64,000 bases of DNA from an uncultured Phocaeicola sp. (GTDB lineage: Bacteria > Bacteroidota > Bacteroidia > Bacteroidales > Bacteroidaceae), in the NCBI GenBank assembly GCA_947626525.1, contig CANQSM010000003.1, positions 1 through 64,000 of the forward strand. The letters are read 5' to 3'. How positions within the stretch are numbered: position 1 is the stretch's first letter; every line of letters begins with the position of its first letter. Position numbers and translations under genes: made by a program. This document shows, piece after piece, positions 1 through 64,000 of this stretch. A model generated the notes under the pieces. The model ran no database searches. It saw only the letters and a list, made by a program, of their open reading frames with translations, and was not told the origin of the DNA.

Positions 1-2877
1 GAAGTAGTAGTGATTGGTTACGGTACGGTGAAGAAGCGTGACTTGACGGGTGCGGTATCTTCTGTAAAAAGCGAGGATATTACGCTGAATCCGGGTTCTA
101 ATCCAATGGAGGCTTTACAAGGGAAGGTGGCCGGTTTGGATATCGTGAAATCTTCCGGACAGGCTGGAGCCGGGGTAAATATGCAATTGCGTGGAAACCG
201 TTCTCTTCCTTCTATTTCCGTGGGTGCAGAGAATAACTTGAGTAGTGTAGGCAAGGGTGATCCTACGTTTTTTATTGACGGCCCAGAGGACTATGCCACT
301 TATAAATCGAGTATAGGCAATCCTACGTTTATTATTGACGGCATGCCAGGGGACTATGCCACGTTGAACCCTAATGACATCGAATCCATTGAGGTGCTGA
401 AAGATGCGGCTTCCACGGCTATTTACGGTTCAAGCGGTGCAAACGGAGTCGTGTTGATAACCACTAAAAGCGGAAAGGCTGGGAAACTGAAAGTGGACTT
501 TAATGCGTATGCCGGTTTTAACGGCTGGTCGGAGTTGCCGGAACTGAGAACCGGTGAAGCGTATATGAAAACCCGTCGGGAGGCATATGTCGCGGGAGGC
601 GGAACTTGGAATTCCGCGGCCGATGATGAGAAGCTGTTCACAAATGCGGAAGCTTATCAGGCTTATTTGGACGGCAAATGGATTGATTGGCCTGAGACTG
701 TGCTGCAGGACGGTTATGAGCAGAATTACAGTATATCGGTTTCCGGAGGCACGGAGAAGACGCAGGCTTATCTTTCTTTGAACTTTTCCGATGAACATGG
801 CCAGTATAGGAATGACAACTATAAAGTGTATTCCGCGAATGCCAAGATTAAACATTCCATCAATGATATAGTGGATGTGGGAATTAACATTCAAGCATCT
901 TATACACATCAGAACAAAAGATCCAATGTGAAATTGGAACGTGCCATGCAGGCAATTCCGCTTGGTGATTTGTATAATGAGGATGGAACAATGAATCCGT
1001 ATCCGTCTGTGGAACAGGGCGCTTTTCTCAATTTGTTGCTGGATGAGCAGGAGGGGGTATATAAGAACAGAATCAACAATACGAAATTGTATGTGAATCC
1101 GTATATTGAAATCAAGCCGGTTAAGGGATTAAGTATTTTGTCGCGTCTTGGAGGGACACTGAATTATAGCCGTATGGGTTTGTTTAACGGAGAAGGCTCG
1201 TATAACTATTATCAGAATGGAGGAGGCTCCACAGCGGTTACCGCTGAAATCTCTCAAAATAACATCTATAATTATAAATGGGAAAATATTGTCACCTATA
1301 ATTTTACACTTGCTGAGAAACATGACTTTACCGTAACGGGTGTAACCTCGTGGGAACATAACCAGACCGAGAAGACGAAACAGTCGGCCAATAGTATTTC
1401 TCACAATAAATATTTGTGGTACAATATGGAGGCAGGGCAGAATCAGAGAACTAGAAGTTTATATCAAATGTCCAAGAATTTTGGTATCATTGGACGTGTG
1501 AATTATTCATATCTGGGTAGATACTTGTTCTCCGCTTCATGCCGGTGGGACGGCGCGTCTCGTTTGGCGAAAGGAAACCAGTGGGAGACGTTCCCCGCGG
1601 TATCCGCCGCATGGCGTATCAGCGATGAACCGTTCATGAATTTCTCAAAAGACTATCTGGACAACCTAAAACTTCGGGTAGGATATGGTGTTTCCGGTAC
1701 TACGGCGGGTATCGATCCTTACTCGTCCACTTCTTCGTTGGAGCAGAATTTCTTGAATATTGGAAATATGGCATGGGACACTTATACTTATTCTCAAATC
1801 ATCGCCAATACAAGTTTGACGTGGGAGAAGTCTTATAATACGAACATTGGAATTGATTTGGGCTTGTTTAACGGGCGTGTGAATTTAACGGCCGATTACT
1901 ATATGACCGACACGAAAGATGTCATATATGCTCGTGACATGCCGTTCTCCGTGGGCGCATACAGTTCTTCGAAGCCGTATCGGATGAATTTGAATGTTTG
2001 TGAGACACAGAATCGTGGTTTGGAGTTGAGTTTGACTACCCGCAATATTGTGAAGAAGGATTTCACGTGGAGCTCAACCCTGACGTTCGCTACGGATAAG
2101 GAGAAAATCAAGTCGTTGGCTTCAGATGGGACAAACGAGATTATTTCCGGAAATCTGATATATCGGGTGGGTGAGGCCATCAATTCGTTCTATCATTATA
2201 AGATTCTGGGAATGTGGCAGAAAGGAGAAGAAGAAGATGCGGCAGTATTTGGCTGCCAGCCCGGTGATATTAAAATAGAGGTTCCGGGATTGTACAGGGA
2301 GTCTGCCGGAGTATATTATACCGTAAATGAAAATGGTGGCAAGGAGTATGTAGATAAATACGATTATAGTGATAAAGACTATCAGGTTATCGGTAAGAAT
2401 ACCCCGGATTGGAGTTTGGGCTTCCAGAATAATCTCACTTGGAAGGACTTTGATTTGAGCATATTCATGTATATGCGCTGGGGGCAGATGATTGATTATG
2501 GCGTATTGGGTATGTATGACCCGTCAGGGAAACAGAATTTCCCGGCTTATTTCAATTATTGGACAGAGAATAATCCTTCCAATGATTTTCCTGCCGCTAC
2601 GACTCAAAAAGAACTCATCGGCTATAAGGGATATGACGCGTTGACTTACGTTGACGGTTCTTTCTTCAAAGTAAAGAATATTACGTTGGGATATACGTTG
2701 CCTAAGAACTTGCTACAAAAAATAGGTGTTCAGAAATGCCGTTTCTATGGTACCATTACGAATCCGTATGTATGGGCGAAAGAGCATAAGATTAAAGATT
2801 ATGACCCGGAAATGAACGGAAGTTATACATATCCTTTAACGAAACAATTGGTGTTTGGTGTAAACTTGACATTCTAA
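1..2877 (+). CDS. SusC/RagA-family TonB-linked outer membrane receptor, 5'-truncated by the window edge
   Basis: Frame is open from base 1 (EVVVIGYGTVKKRDLTGAV..., the TonB box/plug start); IESIEVLKDAASTAIYGSSGANGVVLITTKSG is a classic SusC plug motif; C-terminus ends in beta-barrel-like LVFGVNLTF. Confidence 0.96.
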   Translation, partial: EVVVIGYGTVKKRDLTGAVSSVKSEDITLNPGSNPMEALQGKVAGLDIVKSSGQAGAGVNMQLRGNRSLPSISVGAENNLSSVGKGDPTFFIDGPEDYATYKSSIGNPTFIIDGMPGDYATLNPNDIESIEVLKDAASTAIYGSSGANGVVLITTKSGKAGKLKVDFNAYAGFNGWSELPELRTGEAYMKTRREAYVAGGGTWNSAADDEKLFTNAEAYQAYLDGKWIDWPETVLQDGYEQNYSISVSGGTEKTQAYLSLNFSDEHGQYRNDNYKVYSANAKIKHSINDIVDVGINIQASYTHQNKRSNVKLERAMQAIPLGDLYNEDGTMNPYPSVEQGAFLNLLLDEQEGVYKNRINNTKLYVNPYIEIKPVKGLSILSRLGGTLNYSRMGLFNGEGSYNYYQNGGGSTAVTAEISQNNIYNYKWENIVTYNFTLAEKHDFTVTGVTSWEHNQTEKTKQSANSISHNKYLWYNMEAGQNQRTRSLYQMSKNFGIIGRVNYSYLGRYLFSASCRWDGASRLAKGNQWETFPAVSAAWRISDEPFMNFSKDYLDNLKLRVGYGVSGTTAGIDPYSSTSSLEQNFLNIGNMAWDTYTYSQIIANTSLTWEKSYNTNIGIDLGLFNGRVNLTADYYMTDTKDVIYARDMPFSVGAYSSSKPYRMNLNVCETQNRGLELSLTTRNIVKKDFTWSSTLTFATDKEKIKSLASDGTNEIISGNLIYRVGEAINSFYHYKILGMWQKGEEEDAAVFGCQPGDIKIEVPGLYRESAGVYYTVNENGGKEYVDKYDYSDKDYQVIGKNTPDWSLGFQNNLTWKDFDLSIFMYMRWGQMIDYGVLGMYDPSGKQNFPAYFNYWTENNPSNDFPAATTQKELIGYKGYDALTYVDGSFFKVKNITLGYTLPKNLLQKIGVQKCRFYGTITNPYVWAKEHKIKDYDPEMNGSYTYPLTKQLVFGVNLTF

Positions 2878-2888
2878 TAATAAATTGA

Positions 2889-4877
2889 TTGAATATGAAT
2901 AGATATATAAATAAGTGTTTTGTTTCACTCTTGCTTTGTGCCGGAGTGATGGCATCGTGCTCGTTGGACGAGTATAATCCAACGGAACTGACTACCGATG
3001 ACCTCAGCACCTTTGAGGGGATAGAAGGTATGACAAATTATTGTTACCAACCTTTGTATGGACAATTGTTTACAGCGAGCGATTATTTGTCGATGACTGA
3101 GGCGGGAACAGATTTATGGATTACTAAAAATAATGCAACCAATACTGCGGAGTTCTTTTATTATGAAGGACTGGTTACCAATACGAATGCTTCCAAAAAG
3201 CTAATGTTGCAGGCTTATTCGGTCATAGATAAGTGCAATACTGTCATAGCCAAGGCTGAACAAGCCGAAGGCGGAACCGCTGCGGACTTGAAAAAGCTGA
3301 AAGGCGAAGCGGAATGTTTGCGGGCCTATTATTACTCCATTCTGGTGGAACAATACGGAAACATTACATTGAGTTTGACTGAGAATGACGGAGCAAACCT
3401 GAATCTGCGTCCGGAGCGTAATTCTATTGAGGAAATTTATGCTCAGATTGTACAGGACTTGAAAGACGCGGCAGAGGATTTGGATGTAAAACCCTATAAG
3501 GATAATTACGGCCGTGTTTCCAAAAAGACCGCTTTGGGATTGTTGGCTCGTGCGTATATACAAGGATCGGCCTATGATTTGAAGGAAGACGGGAAGACTT
3601 ATGTGCAGCGTGCCAAAGAAGTGGCGGAGGATTTGATTGGTAACATGGACTCTTATGACGCATATCTGTATCCGACGTTTGAAGAAGTTTGGCTGATGAA
3701 AAACAACCGGAAAAACAGAGAAGCTTTGTTTGTGGCTACCGGTGCCAAACCGAATGGAAATGCGGATCCATATATCCAGAACAATAATTCATTGTACCGT
3801 TATTTCTTGCCAAGTCTGAATACTTATTCAAATTTGAAATTCATTCAGAACGGTTATTACTACGGACGCGCTAATGCTTGGTTGTATACTCCAACGAAAT
3901 ACCTGTTAGAGGTATATTCTGATTATGACAAACGGTATGATTTTTCTTTCATCTCGGCTTATTCTACTTATTCTTATGATAAGGCTGGTAAATCATCATC
4001 CGCTTCGGTGGTAAAACTTACGGAGGAGCTTTGTTCTGCTTATGGAATCGATCCCAAATGGGTGGGTACCGAGCTGGGCCCTCAGGTGAACCTGTTGAAC
4101 AATGGGTGGTTATATGCTGAAACGGGTGTATATCGTTATCCTTATGAGACGAGACCCGTGGAAGAGGGTTATGTTCCTTATGTGTATGACGATGTGATGT
4201 CGATGGAGGGTGATGTCAATTTGTATACAGCCTTGAATAAGGAAGCCTTGAAATCCGGGGAGGAGGCTGATTTGCGCATCCATGCTTATTTTTCCCGGAA
4301 GGCAATGTCTGCGGAGGAAAAGGCGGAACGGCCTTATTTCGTAGTGACAGCGGATGAAGTGTATAATGAAAATGGTTATCATGTTACTGCTGCGGAAACA
4401 AGCAATCAATTAGCCAACTTGGTCCCGACGATGTGTAAATATATGTGGTATGACGCGGAAATAGCGAAGAGTTATCAACATCGGAATGGTGATATGATGA
4501 TTATGCGTATGGCGGAAGTGTATCTGATAGCGGCGGAAGCCAATTGCAAGTTGGGGGATACTGATAAGGCGGCTGAATGGATAAATGTATTGCATAAGCG
4601 CGCGTGTGAGGACGAGGACTATGTAGAAGGAAAAATGAAGGTGAGGGCTTCCGAAATAAATATGGATTATATTTTGGACGAATATGCCCGTGAGTTGTGC
4701 GGAGAATTTCAGCGTTGGTACATTTTGAAGCGTAACAAGGCATTTGAAGACCGTTTGGGCAAATACAACAAACGTGCGGCACAGTCGTTCGAGTCAAAAC
4801 ATTATGTAAGGCCTATATCTTCTGATTTCCTGAATAATATTGAGAATGCGGATGAATATGGGACAAACGGCTATTAA
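2889..4877 (+). CDS. SusD/RagB-family nutrient-binding outer membrane lipoprotein
   Basis: Lipoprotein signal (LLLCAGVMASCSLDEYNPTE), 12 bp after SusC, SusD-like C-terminal helices (RMAEVYLIAAEANCKLGDTDKAAEWINVLHKRA). Confidence 0.95.
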   Translation: MNMNRYINKCFVSLLLCAGVMASCSLDEYNPTELTTDDLSTFEGIEGMTNYCYQPLYGQLFTASDYLSMTEAGTDLWITKNNATNTAEFFYYEGLVTNTNASKKLMLQAYSVIDKCNTVIAKAEQAEGGTAADLKKLKGEAECLRAYYYSILVEQYGNITLSLTENDGANLNLRPERNSIEEIYAQIVQDLKDAAEDLDVKPYKDNYGRVSKKTALGLLARAYIQGSAYDLKEDGKTYVQRAKEVAEDLIGNMDSYDAYLYPTFEEVWLMKNNRKNREALFVATGAKPNGNADPYIQNNNSLYRYFLPSLNTYSNLKFIQNGYYYGRANAWLYTPTKYLLEVYSDYDKRYDFSFISAYSTYSYDKAGKSSSASVVKLTEELCSAYGIDPKWVGTELGPQVNLLNNGWLYAETGVYRYPYETRPVEEGYVPYVYDDVMSMEGDVNLYTALNKEALKSGEEADLRIHAYFSRKAMSAEEKAERPYFVVTADEVYNENGYHVTAAETSNQLANLVPTMCKYMWYDAEIAKSYQHRNGDMMIMRMAEVYLIAAEANCKLGDTDKAAEWINVLHKRACEDEDYVEGKMKVRASEINMDYILDEYARELCGEFQRWYILKRNKAFEDRLGKYNKRAAQSFESKHYVRPISSDFLNNIENADEYGTNGY

Positions 4878-4931
4878 AAAGAATCCGGGTTATTGATACT
4901 TGGCGAAGTATCGGTTAATAAGTATAGTCTC

Positions 4932-4966
4932 AAAGGGGTGCTTCTCGGATTGGCACCCCTTTTTTT
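4932..4966 (+). terminator. Rho-independent terminator after the SusCD pair
   Basis: aaaggggtgc-N11-gcacccctttttttta hairpin with T tract 55 bp after the SusD stop. Confidence 0.85.
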
Positions 4967-5062
4967 ATACTTTTTTTCCTGCATGGGGGTGGCAGTACCT
5001 GCCAACCTATATGAATCGCCATGGTTACGGACGTGTTTTGTCTGTTTCTAGTATCTCCGTTC

Positions 5063-5156
5063 ACCGTCCAGCGAACGCTGGACGGTCCATGCAGATAGGT
5101 GCATCGGCTTTCGCAGCTATCTGACTTCACCGTCCAGCGGGCTGCTGGACGGTGAA
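5063..5156. repeat. Two related palindromic intergenic repeats (REP-like)
   Basis: accgtccagcg-aa-cgctggacggt (5063-5086) and ttcaccgtccagc-gggct-gctggacggtgaa (5126-5156). Confidence 0.8.
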
Positions 5157-5299
5157 CGGTGCTTACTGTTATGACTATGTGACTTCTCTATGTCTTTAAT
5201 AAGACGTGGGTTCGATGAATTCAGAATAAAGCAAATCATTACCCGGAAACTACCCAGACCCTATCTGATGTGCTGAATATGCGTCGATTGCCAATCAGG

Positions 5300-6493
5300 C
5301 TAATTGGCGGCAGACTGGTTCAAGAAGTTCTGAAAGTCATTTCCGCTCGGACTTTGGAATATCTGGAGCCCGAATTCAGGGAGAACGGCTAATATATAGT
5401 CGAAAATGTCGGCTTGCAAGTGTTCGTATGGAATCCAGTTTTTGTCTGCCGAGAAGAAGTAAAGCTCAATCGGTAAACCTTGTGGGGTGGGCTGCAATTG
5501 ACGGACCATTAAAGTCATATCGGTGTTTATGAGCGCATGATGGTGGAGGTAATTTTCCAAAAACTTACGGAATACTCCTAAATTGATGGTTTCGGGAATG
5601 GCTTCTTCAGGTTTTAGCCATCCTTTTTTTACATAATCTTTTAACTCTTCGGGAGTACAGAATTTGACACTGTGCATGTCTATGTTGATGGAACGTTTGA
5701 TGCGGCGTCCGTCACTGTCCTGCATGCCGCGCCAGTTCTGGAATGAATCGCTGACCAGCGTGTAAGGAGGGATAGTCGTGATGGTATTGTCCCAGTTGCG
5801 TACTTTAATGGTGGTGAGTGTCATTTCTGTCACGATGCCGTTGGCTCCCGACTTTTCCATGGTAATCCAGTCGCCCGGACGCAGCATATCGTTGGCGGAG
5901 AGTTGTATGCCGGCCACCAGTCCCACGATAGTGTCTTTGAAAACCAGCATAAGTACAGTGGCGGCGGCACCCAGTCCGGCAAAGAGTGTAATGGGAGATT
6001 TGTCAATCAAGACGCTGATGATACCGATGATTCCGACAAAAAGCGTGATGATTTTCAGCATTTGATACACCCCTTTGAGCGGACGGTCTTTCAGTTGCTC
6101 GTGTCGGCTCGATAACTCGTAAAGGGCGGAAAGGAATGCGCATATCAGTTTCAACGTTGTGGCAATGATGTATACTTGGCTGATTTTCATTAAGAAAGAA
6201 AGCCAGGAAGGTATATCGTAAAAAGCAAATGGCAATAAAATATAAATCACGATGGATGGAACAATGTGGCAGACACTGTCCAATATCTCATGTGAGAACA
6301 GGTAATCATCCCATGTGACTTTAGTGGTCGCTACGACTTTTTTAATAGTCGGGACGATGATTCTGCGGCAAACCCAATCTGTGAGGTAAGCGATAAGTAG
6401 AATCAGGGCAATCCAGACCATGCGCTGGGTAATATTGCCTAAACCATAGTGTGTAAAAAGTGCTTCTATGCGGTCTGTAAGTATGTTGTCCAT
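5300..6493 (-). CDS. MscS-family mechanosensitive ion channel
   Basis: N-terminal TM helices, then GLGAAATVLMLVFKDTIVGLVAGIQLSANDMLRPGDWI, characteristic of the MscS pore/beta domain. Confidence 0.9.
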   Translation of the reverse strand: MDNILTDRIEALFTHYGLGNITQRMVWIALILLIAYLTDWVCRRIIVPTIKKVVATTKVTWDDYLFSHEILDSVCHIVPSIVIYILLPFAFYDIPSWLSFLMKISQVYIIATTLKLICAFLSALYELSSRHEQLKDRPLKGVYQMLKIITLFVGIIGIISVLIDKSPITLFAGLGAAATVLMLVFKDTIVGLVAGIQLSANDMLRPGDWITMEKSGANGIVTEMTLTTIKVRNWDNTITTIPPYTLVSDSFQNWRGMQDSDGRRIKRSINIDMHSVKFCTPEELKDYVKKGWLKPEEAIPETINLGVFRKFLENYLHHHALINTDMTLMVRQLQPTPQGLPIELYFFSADKNWIPYEHLQADIFDYILAVLPEFGLQIFQSPSGNDFQNFLNQSAAN

Positions 6494-6677
6494 GATTTAT
6501 CCGCCTTTAATATTGGGTAGCAAAAATAGAGTGAACTCTTTTTATTTCCTCCATGCCTTAACTCACATTAACTTATGGGGGTATACTTTTCTGTTCCGTG
6601 GACTTTGTCGGACGCGAGGCCTTCCCGTAGCAAGCGGCATCCGTTAAGATATTGAATCCCGTTACGGTGGGTTGTCT

Positions 6678-7805
6678 TTAACATAACAGTTTGTACCGGT
6701 TGCCTGGAAGCGCCCGGATTACTCCTTTGATTTCCATTTCGAACAGCAGGGCACTCAGTTTGTTTATCGGAAGTTCGGAATTCACGGCCAAATCATTAAT
6801 TGACATACCGTCAGAAGCTGTTTGCAAGATGTTGGCAAGCGTCTCCTCCTCTTTGGTCAGGTCGGGAAACAACTGCCGTTGTATGGGTTGGGAGCTTATG
6901 TTTTCTGCATCCCAACACATGGCTTTCACAAACTCTTCCGCCGACTGAATCAGTGCGGCCCGATTGTCACGTATGAGAACGTTGCAGCCTTGTGAGTAAG
7001 GATCGTAGCTGCGTCCCGGGAATGCAAAACAGTCCCGGTGATATCCTTCGGCCAAATCGGCCGTAATCAGTGCGCCCCCTTTGACGGCGGATTCCACTAC
7101 GATGGTGGCGTCACACATGCCGGCTACAATGCGGTTGCGCATTACGAAATTTTGGCGGTCGGGGTTTGTTTCACTCATGAACTCGGTGAGTAGTCCGCCC
7201 TGTTGTATCATCTGCACGGCTGTTTGGCGGTGGGAAGAGGGATAGATGCGGTCCAGTCCGTGCGCCAGTACGCCAACAGTGTTGAATCCATATTCCAGGG
7301 CGCTCCGATGGGCATGGATATCAATACCGTAGGCCAGCCCGCTTACGACAAGTACTTCAGGACATAATTGTTGAAGGTCGCGTAAGAAACTGCGGCAAAT
7401 CTCTTTTCCATAATCCGTGGCGTGACGTGTGCCCACCATATTGATGACTTTCAGTTGATTGAGCGGGGCATTTCCCTTGTAAAACAGTAGGGTAGGCGCA
7501 TCGGTACATTCTCTGAGGCGGGAAGGATATTCCGGATCGTTATAACCGAAGCATGCTATCCGGTTTTTCCGGATGAATTCCATTTCATGGCGGGCACGTT
7601 CGAATGCTGCCGGACAGTCTAATGCTTCCACCAGTTTACCGGAACCCGAAACGAGCTCGGGCAGCTCTTTCCGGCGGAGAAAAACGTCCGTTGCGCTACC
7701 GCAGGCATGTAATAGTTTTCGCGTGCCTGCCAATCCCAGTCCCGGAATGCGGGTCAGTGCCAAGCTATGTAAAAGTTCCTCGTCATGCATGGAAGTAAGG
7801 GGCAA
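6678..7805 (-). CDS. dprA: DNA-processing protein DprA
   Basis: MVGTRHATDYGKEICRSFLRDL, VVSGLAYGIDIHAHRSALEYG and GGLLTEFMSETNPDRQNFVMRNRIVAGMCDATIVVESAVKGGALITADLA Rossmann motifs; C-terminal winged helix. Confidence 0.95.
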   Translation of the reverse strand: MPLTSMHDEELLHSLALTRIPGLGLAGTRKLLHACGSATDVFLRRKELPELVSGSGKLVEALDCPAAFERARHEMEFIRKNRIACFGYNDPEYPSRLRECTDAPTLLFYKGNAPLNQLKVINMVGTRHATDYGKEICRSFLRDLQQLCPEVLVVSGLAYGIDIHAHRSALEYGFNTVGVLAHGLDRIYPSSHRQTAVQMIQQGGLLTEFMSETNPDRQNFVMRNRIVAGMCDATIVVESAVKGGALITADLAEGYHRDCFAFPGRSYDPYSQGCNVLIRDNRAALIQSAEEFVKAMCWDAENISSQPIQRQLFPDLTKEEETLANILQTASDGMSINDLAVNSELPINKLSALLFEMEIKGVIRALPGNRYKLLC

Positions 7806-8190
7806 AGGTTTCGTTGAACAAGGTACTTTCGCTTAACCGGCCATTGACGACACACACGCTCTCTACCGTTGATTTTATCACCACTTTCATGTCGGGCAGC
7901 CGGAAGATATCCTGATAGAAAACATATTTGATTCCTTCTTTCTTCAGATAAAGTTTGGAAACAAATTCGTCTCCACTTTTCAGCGGTGTCTTAAAAGCCA
8001 TGTTGATACGAGCTACCACCGGGTCTACTCCCTGTTCGTGCAGTCGGGCGAAACTGATTCCTATGGAAGTCAGGAATTCGTGGCGCGTGTGTTCCAGATA
8101 GTGTTGGTAATTGGCATTGTTGACAATGCCTTGCAGGTCGCATTCATAGTCGCGTACCTTCATGTTGAGTTCAAAAATATATTTTTCCAT
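7783..8190 (-). CDS. Acyl-CoA thioesterase (YbgC/4HBT hotdog family)
   Basis: RDYECDLQGIVNNANYQHYLEHTRHEFL resembles the YbgC active-site region; overlaps dprA by a few codons. Confidence 0.85.
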   Translation of the reverse strand: MEKYIFELNMKVRDYECDLQGIVNNANYQHYLEHTRHEFLTSIGISFARLHEQGVDPVVARINMAFKTPLKSGDEFVSKLYLKKEGIKYVFYQDIFRLPDMKVVIKSTVESVCVVNGRLSESTLFNETFAPYFHA

Positions 8191-8253
8191 ACAGGAGCAA
8201 TATTACATAATAAAATAGGTAGGATAATTGGCTTATTTTTTCATAGCTTTTTG

Positions 8254-9519
8254 TTACTTTCGTTTCAGGAATTCATATCCAAAGCGGCAATAAAGGCAAC
8301 GTTTCCGGTCGCAATACTCTTTTTTCAGTTGAATCAGAGCCTGTGTGTCGGCAGCACTTTCGGCTTTCAATCCACAAGTATCCCACATACGGATGATATG
8401 ATTGTTTTCCGGTTTGAGCGTTTCCAGAAAACGGATAGCGCGATGGCAGAGATTTTCGTTGTTCTTATGCCGTCCGTAAGCAAACAGGAACGTGCAGACG
8501 GTGTTGATGAGCAACAGGTCGACCGACGATTGGCTCAGTGTTTTGCGTCGTTTGGGAGAAAGCTCCCCGAAGCGGTAATGTGTATTCCAATATTCGGATG
8601 TACCGGCGGAAAGAATCATGCGTGTCTGTTCGATGGAGGTCGTCTCGAGCAATTGTGATAACAATCCTTGTGATTGGTAATAGAGCCAAGCCAGTTGGGC
8701 CATGCGGATATACGGAAAATTACCGGGACGCAGGCGGAGGAAACGCCAGAGCGAAGCGTCCATGCGTTGCAGACCAAACTTGTGCGCCAGATAAAGATAT
8801 TCCTTTTGAAGTCTTTCATAATATTCATCGCATATCTCTTCTTCCAGAAAACCGGCTTGCCCGAAAAAGAGGGCTTCTATCTGAAACAAATTGTCTCGAT
8901 GTTTATCCACAGCCCTGAGCGGAATCAGATTAGCCCAGCGTTCAAACGCTTCTCCGTTGAGGCTGAACCCGAAGTTGCGTGCCAGTGTGATGAAAAAAGC
9001 GTCTTCCCAGTTCTTGTCACATCGTTTCAGCCGTTCAAATACTTGCCTGGTCTTTTGTTCCAATCGCTCACTTTGCAAAGTGTTCATCCAACCGTGTATC
9101 TGCAAGGGAGACAATTCGGAGAGAATGCAATAGCAGGGAGGATAGAAGTCCGCCCGGCACAGTTCTTCGTAATGCGCTTTTAACGATTCAGGGCAGGCAA
9201 GTTGTATCTGCGGGATGCTTTCTCCGTTAGACCGGGTAATGGGAGTGTCTATGGTTTCGGCAATGTGCAGGATAACCGAGTCGTATGCTGCGTCGTGGTG
9301 ATGGCCGTGCCGGTACCAATCCGATGAGCGGGAATGAATTTCGATGTTTCCTACCCATAATGTACCGTCCAGTTTGATTTTGGCATTAAAGAAGTCAGGG
9401 CCTGCATTGGTGTTATGTAAGCCTGTATCAAGAATCTCCACAGTTTGTCCGAGTGTGGTCCGGAGCTCTTTTAACGGAAAAATCTTGTGTTTCCATGCAT
9501 AATGCAGGAGCTGTTCCAT
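8254..9519 (-). CDS. DUF2851 family protein
   Basis: MEQLLHYAWKHKIFPLKELRTTLGQTVEILDTGLHNTNAGPDFFNAKIKLDGTLWVGNIEIH; start corrected from 9615 to ATG at 9519 because the longer ORF overlaps the dapB start. Confidence 0.88.
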   Translation of the reverse strand: MEQLLHYAWKHKIFPLKELRTTLGQTVEILDTGLHNTNAGPDFFNAKIKLDGTLWVGNIEIHSRSSDWYRHGHHHDAAYDSVILHIAETIDTPITRSNGESIPQIQLACPESLKAHYEELCRADFYPPCYCILSELSPLQIHGWMNTLQSERLEQKTRQVFERLKRCDKNWEDAFFITLARNFGFSLNGEAFERWANLIPLRAVDKHRDNLFQIEALFFGQAGFLEEEICDEYYERLQKEYLYLAHKFGLQRMDASLWRFLRLRPGNFPYIRMAQLAWLYYQSQGLLSQLLETTSIEQTRMILSAGTSEYWNTHYRFGELSPKRRKTLSQSSVDLLLINTVCTFLFAYGRHKNNENLCHRAIRFLETLKPENNHIIRMWDTCGLKAESAADTQALIQLKKEYCDRKRCLYCRFGYEFLKRK

Positions 9520-9544
9520 GTTAATTGAGGTTATATGTATGGCG

Positions 9545-9552
9545 CAAAAGTA
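9545..9552 (-). promoter_or_regulatory. Bacteroides -7 element (TACTTTTG) for the DUF2851 gene
   Basis: Matches TAnnTTTG on the minus strand, 26 bp upstream of the ATG at 9519. Confidence 0.5.
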
Positions 9553-9573
9553 AATAATTAGAAGAAGAAAACC

Positions 9574-9581
9574 TATCTTTG
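9574..9581 (+). promoter_or_regulatory. Bacteroides -7 element (TATCTTTG) for dapB
   Basis: Matches TAnnTTTG, 22 bp upstream of the dapB ATG. Confidence 0.6.
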
Positions 9582-9602
9582 CATCAATTAATTGAGTACA
9601 AT

Positions 9603-10358
9603 ATGAAGATAGCATTGATTGGTTATGGTAAGATGGGTAAGGAGATAGAGCGGATAGCCCTGAGCCGTGGACACGAAATTGTAAGCATTATTGATATCGA
9701 TAATCAGGAAGATTTTCAGTCGGAAGCATTCAAAAGCGCGGAAGTGGCTATTGAATTTACTGCTCCGACAGTGGCTTATCAGAATTGTATAAAAGCTTTT
9801 GCAGGAGGTGTGAAGGTGGTTTCGGGCAGTACAGGCTGGATGGCGGAACATGGTCTGGATATAAAACGAATGTGTGAGGAGGAGGGTAAGACTCTGTTCT
9901 GGTCGTCGAATTTCAGTTTGGGAGTGGCTGTTTTTTCGGCTGTAAACAACTACTTGGCAAAGATTATGAATCAGTTCCCTGTTTACGATGTGGAAATGAC
10001 GGAAACGCATCATGTGCATAAGCTGGATGCGCCGAGTGGCACGGCTATTACATTGGCTGAAGGTATCTTGGCTAACATCGACCGTAAGACTAAGTGGGTA
10101 AAAGGCACTTTACAGGCTCCGGACGGGACTGTTTCGGGAACTGGGCAAGTGGCGGCTGACGAGCTTTGCATTCATTCTGTCCGGCGTGATGAAGTTCCCG
10201 GCATTCATACTGTCCGCTATGATTCGGAAGCGGATAGCATTATTCTTACGCACGATGCGAAAAATCGCAAGGGATTTGCCTTGGGAGCTGTCTTGGCAGC
10301 CGAATATACAGCGCGGCATACCGGCTTCTTAGGTATGAATGATTTGTTTCACTTCTAA
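9603..10358 (+). CDS. dapB: 4-hydroxy-tetrahydrodipicolinate reductase
   Basis: MKIALIGYGKMGKEIERIA and ETHHVHKLDAPSGTAITLAEGI DapB signatures; start corrected from 9579. Confidence 0.96.
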   Translation: MKIALIGYGKMGKEIERIALSRGHEIVSIIDIDNQEDFQSEAFKSAEVAIEFTAPTVAYQNCIKAFAGGVKVVSGSTGWMAEHGLDIKRMCEEEGKTLFWSSNFSLGVAVFSAVNNYLAKIMNQFPVYDVEMTETHHVHKLDAPSGTAITLAEGILANIDRKTKWVKGTLQAPDGTVSGTGQVAADELCIHSVRRDEVPGIHTVRYDSEADSIILTHDAKNRKGFALGAVLAAEYTARHTGFLGMNDLFHF

Positions 10359-10367
10359 AAACGATGT

Positions 10368-11963
10368 ATGATGAAGGATAACCAACCTCGTGTTCTTGGT
10401 GATTGGAATGGGAAAACCGTAACGGTGAAGACTGGAGACTTCGGTTCGGCCATTGGCTATGGCAATGAGTGGGTAACTCTCGCTAAAGAGATGGATCCGC
10501 AGGGGATTTCGTTGGAAGAGGCTGTGCTGCTCATCCGAAATAAACGGAAAAGACAATGGGTAAAGCTGGGGATTGCCATGGTGCTTTATCTATTGTTTCT
10601 GTTGTGGGTGAAAAGCTGGTTGGGGCTGATTGTTATTCCGTTTATCTTTGATGCGTATATTACGAAGAAGATTCCTTGGACTTGGTGGAAGAAACTGGCC
10701 AATCCTACGGCGCATACGGTAATGAGTTGGGTGGATGCCATTGTTTTTGCATTGGTTGCCGTGTATTTTGTGAACATTTATGCGTTTCAGAATTATGCTA
10801 TCCCTTCTTCATCGTTAGAGAAGTCTTTGCTGACAGGTGATTATTTGTTTGTAAGCAAATTGAGTTATGGGCCTCGTATCCCTCAAACGCCGTTGTCTAT
10901 GCCTTTGACTCAGCATACGTTACCGATAGTAGGCGGCAAATCCTACATAGAGTGGCCTAAGTGGAAGTATCGTCGGGTAAAAGGATTGGGCGAAGTGAAA
11001 TTGAATGATATTGTAGTGTTTAATTATCCGTCGGGCGATACGGTCGTGGCGAATCCGGCTTATCAGGCAGCCGATTTCTACGGACTTTGTTATCAGTTGG
11101 CAGAGCAGATGTATCCCAATAAACCGGATATGGACAGCCTGAACCGGGCACAGCAGAAAATGATATTCGATTTCTATTATCATGAGGGACGAAAATACAT
11201 AGCGGAGCATCCGGAAGAGTTTGGAAAGATTATGAGCCGTCCGGTAGACCGCAGGGAAAATTATGTAAAACGCTGTGTAGGTCTGCCCGGGCAGACTTTG
11301 CAGATTAAAGACCGTGTGGTATATCTGGATGGAGTGCCTAATAAGGAACCTGATAATGTGCAATATAGTTATACCGTGAAAACACGCCGCCCTATTCCGG
11401 ACGAATTGCGCCGTGAATTGAATATTACCGATGAGGATGCCTCGGCGCATAATCCTGAAGAGACGCTATATTCCATGCCTCTTACCCAGAAGGCGCACGA
11501 TGGCTTATTGGCGCATAAGGAGCTTGTGGAAAGCATAACAGTGAATGAGTCTTATTCCGACGGGCTGTATCCGTTGAATCTGTATACCGGTTGGACACGT
11601 GATAATTACGGACCGATATGGATTCCGAAAAAAGGAGAAAGTATCCGGTTGACAGAGGATAATTTACCCATATACGAACGCCCGATAGCCGTGTATGAAG
11701 GGAACAAGCTGGAGATGAGAGACGGTAAGATTTATATTAATGGGGAACAGACGGATACCTATACGTTCAAGATGGATTACTATTGGATGATGGGAGATAA
11801 CCGCCATAATTCCGCGGATTCCCGTTATTGGGGGTTTGTACCGGAAGATCATGTGGTGGGCAAGCCCATTGTGGTGTGGCTGTCTCTGGATAAAGACAGA
11901 GGCTGGTTCGATGGGAAGATTCGCTGGAACCGTTTTTTCAAATGGGTAGATGGTATTAAATAA
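10368..11963 (+). CDS. lepB: Signal peptidase I, S26 family, large form with conserved catalytic dyad
   Basis: IPSSSLEKSLLTGDYLFVSKL (Ser), ENYVKRCVGLPGQTL (Lys), MGDNRHNSADSRYWGFVPEDHVVGKP. Confidence 0.93.
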   Translation: MMKDNQPRVLGDWNGKTVTVKTGDFGSAIGYGNEWVTLAKEMDPQGISLEEAVLLIRNKRKRQWVKLGIAMVLYLLFLLWVKSWLGLIVIPFIFDAYITKKIPWTWWKKLANPTAHTVMSWVDAIVFALVAVYFVNIYAFQNYAIPSSSLEKSLLTGDYLFVSKLSYGPRIPQTPLSMPLTQHTLPIVGGKSYIEWPKWKYRRVKGLGEVKLNDIVVFNYPSGDTVVANPAYQAADFYGLCYQLAEQMYPNKPDMDSLNRAQQKMIFDFYYHEGRKYIAEHPEEFGKIMSRPVDRRENYVKRCVGLPGQTLQIKDRVVYLDGVPNKEPDNVQYSYTVKTRRPIPDELRRELNITDEDASAHNPEETLYSMPLTQKAHDGLLAHKELVESITVNESYSDGLYPLNLYTGWTRDNYGPIWIPKKGESIRLTEDNLPIYERPIAVYEGNKLEMRDGKIYINGEQTDTYTFKMDYYWMMGDNRHNSADSRYWGFVPEDHVVGKPIVVWLSLDKDRGWFDGKIRWNRFFKWVDGIK

Positions 11964-11993
11964 AGCCTGTCGGCGGTTTCACCGGAAGCAGGC

Positions 11994-12935
11994 ATGAAGG
12001 TTGGAATCATGCGTTCATTATTCAAGTCGTTACTTATTGCTGTGGCATTGGTGCTGTTGGTAAAACTGATGGCATTTACCTCTTGTACGATCCCTTCTGC
12101 AGGCATGGAGAATACATTGTATCAAGGCGACCGGGTGATTGTGAATAAGTGGAGTTATGGTTTCCGGGTACCTTTTGTTTCGCTTTTCGGATTACATCGT
12201 TGGGGCGATTCTCCTGTGGAAAAAGGTGACATTGTTTTATTCAACAACCCGTTGCCTCGTTCTCTAAACGAAGCCGTCGACCGGCGTGAAATATTTATCA
12301 ACCGTTGTGTCGGGTTGCCGGGGGATACCCTGATGATGAACGGGGAATTGATTCAGACAGAAGACGAAGTGTTGAGTCCTGACAGGAAGTGGATTTACGC
12401 TTATCCCGGAGAGTCCGAGGATAAGGTGGTGAAAGCGATGGAGAAAAACGGCATATCCGGCAATGAACTGGTTGGATATGATGCCGGTAACTATTTGCGT
12501 AGTTTCAGTCATTATGAGATGTATTTGTTGAAACAGGAATTGGGGAGAAAGGTTCCATTTCATTGTACACAGACCGGTGCGGCCGAAGGGGTGCATCCGT
12601 TTGTCATCCCGGCTAAAGGACTTTCTGTCAGGGTATATCCATGGAATGCCAAACTGTTGCGTAATACGATTGTCCAGCACGAGGGGCGCAGGGCGGAGGT
12701 CAAAGGAGATACACTTTGGATAGACGGCCATGTGGTGACCAGCTATACTTTTACAAAAGATTATTATTGGATGGCCTCCAATAATTCCATGAGTTTATGT
12801 GATTCCCGTTTATTCGGTTTTGTTCCTAAAGATCATGTGATAGGAAAGGCTGTGTGGGTATGGTTCTCGAAAGATCCGGAGAGGGGACTTCTGGAGGGAT
12901 ACCGCTTCGGCCGCTTTTTTCGTGAAGTCCGTTAA
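11994..12935 (+). CDS. Signal peptidase I-like protein (S26 fold) with substituted catalytic dyad
   Basis: IPSAGMENTLYQGDRVIVNKWSYGFRVPF, REIFINRCVGLPGDTL, SNNSMSLCDSRLFGFVPKDHVIGKA; Ser and Lys positions are Gly and Asn. Confidence 0.88.
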   Translation: MKVGIMRSLFKSLLIAVALVLLVKLMAFTSCTIPSAGMENTLYQGDRVIVNKWSYGFRVPFVSLFGLHRWGDSPVEKGDIVLFNNPLPRSLNEAVDRREIFINRCVGLPGDTLMMNGELIQTEDEVLSPDRKWIYAYPGESEDKVVKAMEKNGISGNELVGYDAGNYLRSFSHYEMYLLKQELGRKVPFHCTQTGAAEGVHPFVIPAKGLSVRVYPWNAKLLRNTIVQHEGRRAEVKGDTLWIDGHVVTSYTFTKDYYWMASNNSMSLCDSRLFGFVPKDHVIGKAVWVWFSKDPERGLLEGYRFGRFFREVR

Positions 12936-13035
12936 GGAATGAGGAACAGAGGGAGATGTACGCAAAGGGACATTCGCATACGTATCAGGAAAATAGAAGA
13001 AACGGCCGATTTTCGAAATCTCCATGTAAATCTGT

Positions 13036-13680
13036 ATGGAAAGAAAGATGAATGTATATTTAAGTTCTGCCTATTTGGCTCCTGTCCAGTACTATGCCAA
13101 GCTGTATGCTTGTGAAAAGGCTTTTGTCGAACGGTACGACCACTACATGAAACAAACGTACCGTAACCGCTGCGTCATTGCTGCGGCCGATGGCCCACTG
13201 ACGCTCTCTGTCCCGACAGAAAAGCCGGATACCTTGAAATGCCTTATGAAAGATGTCCGCATTTCCGACCACGGCAATTGGAGGCATTTGCATTGGATTG
13301 CTTTGGAATCCGCCTATCGCAATAGTCCTTTTTTCGAGTACTATCAAGATGACTTTCGTCCTTTCTATGAAAAGAAATATACCTATTTATATGATTTCAA
13401 CGAAGAGCTTTGCACATTGATATGTCGTTTGATGGATATGCGACCTTGTGTGGAACGTACCTGCGACTATCTGTCTGCGGAAGACGGACAGGCAGAAGAC
13501 TTTCGTGATCGCATCCATCCGAAACGGAATTGGCGGGAAGATGACCGCTTCACGGCCGTTCCCTATTATCAGGTGTTCGAGGAGCGGCATGGCTTTCTGC
13601 CTAATCTAAGTGTGGTGGATTTATTGTTCAACATGGGACCGGAGAGCCTGTTGGTACTGCGCGACTGCTGCCGTGGGTAA
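13036..13680 (+). CDS. WbqC-like family protein
   Basis: YLSSAYLAPVQYYAKLYACEKAFVERYDHYMKQTYRNRCVIAAADGPLTLSVP ... ISDHGNWRHLHWIALESAYRNSPFFEYY is WbqC-like. Confidence 0.85.
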   Translation: MERKMNVYLSSAYLAPVQYYAKLYACEKAFVERYDHYMKQTYRNRCVIAAADGPLTLSVPTEKPDTLKCLMKDVRISDHGNWRHLHWIALESAYRNSPFFEYYQDDFRPFYEKKYTYLYDFNEELCTLICRLMDMRPCVERTCDYLSAEDGQAEDFRDRIHPKRNWREDDRFTAVPYYQVFEERHGFLPNLSVVDLLFNMGPESLLVLRDCCRG

Positions 13681-13764
13681 AAAAGTGAGGCAAGGCTCGT
13701 TCCTCTTCAAGGGAAAAAATGTATATTCGCCACATCAAGTATTATCATTAAAACAGAATAGAAT

Positions 13765-14577
13765 ATGAATGAGTTGTTCAGTGTAAAAAGCAAAGTGGTA
13801 GTCATTACCGGCGGAACAGGCGTTTTGGGTAAGGCTATCGCCGTGTATTTGGCTAAAGAAGGAGCTAAGGTAGTCATTTTAGGCCGACGCGCGGAAGCGG
13901 GTAATGCCATCGTCGAAGAGATAAGGAAGGAGGGTGGAGAAGCGATGTTCCTTGCCACCAATGTATTGGATCAGGCTGTGATAGAGCGGAACCTGAAAGA
14001 CATCATGGCCGCTTACGGACGTGTGGATGCCTTGCTGAATGCGGCAGGAGGCAATATGCCGGGTGCCACCATCTCTCCCACAGGTACGATTTTTGATTTG
14101 AAACCTGAAGACTTCCAGACCGTATTGAACCTGAACCTGACAGGCACAGTCATTCCCACTCAGGTATTCCTTAAACCGATGGTAGAGCAGAAGGCTGGTT
14201 GCATTGTCAATTTCTCTTCCATGGCGGCTTTCCGTCCTTTGACACGTGTATTGGGGTATGCCGCAGCCAAGGCCGGCATTTCCAACTATACGGCTTACAT
14301 GGCTACCGAGGTGGCAAGCAAGTTTGGCGAGGGAATCCGTGTGAATGCTATTGCGCCGGGCTTTTTCCTGACCGAGCAGAACCGTACGTTGCTGACCAAT
14401 CCGGATGGGAGTTATACACAGCGCGGCAATGATGTCATTCGTCAGACTCCGTTCAAACGTTTCGGTACTCCCGAAGAACTTTGCGGCACCATTCAGTATC
14501 TTATCAGCGATGCTTCCAAGTTTGTGACGGGCACGGTGGCTGTAGTGGATGGCGGATTCAACGTGTTTGCTATGTAA
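13765..14577 (+). CDS. SDR family oxidoreductase (possibly fructuronate/mannonate oxidoreductase type)
   Basis: TGGTGVLGKAIAVYLAKEGAKV Rossmann motif, YAAAKAGISNYT catalytic motif, C-terminal TGTVAVVDGGF. Confidence 0.9.
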   Translation: MNELFSVKSKVVVITGGTGVLGKAIAVYLAKEGAKVVILGRRAEAGNAIVEEIRKEGGEAMFLATNVLDQAVIERNLKDIMAAYGRVDALLNAAGGNMPGATISPTGTIFDLKPEDFQTVLNLNLTGTVIPTQVFLKPMVEQKAGCIVNFSSMAAFRPLTRVLGYAAAKAGISNYTAYMATEVASKFGEGIRVNAIAPGFFLTEQNRTLLTNPDGSYTQRGNDVIRQTPFKRFGTPEELCGTIQYLISDASKFVTGTVAVVDGGFNVFAM

Positions 14578-14686
14578 GTTCGTCTCATTCTCTTATGTTC
14601 CGGTTTGTGTCACGCTGTCGGCACAAGGCCGTGCATGGTGCACGAAATTCCTCTTCTCTTACAACGTGATTCTGCATGAAAACTTA

Positions 14687-14694
14687 TAACTTTG
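14687..14694 (+). promoter_or_regulatory. Bacteroides -7 element (TAACTTTG) for the M16 peptidase gene
   Basis: TAnnTTTG match 20 bp upstream of the ATG at 14714. Confidence 0.55.
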
Positions 14695-14713
14695 CAGGAT
14701 TAAAAGAAAGAAA

Positions 14714-15937
14714 ATGATACAATATAACACCCATACACTTTCTAACGGATTGCGTATTATTCATGCGCCGTCGCCTACGCAAGTCACTTATTGCGGTTAT
14801 GCCATTGACGCTGGCACACGCGATGAGGCGGAGAATGAACAGGGACTGGCCCATTTTGTGGAACATCTCATTTTCAAGGGTACACAAAAGCGCCGTGCAT
14901 GGCATATTTTGAACCGGATGGAACATGTGGGCGGTGATTTGAATGCTTATACTAATAAGGAGGAAACTATTATCTATTCTACGTTTCTTGCCGAACATTT
15001 CGGACGGGCCTTGGATTTGATGACGGATATTGTCTTTCACAGCACTTTCCCTCCTCACGAGATAGAGAAAGAGGTGGAGGTGATTCTCGATGAGATCCAG
15101 AGTTATGAAGACACGCCTTCGGAACTGATATTTGATGAATTCGAAGAGATTGTCTTCAAGAACCATCCGTTGGGGCGTAATATATTGGGCGATCCGGTCC
15201 GGTTGAAGAGTTTCCGTACGGAAGATGCGCTACGGTGGGTTCGGAAGTTTTATCGTCCGGCAAACATGGTATTCTTTGTACAAGGGAATATTCCTTTTGC
15301 GAAGGTGGTTCGTATGGTGGAGACCGCCACATCGGATATGCCGTTTATGCTAACGGAAAGACAGCGCTTTTCGCTTCCTGCCTACGAACCTTGCCGCATA
15401 GTGCGTCACAAGGATACCCATCAGGCACATGTCATGCTGGGCACACGCAGCTATCCTGCTTTCGATGAGCGCCGTACAGGGCTCTACCTGCTCAACAATC
15501 TGCTTGGCGGACCGGGGATGAACAGCCGGCTGAACGTGTCGTTGCGCGAGCGGAAAGGATTGGTCTATACGGTAGAGAGCAATTTGGTGTCCTATACGGA
15601 TACCGGTACGTTCAGCATTTACTTCGGATGCGATCCGAAAGACGTGAATACATGCGTGCGACTGGTGCGGAAGGAGTTGCAGCGGTTGTGCGACCAGCCG
15701 CTTTCGGATACGCAGTTGAAAGCAGCTCAAAAACAGATTATCGGGCAGATAGCCGTGGCTTCCGACAACTTTGAGAATTTGGCGTTGGATATGGGGAAAA
15801 CGTTTCTTCATTATGACAAATATGAAAGTCAGGAAGCTGTGTTTCAGCGTATCGGGATGTTGAGGCCCGGACCTTTGCAACAGATCGCACAGGAGATGTT
15901 TGCTGGAGAGCAGTTGACTACTTTGCTGTTTGAATGA
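14714..15937 (+). CDS. M16 family zinc metallopeptidase
   Basis: HFVEHLIFKGTQKR (HxxEH) and GGDLNAYTNKEETIIYSTFL. Confidence 0.95.
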   Translation: MIQYNTHTLSNGLRIIHAPSPTQVTYCGYAIDAGTRDEAENEQGLAHFVEHLIFKGTQKRRAWHILNRMEHVGGDLNAYTNKEETIIYSTFLAEHFGRALDLMTDIVFHSTFPPHEIEKEVEVILDEIQSYEDTPSELIFDEFEEIVFKNHPLGRNILGDPVRLKSFRTEDALRWVRKFYRPANMVFFVQGNIPFAKVVRMVETATSDMPFMLTERQRFSLPAYEPCRIVRHKDTHQAHVMLGTRSYPAFDERRTGLYLLNNLLGGPGMNSRLNVSLRERKGLVYTVESNLVSYTDTGTFSIYFGCDPKDVNTCVRLVRKELQRLCDQPLSDTQLKAAQKQIIGQIAVASDNFENLALDMGKTFLHYDKYESQEAVFQRIGMLRPGPLQQIAQEMFAGEQLTTLLFE

Positions 15938-15956
15938 ATATAGTTTGAAAAAGGAG

Positions 15957-16490
15957 ATGGAAAAGATTGGCATATTTTGTTCTGCTTCGAATAAGATAGA
16001 CGCTGTCTACTTCGAGAAAGCACGTGAGTTGGGCACTTGGCTGGGCCGACAAGGTAAGACATTGGTATATGGCGGTTCCAATCAGGGACTGATGGAGTGC
16101 CTGGCGAAGGCTGTAAAGGAACAGGGTGGCCGTGTGTTTGGGGTGGTTCCCACCAAACTGGAGGAGAAAGGCCGGGTAAGCAAATGGGTGGACGTTGTAT
16201 TTCATACCTGTAATTTGAGTGACCGCAAGGATACGATGGTGGACGAGTCGGATGTGTTGGTGGCCTTGCCCGGAGGAGTGGGAACACTGGACGAGATATT
16301 TCATGTAATGGCTGCCGCTTCCATCGGCTATCATTCGAAGAAAGTAATATTCTATAATATAAACGGGTATTATGACGCATTGCTTTCCATACTTGACGGA
16401 CTGGAAGCCGCTCATTTCGCTCGTTGTCCTATGAGGCATTATATGGTGGCTTCCACTTTCGAGGAGTTGGTTGCCCTGTTGGACAGCTAA
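15957..16490 (+). CDS. TIGR00730/LOG family Rossmann protein
   Basis: MEKIGIFCSASNKID, LVYGGSNQGLMECLAKAV and LPGGVGTLDEIFHVM (PGGxGTxxE); start corrected from 15930. Confidence 0.92.
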   Translation: MEKIGIFCSASNKIDAVYFEKARELGTWLGRQGKTLVYGGSNQGLMECLAKAVKEQGGRVFGVVPTKLEEKGRVSKWVDVVFHTCNLSDRKDTMVDESDVLVALPGGVGTLDEIFHVMAAASIGYHSKKVIFYNINGYYDALLSILDGLEAAHFARCPMRHYMVASTFEELVALLDS

Positions 16491-16574
16491 AATCGGGTTG
16501 GGGGGCTCCATGCGATGGAGGCGGAGCCGATATGAAGAAATTTTTAGTATCACGGAATTTAAATAGAAGGATGT

Positions 16575-17501
16575 ATGGCACGTAAGGTAATAGGTATTGG
16601 CGAAACGATACTGGATGTATTGTTTAAGGGCAATCAGCCCACTGCGGCTGTTCCCGGCGGTTCGGTATTTAATGGAATCATCTCTTTGGGCCGGATGGGA
16701 GTGAATGTTGACTTCATCAGTGAAACGGGGAATGACCGGGTGGGAGAAACCATTCTCCGTTTTATGCGTGACAATGGGGTAAATACCAGTCATGTGAATG
16801 TGTTTCCGGAAGGAAAGTCACCCATATCGCTCGCTTTCCTTGATGAACGGAACGATGCGGATTATATCTTCTATAAAGACTATCCCTCGCAGCGGTTGGA
16901 TGTGGAATTTCCCGAAATCAACCGTGGTGATATTGTCATGTTCGGCTCTTATTTTGCTCTGAATCCGGTGTTGCGCGGTAAAGTGACGGAGTTTCTCGAG
17001 TATGCGAAGGGACAGGAGGCTTTGCTCTATTATGATGTCAATTTCCGTAGTACTCACCGTCATGATGCCATTAAATTGACATCTACTATCATCGAGAATT
17101 TGGAATATGCGGATATCGTCCGTGGTTCGGTGGATGATTTTCGTAATTTGTACGGTTACGAGGAGATAGAAAAGATTTATAAGGGGAAGATTGCCTTTTA
17201 CTGTCCGCATTTCATCTGTACGCATGGAGGTGAACAAGTTTCCCTGCGTAGTGGAGCGCTGAGCAAGGAATATGCGGTGCCTGCTATAGAAGCTGTAAGT
17301 ACAGTAGGCGCAGGCGATAATTTCAATGCCGGGATCGTGTTTGGGTTGCTGAAATACCGTATTCGTCGCGATGACCTTTCGGAACTTTCGGAGTCCGATT
17401 GGGACAACCTGTTGCGTTGCGGAATTGATTTTGCCTCGGAAGCCTGTCGGCATATCGGGAATTCTGTTTCCAAAGAGTTCGCGGCGGCATACGGGCGTTA
17501 A
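16575..17501 (+). CDS. PfkB-family carbohydrate kinase
   Basis: VPGGSVFNGIISLGRMGVNVDFISETGNDRVG and STVGAGDNFNAGIVFGLL ribokinase-family signatures. Confidence 0.92.
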   Translation: MARKVIGIGETILDVLFKGNQPTAAVPGGSVFNGIISLGRMGVNVDFISETGNDRVGETILRFMRDNGVNTSHVNVFPEGKSPISLAFLDERNDADYIFYKDYPSQRLDVEFPEINRGDIVMFGSYFALNPVLRGKVTEFLEYAKGQEALLYYDVNFRSTHRHDAIKLTSTIIENLEYADIVRGSVDDFRNLYGYEEIEKIYKGKIAFYCPHFICTHGGEQVSLRSGALSKEYAVPAIEAVSTVGAGDNFNAGIVFGLLKYRIRRDDLSELSESDWDNLLRCGIDFASEACRHIGNSVSKEFAAAYGR

Positions 17502-17595
17502 GAAAATATCGGTTTTTGCAGAGTACATGGGAAGAAATGGATGGTGAAACTCAGAAAAGTATGCCATGCCTGTATGGTTATCAAATATTTATACG

Positions 17596-17603
17596 TATCT
17601 TTG
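17596..17603 (+). promoter_or_regulatory. Bacteroides -7 element (TATCTTTG) for the DEAD-box helicase gene
   Basis: TAnnTTTG match 23 bp upstream of the ATG at 17626. Confidence 0.6.
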
Positions 17604-17625
17604 CGCCCGAATTAATATAGATTGA

Positions 17626-19545
17626 ATGAAGACATTTGAAGAGTTAGGCGTTTCTGAGGAAATACTTAAAGCGATTAAAGAAATGGGGTATGAGAGTCCC
17701 ATGCCGGTACAGGAAGAAGTGATACCGTATTTACTGGGAAACGGAAATGATGTAGTCGCGTTGGCTCAGACAGGAACAGGAAAAACAGCTGCATTTGGTT
17801 TGCCGCTGATTCAGAAAATAAACGTACGTAACAGAGTGCCACAGGCACTGATACTTTGTCCCACCCGGGAATTATGTTTGCAGATTTCAGGTGATTTAAC
17901 CGATTATTCCAAATACATAGAGGATTTGAAGGTGTTGCCCGTGTATGGAGGGTCGTCCATTGAAAGCCAGATACGTAGCCTGAAGAAAGGGGTGCATATC
18001 ATTGTGGCTACGCCGGGACGTCTTATCGACTTGATGGAACGTCGTACCGTAAGTCTTGCCACCGTGAAGGATGTGGTGATGGATGAGGCTGATGAAATGC
18101 TGAACATGGGATTTACCGACAGCGTCAACGCCATTCTGGCTGATGTGCCGAAGGACCGGAATACATTACTGTTCTCGGCCACCATGAGCCCGGAAATCTC
18201 ACGTATTTCCAAAAATTATCTCCATGACGCCAAGGAGATTGTTATCGGTATAAAGAATGAGGGAAGCAAGACAGTGAACCATGTGTACTATATGGTTCAT
18301 GCTAAAGACAAGTATCTGGCCTTAAAACGTATAGCTGATTATTATCCGCAGATATACGGTATCATCTTCTGCCGCACCCGTAAGGAAACGCAGGAGATTG
18401 CCGATAAACTGATACAGGACGGTTATAATGCTGATTCGCTGCACGGTGAACTCTCTCAGGCCCAGCGTGATCTGGTGATGCAGAAGTTCCGCCAGCGTCA
18501 TTTACAGTTGCTGGTGGCTACCGATGTGGCTGCCCGCGGATTGGATGTTGACGATTTGACACATGTTATCAACTATGGTTTACCCGATGATACGGAGAGT
18601 TATACGCATCGGAGCGGGCGTACGGGACGCGCCGGAAAGACCGGTACGTCTATCGCTATCATTAACCTGCGTGAAAAGGGGAAATTGCGTGAGATAGAGA
18701 AAATTATCGGCAAGAAGTTTGTAGCCGGAGAAATGCCTACCGGAAAGCAGATTTGTGAAAAACAGTTGCTGAAGATGGTGGACGAGATTGAAAAGGTAAA
18801 GGTGAATGAGGAGGAGATCGCTTCTTTCCTTCCGGATGTCTACCGTAAGCTCGAATGGCTCGAAAAAGAAGATATCATTAAGCGGATGGTATCCCGTGAG
18901 TTTAACCGTTTTCTCGAATATTACAGTAATGCGCCGGAAATAGAAGTGCCTGCTGACGCCCGTGGAAACCGCAAAGAGAAAGAGCGTGGGAATCGGAATA
19001 CGGAGCGTGGGGGGGATCGTGAGAAACGTTCCCGGAAAGCGGAACCCGGTTATACCCGCTTGTTCATCAATATGGGTAAAACGGATAATTTCTATGCGGC
19101 ACAAGTGATAGAACTTGTTAACAAGCAGATACGTGGCAAGAAAATACAGATAGGACGTATCGACCTGATGCAGAACTTTTCTTTCTTCGAGGTTCCTGAA
19201 AGGCAGGCGCGTGAAGTGGTTTCTGCTTTGAACAATATGAAAGTGGGAGGCCGTAAGGTTGTAGTGGAAGTGGCTGGAGAAGAAAGTGGCAATGAGAGTG
19301 GACGGCGTGGCAGAAACGGAGCCTCCTCTGGCAAAGTAAGTACAGATACCCGCAAGGCTCGCAAGACAGGAAAAGAGAAAGCAGGTAAGCTCAGTAGGGA
19401 AGAACGAGGTTACACTTCGGCACGCGGACCAAAGAAGAAAGATGATTGGAAACAGTTCTTTCAGGGCAGCAAAGGTGATTTCCGGGATGAAGAGCCTGAT
19501 TTCAGTGAAGAGGGCTGGGCTATGCGTAAGCCACGGGCAAAGTGA
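17626..19545 (+). CDS. DEAD/DEAH-box ATP-dependent RNA helicase with DbpA-like RNA-binding domain
   Basis: AQTGTGKTAAFGLPL, DEAD, SATM, HRSGRTGRAGKTG motifs; C-terminal FINMGKTDNFYAAQVIELVN domain and basic tail. Confidence 0.96.
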   Translation: MKTFEELGVSEEILKAIKEMGYESPMPVQEEVIPYLLGNGNDVVALAQTGTGKTAAFGLPLIQKINVRNRVPQALILCPTRELCLQISGDLTDYSKYIEDLKVLPVYGGSSIESQIRSLKKGVHIIVATPGRLIDLMERRTVSLATVKDVVMDEADEMLNMGFTDSVNAILADVPKDRNTLLFSATMSPEISRISKNYLHDAKEIVIGIKNEGSKTVNHVYYMVHAKDKYLALKRIADYYPQIYGIIFCRTRKETQEIADKLIQDGYNADSLHGELSQAQRDLVMQKFRQRHLQLLVATDVAARGLDVDDLTHVINYGLPDDTESYTHRSGRTGRAGKTGTSIAIINLREKGKLREIEKIIGKKFVAGEMPTGKQICEKQLLKMVDEIEKVKVNEEEIASFLPDVYRKLEWLEKEDIIKRMVSREFNRFLEYYSNAPEIEVPADARGNRKEKERGNRNTERGGDREKRSRKAEPGYTRLFINMGKTDNFYAAQVIELVNKQIRGKKIQIGRIDLMQNFSFFEVPERQAREVVSALNNMKVGGRKVVVEVAGEESGNESGRRGRNGASSGKVSTDTRKARKTGKEKAGKLSREERGYTSARGPKKKDDWKQFFQGSKGDFRDEEPDFSEEGWAMRKPRAK

Positions 19546-19604
19546 TAAGAACGTACTTTTCTTACCGCTGGATGCCCATCAGGCCTATCATGCCGGAAAG
19601 AACA

Positions 19605-20960
19605 CTATTCAATGATGAGCTTTAGTTGCCGGGCTCCTGTACAGGCTTTCAGCCATTCGGTGATTTGGGCTTGTTCATTAGCCTTGGGCCGTGGCGAAAA
19701 ACGCATGAAAGCCAATGTCAATGTATCTTTCTTTTGTGTACTGATCTCCGTTTCGATGGCGTATGATAAAGAAATGGATTGGGCATGTGGATACAGTACT
19801 TTCAACTCACGGATGATACTTTGATCTAACTGGTTATAGCGGGTATACGTTTGCAGCTCGTTTTTTAACTGTGCGATTTCCGCTTCCTGTTTCTCGAAAC
19901 GCTCTGCATTGTCTTTGTAGAAATCTTCCATTACGAGTGACCGGAGGTTCTTGACATCTACGCTGTTGCTGTTTGCTCCCTGAATGATGCTGAGCTGGGT
20001 ATTTTGCAGTTTGTAGGATTTCAATTGGTCGCGTGCATGAGCGATTTGCGTTTCCGGCACTTCATCTCCTATGAGCACTATCCGTATGCTTTTGTCCTTA
20101 TAATCGATTTCCCGGTTGATGACTTGTGTGTTGGGAAAGTTGAGAACCTTATTGATGAAATTGTTGGCGTTGCTGTTGTAAATGGTACTCTGTACAATGT
20201 TGTATGTCATGAAGAAAGCCGGACACATGGTGATAATGACCAGTCCGATGATGTAACTCTTTACTGTCTTTTCGCGTGCTTTGTCTACAAACTGTTTTTT
20301 GCTGAAATGTAGGAAGCGTGTGCCCAGGAACGTTGCCAGACTGATGAATACGCTGTTGATAAAGTACAGGTAAAAAGCGCCCAGAAAGTAGATAAGCTGT
20401 CCCGTGGCCAGTCCATATCCTGCCGTGCAAAGAGGTGGCATCAAGGCGGTAGCGATGGCCACACCGGGCAATACATTCCCTTTGTCCTTGGCAGAGAGGG
20501 CGACAATGCCGGCCAGACCTCCGAATAAAGCGATAAGTACGTCGTAGATAGTAGGAGAGGTGCGTGCCAGAAGCTCCGATTGGGCTTCATTGAGCGGGGT
20601 GAGCGAAAAATATATGGTAGCCGTGACCACACTGATGACGGTGGCTACGGCGAAACTTTTGATGGAGCGTTTCAGAAGATCGAAATCATTGATGCCTACC
20701 GCAAGCCCCATGCCGATGATGGGGCCCATAAGGGGTGAAATAAGCATGGCACCGATGATGACGGCGGTTGAATTGACGTTCAGTCCAAGTGAAGCCACGA
20801 ATATGGCGAAAATCAGAATCCACAGATTGGCTCCTTGAAAGGCCACCCCCTTGCGAATGGATTCCATGATGACTTTCTCATCATCCTTATCTTTACGTAG
20901 GTCGAAGTATTCGTTGAAGAAGTCCTTGATAAAAGAGGGGTGTTTGGGTTGTCTGTCCAT
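19605..20960 (-). CDS. DUF389 domain-containing membrane protein
   Basis: LNVNSTAVIIGAMLISPLMGPIIGMGLAVGINDFDLLKRS is characteristic of DUF389. Confidence 0.92.
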   Translation of the reverse strand: MDRQPKHPSFIKDFFNEYFDLRKDKDDEKVIMESIRKGVAFQGANLWILIFAIFVASLGLNVNSTAVIIGAMLISPLMGPIIGMGLAVGINDFDLLKRSIKSFAVATVISVVTATIYFSLTPLNEAQSELLARTSPTIYDVLIALFGGLAGIVALSAKDKGNVLPGVAIATALMPPLCTAGYGLATGQLIYFLGAFYLYFINSVFISLATFLGTRFLHFSKKQFVDKAREKTVKSYIIGLVIITMCPAFFMTYNIVQSTIYNSNANNFINKVLNFPNTQVINREIDYKDKSIRIVLIGDEVPETQIAHARDQLKSYKLQNTQLSIIQGANSNSVDVKNLRSLVMEDFYKDNAERFEKQEAEIAQLKNELQTYTRYNQLDQSIIRELKVLYPHAQSISLSYAIETEISTQKKDTLTLAFMRFSPRPKANEQAQITEWLKACTGARQLKLIIE

Positions 20961-21009
20961 GATTGTCTTTGGTTTTAAGTTTGTATGTCCTGATAGGTTT
21001 ATATTTCTC

Positions 21010-22452
21010 TTATTTCCTGATAAAACGGTTGAGGAGAGGTATTTGCTTTAAAGGCAAATCCTTTTGAACGATATATATGACAAACAGCAGCAGCAGCAGT
21101 GTGCGTATAGGAAGCAACAGCCACAGGCTTTTAAAAGGCAACGCTTCCGAAAGGGCATACAAGGCTCCCGCCAGCAATGCGTATTTGCCAATGCCCCACA
21201 GGTCGTATCGGATAGGATATTTCTTCTGCCCTATGAAATAGGAGAGGAGCATGGCTACGCCATATCCGGCGAATCCGGCCCAGGCGCACGCCATATAGCT
21301 GTATGCCGGGACAAAGAGCACGTTGATGGCAACCAGTACGGCACAGCCGGCAAAAGAGAAATAGGCTCCCCATTTGGTCTCGTCAATCAGTTTGTACCAG
21401 AAAGAAAGATTGAAATAGATTCCCATGAAGATTTCCGCTGCCATGACAATGGGGACTACCTTCAGTCCCGTCCAATAATCAGGCGCCAGGATGTATTTCA
21501 GGATGTCCAGATAGAACATCACGGCCAGAAAGGCGAGCAGCGTGAAAATGATGAAATATTTCATCGCCTGTGCATAGACAGCCTTGCTGTCTTTATCCTT
21601 GCTTTTGCCGAAGACAAACGGCTCGTAAGCATACCGGAACGCTTGGGTAAGCATTGCCATAATCATGGCAATCTTGCTGCACGCTCCGTAAATGCCTAAT
21701 TGCATCTGTCCTTCGTGCTCGTTGGGATAGATATGGCGGAAGATGATCTTGTCGGCGACCTGGTTCAATATGCCTGCAATCCCCAGAATCAGGATGGGAC
21801 AGGAGTAGCGGAGCATGCGTTTGGCCAGCATGCGGTCGAATCCGCCTTTGAAGTGCAGTTGCGGCAACAGCAGCAGCATGATGAGGAATGTGCAGACAAG
21901 GTTGAAGAGAAACGCGTAAAACACGTCTTTTCCTTCCATGCCGACATAATAGATAATGTTCAGGGCAATATTCAGCAGGATGAATGACATTTTCAGTCCG
22001 GCGAAGTGCAGGGCGCGTTTTTTATGGCGCAGATAGGCAAACGGGATGCATTGGAAAGCGTCCATGGCTACCACCCACACCATCATTCCGATGTATGAGG
22101 GATGGGCGGCGTAGCCGGTCGCGTCCGCTATCGGTTGGAGGAAAGCCGTGCACAGCAACGCGAAGAGCAGGGATGTGCACCCTACCATCTTCAGTACGGT
22201 GGAGTATACGCGTGCCGGATTTTCGCTTTCCTTGTTTACGAACCGGAAGAAGGTCGTCTCCATGCCGTAGGTGAGGACGACCATCAGCAAGGCCGTCCAG
22301 GCATATACCTCGGTAATGACCCCGTATCCTCCCGATGCGGCTGACATGGCCGATGCATACACTGGCACCAGCAAATAGTTCAGGAAACGGCCGATGATAC
22401 TGCTCAATCCGTAGATTGCCGTCTCTTTTGCCAAAGATGTTAAGTTCGCCAT
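21010..22452 (-). CDS. Oligosaccharide flippase/polysaccharide biosynthesis membrane protein
   Basis: About 12 hydrophobic segments; MANLTSLAKETAIYGLSSIIGRFLNYLLVPVYA N-terminus typical of Wzx/MATE-like proteins. Confidence 0.88.
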   Translation of the reverse strand: MANLTSLAKETAIYGLSSIIGRFLNYLLVPVYASAMSAASGGYGVITEVYAWTALLMVVLTYGMETTFFRFVNKESENPARVYSTVLKMVGCTSLLFALLCTAFLQPIADATGYAAHPSYIGMMVWVVAMDAFQCIPFAYLRHKKRALHFAGLKMSFILLNIALNIIYYVGMEGKDVFYAFLFNLVCTFLIMLLLLPQLHFKGGFDRMLAKRMLRYSCPILILGIAGILNQVADKIIFRHIYPNEHEGQMQLGIYGACSKIAMIMAMLTQAFRYAYEPFVFGKSKDKDSKAVYAQAMKYFIIFTLLAFLAVMFYLDILKYILAPDYWTGLKVVPIVMAAEIFMGIYFNLSFWYKLIDETKWGAYFSFAGCAVLVAINVLFVPAYSYMACAWAGFAGYGVAMLLSYFIGQKKYPIRYDLWGIGKYALLAGALYALSEALPFKSLWLLLPIRTLLLLLFVIYIVQKDLPLKQIPLLNRFIRK

Positions 22453-22498
22453 ATATCGTTTCTTTTTTTGCGGTCAATTGTTCCTTGTGCGGACGGCG

Positions 22499-23527
22499 CT
22501 AACTGCCGAACAAGTCGCGCATGGTGTCGAATTGGGCCCGACCCAGGTGTCTGTATGCCAGTTCCGTTACTTCTCGTCCGCGTGGCGTGCGTTTGATGAA
22601 TCCCTCCTTGATGAGGAACGGCTCGTACACCTCTTCCAGTGTCCCGGGGTCTTCGCCCAAGGCGGTGGCAATGGTTGTCAGGCCTACCGGCCCTCCCTTG
22701 AATTTGTCAATGATGGTACATAGTATCTTGTTGTCTATCTCATCCAGCCCGTATCGGTCTATGTTGAGCGCTTCCAGCGCATAACGGGCAATGTCCGTAT
22801 CAATCCGTCCCGAACCTTTTACCTGTGCGAAGTCGCGTACCCGTCTCAACAAGGCGTTGGCTATACGGGGGGTACCCCGGCTTCGGGACGCAATCTCTCC
22901 GGCGGCGCGGGGGTCGCAGGGGACTTCCAATATGCGCGCCGAACGGCGTATGATGGAAGAAATCACATCGTTGTCGTAATATTCGAGGTGCAGGTTGATG
23001 CCGAAACGTGCCCGCAGGGGAGCCGTAAGCAATCCGCTGCGGGTGGTGGCGCCTACCAGCGTGAAAGGATTCAGGTCAATCTGTATGCTGCGCGCCGAAG
23101 GGCCTTTGTCAATCATGATGTCGATGCGGTAATCTTCCATGGCGGAATAGAGATATTCCTCCACCACGGGCGACAGGCGGTGTATCTCGTCGATGAAAAG
23201 CACGTCGTTCGGTTCCAGTGAGGTCAGGATGCCGGCTAAGTCTCCAGGCTTGTCCAGTACGGGGCCTGATGTGATTTTGAAGCCGACTCCCAGTTCGTTG
23301 GCGATGATATTGCTGAGCGTTGTCTTTCCCAGTCCGGGAGGGCCGTGCAGCAAGGTATGGTCGAGAGGCTCTCCCCGCAGGCGCGCGGCTTCCACAAAAA
23401 CGCGCAGGTTGTTGACAACTTTCTCTTGCCCGCTGAAGTCCTCGAACTTCAAGGGGCGCAGCGTGTTTTCAAAGTCACGCTCTTTATTTGTAAGTTGCGG
23501 GTCGCGTATGTCAAAGTTATCTTCCAT
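22499..23527 (-). CDS. ruvB: Holliday junction branch migration ATPase RuvB
   Basis: [79 protein letters not shown]. Confidence 0.98.
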
Positions 23528-23715
23528 GTCTCGTTCTGTATAGAGAGAGCAAATGTAGGCATAAATTCCGATTTACGGGCCGGTGTGGCGGGAAAATATC
23601 ACATTCTTGCCTTTTGCGGGGCGGACGAAACCTGCCGGACTGTTTTTGGTTCCCTCTCCGTCCCCCGTGTGTGCAAGGAGATTCGTTACTTTGGGGCGTG
23701 CAACGGTTCCGCTTT

Positions 23716-23757
23716 CAAGGACGGGCGCATGGTTTTTCGGTCAGGCGCCCGTCCTTG
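23716..23757. repeat. 13-bp perfect inverted repeat with 16-bp spacer
   Basis: caaggacgggcgc (23716-23728) and gcgcccgtccttg (23745-23757), 87 bp before the integrase ATG. Confidence 0.85.
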
Positions 23758-23843
23758 TCGGAAGGCGGAGGATTCCCTGTTCCCGCAGAGGAATCTTTCT
23801 CCCGGAGTCGTGAAGTGAATCACAGTTGTTTAATATTTAAAAA

Positions 23844-24944
23844 TTGAAATGTATGGGTGTGACATTAGGAAAGAAGAGCCTGAAAGGCGGAAAAACCTCT
23901 TTGTTTCTGAACTATTGCTTTAACGGAAAACGCAGGAAGGAGTATTTGCGGTTGGTCTTGGAGCCTCCGGTCTCTTCCGAGGCGCGGCACCGTAACCGTG
24001 AGAAACTGGAACTGGCCCGCCGTATCCTGGTATGTAAGGAGCTGGAGTTTGTTGCCGGGCGCTATCGGGTGGAACGGATGATTAGGGCGAAACCGGAAGA
24101 AGAGGATTTCTTTGTGATCTTCGAACGCTTCATCGCCGATTACAGGGGGAAAGACCGGAAGACGGCGGAAGCCTCGTTGGGGCATTTGCATGCGTTCTCG
24201 AAAGTCCGCTCGTTGCCGCTGTACCATGTGACGGACTCCTTCTGCCGGCAATTCTACGATTATCTGACTACCGTGTTGCATGGTTCCACTCCGGTGGGGT
24301 ATTTCAAGAAGTTCAAGAAGTGCCTGGAGACCTGTGTGGAGAGGGATCTGCTTGCCAGGAATCCCGCCTCGAACGTGCGGCTGGTTCCGTGTGATGAGTT
24401 TACAAAAGATATTTTAAGTACGGACGAGATTAGTCGGCTGGCTCGGACTCCCTGCTCGCACGGTGAAATAAAACGGGCGTTCTTGTTCGCTTGCAACACG
24501 GGCTTGCGCTGGTGTGACATTGTCCAGTTGACCCATCGTTCGGTAGACAGGCCCAACCGGATGCTGCACCTGGTGCAAAGTAAGGTGAGGCGACACTCCC
24601 GAAAAGCCGTGTTGCACCTTACTCTGAACCGTACGGCGATGAGACTGCTGGGGACGGACCCGGCTTTTGACGGGGAGCGTGTGTTCCGGTTGCCCTCTTA
24701 TTCGTATATGCTGCGTGTGCTTCGGAAATGGGTGAGCGACTCCGGAATCTCCAAGCACATCACTTTCCATTGCGGCCGCCACTCTTTCATAACCAATATC
24801 ATGGTGAACGGCGCCAACATCAAGACAGCCTCCGAACTGGCCGGTCATTCTACCATACGGCATACCGAAAAATATGTACATGTCATAGACGAACTGAAGC
24901 GGAAGGCGGTGGACAGCCTTCCTGATTTGCCCCTTGATTTGTAA
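23844..24944 (+). CDS. Tyrosine-type site-specific recombinase/integrase
   Basis: NTGLRWCDIVQLTHRSV (Arg), ITFHCGRHSFITN (HxxR), LAGHSTIRHTEKYVHV (His/Tyr): complete catalytic set. Confidence 0.93.
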   Translation: MKCMGVTLGKKSLKGGKTSLFLNYCFNGKRRKEYLRLVLEPPVSSEARHRNREKLELARRILVCKELEFVAGRYRVERMIRAKPEEEDFFVIFERFIADYRGKDRKTAEASLGHLHAFSKVRSLPLYHVTDSFCRQFYDYLTTVLHGSTPVGYFKKFKKCLETCVERDLLARNPASNVRLVPCDEFTKDILSTDEISRLARTPCSHGEIKRAFLFACNTGLRWCDIVQLTHRSVDRPNRMLHLVQSKVRRHSRKAVLHLTLNRTAMRLLGTDPAFDGERVFRLPSYSYMLRVLRKWVSDSGISKHITFHCGRHSFITNIMVNGANIKTASELAGHSTIRHTEKYVHVIDELKRKAVDSLPDLPLDL

Positions 24945-25177
24945 CGGGCCGTACTTCGTTTGTCCCCCTTTGGGGAATGGGATGTTGTAAACGTGTGCTA
25001 TGCAATAGGTTATGTCGGGACTATAATAGTCGGCACGAATATTTCATGGCAAGATACCTCCAAAGCCCTCGGCGATACTGAGCCGGGGGCTTCGTGGTTT
25101 GTCCGCCGTTCCCGATGCCAACCTTTGCCGATTGCCCGGGCCGGCCTGACGCGAGGGCGCGGGTTGGGCTGACGGTA

Positions 25178-25269
25178 AGCCGTAAGCCTGCCCAAAGTCA
25201 AGCCGTAAGCCTGTCCAAGGTCGAGCCGCAGGCGTGTCACTGGGGGTAGCCGCAGGCCTACGGCTCGGG
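25178..25269. repeat. Degenerate ~23-bp tandem repeat, about 4 units
   Basis: agccgtaagcctgcccaaagtca / agccgtaagcctgtccaaggtcg / agccgcaggcgtgtcactgggggt / agccgcaggcctacggctcggg. Confidence 0.75.
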
Positions 25270-25390
25270 AAGTGATACGCCTGTCACTCGGACTCCTTCC
25301 ACGCTCCGGATACCTCATCGGATGCAAGAGATATGATGCCCCGCCGGAAATGCCCGTCACGAAAGGGAGGGGCGGCGAATGTGGAAGGCG

Positions 25391-25440
25391 TAAGAAAAAG
25401 TAACCCCTCGGCGGATGCGTCGGACATCGCGCGAGGGGTG
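25391..25440 (-). terminator. Rho-independent terminator downstream of the OmpA-family gene
   Basis: Minus strand: cacccctcgc...ccgaggggttactttttcttacg hairpin plus T-rich tail. Confidence 0.7.
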
Positions 25441-25473
25441 TGATAGCTAAAAAGTTGAAAAAGTAATCGCTTT

Positions 25474-26571
25474 CTATTCCGCGACGCAAATCGTAACGCG
25501 GTTCAAATCGTTTTCGGTGAAAGGCTGCACGCTGTCACCTTTGTAATCGGACAGGACGCGTGACGCCTCGATTCCGGCTTTCAGGAGCGCGTCCTTCACG
25601 CTTTGGGCCCGTTCCTTGGACAGACGCAGGTTGATGCGCTTGTTGCCCGTTCCGGCATCGGCATAACCTGTCAGCGCCACTTTGCTCTCCGGGTACTTTT
25701 GCATATAGATGACCAGACTGTCAATCTTTGCCTGTTCCTGCGGACGGATGACGGCTGAATTGATATGGAAGAATACATCGCAGCGATAGGTTTCCCGCTT
25801 TTTCTCCGCCACCTCTTGTCTGGGTTGCGGCTCTTTCCGTTCGGGTATCACTACCGGACGGGGAGTCTCCTCGGGTTCCGGATCGGGGGCGACGTATACC
25901 GGTTCGACGATGCGGCTGCCTTTCCCGAGTCTGATGGTAAGTCCCACCAAAGCGTTGAACTGCCAGTCGGCATTACCGGCTTTCTTCGAGTTGAACTTGT
26001 CCGTGAGCAGGTTTGTGTTTCCCTCTATGTTAAGTGCCAGCCGGTCGCTCAGCCGGATATCGGCTCCTACGCCTCCCCGTCCGGCAAACGAGTTCTTGCT
26101 GCCTCTCCACAGATATCCCAGTTCGCCGGAGCCGGCAGCCGCCACGTTTTCGGCGCCGTTGTCGTAGGCATGGTTGAAAGCGCCGCCGACAAAGGCGTAA
26201 AGGTTAAAGACACGTCGCGGGTTGAACCGGCAGAACAGGGCGCTGAGGTCGAATACGGCATCCACATCGCCTTGCAGGTATTTGAACTTGTACTCCTGTT
26301 TCGGATTCACCCATGCTCCCTTGGCCTGCCAGCCGCTACCGCCGAAGCGCAGGCCGAAAACAGGGGTGAAGCGATAGCCGAAATGAAGAGCGGCCGCGGG
26401 AGAGATGAGCTTGGAGAAGCCGGTCTCACCGATGGTGTGGGCGGCGCCTCCTTGTATCTGCATATACCAGTGAGGAACGAAAACCTCCTTGCTGTGTTCC
26501 GGCTCCTGGGCGAAAAGAGGCAACGTGCCTAAAGCGAGCACGCTTGCCAGTAAACTCTTTCTAATGTCCAT
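25474..26571 (-). CDS. OmpA-family outer membrane protein (beta-barrel plus peptidoglycan-binding domain)
   Basis: Signal peptide, barrel region, Pro-rich linker (DPEPEETPRPVVIPERKEPQPRQ), OmpA C-domain (HINSAVIRPQEQAKIDSLVIYMQKYPESKVALTGYADAGTGNKRINLRLSKERAQSVKDAL). Confidence 0.92.
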   Translation of the reverse strand: MDIRKSLLASVLALGTLPLFAQEPEHSKEVFVPHWYMQIQGGAAHTIGETGFSKLISPAAALHFGYRFTPVFGLRFGGSGWQAKGAWVNPKQEYKFKYLQGDVDAVFDLSALFCRFNPRRVFNLYAFVGGAFNHAYDNGAENVAAAGSGELGYLWRGSKNSFAGRGGVGADIRLSDRLALNIEGNTNLLTDKFNSKKAGNADWQFNALVGLTIRLGKGSRIVEPVYVAPDPEPEETPRPVVIPERKEPQPRQEVAEKKRETYRCDVFFHINSAVIRPQEQAKIDSLVIYMQKYPESKVALTGYADAGTGNKRINLRLSKERAQSVKDALLKAGIEASRVLSDYKGDSVQPFTENDLNRVTICVAE

Positions 26572-26588
26572 AATACAGTTTCTTATAA

Positions 26589-26690
26589 TTATTGTCTTTC
26601 TTCCTTATAGGCCTTGTCCGCGTTACGGATGGATATGCCTATGCATACCCAAATAACCATACAAACTGCCAAATACATAATGATATACAT
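26589..26690 (-). CDS. Putative 33-aa single-TM microprotein (unannotated sORF)
   Basis: MYIIMYLAVCMVIWVCIGISIRNADKAYKEERQ; AAGGAG 10 nt upstream of the ATG; -7 element TACCTTTG further upstream; stop 17 nt before the OmpA ATG. Confidence 0.65.
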   Translation of the reverse strand: MYIIMYLAVCMVIWVCIGISIRNADKAYKEERQ

Positions 26691-26723
26691 CGTCTTTCTT
26701 CTCCTTTGCGCTTCCCGTTTATA

Positions 26724-26731
26724 CAAAGGTA
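26724..26731 (-). promoter_or_regulatory. Bacteroides -7 element (TACCTTTG) for the sORF/OmpA transcription unit
   Basis: TAnnTTTG match on the minus strand, about 34 bp upstream of the sORF ATG. Confidence 0.55.
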
Positions 26732-26773
26732 AAAGGAATTGTCCGGATTAGAAAGTATTTGACGGTTTAAATA

Positions 26774-26801
26774 TAAAATATTTAAGGATCGGGAACGTTT
26801 C
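26774..26801 (-). promoter_or_regulatory. Shared 28-bp box, copy B (upstream of sORF/OmpA)
   Basis: Plus-strand taaaatatttaaggatcgggaacgtttc; 25/28 identical to 30781-30808. Confidence 0.7.
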
Positions 26802-26886
26802 CGCCCGGAAAGGGCCCTTGGCGGATGTTCTCCATACGGTCGCCGGGGCCATGGAAACGGCAACGCTTCGGGAGACACTGCCGGAA

Positions 26887-26927
26887 GAGGAAAAGAAAGG
26901 GGAACCGGACAGGCCGGTTCCCCTTTT
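26887..26927 (-). terminator. Rho-independent terminator downstream of the DUF4988-type gene
   Basis: aaaggggaaccgg-acagg-ccggttcccctttt perfect stem; minus-strand tail tttcttttcc. Confidence 0.8.
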
Positions 26928-26956
26928 AGGTTTTCATATCGCGTCACGCAGACGGA

Positions 26957-29900
26957 TTAGAGTGTCTTGCTAACTTCCACTGTGATGGTTTCCTTGATGG
27001 TACCCCACTTGTAAGTGATAACCAAAGGTATCTGGAGCTTGAACGCTTCCCTCACCTCAACGTCCTTATTCTTGTAAGTGATTGTACCGAAGTCAGGAAT
27101 TGCTGTGACAGTTCCGCTGTAAGATACTGTATTTGGTGTAGTAGTAAGCAACGTCGTCGCACCGGCCGTACCGAAGATGGTCTCGATGTCCACAAACGTG
27201 TTCGCGTCACGGTTCAGGTTCGTCTTGATCTTTCTGGTCGGATCGATGTCAATCTTCGTCACTTCGTAATACCTGTAGTAATCCAGATTCCTAGCAAAGC
27301 TGTTCAACGGAGAGTCTTTTCTCCAGTCGGTGAAGTTTATCAACTCACCGAGCTTCAGTGTACTGGTGCCTTCGTTGCCACCGTCATTGAATGCCTGATC
27401 GTTGTTGGCTTCCGCGTTCACCGGACGGATGAAGTAAGCGTCGAACTTGCCGCCATTTACAGGAACTTCCATTTCGCAACCGTTCTCATAAACTACTTCG
27501 AGGGTTGCGAAGAACGCATTCGCTTCATCATTACGTCCTACTCTGTTCAGCAATGCTTTGGCTACCTCAGTATTGGCGTAAGTAATTGTGGCGTATGGAG
27601 AATTTCCGCTCAAAGAAGCTACCAAGTTGGCATCGTTGGCACCAGCAACTTTCTGAGCACCTTCTGGCACGGCATACAGCTTGCTTTGGTCATTGCCAAC
27701 GAAGAACAAGTCATACTTGTTGCCGTCCGCATCCGTTGCTTTCGTTGCACGAGTTGTATTATCCTTAGCGAAGCGGAAATAATAGCTCATGTTACTTTCA
27801 GCGAAGCTCGGATATTTCTGAGCATCGAAGTTAGAAGAGTATGTAAATGCTACGTCATGACCTTCGAAGTTCGACAACAAGTCTTGAGCGATAGTCGCAT
27901 TGTTGGTTCCACCTGGAGTCTCGCAATAGATATCAATCTTGTTCTGTTCCGCGTTCCAGTAGTTGCTAATCTTATTACCGTCCTTGATGCTTGCCTGGAA
28001 GTTGATATCGTCAACGGTTACATTGTAAACGATAACCACTCTTTCAGGATACATGTTGTTGTTGACCACATTCGACAAGTCGGTTGCGTTGGTGGTCTTC
28101 TTGTACACAGCGTAAGCCGTGTAGGTCTTGCCGGCTACGAGCGGTGTAGTAGTCAATGTGAAGGTAACCTCATGGTTGATCTTACCGTCACTAGTATTCT
28201 GGATGCTTTCGCTGATAGTCCAGTTACCTACAAACTTCTTGTCGCTTCCTGTGGAGATAGCACTTCCATCAGTTGTAACGATCGTGTTGTCCAATTGGTA
28301 AATCAGGTGGAACTGCTCTTTGCTCAACTGCTCCAGATTGCTGCCTTCCGCCTTGTGAGCGAATGTGTACACTTCCGTACTCATGAACTCATCATTCGTT
28401 TTCCAAGTATGGTTAGTTGTGTTGCAACCCAATCCGATATGAACATCGTGGTTGATATAAATGTCATTGTCAGCCGGAGCAGCCTCATCTCCTACAATCA
28501 ACAGCTTGATGTAAGCGGCAGCCATCAACGCGTTGTTGTGCTTGTCTGTCAACTTGGCCAATACGATAGGAGCTTTACCGATACAGCTCTTGCTTTGTGT
28601 CAGGTCGTAGTTGACAGCCGTAAATGTCGTACCTTCCAATTTGGCATATTTATCCTGCGGTGTACTCTGCACGTCATATGGTATCAGTTCGAAGCTCAGT
28701 TCCAGATTATCGTTATCCTTGTATGGATAGAATTTGTGAGCGGGGGCAGCATTGAAGTTGCAGGCAGTCACCAAAGTCTTAAGGTCGACACCCTTTATGG
28801 CCTCGGAATAAAGGATCTGCTGAACCAGATGAGCTGTTCCGGCAGTAGCCCTGTTGTCTGCACCCACTAAAGCTACTTGAGCTATAGCATCTCGTAGGCT
28901 GAGAGCGAAATGGTGCGTCTCATCATTAATATTCTCAGCATTATCTTTGGTTAAGTGCTTGTCTGCCAATTTCAAATTCAATTGCTCACTCTTGTTGATA
29001 ACGCCTACATATTCGGTTGTGTACACTTCTCCTTCCTTGCTTTCGAACTGGAGTGCGATTTCATCCAATTTGTCAGCGTCAGTAGTCAGTCCTGCCGGAG
29101 CGGCATCCAGTGTCACTACGAACACGCCTGGTTGGCCCTCAGCCACTTTTGTGGATTTCCATGTAATCACGCCATCTCTTGCGCGAGTCTCTTTCTCCAC
29201 TGTTGCGTTCAGAATCTTAGCCTTTCCCGCATCAACCAATTGGTCCGGTGTGGCACTGGCAGGATTCACATGGAAGCGCGGAGCGGCCGTATTCGGCAGA
29301 TACTGGATAACCGGAGCATTTTGTACTCTCTTCTCTACTACTGCATTATTCACCTTATCAATTTCTAATTCCTTATAATTGTCCCTGTTGAAGACGATGA
29401 CTCTCTCGCCCCAACCATCCAGAATCTTCTCCGGAATGTATTCGAAGCTGGAGATAGGCAGGCTGTCAGTGATATAGAATGAGTTCTCGATTGTTTCATT
29501 CCCGATTTTCGAGCTAATCATATAACCGATTACTTCCCCCTCTTGGGTTATCGCTGTAATGGTCGTCTCCGGTTCGTCCGGTATAGCCGGAATAGTCGGA
29601 ATGATTACGCTGGTTGCCTTGTATTCACCCTCCGGGTCACCGTAGCATACCGTCTTCTTGCCATCAATTTCTTTTACGAACATCTTGGTCGGGTCAAACT
29701 CCGGAGTCACCGTATTGTCGTTCGTGTCAACAACTTCCGCTACATCCCCTACGACGGTGCCGGTTCCCTTCTCCACCAACTTGATGGTAGTCTTATTGCC
29801 TTCCTGGCTTACCTTCAATTCATATTCCGTATTGACGTCTGCTCCCGGTTTCGTGTCAGCGTCCGAAATGTGATAGGTACTTGCTGCCCCGTTGGATGGC

Positions 29901-30127
29901 GTAATGGTTAAAGTACGGGTCGCGTCATCATATGTCACACCTTTGACATACGCAATTTGACCGAAAGCGCTGAAATCGCTTTTCAAATCGGCAAGCCCTT
30001 TCTCTACTGCGTCTACCCGGCTTGTCAGGTCGTCGATGTCGTCATCGTAGTCCTTACAACCCGTAAATGTAACCGTAGCGAGCGCAAAGGCTCCGAACAG
30101 AATTGCATTTAGATACTTTTTGTTCAT
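26957..30127 (-). CDS. Large DUF4988-type surface lipoprotein
   Basis: Lipobox (ALATVTFTGCKDYDDDID) followed by coiled coil (LTSRVDAVEKGLADLKSDFSAF); 1056 aa. Confidence 0.8.
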   Translation of the reverse strand: MNKKYLNAILFGAFALATVTFTGCKDYDDDIDDLTSRVDAVEKGLADLKSDFSAFGQIAYVKGVTYDDATRTLTITPSNGAASTYHISDADTKPGADVNTEYELKVSQEGNKTTIKLVEKGTGTVVGDVAEVVDTNDNTVTPEFDPTKMFVKEIDGKKTVCYGDPEGEYKATSVIIPTIPAIPDEPETTITAITQEGEVIGYMISSKIGNETIENSFYITDSLPISSFEYIPEKILDGWGERVIVFNRDNYKELEIDKVNNAVVEKRVQNAPVIQYLPNTAAPRFHVNPASATPDQLVDAGKAKILNATVEKETRARDGVITWKSTKVAEGQPGVFVVTLDAAPAGLTTDADKLDEIALQFESKEGEVYTTEYVGVINKSEQLNLKLADKHLTKDNAENINDETHHFALSLRDAIAQVALVGADNRATAGTAHLVQQILYSEAIKGVDLKTLVTACNFNAAPAHKFYPYKDNDNLELSFELIPYDVQSTPQDKYAKLEGTTFTAVNYDLTQSKSCIGKAPIVLAKLTDKHNNALMAAAYIKLLIVGDEAAPADNDIYINHDVHIGLGCNTTNHTWKTNDEFMSTEVYTFAHKAEGSNLEQLSKEQFHLIYQLDNTIVTTDGSAISTGSDKKFVGNWTISESIQNTSDGKINHEVTFTLTTTPLVAGKTYTAYAVYKKTTNATDLSNVVNNNMYPERVVIVYNVTVDDINFQASIKDGNKISNYWNAEQNKIDIYCETPGGTNNATIAQDLLSNFEGHDVAFTYSSNFDAQKYPSFAESNMSYYFRFAKDNTTRATKATDADGNKYDLFFVGNDQSKLYAVPEGAQKVAGANDANLVASLSGNSPYATITYANTEVAKALLNRVGRNDEANAFFATLEVVYENGCEMEVPVNGGKFDAYFIRPVNAEANNDQAFNDGGNEGTSTLKLGELINFTDWRKDSPLNSFARNLDYYRYYEVTKIDIDPTRKIKTNLNRDANTFVDIETIFGTAGATTLLTTTPNTVSYSGTVTAIPDFGTITYKNKDVEVREAFKLQIPLVITYKWGTIKETITVEVSKTL

Positions 30128-30191
30128 AATAGATAAAACTTTAAATTTATAAATTTAAAAAATAAATAATTGATTAGTCTTTCTCTTTACT

Positions 30192-30680
30192 TTATTTGTG
30201 GCTTGGGAGGCAACCCTTGTCCTCCCGATATGCCGGCATCAGTCTGTTTGTTTTCTGTTTTTCTTTCCTTTCATTTATTGTGTTCATGTTTTCAATCATA
30301 TATTGCAGGGGCGTGATTCGCTCCATTTTCTTAAACGAGGCATAGAACGCGCTCTTGGACGCGAAACCGCACATCGAAGGCATACGGCATACCTTGTCCT
30401 GACACTCCTTCAACAAAGTCTTGGCATACTGTATCCGATACCAATTGACCAAATATTTCAAGTTACACCCGAAACCCTCATTGATGGCATTCGACAAATA
30501 GGTAGTATTCGTGCCGACTATTGAACTAAACTTGGTCAAGGAGAGCGTTGAATCCAGATATACCTTATTTATATTCAGATGGTACAGGACTTTCTTGCAT
30601 AGAGCATACTTCTGCCTTTCTTCAGAAATAGCGGCAAGGGCCCTCTCCCACGTTTCAAAGGTATGGTGCGTTTGGTTCAT
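30192..30680 (-). CDS. Standalone AraC-type helix-turn-helix regulator
   Basis: KFSSIVGTNTTYLSNAINEGFGCNLKYLVNWYRIQYAKTLL ... CGFASKSAFYASFKKMERITPLQYM: two HTH motifs of HTH_18, no sensor domain. Confidence 0.85.
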   Translation of the reverse strand: MNQTHHTFETWERALAAISEERQKYALCKKVLYHLNINKVYLDSTLSLTKFSSIVGTNTTYLSNAINEGFGCNLKYLVNWYRIQYAKTLLKECQDKVCRMPSMCGFASKSAFYASFKKMERITPLQYMIENMNTINERKEKQKTNRLMPAYREDKGCLPSHK

Positions 30681-30718
30681 CGCTTAATAATTAATCAGGA
30701 ACTTTTCGTTTTTAGTGG

Positions 30719-30726
30719 CAAAAATA
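30719..30726 (-). promoter_or_regulatory. Bacteroides -7 element (TATTTTTG) for the HTH/DUF4988 transcription unit
   Basis: TAnnTTTG match on the minus strand, about 39 bp upstream of the ATG at 30680. Confidence 0.4.
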
Positions 30727-30780
30727 TCGGTTTTGTTCTCATCTGACAATATTTTATAGGAAAAATAAGGAATAGGAAAG

Positions 30781-30808
30781 TAAAATTTTTAAGAAACGGG
30801 AACGTTTC
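30781..30808 (-). promoter_or_regulatory. Shared 28-bp box, copy A (upstream of the HTH regulator)
   Basis: Plus-strand taaaatttttaagaaacgggaacgtttc; 25/28 identical to 26774-26801. Confidence 0.7.
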
Positions 30809-30935
30809 GGCGCTTCATCTGCTGTTTATTCCTACGCGCGCGTGGATTGGCGGGCGATTTGTTTGCGTATATCAGGAAATTTCGTGAATATTGCATGGAA
30901 TTTTCATCAACATTTTAAGATAAAGTCAGAGAAGT

Positions 30936-32168
30936 ATGGTCTTGAATTATATTTGGATTGCTTTCTTTTTGGTCGCTTTTGTCATAGCGCTGGTTAAATT
31001 GCTGTTTATGGGAGATTTGGAAGTCTTTCCTGCCATCGTGAATTCCACTTTCAGTTCCGCCGAGACCGCTTTTACCATCTCTTTGGGGCTCACCGGGGTG
31101 CTTTCGCTGTGGCTGGGCATCCTGCGTATAGGGGAGAGAGGAGGCGTGACAGCTCTTTTCGCAAGGTTGCTGAGCCCGGTGTTCGGCCGCTTGTTTCCGG
31201 ATATTCCCAAGGGACATCCGGTGACGGGGACTATCTTTATGAATATGGCTGCCAATATGCTGGGACTGGATAATGCCGCTACTCCCATGGGATTGAAAGC
31301 CATGGAGCAGTTGCAGGAATTGAATCCGAGAAAAGAGACGGCGACCAATCCGATGATTATGTTTTTGGTACTCAATACTTCAGGTCTGACGCTGATACCT
31401 GTCAGCATTATGGTCTATCGGGCACAATTGGGCGCGGCGCAGCCAACGGATATTTTTATGCCGATATTGCTGGCTACCTTCTTTTCTACTTTGGCGGGTA
31501 TTGTGGCGGTGAGTCTTTATCAGCGTATCAACTTGTTTCATAGGGCCCTGTTGCTTGCTTTGGGAGGGATGAGCCTGTTGGTGGCGGGCATCATCTGGTT
31601 TTTCCATTCGCTCTCCCGTACGCGGATGGACACCGTATCCGCTTTGGTGGCCAATATTTTGCTGTTCGGGATTGTCATAGGGTTTATCCTGGCGGGGATA
31701 CGCAAACGGGTAAACGTGTATGAGGCCTTTATAGAAGGGGCTAAGGAAGGCTTTCAGACGGCAGTCCGGATTATTCCTTATCTGGTCGCTATCTTGGTGG
31801 CCATCGGGGTCTTTCGGGCTTCCGGCGCCATGGATATGATGATTGGAGGAGTGGAGCGGCTGGTGGCTTGGTGCGGGGGGAATACGGACTTTGTGGGGGC
31901 GTTGCCGACCGCGCTGATGAAACCGCTGAGCGGAAGCGGCGCGCGCGGTTTGATGGTGGATGCCATGACCACTTACGGCGCTGATTCCTTTGTGGGCCGT
32001 TTGGCCTGTATCTTTCAAGGGTCTACGGATACGACTTTTTACATCCTTGCGGTGTACTTTGGAAGTGTAGGAATCAGGCAGACACGCCATGCGGTACCGT
32101 GCGGGCTGTTAGCCGATTTGTCCGGGATGGTTGCGGCTGTCTTTATCGGTTATCTCTTTTTCGGGTGA
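30936..32168 (+). CDS. Nucleoside-recognition/SpmA-SpmB-like fused membrane protein
   Basis: SAETAFTISLGLTGVLSLWLGILRIGERGG, GTIFMNMAANMLGLDNAATPMGLKAMEQLQ (SpmA-like) and GSGARGLMVDAMTTYGADSFVGRLACIFQGSTDTTFYILAVYFG (SpmB-like). Confidence 0.9.
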   Translation: MVLNYIWIAFFLVAFVIALVKLLFMGDLEVFPAIVNSTFSSAETAFTISLGLTGVLSLWLGILRIGERGGVTALFARLLSPVFGRLFPDIPKGHPVTGTIFMNMAANMLGLDNAATPMGLKAMEQLQELNPRKETATNPMIMFLVLNTSGLTLIPVSIMVYRAQLGAAQPTDIFMPILLATFFSTLAGIVAVSLYQRINLFHRALLLALGGMSLLVAGIIWFFHSLSRTRMDTVSALVANILLFGIVIGFILAGIRKRVNVYEAFIEGAKEGFQTAVRIIPYLVAILVAIGVFRASGAMDMMIGGVERLVAWCGGNTDFVGALPTALMKPLSGSGARGLMVDAMTTYGADSFVGRLACIFQGSTDTTFYILAVYFGSVGIRQTRHAVPCGLLADLSGMVAAVFIGYLFFG

Positions 32169-32578
32169 GTGATCCGCCGCAAGGCTTTGTTTTCAGCCGC
32201 TTCCATGATTTCCCGTTCACCGGGACCTTTATCGTCGATACCGCACAGGTGTAGGATTCCGTGGATGATAACACGGCGCAACTCTTCATCGTAGGAGGCG
32301 CCTGCTTGTTCGGCGTTGGTGCGTACGGTGTCGAGACTGATGAAAAGGTCTCCGTTGAGGCGGTCTCCTTCGCAATAGTCGAAAGTGATGATGTCGGTGT
32401 AGTAATCGTGCCGGAGATATTGTCGGTTCACTTCAAGAATTTTCTCATCGGAACAGAAGATATAGGCGATTTCACCGATTTTCTTGCCGTATGACGCGGC
32501 TACGTCCTTAATCCATGCGTTGTTTTCCCTTTTTTTGAGGCGGGGCATTCTTACACCGTCTGTCTGGTAACTTATCAT
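32150..32578 (-). CDS. ybeY: Endoribonuclease/rRNA maturation factor YbeY
   Basis: RVIIHGILHLCGIDDKGPGEREIMEAAENKAL (HGxLHLxGxD motif). Confidence 0.95.
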   Translation of the reverse strand: MISYQTDGVRMPRLKKRENNAWIKDVAASYGKKIGEIAYIFCSDEKILEVNRQYLRHDYYTDIITFDYCEGDRLNGDLFISLDTVRTNAEQAGASYDEELRRVIIHGILHLCGIDDKGPGEREIMEAAENKALRRITHPKKR

Positions 32579-32597
32579 CCGTTTGAGTTTTATGGGT

Positions 32598-34220
32598 TCA
32601 ATTATGTTTTGTCTTGTTTGGGCGGGCCGCCTGTTTCTTTGTCATCAGCCCCTCGAAATCTTCTTCCTTTAAAAGTTGCAATGCCTTTTGCACACTTTCG
32701 TTTTCCCGGTTCATGATGCGATAATATTCGTTCATATCCCAAAGGTCACGGGCTACCAATGCTTTCAATTGGGTATGGATGAGGCTTTGCGAATGCTTGT
32801 ATTCCTTGTCGTTGTATGTGACTCCCGCCTCTTTTCCCGCTGTAATCAGTGCGTCGGTCAGTTCTTGCGGAACAGTGAAGTGACGGTCGAAGTCTTCGAA
32901 ACTCTTGTACCGGTTTTTCAGCTCATTACGGTGTTTGTCCACATAATTCAGTGTCGCCTTGAGTATGGCTCCCTTGGCTGACAGCTGCAAATGATAGTTT
33001 GAATAGCGGGTGGTGTCTACCGGGACATAGTAATCCGGCATGATGCCTCCTCCGCCGTATACCACTCGCTCGAGTCTTTTGGTGCGATATTTCAGTGAAT
33101 CCGGGAAATGGATGCTGTCGGCGTTGCTCATTTCACCGCTGTTATATCGGTTTATCAGGTCTTCATTATATTTCTCGATGCTTTCGTAAGGTTTCTGTAT
33201 GCAACGGCCTGTCGGGGTGTAGTAACGGGCAATGGTCAGACGTATCATGGAGCCGTCAGGCAAGTCGACGGGGCGCTGGACCAATCCCTTTCCGAATGAT
33301 CGCCGGCCTACTACTATTCCTCTGTCCCAGTCCTGTACAGCTCCGGTTACGATTTCGGAAGCGGAAGCGGTATAGGAGTCAACCAGTATGATAAGACGCC
33401 CTTTCTGGAAGTTTCCTGTCCCTTGTGCATAGAACGAGTTGCGCGGGCTGCGGATTCCTTCGGTATAGACTATCAGTTCTTTCGGGCCGAGGAACTCGTT
33501 GGCCAGTTCTACGGCCGCGTTCAGATAGCCTCCTCCGTTGCCCTGCAAATCGAGAATCAAGTCTTTCATACCTTGTTTCTGGAGTTTTTTCATGGCGTCG
33601 TTGAACTCTTTGACGGTAGTTGCCCCGAAATTGTTGATACGGATATATCCGATGCCGTTCTGAATAAGGTGGGCGGCGTCTACACTGTGTACGGGAATCT
33701 TGTCACGCGTTACAGTAAAGGATAGCGGTTCGTTGATTCCCCGGCGTATGATACCCACTTTTACTTTGCTTCCTTTCGGCCCCCGCAAGCGTCGCATGAT
33801 TTCATCCGTTTTCATCTTTACCCCGGCAATGGAGGAATCGTTGACGGTAATGATACGGTCACCGGCCAGAATTCCGGCTTTTTCCGAAGGTCCGTTCACT
33901 ACCGGCTGAATCACCAGCAGGGTATCTTCTGCCATATTGAACTGTACGCCGATTCCTTCGAAGTTTCCCTGTAAGGGTTCATTCATCTTCTTTACTTCTT
34001 CCGGATTGGCGTATGTGGAATGTGGGTCGAGCTGTTCCAGCATTTTGATGATGGCAGTCTCGACCAGACTGTTTTCATCTACGGTGTCGACATATAAGTG
34101 GCTGATGGCGAACTCGGCGATCTGTAGCTTGCGTGCCGGTGATATCTTCTGTTGCTGAGCCACTGTCGCGATGTGGCTGATGATTGCGAATAAGCTGATG
34201 AGAAAGGTTGTTTTCTTCAT
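32598..34220 (-). CDS. S41-family C-terminal processing peptidase with PDZ domain
   Basis: PDZ (GPSEKAGILAGDRIITVNDSSIAGV), DLQGNGGGYLNAAVELANEF, LVDSYTASASEIVTGAVQDWDRG. Confidence 0.94.
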   Translation of the reverse strand: MKKTTFLISLFAIISHIATVAQQQKISPARKLQIAEFAISHLYVDTVDENSLVETAIIKMLEQLDPHSTYANPEEVKKMNEPLQGNFEGIGVQFNMAEDTLLVIQPVVNGPSEKAGILAGDRIITVNDSSIAGVKMKTDEIMRRLRGPKGSKVKVGIIRRGINEPLSFTVTRDKIPVHSVDAAHLIQNGIGYIRINNFGATTVKEFNDAMKKLQKQGMKDLILDLQGNGGGYLNAAVELANEFLGPKELIVYTEGIRSPRNSFYAQGTGNFQKGRLIILVDSYTASASEIVTGAVQDWDRGIVVGRRSFGKGLVQRPVDLPDGSMIRLTIARYYTPTGRCIQKPYESIEKYNEDLINRYNSGEMSNADSIHFPDSLKYRTKRLERVVYGGGGIMPDYYVPVDTTRYSNYHLQLSAKGAILKATLNYVDKHRNELKNRYKSFEDFDRHFTVPQELTDALITAGKEAGVTYNDKEYKHSQSLIHTQLKALVARDLWDMNEYYRIMNRENESVQKALQLLKEEDFEGLMTKKQAARPNKTKHN

Positions 34221-34373
34221 ATATCTGTTTGGGTTTTAGTTCTTGATTGTTTGTTTTCTTGTTCTCTTGTTCGTATGGAGTTGTCTTTTCTGTTCCCACG
34301 GGTGAATCTGAAAGAAGCTCTACGGGTATGTCCGTAACAAGGAGCCGTTTGCGTTCATTCCTGGAGAAAGGAT

Positions 34374-34829
34374 TTAGAGCAGCTCCATTCCTTTGGGAAT
34401 AAAACGGCTGATGTCCTTGCCGAAACTCAGTAACTCCCGTACGGTACTGGAACTGACACTGGTTAATTCCGGTTCTGTGAATAACAAGATGGTTTCAATA
34501 CCGGCCAACTGGCGGTTGATGTCGGCTATAGTCTCTTCATATTCGAAGTCCTTTACCGTACGGATTCCCCGCACAATGAATTGTGCCTCCATGCGTTGCG
34601 CGAAGTCTATGGTCAGGTCGTCATAGGACTCCACCCGTACATGCGGGTTGTTTTCGTAAAGACGACGTGCCATCTCTACCCGTTTCTCCGTGGGGAACCA
34701 TGTACGTTTGCCTTCGTTGATGCCGATGCCGATAACCAGCTCGTCCATGAAGGTGAGCGCGCGTTTTACTACTGAAAAATGTCCGATGGTAAACGGATCG
34801 AACGTTCCGGGAAAAATAGCTCTTTTCAT
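34374..34829 (-). CDS. coaD: Pantetheine-phosphate adenylyltransferase
   Basis: [25 protein letters not shown] and [25 protein letters not shown]. Confidence 0.97.
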
Positions 34830-36760
34830 AAGGTTTCCTCCTTTTCATCGTTGGCGGCATCTTCTTCTATCACCAGATTGTCGATGATGAAGCCTTGCCG
34901 TTCCATCGTGTTTTTCCCCATATAGAACTCGAGCAGCTCTTTTACGGCATCTGTTTTACGCAGGGTAACTTGTTCCAGGCGCATGTCTTTGCCGATGAAA
35001 TGCTTGAACTCATCCGGGGATATTTCTCCCAGACCTTTGAATCGGGTAATCTCGGGGTCGGGGCTTAGTTTTTCGATGGCGGCCACACGTTCCTCATCCG
35101 TGTAGCAATAAATCGTTTCATAATCATTCTTGCTGCCTTTTTCGCCTTTTGTTCCTTTCATTTTCTTCTTCCGGTTGCGTACTCGGAACAAAGGGGTTTG
35201 CAGGATATATACGTGTCCTTTCTTGATAAGGTCAGGAAAAAACTGAAGGAAAAAGGTAATCATCAGCAGACGGATGTGCATGCCGTCCACATCCGCGTCT
35301 GTCGCTACGATTACTTTATTGTAACGCAGGCCGTCCAGTCCGTCTTCAATGTTGAGAGCCGCCTGCAACAGGTTGAATTCCTCATTCTCGTAAACTACTT
35401 TTTTGGTCAGCCCGTAAGAATTGAGAGGCTTTCCACGCAGACTGAATACGGCTTGTGTGTTCACGTCCCTGCTTTTGGTGATGGAACCGCTGGCGGAGTC
35501 TCCCTCGGTAATGAAAATACTGCTTGCTTCCAGATTCTCCCCTTTCGTGTCGTTGAGATGGATGCGGCAGTCGCGCAGCTTACGGTTGTGCAGGTTTGCT
35601 TTTTTTGCCCGTTCGCGAGCCAGTTTGGTCACGCCTGCGATGGCTTTGCGCTCTTTCTCCGACTCCTGGATTTTTTGCAACATGACTTCGGCGATGTCCG
35701 TATTCTTATGCAGGTAATTGTCGACCTCGGTTTTGATGAAATCACCCACGAACTTATTCAGGTTCGGACCATTAGGTGCCATTTTGGTAGAACCCAACTT
35801 TACTTTAGTCTGGCTTTCGAACACCGGTTCCTCCACGTTGATGGCTATAGCCGCCACCATACCGTTACGGATGTCGGCATAGTCGAGATTTTTATTGAAA
35901 AATTCCTTGATAGTGCGTGCTATATGCTCTTTGAAGGCACTCTGGTGCGTACCGCCTTGTGTGGTATGCTGGCCGTTGACAAACGAATGATACTCTTCGC
36001 CATACTGTCCGGTATGCGTGAAAGCGATTTCAATGTCCTCGCCTTTCAGATGAATGATGGGATAGATGCTGGTTGCCGTCATCGTATCGTTGAGCATGTC
36101 TACCAAACCGTTGCGTGAGAGAATGCGTTGTCCGTTATAGATGATGGACAATCCTGTGTTCAGGTAGGTATAGTTGCGCAACATGGTTTCGATGAACTCG
36201 TTATGGAAACTGTAGTTCTCGAAAAGTACGGAATCCGGTTCGAAGGAGATATACGTTCCGTTCTCTTCGTCCGTGTTCCGGGTTTCATCCTTTAACAGCA
36301 CTCCTTTCTCGAAAATGGCTTCACGCACTTTGCCCTCCCGATAACTGCGTACCTCGAAATGGGAGCTCAACGCATTGACGGCTTTTACACCCACACCGTT
36401 CAGTCCCACGCTTTTCTTGAAAGCCTTACTGTCGTACTTCCCACCTGTATTCAGTACGCTGACAGCCTCTATCAGTTTGCCCTGCGGAATGCCTCGTCCA
36501 TAGTCCCGCACATTGATACGCAGGTTTTCCTCCACGTTGATTTCAATTTTCTTACCGGCCTGCATCTTGAATTCATCAATGCTGTTGTCGATGACTTCTT
36601 TCAAAAGCACGTAGATACCATCTTCGGCGTAACTTCCGTCTCCCAGTTTTCCTATATACATTCCCGGGCGGGTACGCACATGTTCCATATCGCTCAGATG
36701 GCGGATATTCTCGTCGGTATAGCTTACCGCAGGTTCTATGGGCAGTTCGTTCTCTTCCAT
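34826..36760 (-). CDS. parE: DNA topoisomerase IV subunit B
   Basis: [35 protein letters not shown] ATPase; [11 protein letters not shown] and [23 protein letters not shown] motifs. Confidence 0.95.
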
Positions 36761-36785
36761 GGTTTTATGAGTTTAAGGCTTTTCT

Positions 36786-37925
36786 TTATTTCGTTATTGT
36801 TTTTCTGTATGCCCTACGGCGTTTGTGCTGGGTGGTTTCAAAATATTCCCATTGTGCCTGAACCTTGTTATTGCTTTCCAGTTCGGGATTGCTTTCGGCA
36901 AATTTGAATCCGATTTGATTATAGACAGGAATCAAATCGGCGAACAGCATGGCGTTTATTCCTTTGCTTTGGTATTCGGGTTTCACGCCAACTAACAACA
37001 GGTCGAGCGTTTCCGGCTTCTTTAGGAAAAGTGCCTTGGCCAGATGATACCATCCGAAGGGCAACATTTTTCCTTTTGCTTTTTGTAGGGCCACCGAGAG
37101 GGAAGGCATGGAGATTCCTACGGCTATCAGCTCATCGTGTTCATCTTCGATGAGCGTTACCATCCGTAAATCCAAGATAGGAAGATACATTTTAACGTAT
37201 TGCCTGATTTGTGCTTCCGTCATTCGGGAATAGCCGTAAAGTGGAGCATAACATTCGTTTATCAGTGCGAAAATCCGTTGTCCGTATCCTTTCTCGTTGA
37301 TTTCCTTCATTCCTTTCAGCTTCTTTACATGCAGGTTATATTTGCGGCTTATCAGGTCAGCGATACGTTGCATTTTGTCCGGTACGGCAGCCGGCACTTT
37401 GATTTTGAATTCTATCCAGTCCGCATCTTTCTCGAATCCCAGTTTCTCCATGTGCGAAGGATAGTACGGATGGTTGTAAATGGTAGCCATGGTACTAAGC
37501 TGGTCGAATCCCGCTATCAGCATACCTTCCGCATCCATATCCGTGAAACCAAGCGGTCCCTGTATGGTATGCATGCCCTTTGCTTTTCCCCACTCTTCCA
37601 CAGCCTGAATCAGAGCCTTGGAAACTTCCAGGTCGTCAATGAAATCAATCCATCCAAAACGAACTTCCTTTTTGTTCCACGTTTCGTTGGCCCGGTGATT
37701 GATGATGGCGGCTATGCGCCCTACCAGCTGTTTCTGCTTGTATGCAAGGAAAAATTCCGCTTCGCAGAATTCAAAAGCCGCGTTCTTTTTGGGATTGAAT
37801 GTATTCAGCATATCGTCGTATAAGTCTGGCACTGAATACGGATTCTTCTTGTATAAAAGATAGTTGAAGCGTATGAACTTCTTTAGTTCTTGTTTTGTCG
37901 AAACTCGTTTTATGGTTATGGTCAT
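36786..37925 (-). CDS. Conserved hypothetical, GNAT-like acetyltransferase fold
   Basis: MTITIKRVSTKQELKKFIRFNYLLYKKNPYSVPDLYDDMLNTF and LLLVGVKPEYQSKGINAMLFADLIPVYNQIGFKFAESNPELESN; start corrected from 37982. Confidence 0.75.
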   Translation of the reverse strand: MTITIKRVSTKQELKKFIRFNYLLYKKNPYSVPDLYDDMLNTFNPKKNAAFEFCEAEFFLAYKQKQLVGRIAAIINHRANETWNKKEVRFGWIDFIDDLEVSKALIQAVEEWGKAKGMHTIQGPLGFTDMDAEGMLIAGFDQLSTMATIYNHPYYPSHMEKLGFEKDADWIEFKIKVPAAVPDKMQRIADLISRKYNLHVKKLKGMKEINEKGYGQRIFALINECYAPLYGYSRMTEAQIRQYVKMYLPILDLRMVTLIEDEHDELIAVGISMPSLSVALQKAKGKMLPFGWYHLAKALFLKKPETLDLLLVGVKPEYQSKGINAMLFADLIPVYNQIGFKFAESNPELESNNKVQAQWEYFETTQHKRRRAYRKTITK

Positions 37926-38110
37926 CGGATATGATTCGTTACAAATGAATGTGCAAAGATAATCATTCTTCTTCGTTTGCAAGTGGATATGGAGGTTAAA
38001 AAGTGGTTCCGGTCTTGGTCATGCCGATAAAAGCGGAATGCCGGCGGCTCGATTCCCGATGGGGAAGCGGCGGCCTGTATCATTGCCCTTCCTGCATTGG
38101 GCAAAGATGG

Positions 38111-39073
38111 TCAGTTGGCAAGACTGTTCAGGAATTCTATGGAATATTTTGCCGCTTTGGTAAAAGCGATGTTTTGCCCGGGCACGGTGATAAACAGGTG
38201 TACTGCCGACGGAAACTCTATCCGTTCCGCGTTTATGCCCAGTGATGTGAGCCGTTCGATGAATTCTTTTCCCTGACAAGCCAGGATGTCACGTCCCGCT
38301 GCAATAAGCAGAGTACGTGGCAACTGTCTCAGTACTTCATCTGTGGCGAGCAGGGGAGATATTTCCGGATTCCGTGCCGAACCCGTCGGGATATAACTGT
38401 GGTTGAAGCTTTCCATCAAGTCACCGTCAAGTCCGAATCCTTTTCCGTATTGCTGCCACGAGAGAGAATGATCGTTCCATGCTTTTACTACCGGATAAAA
38501 CAGTAGCATTCCTGATACATCCCCTTTCTTCAGTCTCAGAGCCGAAGAGATGGCCAGGTTGCCGCCGGAACTGTCACCACCTACGGCAATCCGTTTAACT
38601 GAGCAGCCCCATTTTTCCGCATGTTCTATGGCAAATCTTATCGCCTTTTCGCAGTCGTCAAGTGGACTGGGGTAAGGATGTTCGGGAGCCAGACGGTAGT
38701 CAACCGCCAGTACGCTTATGCCTCCTGAGGAGCAGACTTCGCCGCAAAATCGTGCGCAACTGTTCAGGCCGCCAATGGTCCATCCTCCGCCATGCAGGTA
38801 GACTAACAGTGGTTTGTTATGGCTGGGGTTCCCGGTATGGGTATAGAGCCGCATGTTTTCGGCCGGCACGGTCACCTTGATGTCTTGGGGATAGGAAGGC
38901 TTGCCGTTTCGTGCGTTTCGTACGGCTTCCAGTTCTTGTGTGTTACCGGATATGGCGGCAAGGATAGCGTCCCGTTGCCGGGGCTGTAAATCGGGGCTCA
39001 TTTGTGTGATGAAAGAGTCCGCCTCTTTTTTCATGATTGAATCGTTGGCTTCGTCCATGGGAAGTGTTCTCAT
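38111..39073 (-). CDS. Alpha/beta hydrolase (hormone-sensitive lipase-like)
   Basis: VYLHGGGWTIGG (HGGG oxyanion) and AVGGDSSGGNLAISSAL (GDSSGG nucleophile elbow). Confidence 0.93.
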   Translation of the reverse strand: MRTLPMDEANDSIMKKEADSFITQMSPDLQPRQRDAILAAISGNTQELEAVRNARNGKPSYPQDIKVTVPAENMRLYTHTGNPSHNKPLLVYLHGGGWTIGGLNSCARFCGEVCSSGGISVLAVDYRLAPEHPYPSPLDDCEKAIRFAIEHAEKWGCSVKRIAVGGDSSGGNLAISSALRLKKGDVSGMLLFYPVVKAWNDHSLSWQQYGKGFGLDGDLMESFNHSYIPTGSARNPEISPLLATDEVLRQLPRTLLIAAGRDILACQGKEFIERLTSLGINAERIEFPSAVHLFITVPGQNIAFTKAAKYSIEFLNSLAN

Positions 39074-39086
39074 GAGGTATGGAAGA

Positions 39087-40046
39087 TCACGGCCATAGCA
39101 TATAAAGGTAGAATAGGTATACGACTACCAGCAGGCTGCCTTCCAGCCGGTTGATGGTTTGTTTCTTATAGAAGAAGCCAAAAATCCACAGTAACGCCGA
39201 TGCGCCGATTAGAGTATATAAGTCGAAGTTCGTGATTCCCTGTATCTTCATCGGACGGATGCTTGCACTGGTCCCCAATACAAAGAACACGTTGAAAAGG
39301 TTGCTGCCGATTGCGTTGCCGATGGCTATCCCTTGGTTATTTTTCAGGGCTGCGGTAATGGATGTGGCCAGCTCTGGCAAGGAGGTTCCTCCCGCTACCA
39401 GGGTGAGTCCGATAACCGATTCGCTTACCCCCCAGGCGCGTGCCATACCTGATGCTCCCTCTACGAAGAATTTTCCCCCTGCTATCAAACCGGCCAGTCC
39501 AAGCAGGATAAACAGAGATGCCTTCCATAAGGGCAATATCTTGATGGGTGTTTCTTCTGCCCGCGCTTCAGGATGATGCGCGATAGCAAACGTATAGCTC
39601 AGGAAAATAAGAAAAAAACACAGCAATAGCAACCCGTCTGACCTGCTGATGCCATTGGACGCGGATTCGCTTCCTAACAGCTGATCGTTGGCACAGATGA
39701 AAAGGATGAGGGAAGCCAATAACGTAAAGGGAATCTCCTTGTTTAAAGTTCCTTTTCCTATAAAGATCGGGGATATGATAGCGGTACACCCTACGATAGC
39801 GAGTGTGTTGAAAAGATTGCTTCCCACCACGTTGCCGATGGACAGGTCGGAACTTCCTTGAAGGGCGGACAATAAACTGATGATGAACTCCGGCATGGAG
39901 GTTCCGAAAGCGACGATGGTGAGGCCGATAACCAAATTCGAAAGATGAAAGCGCTTGGCTGTGGAAGCGGCGCCGTCGGTCAATGCGTTGGCGCCCCATA
40001 AGATGGCGGCCAGCCCGCCGATAAGATATAGCGTATGGATAATCAT
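39087..40046 (-). CDS. Calcium/sodium antiporter (CaCA family)
   Basis: Two repeats: VIGLTIVAFGTSMPEFIISLLSA...GNVVGSNLFNTLAIVG and VIGLTLVAGGTSLPELATSITAA...GNAIGSNLFNVFFVLG; start corrected from 40106. Confidence 0.94.
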   Translation of the reverse strand: MIIHTLYLIGGLAAILWGANALTDGAASTAKRFHLSNLVIGLTIVAFGTSMPEFIISLLSALQGSSDLSIGNVVGSNLFNTLAIVGCTAIISPIFIGKGTLNKEIPFTLLASLILFICANDQLLGSESASNGISRSDGLLLLCFFLIFLSYTFAIAHHPEARAEETPIKILPLWKASLFILLGLAGLIAGGKFFVEGASGMARAWGVSESVIGLTLVAGGTSLPELATSITAALKNNQGIAIGNAIGSNLFNVFFVLGTSASIRPMKIQGITNFDLYTLIGASALLWIFGFFYKKQTINRLEGSLLVVVYLFYLYMLWP

Positions 40047-40197
40047 GACTTGATGGTTTTGTTTATTGGCAGGCAAAGTTAGACATAAATCCCGGAATTT
40101 CTTCACCGGCAGAATAAAGAATTCGTTTTTTCTTCAAAGTAAGCCGTCTTACGGTAATTCGCCGGTATATAATTTGCGAATATCTTTTAGGATTGAA

Positions 40198-40233
40198 TGA
40201 AAAAGACCGTCCCGGTAAGTGGTGGAACGGTCT
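40198..40233 (-). terminator. Rho-independent terminator of the sugar-porter end of the PUL
   Basis: Minus strand agaccgt-N16-acggtctttttcatt. Confidence 0.7.
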
Positions 40234-40264
40234 GTTCTGGCTGTGCAGGATGGGTGTTGTGCGC

Positions 40265-41752
40265 TTATGCGTTCCTTTTCCTGTTCTTCCAGAGTTTGGT
40301 CATGTCCTCCAGTGTCTTGCCCTTTGTCTCCGGTACCAGCTTCCATACAAACAGGGCCGCCGCGATACAGATAAAACCATAAAGGGCATAAGCGAACATG
40401 TGCCCGAACTTCTCGCCCATGTCACCCACGCTCATGTTGAACATCGGGACGAACGTGGATGAAACGATGAAGTTGAATATCCATTGGAATGCCACGGCAA
40501 TGGCTACGGCCGCTCCGCGGATGGTGTTCGGGAATATCTCAGCGATCAATACCCAGCAGATGGGGCCCCAGCTGAACATGAATGAGGCGCTGTATACCAT
40601 GATGCTGATGACGGACAGCATGGGTGGAAGCCCCGTCACGACGTTGCAGAGCGCCACGCCGAAAGCTCCTGCGGCCATGCCTATGGAGCCGGAGACAAGC
40701 AACGGCTTGCGCCCCCACTTTTCCACCGTGAAGACTGCCAACAGTGTGAAAAGAATGTTGATGATGCCCATGATGACGGTTTGTACCATCGGGTTGCCCA
40801 TACCCATGGATTCAAATATGCGCGGGGCGAAGTAGAGCACCGCATTGATGCCTACGGCTTGCTGGAACACACTCAGCATGATGCCGATAAAGATAACCAT
40901 CCAGCCGTAAGTGAAAAGGCGTTCGGTCTTTTCTGTGGCTGTGGCCTTGATGTCGGCCAAGATATGCCTTGCTTTTGCGAGTCCGTTGATGCGGCTCAAT
41001 ACAAAAAGGGCGCGGTCGTCATTTCCGCTCATGACCAAATAGCGGGGCGTTTCGGGTACAAGCAATACCAATAGGGCAAACAGGCCTGCCGGTACGGCCT
41101 CGCTTACAAACATCAGCCTCCAGCCGGTTTCTATTGTCCATGCGGCGGCTTCGGGATTCAGTATCTGATTCATGCCTTCCACCGCTTTGACAACAGGATT
41201 GGCGTGGTCGCCCAAAATGAGGAAATTGACGAAATAGACCACCAACTGGCCGAAGATGATGGCAAACTGGTTCCATGACACCAACGTCCCGCGGATGTTG
41301 CTCGGCGCAATCTCGGCAATGTACATGGGGCAGATGGCGGACGCCAGTCCTACTCCCACACCGCCCAATACGCGGTAGAGGTTGAAAGCGACCAGCAATG
41401 AGTAGGAGGGATGTCCCGACTCGAAAAAGAGGAACTCGGGGTAATAGGAGCCTAAGGCCGATAGGAAAAAGAGAATGCCGGCCACAAAAAGTGACTTCTT
41501 GCGCCCCAAGTTGGATGCCAGGAATCCTGAAAGCGCGCTGCCCAGAATGCAGCCTATCAGCGCGCTGGAGGAGGTGATGCCGTGAAGGGTGTCGGTATAA
41601 GCAAAGTCGGAGGCTCCCATGAAGAATGCCTGAAGACCTTTCTCCGCGCCCGAAATCACCGCGGTGTCATAACCGAAAAGTAGTCCGCCGATGACAGCCA
41701 CCAGCACGATGGAAAAAAGATACGTTTTACTGCCTTGTTCTGTGTAATTCAT
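40265..41752 (-). CDS. MFS sugar porter (XylE-like)
   Basis: GGLLFGYDTAVISGAEKGL, SNLGRKKSLF, VPETPRYLVMSGN, VPETKGKTLEDM sugar-porter signatures. Confidence 0.94.
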   Translation of the reverse strand: MNYTEQGSKTYLFSIVLVAVIGGLLFGYDTAVISGAEKGLQAFFMGASDFAYTDTLHGITSSSALIGCILGSALSGFLASNLGRKKSLFVAGILFFLSALGSYYPEFLFFESGHPSYSLLVAFNLYRVLGGVGVGLASAICPMYIAEIAPSNIRGTLVSWNQFAIIFGQLVVYFVNFLILGDHANPVVKAVEGMNQILNPEAAAWTIETGWRLMFVSEAVPAGLFALLVLLVPETPRYLVMSGNDDRALFVLSRINGLAKARHILADIKATATEKTERLFTYGWMVIFIGIMLSVFQQAVGINAVLYFAPRIFESMGMGNPMVQTVIMGIINILFTLLAVFTVEKWGRKPLLVSGSIGMAAGAFGVALCNVVTGLPPMLSVISIMVYSASFMFSWGPICWVLIAEIFPNTIRGAAVAIAVAFQWIFNFIVSSTFVPMFNMSVGDMGEKFGHMFAYALYGFICIAAALFVWKLVPETKGKTLEDMTKLWKNRKRNA

Positions 41753-41792
41753 ACGATTTGTTAATGGGTTAAATGGTTTGTAAATGAAATGC

Positions 41793-43316
41793 TTATTCTA
41801 TTCCTTTCCGGGTGATGTCTTCCACGAGGCTGTTCAGATAGACTTCCAGATAAGTATATCCGGTTTCCGGGCCGGCTGTGTGGTTGCCGTCGGCTGCGTC
41901 ATGGGGATTCAGCCCCTGCGCCGTTTCCCAGAGGTCGGGCATGCCATCGCCGTCGGAATCCTTGAGCGACTCCGGGGAGACGTTCCCGGAGCGGAGCGCC
42001 GGCCACGGGGCGGTGCCTGTGCGGTCGGCTCCTTGGGGCAGGATGTCGTAGGGAGTGTCAATCAGTCCCGGGTGTCGCGGGGCGTCCGGTGTCACGCTGC
42101 CTATGCAGGAGGCCGTCCCCTCCAGCGTCTCCCGGGCGATGCGGAGGTCTATCTCGTCGCGTGTTTTGGAACATCCGGCGTAGGCTGTCACCAGCCGATA
42201 AGCTTCCCCGGCGCTGTGGGTGGTCACCACATCGGTCTCCAGCGGTTGTTCCAGACGTATCTCCTTCTTCACTTGCGGGGTGAAAGTCCCGTCGCACGAG
42301 GCGTTGTCAATCTGTGCGTAGATGCCTTTCGTCCAGTTGTCCCGGGTCACTTCCGGATACCCTTCCACTACGTTGCCGTCTACATAAAAGCGTCCCCACA
42401 CGTGTTCCATGGGTTTCCAGCGGTTCGGTTGTCCGTTGCGCCCGGTACAGTAAGCCGTGGTGCGTATGCCTAAGGCGGCGATACGGTAGCTGATGTTCCC
42501 CGTCTGGGGTGTGGCCGGCCCCGGTTTGTAATAGTTGTTCACGATGTTCACCTTCATGCCTTCTCCGCCATAGCAGCCGTTGCTGGCCCAGTTGTAGATG
42601 ACATTGTTCCGCATGTCCACATATTCCCTGTCCTGTGTGTACACCCGCGGGCCGAGGCGTGGGGTGCGGCTTTCGTGATGAGCCAGCAGGTTGTGGTGAT
42701 AAGAAGCGTGGTCGCCCCCGAAGATGGCTCCGTATCCGTGGCTTCCCTTTCCGTGTCCGGCCGTACGCAGGCTTTCGCTGATCAGGCACCATTGTACGGT
42801 GGTGTTTTCGTTGCCGTAGAGGGTGCACGTCTCGTCCACCGACCAGCTGATGGAGCAGTGGTCGATGATGATGTTCCGGTGGTCCGAGCCTCCCAGTCCG
42901 TCGGGTTCGCCTCCGTGGCGGTTTCCCACCCGGAAACGCAGATACCGGACAATCAGGTTGTCGGCGTTCAGTGTCACCGGATAGTCGGCGATGCAGATAC
43001 CCTGTCCCGGTGCCGTCTGTCCGGCTAATGTCAGGTCGCCGTTGGTTACACGCAACGGTTTCTTCAGGAAGATGGTGCCCGCCACGTCGAATACGACCGT
43101 GCGCGGCCCTTCCTGCATGACGGCATGGCGCAGCGTCCCCGGTTGCGTGCCGTCTTCAAGTGTGGTGACATGGTATACTTTTCCGTTTCGTCCTCCGGTG
43201 GCGTACCGTCCGAAACCTTCCGCTCCGGGAAAAGCGACAGTCTTCGGAGGCTGGGCCATTGCCGGGCAAGTGACTCCTCCTATAAGCAGAAGGAGCAAGA
43301 TTTTTAGTGTCCGCAT
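41793..43316 (-). CDS. Secreted pectate lyase (PL1-like right-handed beta-helix)
   Basis: Signal peptide; VAFPGAEGFGRYATGGRNGKVYHVTTLEDGTQPGTLRHAVMQEGPRTVVFDVAGTIFLKKPL and NLIVRYLRFRVGNRHGGEPDGLGGSDHRNIIIDHCSISWSVDE. Confidence 0.92.
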   Translation of the reverse strand: MRTLKILLLLLIGGVTCPAMAQPPKTVAFPGAEGFGRYATGGRNGKVYHVTTLEDGTQPGTLRHAVMQEGPRTVVFDVAGTIFLKKPLRVTNGDLTLAGQTAPGQGICIADYPVTLNADNLIVRYLRFRVGNRHGGEPDGLGGSDHRNIIIDHCSISWSVDETCTLYGNENTTVQWCLISESLRTAGHGKGSHGYGAIFGGDHASYHHNLLAHHESRTPRLGPRVYTQDREYVDMRNNVIYNWASNGCYGGEGMKVNIVNNYYKPGPATPQTGNISYRIAALGIRTTAYCTGRNGQPNRWKPMEHVWGRFYVDGNVVEGYPEVTRDNWTKGIYAQIDNASCDGTFTPQVKKEIRLEQPLETDVVTTHSAGEAYRLVTAYAGCSKTRDEIDLRIARETLEGTASCIGSVTPDAPRHPGLIDTPYDILPQGADRTGTAPWPALRSGNVSPESLKDSDGDGMPDLWETAQGLNPHDAADGNHTAGPETGYTYLEVYLNSLVEDITRKGIE

Positions 43317-43506
43317 AGTTGTATAGGTTTTTTCAAATGCAAAAATAGCAATTCATTTGGGAAATCGCTTGCATGAATGGCATATTCTGTCATATAAAAT
43401 GAGTCTGCCTTGCCTCACAGCAAAACAGACTCTGACTTACTATTTAACACGAGTCTTTTTTAAGTCGTTCTTTTCGCCAATCTGTCCGATTGGCTTGTAT
43501 GGGGCT

Positions 43507-45822
43507 TTAAGGCTGTGCCGCAGCTCCGTTGCGCCATCTTGGGTCACCGATGCCTTTGGTGTAGATGGCGGAGTTCAGCACTTTGCTTGTCTGGTTGTAA
43601 TACAGGTTCACCCCGTGTTCATCTCCGCTGCCGTCCAACGCGTCCGCACGGTGCATGTATTGGTCGCTTTGTGAGGTGGCTTTGTGAGGCGGGTTCGGGC
43701 TGACCATCAGCTCAAGAGGCGAGATGTCATCCGCAATCACCTCCAGACTACCGTTCAAAGTGGCGGATCCATTGTTAACCAAAGTCCCGAAATTGTTTTT
43801 GGTAGCCGTCCAGGCATTTGTACTGAATATCTGACCGCTTGTCAGGTTTGTGTTAGTCGAATAGTTGTCGCTGAAATTCAACGTGACGTGGGCGGAAGTT
43901 CCGTCAGGCAGCGTCATGGTTTTACGTATATCCGCACCGGACATGACCATGCTACGTGCATCGCCGTCCTGTTTGGTGAGGATAATCAGGTTCTTTTTCA
44001 CATTGAACTCGCTTCCGTCGGGAAGATTACGCATGGCGAAGATATTTCCGGCCGCACGGGTGTTCCAGTTGACCAGCGTATTGTTCTCGAAGGTGATTTT
44101 CCATGGACCGCTTTCCCAGTTCGCCTGTTTGGTCTCGTTGAAGAAAGCCGGGAACGGAGAGTCGTAGAATGTGTTGTTACGTACCACGAAATCTTTGTAA
44201 AGGTTGGTCTTGGCATTGTTTCCCGAACCGGCGATCCAAGGATAGCCTCCCGCTCCATTGCTGTAATAACCGCAATTGAAGAACTGACAGTCCTCAATCA
44301 ATACGTGATCCCATATTTTGTAGTTCGGTCCCTGTTCGCGGATGAAGCCGCGGACCATGTGGCTGAATGTACAGTTCTTGATGATGAATTGTTCGAGATG
44401 CACCGCCATACCGTCAGAGTACATGTTGATGAAGTAATTTCCGGTGGTCCCTCCTAATCCTGCCTGATTGTCTCCGTAAGTGCGCGCCATCGGACAATCG
44501 AAGTCGATGTCGTAGAATTCCAGCATTTTCATGTAGATTTCGCCGCCTTCACCCGCCTGCGGTGAACGCCCGAACATCAGGTTCATTGATTCCACGTCTG
44601 TACCTACAGTGCGCATACCGCCCAGCAATACTTTAGCGCGTTTGCCCGCCGCCACGTCTTCCGGATTGGTGCGGAGCACGAACCCTTTACAAGTGGTCAG
44701 GTTGTTGAACATGCAGTAGGTTTTTCCTCCTTCCAGATAGAAAGTCTGTCCTTCGGCCAGATCCACGTCCGAAATGAAGTCGGTCAGGATAAGGTCGATA
44801 CGTTTGGCGTTGTATTTCACGGCCGCGTCGTGCTGTTCCATGGCAAGCTGGTAAGCTTCCGGGGTTTCGAATTGGTCGCTTGTCGGTGCGGATAAGTCGT
44901 GAGGAATGAGGATCGGGTCCCCCGGCTCACCGTCCGAACGGGCGGAATAAGTGTTATAGTATGCGTCCCATTTTACTTTCACGTTCTCGTTGCGTACATT
45001 GATGACGTATACCGAGTTTTTCTGCAAACCGTCGATTTCCACATAGCCTCTTTCGAAGTCCTCCTCCGTCAGTCTGTATTTTCTCCATTTGTCGTTGATG
45101 GTAGATTGCGGATTGTTCGGTGAGGGTTCCACCTCAAGCCATTGGTAGACGAATTGGTTTCCGTTCATTTCAAACCGTTCGCGGTAAATCCGCTGGTCAT
45201 CTTCCGATACGCCGTTGGATACGACATCGAAATCTCTGTTCAGCATGACCCGCATGGTGGTTTCAGTCGTTTGGGAACCGTCCACGTACACACAGAACGG
45301 TGTGGCATAGCGGTTGGCGGTGGTGATGCCCAACCATTCGGCCCATTGGCGTCCGTCACCGTGACCGTACCATTTGGAGGCGTGCGAGAAGTCGGTCACG
45401 TTGTTGTCCTTTTTCGAGAGCACTCGGATGGCGAACCGGAAATCGGTGGAGTATTGCTGGTCTTTAATTACCAAGTCAAGTTTGTCAGGCCCGACGATGG
45501 TGTCCAGCAACAAGAGCCCGTTGTCAGCGGTGGTACCCCACGCCTCGGCGCCTCCGGTCACGTTGGGGGCGATAGCCTGGCGTATCTGGTAACCGGCGCA
45601 ATCTTTCACACCATACCAATAGAGGTGGATGTCGTTGCCGTTAGGTCCTTCGTTTTTGCAGTTGTAAGGGTAGTCGTCTCCTTTGCCTCGATTGTTGTCG
45701 CAGATGAACATCGTCATCCACGAGCGGTCCAAGTCTGTTCCGGCCTTGTTGTCATCGTCCGAGCATGAGCCGAACGAAAGACCGGATAACCCTATTAATG
45801 TGTATAAAAGATATTTTTTCAT
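43507..45822 (-). CDS. DUF5123/DUF4957-type surface lipoprotein with predicted beta-helix (SusE-position)
   Basis: Lipobox (LSFGSCSDDD); downstream of SusD; parallel-helix-like repeats (NYFINMYSDGMAVHLEQFIIKNCTFSHMVRGFIREQ). Confidence 0.8.
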   Translation of the reverse strand: MKKYLLYTLIGLSGLSFGSCSDDDNKAGTDLDRSWMTMFICDNNRGKGDDYPYNCKNEGPNGNDIHLYWYGVKDCAGYQIRQAIAPNVTGGAEAWGTTADNGLLLLDTIVGPDKLDLVIKDQQYSTDFRFAIRVLSKKDNNVTDFSHASKWYGHGDGRQWAEWLGITTANRYATPFCVYVDGSQTTETTMRVMLNRDFDVVSNGVSEDDQRIYRERFEMNGNQFVYQWLEVEPSPNNPQSTINDKWRKYRLTEEDFERGYVEIDGLQKNSVYVINVRNENVKVKWDAYYNTYSARSDGEPGDPILIPHDLSAPTSDQFETPEAYQLAMEQHDAAVKYNAKRIDLILTDFISDVDLAEGQTFYLEGGKTYCMFNNLTTCKGFVLRTNPEDVAAGKRAKVLLGGMRTVGTDVESMNLMFGRSPQAGEGGEIYMKMLEFYDIDFDCPMARTYGDNQAGLGGTTGNYFINMYSDGMAVHLEQFIIKNCTFSHMVRGFIREQGPNYKIWDHVLIEDCQFFNCGYYSNGAGGYPWIAGSGNNAKTNLYKDFVVRNNTFYDSPFPAFFNETKQANWESGPWKITFENNTLVNWNTRAAGNIFAMRNLPDGSEFNVKKNLIILTKQDGDARSMVMSGADIRKTMTLPDGTSAHVTLNFSDNYSTNTNLTSGQIFSTNAWTATKNNFGTLVNNGSATLNGSLEVIADDISPLELMVSPNPPHKATSQSDQYMHRADALDGSGDEHGVNLYYNQTSKVLNSAIYTKGIGDPRWRNGAAAQP

Positions 45823-45839
45823 TCTTCTGTCCTTTTTTG

Positions 45840-47891
45840 TTATTTATAACCGTAATAGTTCTTGTACGCACCTGCGGAGCGTTGAATGGCCGAGTTGGGG
45901 ATAGGCAGGATGTAGCGTACGGGAGGCAAGTCGGAGGCTTCGGGTACAACCCTGCCGTCCAAAAGCGTTTCCGCACCGTCCTTTATCAGCATGATGTTTT
46001 CCTGCTCATTGTGGCGGATATAACCGTAGAAAGAGTATTTGCACTGGTTGGTCGGTTTGCCGTCGCTGCTCCATTGATAGAAAGAGGCTTCCTTCCATTC
46101 GGCTCCTTCGATGGCCGTCCAGGCATTGGCCGGTTTGGGACATGCCTCATAGGGATTGTAAATGTAGAGGATATCCAAAGTCTTGTTCGGATAAGGGTAT
46201 CCGTAAACTTCATCCGGTGTCACTTTCCATTCGGCTGTTTGCGGAAGCACATGATAATACATGCTTTCCGGCAAATTGTTCAGATATTCACTTCCGTCGT
46301 GTTCCATCACATCATCTTCGAAGGGACACGCCATACCGCCCGCATTGGTCATGGCGGCGGAGAGGTAACGCATGAAGCTGTATATCACCTCCCGTCCGTA
46401 AAGGTTGTTGCGGACAAGGTCGCGCCAGCGCATGTTTTCGCCTGCGAATTCCCATTTGCGCTCATCAAGCACCGCTTCCAAGAAGTCCTTTTTGGAAGCA
46501 GTGGCTTTCGCCATGAACTCGTTGACAGCGGAGGCATCGTCGAAAGCGCGCGCATGTACCGCACGGAGTGAATTCTGCGCTTCGGTGGTAGGCCCTTCGA
46601 GCTCGTTGATGGCTTCAGCGTTCATCAATAGGACATCCGCATAGCGCATGTATGGGAAATTGATACCGGTGCTTCCGGAACTTGTGTTGGTGAATTGTCC
46701 GGCGTTGGCCCACAGTTTCGACCATTTGTTGTTGTGCACGGTGTAATCGGCGCGAATCAGGCAGGAATCCTGTGTGATGTTGCCTGCTCCGTTGCCGTAG
46801 TACCAAAGGCCATTGATGAATTCGCGGCGTTTGTCCCGCTCGTCGAACAGGTAGCGATAGAACGCACTCAGGCGAGTACCTCCATTCGAGGCTCCCCAAA
46901 CATTCTTTCCCAAAGTCACTCCTTCGTTGGCGGTAGAGGTGGGACCTTGCGCATAACCGGTGTTTCCGGTAGACTCCTTGGCGAACGGTATCTCAAAGAT
47001 GGGGTCTCCTCCGCTGATTAATTCGAAATTGCTTTCTTTGGTAAATACATCCGCATAAGAGGTACCACCTAACGAGTGAACTCCGGAAGTGATTACTTTT
47101 TCCGTGTATTCTTTGGCGATACGGTAATACTCCTGATAGTTGTCCGGACGCTTCATCTCGCCATAACTGTTGGGATTCTCTTTGTTCGGATAGAGGGAAT
47201 AACCTCCGGCCGTCAGGGCAATACGGGCTATCAGTGCCCAAGCGAACTCTTGTGAGGCGCGCTCAACCGTCGTGTTGGCCGAGGAACTCATTTTCGGGGC
47301 TATGTCTTCCAAATCCTTAATCAGTTCGTCCTGTATCTCTTTGCGGTCCATGATGGGAATCACATAATCGTCACCCAGTTGCGCCGCGTTTTTGAAAGTG
47401 AAAGGCACATCTCCGAACATTACCACCAAGTCGTGATAGACCATGGCGCGTAAACACTTGGCTTCGCCCACCATCTGCATGATTTCGCTGTCGCTCTCAT
47501 TATAAAGCGGTCCGTTTTCTACTCCGTAGATAAAACGGTTGGCATCTTCGATGGCTTTGTAGGAAGCTTGCCAGTATTTGTCGATTTCTCCTCCTTGGGC
47601 ATCACAGTCGAAGCGGGCGTAGCTGTTATGGGTGGCCATGTTGCCGGTATAAGTCTTCATGTCCACATCGCTGTTGAAGATAAAGGTACTTTGGTAATTG
47701 TTACCGTAGAGATCGTTTACCAAGATAGAGGCATACACTCCGTTGAGCGCACGGTTTATCTCTGATTTCTGGCTATATACGAACTCTTCACTATAGCTTG
47801 ACGGAGACTCCACATCGAGATAGTCGTTGCACGATGCGAGAGCTATGGAGGCCAAGCCTGTCAGGAAAATATTCTTAAGTTTCATGTTCAT
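45840..47891 (-). CDS. SusD/RagB-family outer membrane lipoprotein
   Basis: LASIALASCNDYLDVESPSSYSEEFVYSQKSEINRALNGVYASI and RYADVLLMNAEAINELEG. Confidence 0.95.
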   Translation of the reverse strand: MNMKLKNIFLTGLASIALASCNDYLDVESPSSYSEEFVYSQKSEINRALNGVYASILVNDLYGNNYQSTFIFNSDVDMKTYTGNMATHNSYARFDCDAQGGEIDKYWQASYKAIEDANRFIYGVENGPLYNESDSEIMQMVGEAKCLRAMVYHDLVVMFGDVPFTFKNAAQLGDDYVIPIMDRKEIQDELIKDLEDIAPKMSSSANTTVERASQEFAWALIARIALTAGGYSLYPNKENPNSYGEMKRPDNYQEYYRIAKEYTEKVITSGVHSLGGTSYADVFTKESNFELISGGDPIFEIPFAKESTGNTGYAQGPTSTANEGVTLGKNVWGASNGGTRLSAFYRYLFDERDKRREFINGLWYYGNGAGNITQDSCLIRADYTVHNNKWSKLWANAGQFTNTSSGSTGINFPYMRYADVLLMNAEAINELEGPTTEAQNSLRAVHARAFDDASAVNEFMAKATASKKDFLEAVLDERKWEFAGENMRWRDLVRNNLYGREVIYSFMRYLSAAMTNAGGMACPFEDDVMEHDGSEYLNNLPESMYYHVLPQTAEWKVTPDEVYGYPYPNKTLDILYIYNPYEACPKPANAWTAIEGAEWKEASFYQWSSDGKPTNQCKYSFYGYIRHNEQENIMLIKDGAETLLDGRVVPEASDLPPVRYILPIPNSAIQRSAGAYKNYYGYK

Positions 47892-47900
47892 ATCTGTTTT

Positions 47901-50900
47901 TTAGAATGTAATATTGGTACCAATCACGAAACTGCGGCTACGTGGGTAGCGGTTGTAATCCATGCCGCAAGTCAAGCCTGTCTGGATATCCACTTCGGGG
48001 TCGTAGCCGGAATAACCTGTCAGGATGAACAGGTTGGAAGTGGACAGGTAGAAACGGGCTTTGGAGATACCCCATTTGGAAGTCAGTCCGGAAGGCAATG
48101 TGTAACCTATTGTCAAATCCTGACAACGCAAGAACGAGCCGTCTTCGATGAAGTAAGAGTGAGTAATCTTTTGGGTCACATCGGTCGGGTTCCATAACGT
48201 GCGGCCTGCATTCAGCTCACGGTACATATCGACAGAACCGTCGATAAAGTAGCATTTATACATACATTCTCCGTCTCCGTCGCGGGTATAGCGCCATCCG
48301 TTTTCCGCAAAGGTGGAGAGAACGTTATGGAACTTGTTCTTGTTATCTTCCGAGGAAGAGAGCTGATAGGCTGTGGCGTTGTTTACATCGAAATCGAGCA
48401 TGAAATTGAAGTTCATGGCGAAGTCGAAGTTTTTCCATTGTCCGCTGAAGCCGAATCCGCCCTGTACTTTCGGGTTGGTGTTACCAATCACTACGCGGTC
48501 GTCTTCGGTAATGTATCCGTCCGGTTTTCCTTCCGGGCCGCTGATATCTTTGAATTTGATTTTTCCGGGAAGCGTGGCAATACCTGAATTGGAATCACCT
48601 GAAACCAGATTTATGACTGTTTTGGGATGTTCCACTCCGTTGGCATCTACCAGCGGGGCATCTTTCGATGTTCCGTTTTCCGCAGCGGTAGAACCCCATG
48701 GCAAGGCCTGAAGGTTGTTTGTCGGATCGAAATAGAACTCATCCATGGAATAAAGTCCGTCGTAAACAAATCCGTAAATCAAGCCAACCTGGTCGCCCAC
48801 TTTCAGGCAGTAGTCGTTGTAGCTGGACTTCCAGCGGTCGTTCTGATCCCAGAGAATATTATCCGTACCGTTCAGTTTGTCTACTTTCATTTTGTTCATT
48901 CCCAAAGAGAAGTTTCCTGACAATACATAGTCTTTTCCGCGTAGGATGTCTCCCGATATGGTTAGCTCAAATCCCTTGTTGGTTACTTGCCCGATGTTTT
49001 GCATCTGGCTTATGTAACCGGTGGATGACGGAATGTCCGATTTGTAAAGCAAATCCTTGGTCGTGTTCCAGTAGACTTCCGGAGTGACGGTGAGGCGTCC
49101 GCCAAAAAGTGATAAGTCGACAGCCAAGTTACGTGTTAAAGTAGTCTCCCATTTAATGTCACGGTTGGCGAATCTATTGCCGCCAAGGTTTCCATACCAT
49201 TGTTCTCCGAATTGGGTGGCTTCGCCGAAGCCCGGGCCACCGGTGGAATTTACGGAATACAAATAGCGCCACATATCGTTGTCTATACGGTTGTTACCGG
49301 CCATACCAATTGCGGCGCGGAGTTTCAGCTGGTCAATCCAGTCGATATCGCTCATAAACGGTTCCTTTGAAATGACCCAGGCACCGGATACAGACGGGAA
49401 GTAGCCCCACTGGTTACCTGGAGCGAATTTGGTGGAACCATCGGCACGCATGGTAGCGGAAAACAGGTATTTGTGGTCGTAGTTGTAACTTACCTGTCCG
49501 AAGAAAGAAGCTGTGCGGTCAGGCGTATCGGTGGACGTTGACGATTCTCTCGGTGTGCCGAACCCCATGTTGTTCCATGCCTGCTGAGCTTGGAACGCAC
49601 GTGGAAAATATCGGTTCTCCTGAACGTTCTTTTTGCTTTGGCTGTGATAAACTTCTTGTCCGAGGAGGAGAGAGAAGTTATGAGTGTCTTTCAGTGTGAA
49701 TCCGTAAGATGCCGTGTTGGTCCAGATATACTTGAAGTTATGACTTTTGTCGATTTTGGCCAGAGGCTGGGAGTTGTTTTTCTGGCCTTCCGAGGTGAGG
49801 GCACCCCAGAAGCGGTATTGGTCTTTCCATGTCAGCCCGATGGTAGCCTCTGTGCGGAGCACAAGACCTTTGATAGGTTTCCACTCCAAGGAGAGCGAAT
49901 TGGTATAACTGTATTGATATTTATTCTGCTTGTTCAGCTCGATATCGCTTTTCGGATTGGTGTAAGTAAAGAGCTCTTCCTCGTCCGGGTCAGCGTATGA
50001 GGGGTCTATGTAACCGAATTCACGCAAACCGTTGGTAGGACGATAACGGAGTACGTCAATGATACCGCCGGTTCCAATGTTGTCACCTCCGGCACCTTCA
50101 TCGCGGCGGAATGTGAATTTAGGATTGAAATTTAAGGTCAGGCTTTTGGAAATGTCGATGGAAGTCTTGAGATTCAAGTTCGTACGACGGACTCCGGATC
50201 CCATAATAATACCCTTATCTTCACTTTGTGTGATAGACAGGTTAAAACGCATCTTGTCGCTACCTCCGCCAATGGTTACGTTGGTGGAATAGTTGATTGG
50301 GTTTTCGCCTATCACTTCATCCTGCCAGTCGTGAGTAGGCAGTGTGCGATACAGGTCGAGATCTTGCGGGTTACCGAAGTTGGCGCGGAAGAACTTGGCG
50401 TTTGAAGAGCGGCTTCCGTTACATGCCGACCATTCGTATTGATAACGGGCGAAATCGGCCGCATTCATCAAGTCCAATTTTTTGGAAAGTTGGCTGGTGG
50501 AGAGGTGTGCGTTGAAGCTGACTTGAATTTTTCCAGCTTTGGCGGCCTTGGTGGTAACCACTACTACGCCATTACCTCCCTTTGCTCCATAGATAGCTGT
50601 GATGGAAGCGTCTTTCAATACATCAATGGAAGCGATGTCAGTGGGGGGAATATCATTGATATTATCCACCTGGAAACCATCGACGATATAGAGCGGTTCG
50701 TTGCTTTGGGTAACAGACGTACCTCCACGTACACGAATGTTGATGTCCGCGCCCGGTGCTCCATCGACTGTGGTTACCTGTACACCGGCGATTTTTCCTT
50801 GAAGAGCTACGGCTGCCGAAGTGACAGGAACCGCGGCGAGTTTGGCTCCGGATACCGAACCTACCGATCCGGTCAGGTCTTTACGGGCCTTGCTACCGTA

Positions 50901-51254
50901 TCCGATGACTACAACTTCTTCGAGGGCCTGATTATCGTCCTCAAGGACGATTTGTAATGATTTCTGTAGGGGGGGGGTAATTTTTACCTCTTTCGTCTTC
51001 ATACCGATGTATGAGATGACAATGGTCCGGCCTTTTCCGGTCAATGTAAGGGTAAAGTTACCATCCAGGTCCGTGACGGTACCGTTGGTGGTGTTGTCTT
51101 TTTCTACAATAGAGGCTCCGATAATGTCCTCTCCGTTGGAATCTTTTACATTCCCTTTTACGGTGATGCTTTGCGCATAGATTTCTGGTGGAATCATCAA
51201 CAGAAATGCAAGCAGCCACAAAGCCCACTTACTTCTTCTTTTCAAATTTTCCAT
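47901..51254 (-). CDS. SusC/RagA-family TonB-linked receptor (no STN domain apparent)
   Basis: Signal peptide, carboxypeptidase-D-like domain (ITVKGNVKDSNGEDIIGASIVEKDNTTNGTVTDLDGNFTL), EEVVVIGYGSKARKDLTGSVGSV, plug and barrel; ends FVIGTNITF. Confidence 0.96.
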   Translation of the reverse strand: MENLKRRSKWALWLLAFLLMIPPEIYAQSITVKGNVKDSNGEDIIGASIVEKDNTTNGTVTDLDGNFTLTLTGKGRTIVISYIGMKTKEVKITPPLQKSLQIVLEDDNQALEEVVVIGYGSKARKDLTGSVGSVSGAKLAAVPVTSAAVALQGKIAGVQVTTVDGAPGADINIRVRGGTSVTQSNEPLYIVDGFQVDNINDIPPTDIASIDVLKDASITAIYGAKGGNGVVVVTTKAAKAGKIQVSFNAHLSTSQLSKKLDLMNAADFARYQYEWSACNGSRSSNAKFFRANFGNPQDLDLYRTLPTHDWQDEVIGENPINYSTNVTIGGGSDKMRFNLSITQSEDKGIIMGSGVRRTNLNLKTSIDISKSLTLNFNPKFTFRRDEGAGGDNIGTGGIIDVLRYRPTNGLREFGYIDPSYADPDEEELFTYTNPKSDIELNKQNKYQYSYTNSLSLEWKPIKGLVLRTEATIGLTWKDQYRFWGALTSEGQKNNSQPLAKIDKSHNFKYIWTNTASYGFTLKDTHNFSLLLGQEVYHSQSKKNVQENRYFPRAFQAQQAWNNMGFGTPRESSTSTDTPDRTASFFGQVSYNYDHKYLFSATMRADGSTKFAPGNQWGYFPSVSGAWVISKEPFMSDIDWIDQLKLRAAIGMAGNNRIDNDMWRYLYSVNSTGGPGFGEATQFGEQWYGNLGGNRFANRDIKWETTLTRNLAVDLSLFGGRLTVTPEVYWNTTKDLLYKSDIPSSTGYISQMQNIGQVTNKGFELTISGDILRGKDYVLSGNFSLGMNKMKVDKLNGTDNILWDQNDRWKSSYNDYCLKVGDQVGLIYGFVYDGLYSMDEFYFDPTNNLQALPWGSTAAENGTSKDAPLVDANGVEHPKTVINLVSGDSNSGIATLPGKIKFKDISGPEGKPDGYITEDDRVVIGNTNPKVQGGFGFSGQWKNFDFAMNFNFMLDFDVNNATAYQLSSSEDNKNKFHNVLSTFAENGWRYTRDGDGECMYKCYFIDGSVDMYRELNAGRTLWNPTDVTQKITHSYFIEDGSFLRCQDLTIGYTLPSGLTSKWGISKARFYLSTSNLFILTGYSGYDPEVDIQTGLTCGMDYNRYPRSRSFVIGTNITF

Positions 51255-51592
51255 ATAGTTTTGATTAAGATTAATATTAAAGCAAACAATCGCTTTTTTA
51301 TATTTGCATTTGAATAACGGTGCAAATAAATGAAATATTTTTCAAAGAGTGAAATAATTACGGGGAAAAAAAGAGTATGACACTCCGTCTTTTTGTTGGG
51401 ATAATGTATTTTCGTGAGATGATGAAAACAGGGCTTCCCCCTTTGTAATAAAGGGAAAGAGGCATGGACTTATTGTAAAAAACCTTTTTGCCACGGAATG
51501 GGAAATTTTATTTTCTTTAACGTGAGTCCGCCGGATTCAAAAATAGTGTCAGTCCAAAAAGTCTCCCAAAGTGGAGGCGTTGTCTCCACTTT

Positions 51593-52825
51593 TTATGTTT
51601 TCCGGCATTGGAGAAGAACCTTCCGGTTATCGGCCAGGGTGGTGGCGAAGAGGTATGTTTCTCCCCCGTCGTTTAGCTTCAGTCTCTTTCTCAGCTCACT
51701 TGCCGGGGAAGGGAAATTTCTGACGGTTAGGTTTGCCTGTTTCAATGCGGAAAGCGTTTTCAGCTCTTTTTTGCTGAAACCGTATGTTTGTTCCACTTCG
51801 AAGCGGCGTCCGGGGAAATCGGCCAAATGCCGGGAAGAGGTATAAAGGTGGCTGTTGGGGTGCAGCTTTTTCAAGCCGTATCGTTGGGCCAGACTCCGGT
51901 AACCTCCGGCTTTCATAATGGAGGCGTTGGGCTCATAGAGATACTTTTCGACGGAGCCGGTATGGGTGCAGGAGGCGTTGGCTTCCTCTTCAGGCGTGAA
52001 AATGAAGAGCTGCTTTTCGGTGGAAAGGGCACTTCGGGGGGAGGGGACGGAAGTGTCCCGTGCGTTTTGGGTACGGGGCATCAGGTTGACGCAATGCAGT
52101 CTGACTCCCTCTTCCGCCGCTTTTCCCGATAGAACCAGCAGCAACTCCTTACATTCGTTGTGGACGGACAGGATATGTACCTCCCGTGCGGAAGGCAGGT
52201 CACGCAATGCTTGGACGATGTCCAGCATGGGCGAGAGTTTGATGAGCACGGTGGAGGCTTTCTGCAACAGCAATTCTTCCAGCTCTTTTATATTGGGCTC
52301 GCAATCGGCAATGGCAACCGTCTTTCCTCCGTGTGTGTCGCGCCGTGCCGGGTCGATGAACAGGCAATCCGCTGTTTCCATCTGCCGCAGGTATTTTATC
52401 CCGTCGCCATGGTGTACGGTGATGTCTTCACGGTTCAGCAAGGCGAAGTTGTGCAGGGCGATTTCACACAGTTCTTCTTGCCGTTCGATGTATGCGGAGT
52501 GCTGGAAACGGGTGGAGAGAAAGTAACAGTCGACGCCGAAACCTCCGGTCAGATCGGCAAAGGTGACTCCGGAAACAAGCTGTGCCTTATAGCGGGCTGT
52601 GGCTTCGGAAGAGCATTGTTCCAAAGACAGGTGGCGCGGATAGAGAATGCCCGGGGTGCGGCTCCATGTAGGGAGCTTTTCCATGGCGGCTTGGTGACCC
52701 GCAATCTGGGTAAGCGCTACCGGCAGGTCTACGCCGTTTGGCTTGTTGCTTCGCAAGGCAAGGGCCCGGACATCTTCATGCAGATATTTTTCGATGAAAT
52801 GGAGAGTTTCGTCAGAAAGTCTCAT
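51593..52825 (-). CDS. Class I SAM-dependent methyltransferase (THUMP-like type)
   Basis: TFADLTGGFGVDCYFLSTRFQHSAYIERQEELCEIALHNFALL (SAM motif) and DCLFIDPARRDTHGGKTVAIADCEPNI. Confidence 0.85.
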   Translation of the reverse strand: MRLSDETLHFIEKYLHEDVRALALRSNKPNGVDLPVALTQIAGHQAAMEKLPTWSRTPGILYPRHLSLEQCSSEATARYKAQLVSGVTFADLTGGFGVDCYFLSTRFQHSAYIERQEELCEIALHNFALLNREDITVHHGDGIKYLRQMETADCLFIDPARRDTHGGKTVAIADCEPNIKELEELLLQKASTVLIKLSPMLDIVQALRDLPSAREVHILSVHNECKELLLVLSGKAAEEGVRLHCVNLMPRTQNARDTSVPSPRSALSTEKQLFIFTPEEEANASCTHTGSVEKYLYEPNASIMKAGGYRSLAQRYGLKKLHPNSHLYTSSRHLADFPGRRFEVEQTYGFSKKELKTLSALKQANLTVRNFPSPASELRKRLKLNDGGETYLFATTLADNRKVLLQCRKT

Positions 52826-52963
52826 CTTTGTTTGTCTTTTGCGGGTTGGAGAAAAGTGTCACCTTTCTTTTTTCAGGATTCCCGGAATAATGGCCGAGAA
52901 GCGGCTTCCCTTTCCCGGTGTCTTCTTGTTCCGGAGGTCCGGCGGCAAGGAGGTGAGGTCTGC

Positions 52964-54163
52964 TTATTCCGTTTTGTTGGAGAGATGGACGCAGCGTCCT
53001 TGAATCCGGTAAGTCAGGTCGCCTGTCAGCTCGAAAGCGTCGAGGAATGAGTTGATGTTTTCGTAACGTTTGATGGTACCCGTGTAGGTGAGCCGCTTTA
53101 ATGCCGGGTCTTCATAAATCACTTCCATGTTGTACCATCGCTCCAGCTTGGACATGATATTGTATAAAGTCTCGCCATGAAACGAGAAGATACCGTTTAT
53201 CCAGCCCACATAGTCCTCTATATCTACGTTCCGCTTTTCTATGCGGTCTACCCGGACAATGGCTTGTTCCCCGGGTGTCAGCTCTTGGAATTCGTCCAAT
53301 GGGGTGCTTACGCGCACTTTTCCGCGCGCCAATGTGGTGTAGCAGGCTTCGTTGCCGGGGTAAGCATCGATGTTGAAAGCCGTACCTAATACGCATACCT
53401 CTCCGTAGTGGGTGCGTACGATGAACGGGTGGACGGGGTCTTCGGCCACATCGAAGAAAGCTTCTCCCTCCAACATGACGATGCGGTGTTTCCCTTTGAA
53501 ATGTACCGGATAAGTGAGCTTGCTGTCGGAATTGAGGTGTACGGTGGTGCCGTCGGAAAGCACGACCGTATTTTCACCGCCTTTCGGTATGACGAATTTG
53601 TTGTAATCGTTATTTTTTTCGTTTTTGTCAGGTTCCTGGTGAATGGGCTGTTGCTTGGCCGGTATATACGAAAGTGTCCCTTGCTTATAGTTCACTTGTA
53701 TGTCCCCTTCCACTATGCTTAACTCTTGTTTTTCCACGCCAATCTGTTCTCCGTTGGCGAGTTCGAGCATGCCTTTCGCTTCGCCCGGTGTTAAAATGAC
53801 CAGTTCTTTTTTCTCCTTTGCTTCGTTGCGGTTAATCATATAGAACCCTATCAGCAGCAGCATGACAGCCGCGGTGGCGGCATACCATCGGTAATGATTC
53901 CTCCTATGGTGGAGCTTCTGCGCTGCGACAGGTTGGATTTGTCGCAGGAAACGGCGGTAAGCTTTTTGGCTGTCGTAGCGTGAATAGGTTTGGAATGCCT
54001 GCTCCAATTCTCTTCCTTTGCGTAGAGTTTTTATTTCTTCATTCAAGCGTGGGTGTTGTTTCAATAATTGATGGGCCTGAAGCGATTCATCGCCGGTTGC
54101 TTCCTTGGTCAATTGTTTTGTCAGTAATTCGGCGTCTTCATGTATGTGGAATAAATGTCTCAT
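52964..54163 (-). CDS. FecR-family anti-sigma factor/regulator
   Basis: Single TM (YAATAAVMLLLIGFYMI), FVIPKGGENTVVLSDGTTVHLNSDSKLTYP, HFIVRTHYGEVCVLGTAFNIDAYP-like region, DUF4974-like C-terminus. Confidence 0.93.
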   Translation of the reverse strand: MRHLFHIHEDAELLTKQLTKEATGDESLQAHQLLKQHPRLNEEIKTLRKGRELEQAFQTYSRYDSQKAYRRFLRQIQPVAAQKLHHRRNHYRWYAATAAVMLLLIGFYMINRNEAKEKKELVILTPGEAKGMLELANGEQIGVEKQELSIVEGDIQVNYKQGTLSYIPAKQQPIHQEPDKNEKNNDYNKFVIPKGGENTVVLSDGTTVHLNSDSKLTYPVHFKGKHRIVMLEGEAFFDVAEDPVHPFIVRTHYGEVCVLGTAFNIDAYPGNEACYTTLARGKVRVSTPLDEFQELTPGEQAIVRVDRIEKRNVDIEDYVGWINGIFSFHGETLYNIMSKLERWYNMEVIYEDPALKRLTYTGTIKRYENINSFLDAFELTGDLTYRIQGRCVHLSNKTE

Positions 54164-54280
54164 GGTGTTCTTTTAATGTTTCTACTATTATTATATATAA
54201 GGTATGAAAAAGGGTGACAAGGAAAACGTTTTTTTTAAAATATTGCGGTATAGGTTGTCTTAATTTATGGCACAGAAACA

Positions 54281-54880
54281 CTAATTAAGAAATCCTCCTC
54301 CCCATGAAAGAATAAGCAATGCTATGCCATAAGCTTTGTTTTCTAACCTTTTACGCAGAAACTTGAAGCTCCGGCTGCGTTGTGTCTTGACGGTGTTCAT
54401 GCTTACCCCTAAACAATTGGCAATCTCCTCCCACGAGTATCCCTCGATGCGTAGCAGAAGGATACGGCGTTGTTCAGATGGCAGTTCTTCGATGCAGGTA
54501 TAGAGTTGCCGTATGGTTTCTTCCTTTACGGCTAAGGTGTAGAACCTTTCTTCTTCCTCCTCCTCTTCTTCTTTGCTTTTTTGCCGTATGGTTTCCAAAA
54601 TGGCATCGTGCAGCTGATGATTGCGGATGTAGAGCAAGGCATTGTTGTAGCAGGCGCGATAGAGATAGTTTGTCAGTTCTTTGATGTCGGTAAAGAGACG
54701 GTTCCCTTCCCAAATGGCGATGTATATGTCCTGTACCAAATCCTCTACATCCTCTTGTTGCTTGAGTATGTTGGCTACAAATGAACATAAGGCCGTATAA
54801 TAGTGGTTGTAAAAAAGCTCCCATCCATTCGGATCTTTTCGGTTGACAGCGGCTATGATGTATTCATCCTTATGATTCAT
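54281..54880 (-). CDS. ECF RNA polymerase sigma-70 factor
   Basis: EDLVQDIYIAIWEGNRLFTDIKELTNYLYRACYNNALLYIR (region 2) and LPSEQRRILLLRIEGYSWEEIANCLGVSMNTVKTQRSRSFKFLRKRL (region 4); start corrected from 55048 to MNHKDEYIIAAV. Confidence 0.92.
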   Translation of the reverse strand: MNHKDEYIIAAVNRKDPNGWELFYNHYYTALCSFVANILKQQEDVEDLVQDIYIAIWEGNRLFTDIKELTNYLYRACYNNALLYIRNHQLHDAILETIRQKSKEEEEEEEERFYTLAVKEETIRQLYTCIEELPSEQRRILLLRIEGYSWEEIANCLGVSMNTVKTQRSRSFKFLRKRLENKAYGIALLILSWGGGFLN

Positions 54881-55056
54881 GTTTGTTGGTTTGTATGGTA
54901 GGGCAGTTTGCCTTTTTTGTAAAAGTGATGGGTTAAATGGAATCAATGCAGATCTTTTCGTATTCGGTTCATGTAGCGGAGCGGCAAAAAAGCGGAAGAA
55001 GAAGGAATATGGCCTATTCTTTCTCCTTCCGGCGTTTGCCCTTGCCAATCAGTTTG

Positions 55057-56550
55057 TTACAGATAGTCGCTCCATTGTGTCAGTCGCATGTCACCCTTCC
55101 GGGCCAATGTGTCGTGCATGGCGAAAACAGCTCTCAGACAATGACAGGTTTGACCTTTGGACGAAATCTTCAGGTAATCCCAAAGGAGATTCTTATAATC
55201 CGGGTGTGCGCAATGCTCGATAATGGTTTTGGCACGTTCCATCGGACTTTTACCGCGTAAATCGGCTACACCTTGTTCCGTAACGATGATGTTGACAGAG
55301 TGTTCGCTGTGATCCATGTGAGCTACCATCGGCACGATTGCACTGATTTTACCCTCTTTGGCTACCGACGGGCAAGTGAAGATGCTGATGTATGCACCCC
55401 GTGTGAAATCTCCGGAACCTCCGATACCGTTCATCATCTTGGTTCCACCGATATGGGTAGAGTTGACATTGCCGTAAAGGTCTGCTTCGATAGCCGTGTT
55501 GATGGAGATAACTCCCAAACGTCGTACCAGTTCCGGATTATTGGAGATTTCCGACTGGCGGAGAACAAGTTTGTCACGGAAGAAAGCCATGTCGTCATAA
55601 ATACCTTGCAGACATTCGTTGGTTACCGTTAAGGAACAGGTGCTTCCGAATTTTACGCGTCCCTGACGGATTAATCCTACTATGGCATCCTGTAATACTT
55701 CTGTAAACATCTCGAACGGAGGAATGGTCTTATCTCTTCCCAAAGCACCTAACACGGCATTGGCAATGTTGCCTACTCCGCTTTGCAATGGGAGAAAGGT
55801 CGACGGAATGATTCCCCGGTGCATGTCCGCTGCCAGAAAATCGGCTACATTTTGTCCGATTTGGTCGGTTACCGGATCTGGTGCCGAGAACGAGCGGGCT
55901 TCATCCGGCTTGTTGACTTCCACGATGCCAACGATTTTTGCCGGGTCTACCTGTACATAGGGAACACCGATACGGTCGCTTGGCTTGAAAATGGGGATGG
56001 CCTTGCGGTAAGGCGGATCAAGCGGTTCGTACACATCATGCATTCCCATCATGTTTTTGCTGTGGGCGGCATTCAGCTCAATCACCACTTTGTCTGCCAG
56101 ACGGGCAATGGTCGGAGCGATACCTCCGGCTGCCGTCAGATATACTTTCCCGTCGGGAGTTACTTCGCAGGCTTCGAGAATAGCCAGATTCACTTTTCCC
56201 ATAAAACCGTAACGTATTTCTTGGGCCATTTGTGACAGGTGAATGTCGTTGTAAGCTATCTCTCCGTTGTTGACTGCTTTACGGAAATCAGCGTTTGTGG
56301 TGTAGGGAGCACGGTAACGGATGGCTTTTACTCTGGATAAGATACCATCGCACGAGTCGCCTGTAGAAGCACCGGTAAAGACTCCTATTTGAAAAGGATT
56401 CCCTTTCGCATGTTCCTCTTCAGCTATTTTTGCTATTTCAGGGGTTACAGCTTTAGGCGTTCCTGCCGGTGTAAAACCACTGAGCCCAATATTGTCTCCG
56501 TGCTTTACCAAGCTGGCTGCTTCCGCAGCAGAAATAATTTTAAATGCCAT
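55057..56550 (-). CDS. Acetyl-CoA hydrolase/transferase family (succinate CoA-transferase-like)
   Basis: LSGFTPAGTPKAVTPEIAKIAEEEHAKGNPFQIGVFTGASTGDSCDG and NIIVTEQGVADLRGKSPMERAKTIIEHCAHPDYKNLL. Confidence 0.93.
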   Translation of the reverse strand: MAFKIISAAEAASLVKHGDNIGLSGFTPAGTPKAVTPEIAKIAEEEHAKGNPFQIGVFTGASTGDSCDGILSRVKAIRYRAPYTTNADFRKAVNNGEIAYNDIHLSQMAQEIRYGFMGKVNLAILEACEVTPDGKVYLTAAGGIAPTIARLADKVVIELNAAHSKNMMGMHDVYEPLDPPYRKAIPIFKPSDRIGVPYVQVDPAKIVGIVEVNKPDEARSFSAPDPVTDQIGQNVADFLAADMHRGIIPSTFLPLQSGVGNIANAVLGALGRDKTIPPFEMFTEVLQDAIVGLIRQGRVKFGSTCSLTVTNECLQGIYDDMAFFRDKLVLRQSEISNNPELVRRLGVISINTAIEADLYGNVNSTHIGGTKMMNGIGGSGDFTRGAYISIFTCPSVAKEGKISAIVPMVAHMDHSEHSVNIIVTEQGVADLRGKSPMERAKTIIEHCAHPDYKNLLWDYLKISSKGQTCHCLRAVFAMHDTLARKGDMRLTQWSDYL

Positions 56551-56623
56551 AATAGTTTAAACTGTGTTATTAGATTTTTTGTATAGTTGTTTACATGTAC
56601 TTATGATTTTGGTAAAGAGCTCC

Positions 56624-56965
56624 CTATTCATATTTCCGTGTGAAAATCTCGGAGTAGATGAAAGCTTCGCGTGCTTTTTGGGGTGAACGCAGGCTTATCC
56701 GTGGTGTCTCATTTTTTTTCGGAACCGGATGTTGGCTTGTGGCTTGTTTGCTGCTTTTTGGCAAAGAAGCCTGTGACCGGAGGATAGCTTGGTCTATGCT
56801 TGTTTCTTGTGATATTTCAATCTTTTTTTCCGGCTCTTCATTTTCGCAATCGAATACGGGAGGGAAGGTTTCTTCGGCACTCTGTCTGTTTTTCTTTTTA
56901 TTTTGGGAGACAAAGCCGATGAACAGGACTCCGATAATGATTAAAAACTGAATGACATCTTCCAT
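56624..56965 (-). CDS. Hypothetical protein, single N-terminal TM
   Basis: MEDVIQFLIIIGVLFIGFVSQNKKKNRQ followed by a low-complexity polar tail. Confidence 0.6.
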   Translation of the reverse strand: MEDVIQFLIIIGVLFIGFVSQNKKKNRQSAEETFPPVFDCENEEPEKKIEISQETSIDQAILRSQASLPKSSKQATSQHPVPKKNETPRISLRSPQKAREAFIYSEIFTRKYE

Positions 56966-57027
56966 AATTATATATATTAGTCTGCCAAAGATAAGGATAT
57001 TATTTCAATCGGCATTATAAAAACACT

Positions 57028-57056
57028 GAAAAAAAGGGAGCTTCACAGCTCCCTTT
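57028..57056 (-). terminator. Strong intrinsic terminator in the divergent miaB intergenic region
   Basis: Minus strand aaagggagct-gtga-agctcccttttttt: 10-bp stem, 4-nt loop, T7 tail. Confidence 0.7.
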
Positions 57057-57325
57057 CTTTAACCTAAACCTTAACTATGAAAAAATCTAACGTTTTTTCT
57101 TTTGTCAAAAATGAGAAGAAAATCTAATAAACACAAGATTTGGCTCATTAAAGTTCTGATATTTAACAAACATTAGCTCTTTTGAAGATTAAATGGTAAC
57201 TTTTCCCACTTTTAATCTTTCATTTTATTATGAAAGGGCCACTAAAACTTATTATTCCGAATGTATGTTCCATTTCTTTCGTGATAAAACAGGCTGCTAC
57301 CATTTAGTAATCAAGATGTTTTATA

Positions 57326-57333
57326 TACCTTTG
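57326..57333 (+). promoter_or_regulatory. Bacteroides -7 element (TACCTTTG) for miaB
   Basis: TAnnTTTG match 38 bp upstream of the ATG at 57371. Confidence 0.55.
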
Positions 57334-57370
57334 CACTTTCAAACTTTAATTTCCAAATTTAGATAAAAGA

Positions 57371-58744
57371 ATGGTGAATAAAGAAAAAGAAGCAGACTTA
57401 AAATCTGCGACTGAAAATAGGAAACTATTTATTGAAACGTATGGTTGCCAAATGAATGTAGCAGACAGCGAGGTGATTGCTTCGGTTATGCAAATGGCTG
57501 GTTATCAGGTGTGCGATACGCTTGAGGAGGCGGATGCCGTGTTTGTGAATACTTGTTCTATCCGCGATAATGCCGAGCAGAAGATTCTGAACCGGTTGGA
57601 GTTTTTTTATGCGTTGAAGAAAAAACGGAAACATTTGATTGTCGGTGTGTTGGGTTGCATGGCCGAACGAGTGAAAGAGAACTTGATAGAGAATCACCAT
57701 GTGGATTTGGTGGCAGGTCCCGATGCTTATTTGTCGTTGCCCGAACTGATTGCTGCCGTGGAGGCGGGGGAAAAGGCCATGAATGTGGAGTTGTCCGCAA
57801 CGGAAACTTATCGGGACGTGATTCCTTCGCGTATCTGCGGGAACCATATTTCAGGCTTTGTCTCCATTATGCGAGGCTGTGATAACTTTTGTCATTATTG
57901 TATCGTTCCCTATACGCGAGGCCGGGAGCGCAGTCGTGATGTGGAAAGTATTCTGAACGAGGTGTGCGATTTGGTGGCAAAAGGGTATAAGGAAATTACC
58001 CTGTTGGGACAGAATGTGAATTCTTACCGTTTTGAAAAAGACGGGGAGACCGTGACTTTTCCCAAATTACTCCGTACTGTGGCTGAAGCAGTTCCGGGGG
58101 TGCGTGTCCGTTTTACGACTTCCCATCCGAAGGATATGAGTGATGAGACCTTGCAGGTGATAGCCGAGATGCCTAATGTATGCAAGCATATCCATCTGCC
58201 GGTGCAAAGTGGAAGCAACCGTATTCTTCAGTTGATGAACCGGAAGTATACACGCGAATGGTATTTGGACAGAGTGGTGGCTATCCGTCGTATCATTCCT
58301 GACTGTGGCTTGAGCACGGACATCTTTTCCGGTTTCCATTCCGAGACGGAAGAAGATCATCAACTCTCTTTGTCGCTGATGCGTGAATGTGGTTACGATT
58401 CGGCTTTTATGTTCAAATATTCGGAGCGTCCGGGAACTTATGCCTCCAGACATTTGCCGGATGATGTGCCGGAAAGGGTAAAGGTGCGTCGTCTGAACGA
58501 GATTATCGCTTTGCAGAATGAACTGTCGATGGAAAGCAACCAACGGTGTATCGGCAGGGTGTATGAGGTGCTGGTGGAAGGAGTCTCCAAACGTTCGCAC
58601 GACCAGCTGTATGGACGTACAGAACAGAATAAGGTAGTTGTGTTCGATCGAGGTGCCCATCGTATCGGAGAGTTTGTGAACGTTCGGATTACGGAATCCA
58701 GTTCGGCTACGTTGAAAGGCGAAGCGATGGAGAACGGGGAATGA
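57371..58744 (+). CDS. miaB: tRNA-2-methylthio-N6-dimethylallyladenosine synthase
   Basis: IETYGCQMNVADSEVIASVM, MRGCDNFCHYCIVPYTRGRERSR radical-SAM CxxxCxxC, TRAM-like C-terminus. Confidence 0.96.
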   Translation: MVNKEKEADLKSATENRKLFIETYGCQMNVADSEVIASVMQMAGYQVCDTLEEADAVFVNTCSIRDNAEQKILNRLEFFYALKKKRKHLIVGVLGCMAERVKENLIENHHVDLVAGPDAYLSLPELIAAVEAGEKAMNVELSATETYRDVIPSRICGNHISGFVSIMRGCDNFCHYCIVPYTRGRERSRDVESILNEVCDLVAKGYKEITLLGQNVNSYRFEKDGETVTFPKLLRTVAEAVPGVRVRFTTSHPKDMSDETLQVIAEMPNVCKHIHLPVQSGSNRILQLMNRKYTREWYLDRVVAIRRIIPDCGLSTDIFSGFHSETEEDHQLSLSLMRECGYDSAFMFKYSERPGTYASRHLPDDVPERVKVRRLNEIIALQNELSMESNQRCIGRVYEVLVEGVSKRSHDQLYGRTEQNKVVVFDRGAHRIGEFVNVRITESSSATLKGEAMENGE

Positions 58745-58823
58745 TGTTGGCAGAAAGCGGCGTCCGCCAAAGCTCAGATGGAGAGGTAGCTTCTACCGGA
58801 TAAGCCGGTTTCAGTGCCCCATA

Positions 58824-60320
58824 TCAGACACGTTGCTCCAACACGAACCGGGTGCCTTTTTTATAGGTGGTATCTAACGTCAGGCTACCGTTCAGCTTAT
58901 AGGCTATCAGGCTGCATATAGGCAGGCCGAACCGGCTTCCTTTGGTTAGGTCCTGAATGCGTGCGAAAGGCTTGAATAGCCGGTCAATCTCTTCGGAGGC
59001 GATTCCGCACCCCGTGTCGCTCAGTATGTACTGATACAGGTGCGCGCTTCTTTTCTTGAATTCTAAGGTGATTTTGCCTTGTTCCGTATGTTTGGCCGCA
59101 TTTCTGAGTAGATGTAGCAGGAGGCGTTCTATCTCTTCTGCGTTGGTTTTTATCCTTATGCGGGGAGCGTTTACCACCGCTTCCACCTCTGGCTTGAAGT
59201 CGGCTTTGGCTTTTTCCATGATATTTTCGCACAGCGTGTTAACATTTGTCTCGCTTAGTGGGTAGAGTTGTTCGCGTTCATCTTCCAGCCAGGCATAGGT
59301 TTGGACATCCTTCAGCAGATGTTTCAGTGCGGTGATGTTCGTGTGCAGGATTTCGGTCGAGGAGATGTTTTCTACCGCCTTCTCCATTGTGTTCAGCGCA
59401 GGTTCGATGTGGAAACTGATGTCCGCAATGAAGCTTGATTTTTGCCGGTTGTTTTCGTTGGCTATTTGCAGACTGTGTTCCAGCTTTTTGCACCGGCGTT
59501 TGTGCCTCAGCGACAGGGTGGCTATCCAAAGGAGCGCGATGATTGACGCAGCGGCGATGAGGCCGAGCGTAATCATGGCCGACAGCTGGATCGTCGCTTG
59601 ACCTCGCAGCTCTTCCACTGTATCCTGCAAGTGTTTGTATTCACGTTGCAGGGAAGTCAGTTCTTGGACTGTCTTGACGGCCCGGATAGAATCCTGCCAC
59701 GAGGCGTACAAGGTGCCTATTGCAGCGGTCAGTGGGGCGTTGCGTTTCTTTTCGGCATATTTCAGCATGTCCTGGTAACACTGTCTGATTCCCTGTTCGT
59801 CCTTGCCGGCAGTTCGTTTGTTAAGTAGTTGCCTGTAAAAGCCTAGACTTTTGTCCGTCATGCCGGCGGTGTGGTAGTAGTTTGCTTCAGTCAGCAGCAG
59901 ATCCTCGTACAGAGAATCCGATTGCAGTTTATCGGTATAGGCGTGCAGCACTTTCAGCATCCGACTGCATTGTTCATGCCTTTTCAGGTTCGTGTACATG
60001 CGCAGCCGTTCCTTGTCGAGGATGAAACGCAGCATGTAGTCAGGTTTCTTGGTTTGCTGCTCCTCGTAATAAATCAGCGCGTCCATTTGGCTGCATGTGG
60101 AGAATGCTTCCTGATATTGTCCGTTTAGGGTGAAAAGCTTGCATACTTCTACTCCCTCTCTGATGGCGTTATCAATTTGCTTGTTCTCGGCATATCGGGT
60201 GAATTTGCCCCATCTGGCGTTTAACTCTTTAATGTTCGCTCCGGTTTCGGAACCGGTGGTTTGTGCCAGACCTGCCATGAAATGGCTTGCGAGGGCTAAT
60301 GTGAAGATAATCTTATTCAT
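58824..60320 (-). CDS. TPR-containing membrane histidine kinase-like protein with degenerate H-box
   Basis: Signal/TM, TPR-like region, TM, then FIADISFHIEPALNTM and HATPase_c motifs LLHLLRNAAKHTEQG, SDTGCGIASEEIDRLFKPF, GSRFGLPI. Confidence 0.85.
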   Translation of the reverse strand: MNKIIFTLALASHFMAGLAQTTGSETGANIKELNARWGKFTRYAENKQIDNAIREGVEVCKLFTLNGQYQEAFSTCSQMDALIYYEEQQTKKPDYMLRFILDKERLRMYTNLKRHEQCSRMLKVLHAYTDKLQSDSLYEDLLLTEANYYHTAGMTDKSLGFYRQLLNKRTAGKDEQGIRQCYQDMLKYAEKKRNAPLTAAIGTLYASWQDSIRAVKTVQELTSLQREYKHLQDTVEELRGQATIQLSAMITLGLIAAASIIALLWIATLSLRHKRRCKKLEHSLQIANENNRQKSSFIADISFHIEPALNTMEKAVENISSTEILHTNITALKHLLKDVQTYAWLEDEREQLYPLSETNVNTLCENIMEKAKADFKPEVEAVVNAPRIRIKTNAEEIERLLLHLLRNAAKHTEQGKITLEFKKRSAHLYQYILSDTGCGIASEEIDRLFKPFARIQDLTKGSRFGLPICSLIAYKLNGSLTLDTTYKKGTRFVLEQRV

Positions 60321-60337
60321 GATAAGTTTTCAATGTA

Positions 60338-60577
60338 TTATTCTGTTTTCCTTTCGTTCAGTCGCTCTTGCATGCGATCCTGATAACTTTTTTTTGGCAT
60401 CTTGGGCATTACCAACCATAAAATGATGTAAAGGACCAGACCGAAACCACCGAGTAAGATACAGAGTGCCCATACGACACGCACTAAAGTGGGGTCCCAG
60501 CCTAAGAAGTCGGCTACACCGCCGCATACTCCGGCAATCATTCTGTTGCTCGATTTGGTAAGTCTTCTGTTTTCCAT
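60338..60577 (-). CDS. PspC domain-containing small membrane protein
   Basis: RRLTKSSNRMIAGVCGGVADFLGWDPTLVRVVWALCILLGGFGLVLYIILWLVMPK. Confidence 0.95.
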   Translation of the reverse strand: MENRRLTKSSNRMIAGVCGGVADFLGWDPTLVRVVWALCILLGGFGLVLYIILWLVMPKMPKKSYQDRMQERLNERKTE

Positions 60578-60835
60578 AACTCTTTGTACCTGTTTAGTTA
60601 AATTTGGGATATTAATGATAGATATCCGGAATCTTCCTTGTTGTGTGAGCCGGAAGACCCCGTTCGGTTATCCGACGCAAAATTAGGAAATTCAGTGAGC
60701 AGCAAGCCATAGGATTGTCTTAAAAGTTTCTAAATAAATAGTTTCTCAATCTATTTTATTTGTTTCTTTGCACCAAATTTGGGTGGCGTATGCCCTGCCG
60801 TAAAGGAAAGGTTATAAAAAAGGGATCTGACATCA

Positions 60836-61735
60836 ATGAATAAACTCACGATACAGGCTTGTCCATTATGCGGCGGAACTCACTTTAAGCATCATGTGGA
60901 TTGCATGGACTATTACGCTTCAGGGGAGGGATTTGCTGTGTATGAATGTGAAGATTGTGGCTTCCGTTTTACTCAAAACGCACCGGTTGAGCAAGAGATG
61001 AATGCCTATTATGCCACTCTCAATTATAGTTCGCACAGTAATACCCGTAAAGGGCTCATCAATCACCTTTATCATTATGTACGTTGGTATATGTTGAGCC
61101 GTAAGGCAAAATTGGTGCGCCGTGCATTGCATCGGAAAACGGGCCGTTTATTGGATGTAGGTACCGGAACGGGCTATTTTGTCCATGCGATGTATGAGAA
61201 AGGTTGGGATGTGGAGGCGATAGAGAAGAATGAACAGGCCCGGCAGTTTGTTTGGGAACATTTCGGGTTGAACGTAAAAAAAGAAGATGAACTTGGTTCT
61301 TTTTCTCCCTGTTCATTCGATGTCATTACCTTGTGGCACGTCATGGAACATATTGAACACCTGAACGAATTGTGGGAAACGCTATATACATTGTTGGATG
61401 AGAACGGTGTTTTGGTGGTGGTTGTGCCCAACAGTAATTCGTATGACGCGGTAAAATATGGGTCTCACTGGGCAGCATACGATGTGCCCCGTCATTTGTG
61501 GCATTTTACCCCTGCCACCATGCAGCAGTTCGGACTTAAACATCAGTTTGTACTGGAGCAGCACTACCCGATGCCTTTTGATGCATTCTACATTTCGATG
61601 ATGAGTGAACGCTATAAAGGCAGTGCTTTTCCTTTCATCAAAGGGATGTATGGAGGGGCAAGAGCTTGGATGGATACATTGGCCCGGAAAGGGAAAAGCA
61701 GTTCCGTTATCTATATATTTAGAAAGAAACAATAA
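60836..61735 (+). CDS. Class I SAM-dependent methyltransferase with N-terminal zinc ribbon
   Basis: CPLCGGTHFKHHVDCMDYY...CEDCGFRFT and LLDVGTGTGYFVHAMYEKGWDVEAIEKNEQA. Confidence 0.9.
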   Translation: MNKLTIQACPLCGGTHFKHHVDCMDYYASGEGFAVYECEDCGFRFTQNAPVEQEMNAYYATLNYSSHSNTRKGLINHLYHYVRWYMLSRKAKLVRRALHRKTGRLLDVGTGTGYFVHAMYEKGWDVEAIEKNEQARQFVWEHFGLNVKKEDELGSFSPCSFDVITLWHVMEHIEHLNELWETLYTLLDENGVLVVVVPNSNSYDAVKYGSHWAAYDVPRHLWHFTPATMQQFGLKHQFVLEQHYPMPFDAFYISMMSERYKGSAFPFIKGMYGGARAWMDTLARKGKSSSVIYIFRKKQ

Positions 61736-62607
61736 TGGGAAAGAAACAGACTGTCGGTTTTTGGGATATGCAGTTTATCACCTCCAGTATTAGTACCATG
61801 CTTGTGCTTATATTGCTGGGTATGGTGGTTTTCTTTGTGTTGTCGGCACATAACCTGTCGGTATATGTACGGGAAAATATTAATTTCTCTGTCTTGTTGA
61901 GTGAAGATATGCGTGAGACGGAAATTTTGCATTTTCAGAAAATGTTGAATAAGGAACGGTTTGTAAAAGGAACTGTTTACATCTCCAAGGAACAAGCTCT
62001 GAGAGAACAGTCGGAAGCCATGGGCTCCGATCCGAAAGAATTTTTGGGATATAATCCGTTTACCGCATCTATTGAGATCAAGTTGAATTCGGCGTATGCA
62101 AATTCGGATAGCATTCGATGGATAGAAAAGGCGATTAAGAAAAACAAGCATGTAACGGAAATTGTGTATCCGCAGGAACTGATGGATGCGGTGAATGCCA
62201 ATATTAAGAAGATAAGTATCGTGTTGTTGGGACTGGCAGCTTTGTTGACACTGGTTTCTTTTGCGCTGATAAACAATACGATTCGTTTGACCATTTATTC
62301 CAAACGTTTCCTTATTCACACCATGAAGTTGGTGGGGGCAAGTTGGGGATTTATACGTCGGCCGTTTTTGGTGCGTAATTTCTGGGTGGGGGTGATTTCC
62401 GGAGCCATGGCTGATGCGGTGTTAATAGGCAGTGCCTATATGCTGGTGCGTTACGAGCCAGAACTTATTTCGGTCATCACATCGGAAGTGTTGCTGTGTA
62501 TGGCTGTTGCTGTCTTTTTGTTCGGGATAGCTATTACTTATTTGTGCGCTTATTTTTCAATAAACAGGTATTTGCGTATGCGTGCAAGTACGTTGTATTA
62601 CATATAA
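61735..62607 (+). CDS. ftsX: FtsX-family cell-division permease
   Basis: Four TM topology; SKEQALREQSEAMGSDPKEFLGYNPFTASIEIKL and IRLTIYSKRFLIHTMKLVGASWGFIRRPFL are FtsX-like. Confidence 0.9.
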   Translation: MGKKQTVGFWDMQFITSSISTMLVLILLGMVVFFVLSAHNLSVYVRENINFSVLLSEDMRETEILHFQKMLNKERFVKGTVYISKEQALREQSEAMGSDPKEFLGYNPFTASIEIKLNSAYANSDSIRWIEKAIKKNKHVTEIVYPQELMDAVNANIKKISIVLLGLAALLTLVSFALINNTIRLTIYSKRFLIHTMKLVGASWGFIRRPFLVRNFWVGVISGAMADAVLIGSAYMLVRYEPELISVITSEVLLCMAVAVFLFGIAITYLCAYFSINRYLRMRASTLYYI

Positions 62608-62616
62608 TTAGTTACA

Positions 62617-62865
62617 ATGGATAAACAAAAATTTGCGTTGGATAGAGCCAATTTCATTCTACTGGCTGTAGGAATGGCTGTGGTCATTATAGGCTTTTTG
62701 CTGATGACCGGTCTGGGATCAACCGAAGAAATGTTTGAACCGGATATTTTTAGTGTACGTCGTATAAAGGTGGCTCCTGTAGTGTGTTTTATAGGGTTTG
62801 TCTTCATGATTTATGCCATTTTGCGCAAACCTAAGGCAAAGTTTGGAAAAGAGATTGAGAAGTAA
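62617..62865 (+). CDS. DUF3098 small membrane protein
   Basis: Two TM segments; position between ftsX and uppP is typical; [21 protein letters not shown]. Confidence 0.85.
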
Positions 62866-63716
62866 TGGGTGATTTAAGTACATTGGAAACGGTTATCATA
62901 GCCATTGTGGAAGGTTTGACGGAGTTCTTACCTGTCTCTTCTACCGGCCACATGATTATTACCCAAAGTATTTTGGGAGTGGAAAGTACGGAGTTTGTCA
63001 AAGCGTTTACCGTTATTATTCAATTCGGAGCTATCTTTTCTGTAGTTTGTTTGTATTGGAAACGTTTCTTCCGGTTAAACCATATATCGCTTCCCGAAGG
63101 GACACCGGGTTGGAAACGGTTTCTGCACAAATTTGATTTTTATTGGAAACTGTTGGTGGCATTTATTCCTGCTGCGGTATTGGGCTTTTTGTTCAGTGAT
63201 AAGATTGATGCCATGCTGGAGAATGTCATGGTCGTGGCCGTTATGTTGGTATTGGGCGGAATCTTTATGCTTTTTTGTGATAAAATTTTTTCGAAAGGGA
63301 GCAGCGATACGGTGCTTACCGAGAAACGAGCTTTCAACATCGGATTGTTCCAATGTATTGCCATGATTCCGGGTGTGTCACGGTCTATGGCTACCATTGT
63401 AGGAGGTATGGCGCAGAAATTAACCCGTAGAGATGCTGCGGAGTTTTCGTTTTTTTTGGCGGTGCCTACCATGTTTGCTGCCACAGGTTATAAGATGTTG
63501 AAATTGTTTTTGGATGGAGGTACTGAAATTCTGGTAAACAATATGCCTGCTCTGTTTATAGGCAATGCCGTTGCTTTTGTAGTGGCTTTGGTAGCCATTA
63601 AGTTTTTTATCAGTTTTGTTACTAAATACGGCTTCAAGGCTTTTGGTTGGTATCGTATTATTGTAGGTGGAATCATTATTATTCTGTTGCTTTCAGGGCA
63701 CGATTTGGCTGTGTAG
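62865..63716 (+). CDS. uppP: Undecaprenyl-diphosphatase
   Basis: [24 protein letters not shown] and [15 protein letters not shown] signatures. Confidence 0.97.
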
Positions 63717-63790
63717 GCTGGTGTCTGAGGTGCTGGAATCTTTTAATACTTGTGTGGAACGATTGTTCCTTTCAGGGTGAAACGATATGA

Positions 63791-64000
63791 ATGATGAATT
63801 TTAAAGAAGGAGAAATTTTATATATTAACAAACCGTACAAGTGGACTTCGTTCGGGCTGGTGAATAAGGTACGTTATTTTTTGTGTCGTAAGCAAGGAGT
63901 GAAGAAATTGAAAGTGGGACATGCCGGGACATTAGACCCGTTGGCCACGGGAGTGATGATTCTTTGTACTGGGAAAGCGACAAAAAGGATTGAAGAATTC
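63791..64000 (+). CDS. truB: tRNA pseudouridine(55) synthase, 3'-truncated by the window edge
   Basis: MMNFKEGEILYINKPYKWTSFGLVNKVRYF...KLKVGHAGTLDPLATGVMILCTGKATKRIEEF; GHAGTLDPLATG contains the catalytic Asp. Absent from the ORF track because no stop lies in the window. Confidence 0.95.
   Translation, partial: MMNFKEGEILYINKPYKWTSFGLVNKVRYFLCRKQGVKKLKVGHAGTLDPLATGVMILCTGKATKRIEEF

Follow-up and report, generated by a model that had tools for sequence, protein, structure and literature searches.

The window, the whole 64,000-nucleotide stretch of DNA that was analysed, contains a surface-protein locus beside a site-specific recombinase gene, with the following genes and features:

23844..24944, plus strand: tyrosine recombinase, 366 aa (PF00589)
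25474..26571, minus strand: OmpA-type outer membrane protein, 365 aa (PF00691, E 1.8e-13)
26589..26690, minus strand: membrane sORF, 33 aa, between the OmpA promoter and OmpA
26896..26926, minus strand: perfect 13-bp inverted repeat, likely the lipoprotein-gene terminator, parting the two transcription units
26957..30127, minus strand: lipoprotein, 1056 aa, with lipobox TFTGC and N-terminus KDYDDDID, 64 bp downstream of the HTH gene
30192..30680, minus strand: AraC-type HTH regulator, 162 aa, HTH_18 at residues 53-127; intact (ON state)

The HTH_18 domain is complete (PF12833, profile positions 3-77 of 80, E 3.7e-12), and the recombinase alignment contains the invariant residues R222, K247, H309, R312, H335 and Y344, which we take to have catalytic roles. 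One relative of the 1056-aa lipoprotein matches DUF4988, and a PDB sequence search with the lipoprotein itself gave no match. A peptide resembling the 33-aa sORF is present in the related genome G014.

The two boxes and their promoters

Each of the two transcription units is preceded by a copy of a 28-bp box and by a -7 element:

30781..30808, minus strand: box A, 28 bp, conserved core at 30781-30802, minus-strand reading TTCCCGTTTCTTAAAAATTTTA
30719..30726, minus strand: HTH promoter -7 element TATTTTTG, with TTGTCAGATG upstream, as in relatives
26774..26801, minus strand: box B, 28 bp, conserved core at 26774-26795, minus-strand reading TTCCCGATCCTTAAATATTTTA
26724..26731, minus strand: sORF/OmpA promoter -7 element TACCTTTG

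As an earlier, sequence-only reading of the window had described, the boxes are direct copies, identical at 25 of 28 positions and sharing the 12-mer CGGGAACGTTTC; with a repeat finder the matching stretch grows to 31 nt (87%). One direct pair with at least 25 of 28 matches within 12 kb was observed between 18 and 38 kb of the window, as against none in 120 first-order Markov simulations. The start codons (ATG) of HTH and the sORF lie 101-128 bp downstream of box A and 84-111 bp downstream of box B, respectively, in agreement with the earlier estimates (about 100-130 and 85-110 bp), and both copies do stand upstream of a TAnnTTTG-like -7 element, as that reading had it. The CTTAAA of box A begins 67 bp upstream of the HTH -7 element, and that of box B 55 bp upstream of the -7 element of the OmpA unit. 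There are 43 TAnnTTTG sites in the window, and only those of HTH and sORF/OmpA have a core box 40-90 bp upstream.

Comparison with relatives gives a conserved core of TTCC-N5-CTTAAAWA, reading towards the genes. The 12-mer stressed in the sequence-only reading is indeed identical in both copies, but is mostly specific to this window, only its TTCC being kept in relatives; it occurs four times in the genome, once within a helicase ORF at 19023. A LacI-type palindrome reading of the 12-mer, for which the symmetry of copy B is good, was rejected on this lack of conservation, and an ECF-type -35 reading of the plus-strand GGGAAC was rejected because copy B has no gene in that direction. The idea that box A controls the divergent Gate transporter was also set aside, since the boxes and their spacing track HTH, OmpA and DUF4988, and elsewhere other genes flank the locus.

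The pattern NTCC-N5-NTTAAAW precedes the -7 element in all 23 promoters examined, an invariance that is partly by construction, as TCC and TTAAA belonged to the search patterns; the independent evidence is the association with genes and the spacing. The spacing to the -7 element is 66-67 bp in 16 HTH promoters, 55-57 bp in six OmpA promoters and 66 bp in one DUF4988 promoter, the HTH and OmpA classes differing by about one helical turn. The HTH promoters are homologous to one another, and thus only the comparison between HTH, OmpA and DUF4988 promoters and the blind scan described below are independent. Standing 45-61 bp ahead of TAnnTTTG, the loose motif CTTAAAWA is mildly common (about nine per genome, against about four for its reverse complement) and was rejected by itself as too frequent to be specific.

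Occurrence of the box in relatives

The full pattern, core plus TAnnTTTG, has exactly two matches in the 3.77-Mb genome from which the window comes, namely boxes A and B. A blind scan of 251 Bacteroidaceae genomes, in which gene identity was ignored, listed 35 matches, the reversed pattern giving about 14, and 16 of the 35 listed stand in front of a homologue of the HTH or OmpA described here; the other 19 are unexplained or due to chance. Six scrambled cores returned 0, 0, 0, 15, 1 and 0 matches compared with 82 for the real core, counts that are redundant through overlapping loci. Among 15 genomes of the same genus, the box was found in nine of the ten with a close HTH homologue and in one of the five without.

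Beyond the genus, genome G066 carries the box before all three of HTH, DUF4988 and OmpA, and neither a recombinase nor an inverted site was found there in 19 kb. In genome G012, OmpA and the HTH locus are on separate contigs, and the OmpA box is still present at 55 bp. More distant OmpA homologues (at most 44%) were without the box. The scan of this and related genomes, which had been proposed as a check, ties the box to HTH/OmpA promoters and finds it conserved in several genera.

The inverted repeat and the states of the regulator gene

The sequence-only reading overlooked an inverted repeat, perfect over 17 bp, with one arm in the HTH gene and the other next to the recombinase gene:

25025..25041, plus strand: left arm, AATAGTCGGCACGAATA, 80 bp 3' of the recombinase gene
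30506..30522, minus strand: right arm, in the HTH gene at codons 53-58 (IVGTN), where the DNA-binding domain begins
25025..30522, no strand: predicted 5.5-kb invertible segment, containing OmpA, the sORF, box B, the lipoprotein gene and the C-terminal part of HTH

A perfect inverted repeat of this length was reached in two of 60 simulations. Box A and the HTH promoter lie outside the predicted segment, and inversion in silico leaves a 102-aa ORF without the DNA-binding domain. Inverted repeats flanking a segment beside a recombinase, as found here, are a mark of an intragenic invertible element, and the 17-bp repeat is likely the recombinase's site pair, a much better candidate than the boxes. 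Through it, judging from the layout of the locus, the nearby recombinase could flip the HTH gene on or off. IVGTN is also a conserved protein motif, and conservation of the site in HTH alone is thus no evidence of recombination. A near-match to the crossover site occurs on contig G000:C107, where no HTH, integrase or OmpA homologue was found.

Repeats at the matching HTH codons and 3' of the integrase are also present in G014, G008, G013 and G001, and G011 has a related repeat pair. The HTH gene is intact (ON) in G000 and G008, and split (OFF) in G003, G014, G001, G011, G012 and G013. The loci have ruvB-integrase on one flank, except in G011, and the Gate transporter is on the other flank in the closest relatives; both orientations are found among homologous loci with conserved outer flanks. 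In G014, the orientation of OmpA is opposite to that of the lipoprotein gene. A number of contigs stop 90-300 bp beyond the integrase, which is only suggestive as to both orientations occurring in one population. Phocaeicola vulgatus ATCC 8482 possesses two alternative cassettes of HTH C-terminus and DUF4988 lipoprotein in inverted orientation, keeping an intact HTH copy plus the second cassette; the candidate invertible segment there is 17 kb long.

Rival readings and a candidate circuit

The boxes are repeated and lie near a recombinase gene, and the sequence-only reading had offered, as its alternative, that they are direct-repeat crossover sites, 4 kb apart, for deletion or excision by the tyrosine recombinase. 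This is now scarcely credible: boxes occur in G066, where no recombinase was detected, and at the unlinked OmpA of G012, their spacing to the promoter is fixed, a box-to-box deletion was seen in no relative examined, and it is the perfect inverted repeat at 25025-25041 and 30506-30522 that adjoins the recombinase gene. The boxes are a cis-regulatory element and not a crossover site. That they are generic A/T-rich UP-type elements with a chance similarity and no specific regulator might be supposed from their composition, half of the box being A/T and its loose A/T part mildly common before promoters, yet this is very unlikely given the TTCC at fixed register, the result of the 120 simulations and the association with the same genes across genera. 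It is unlikely, to a lesser degree, that the boxes serve another regulator, such as a global activator, with HTH acting elsewhere or passively following. Bacteroidaceae promoters do show a mild excess of loose AT-rich elements upstream, but the refined box is concentrated at HTH, OmpA and DUF4988 promoters and, within the genus, accompanies close HTH homologues; having only two sites in the genome also argues against a global regulator, which would be expected to have many more.

A further objection bears on the switch and not on the box, namely that the split HTH genes are decayed pseudogenes or assembly artefacts and the locus in the window is fixed ON. Many of the genomes are fragmented MAGs and the inverted arms are short (17 bp), but G011, a genome of three contigs, and large contigs of G001, G012 and G014 show the N- and C-terminal parts of HTH on opposite strands flanking the segment, and P. 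vulgatus retains an intact copy alongside its second cassette, making this explanation rather improbable.

The simplest reading of the boxes is that they are operators for the AraC-type HTH protein. The earlier proposal of an operator that couples OmpA to the HTH/DUF4988 unit draws strong comparative support from the fixed spacing, the occurrence in several genera, the unlinked OmpA of G012 and the three promoters of G066, while binding by HTH is a part of it that we infer. Taken with the inverted repeat, the arrangement makes it probable that this is one HTH-controlled regulon with two operators, in which the regulator gene is itself switched by recombinase inversion. The HTH protein would bind TTCC-N5-CTTAAAWA through two major-groove contacts about one turn apart, acting upstream of two promoters, that of its own operon, to which the S-layer-like lipoprotein gene belongs, and that of sORF/OmpA, so that lipoprotein and OmpA would be made together. 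Its role at the boxes is most likely that of an activator rather than a repressor. In living cells of this strain, the adjacent recombinase would invert the 5.5-kb segment between the 17-bp repeats, cutting the HTH gene at its DNA-binding domain, parting the lipoprotein from its promoter and leaving OmpA without its activator.

The locus resembles Bacteroides phase-variable S-layer/OmpA loci, except that the predicted switch sits in the regulator gene. In common with the BT1927-BT1926 loci of Bacteroides thetaiotaomicron (PMC12548429, PMC12118408, PMC12578637), there is a large surface lipoprotein paired with a beta-barrel/OmpA protein of the outer membrane, a nearby site-specific integrase (here the PF00589 tyrosine recombinase) and DNA inversion between short inverted repeats, here predicted from sequence. 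In the BT1927 type, however, the promoter itself inverts between 19-bp repeats, CCGTTACCTABVRAGTAAC (PMC12548429, PMC12118408, PMC12578637), whereas this locus has the repeat AATAGTCGGCACGAATA and a predicted segment of 5.5 kb that excludes the HTH promoter, one predicted crossover falls within the coding sequence of the AraC-type regulator, and OmpA has its own promoter with a candidate shared operator. In another known system, outer-surface loci are coordinated by a tyrosine recombinase and coupling in trans occurs between two loci, as is proposed here. The coupling in that system links two invertible promoters, its mechanism being unknown; for the present locus, a candidate operator and regulator can be put forward. 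Intragenic invertible regions and shufflons of gut Bacteroidales (PMC10939037; review PMC12632263) likewise invert within coding sequence and switch cassettes, as in P. vulgatus. AraC-family autoregulators (HTH_18) share the DNA-binding domain of two HTHs (Pfam), and their upstream sites likewise keep a fixed helical phase, but here there is no recognised ligand domain and the inversion site is in the gene itself.

The circuit of HTH, operator, lipoprotein and OmpA was not found described in the text of the papers searched. There are about even grounds for and against regarding it as a distinct phase-variation circuit, in which a flip in the coding sequence of an autoregulated AraC-type activator, at its DNA-binding domain and not at a promoter, would switch a cis-linked S-layer-like lipoprotein together with OmpA in trans via a shared operator; in loci of the P. 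vulgatus type, the flip would swap whole cassettes of regulator C-terminus and lipoprotein.

Phase-variable S-layer lipoproteins of gut Bacteroides affect resistance to phages and complement (PMC12548429), and no description of how lipoprotein and outer-membrane partner stay in step was found in the literature searched. A short candidate operator, a candidate regulator and exact predicted crossover sites can now be named. P. vulgatus, a common gut species, shows the same arrangement in strain ATCC 8482, which makes direct tests possible there. A flip of the regulator would offer a route for one inversion to reach unlinked genes.

A shared box ahead of the regulator and OmpA

The surface locus in the window carries a 28-bp box in two copies, and its parts are as follows:

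23844-24944, + strand: tyrosine recombinase (integrase) gene
25025-25041 and 30506-30522: arms of a perfect 17-bp inverted repeat, AATAGTCGGCACGAATA
25474-26571, - strand: OmpA gene
26589-26690, - strand: 33-aa membrane peptide, MYIIMYLAVCMVIWVCIGISIRNADKAYKEERQ, in the interval separating OmpA from its promoter
26774-26801, - strand: box B
26957-30127: DUF4988-like lipoprotein gene
30192-30680, - strand: AraC-type HTH gene
30781-30808, - strand: box A

As the sequence-only reading had claimed, the copies agree at 25 of 28 positions, share one orientation relative to transcription and are each followed by a TAnnTTTG -7 element. No comparable pair arose in any of 120 simulated sequences with matching dinucleotide make-up, and the core box stands 40–90 bp upstream of just two of the window's 43 TAnnTTTG sites, namely these. 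The 12-mer pointed out in that reading did not hold up when upstream regions of homologous genes were compared, being window-specific except for TTCC; in the direction of the gene, the conserved part reads TTCC-N5-CTTAAAWA, and A/T-rich sequence comes after it. CTTAAA starts 66–67 bp ahead of the -7 element in all 16 HTH promoters examined (the P. vulgatus box lies at 66 bp), at 66 bp in the single DUF4988 promoter, and 55–57 bp ahead in six OmpA promoters. The two distances differ by 10–12 bp, roughly a helical turn, which would place a bound protein on a similar face of the DNA.

The scan proposed earlier was run gene-blind across 251 Bacteroidaceae genomes (TTCC-N6-TTAAAWA-N46..60-TAnnTTTG), and the window's own genome returned exactly two matches, both boxes. 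Sixteen of the 35 listed matches lie ahead of HTH or of the OmpA gene that partners it; a reversed-pattern control gave about 14 matches. Other genera than the window's are reached, with matches at HTH (G108, G073 and G090) and OmpA (G066). Downstream of two in-genus matches (G004, L276 2163; G007, L277 3425), neither an HTH nor an OmpA gene was identified; these are possibly further regulon members or chance.

The boxes had been proposed as either operators or recombinase crossover sites. In the related genome G012, OmpA and the HTH locus are on different contigs and the OmpA box is kept at 55 bp, which points to a diffusible factor. In G066, HTH, lipoprotein and OmpA genes all have the box, and neither recombinase nor inverted site was found within 19 kb; this ties the box to the regulon and not to recombination. 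Most likely, the HTH protein would bind the box and act as activator of both the sORF/OmpA unit and the operon that encodes it. The 33-aa peptide is probably translated, since a similar one (IWIAIGLSIHNANKHYKKE) precedes OmpA in G014.

An inverted repeat within the regulator gene

The left arm of the 17-bp repeat lies 80 bp 3' of the recombinase gene and the right arm within HTH codons 53–58, at the start of the HTH_18 domain; judged from sequence, these are likely the crossover sites. Four genomes (G014, G008, G013 and G001) have equivalent repeats in both places, at these HTH codons and downstream of the integrase gene, and G011 has a related pair. Because IVGTN in the HTH arm is also a conserved protein motif, that arm alone is weak evidence, and the identical second arm adjoining the integrase is the strong part. 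A 23-bp tandem repeat (25177-25228, 2.3 copies) lies between the left arm and the OmpA 3' end.

Among genomes of this genus, G008 has an intact HTH gene like that of the window, whereas G014, G003, G001, G011, G012 and G013 carry its N- and C-terminal parts at separate places, always on opposite strands where they share a contig. Split loci have ruvB-integrase at one end, G011 excepted, and a Gate transporter at the other in the closest relatives. The inverted form of the window layout is seen in G003, where OmpA and the HTH N-terminus converge, although the two ends of this locus lie on separate contigs. In silico inversion of the window segment leaves a 102-aa HTH N-terminal ORF without domain and brings the HTH domain beside the integrase. 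Through this cut in the regulator gene, the recombinase would switch the whole set; we infer HTH binding to the box, activation as its sign, and inversion in living cells.

Three separate split HTH/DUF4988 loci occur in G011 (L062, L063 and L064), and each has a box; at only one of them does an integrase lie within the stretch examined. In G014 (L061 6246-7334), OmpA and the lipoprotein gene point in opposite directions, an arrangement shared by neither the window nor G008 that suggests a second rearrangement or nested inversion. Eight public contigs (L078, L079, L081, L082, L083, L087, L090 and L093) stop ~90–300 bp beyond the stop codon of the integrase gene, as would happen if the sequence that follows were duplicated or occurred in two orientations.

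Known surface loci and the P. vulgatus cassettes

In B. thetaiotaomicron, BT1927/BT1926 encode a phase-variable S-layer lipoprotein and its putative outer-membrane anchor (PMC12578637), and integrases and OmpA-family genes are found close to related loci (PMC12118408). By analogy with these, the window lipoprotein may have an S-layer role; the protein itself showed no significant Pfam domain and had no PDB match. The promoter inversion of BT1927-type loci was not found at the window locus, which is thus described as working like them, with no claim of membership. Earlier work has already described promoter inversion at S-layer/OmpA loci, inversions within genes, and coupling in trans between outer-surface loci (PMC12548429, PMC12118408, PMC10939037, PMC4747536, PMC12632263). 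The novelty would lie in the combination, as no description of inversion within an AraC-type gene sharing its operator with OmpA was found in the literature covered.

In the complete genome of P. vulgatus ATCC 8482, one HTH-DUF4988 pair is intact and another, HTH-C-terminus/DUF4988, adjoins the integrase; the two are inverted and about 17 kb apart:

L273 1893-5558 and 16144-19195, inverted: HTH-C-terminus/DUF4988 cassettes around one HTH promoter

The interval between them contains fimbrillin-like genes and a gene for a clostripain-family protease. Blocks of 62 and 76 bp are identical between the pairs, and in the second copy the GTN motif is closely preceded by stop codons. G090 has the same two-pair layout and G073 similar inverted DUF4988 copies. 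The P. vulgatus cassettes are an apparent surface-lipoprotein switch, in which inversion, if it occurs, would swap both the lipoproteins and the C-terminal half of the regulator.
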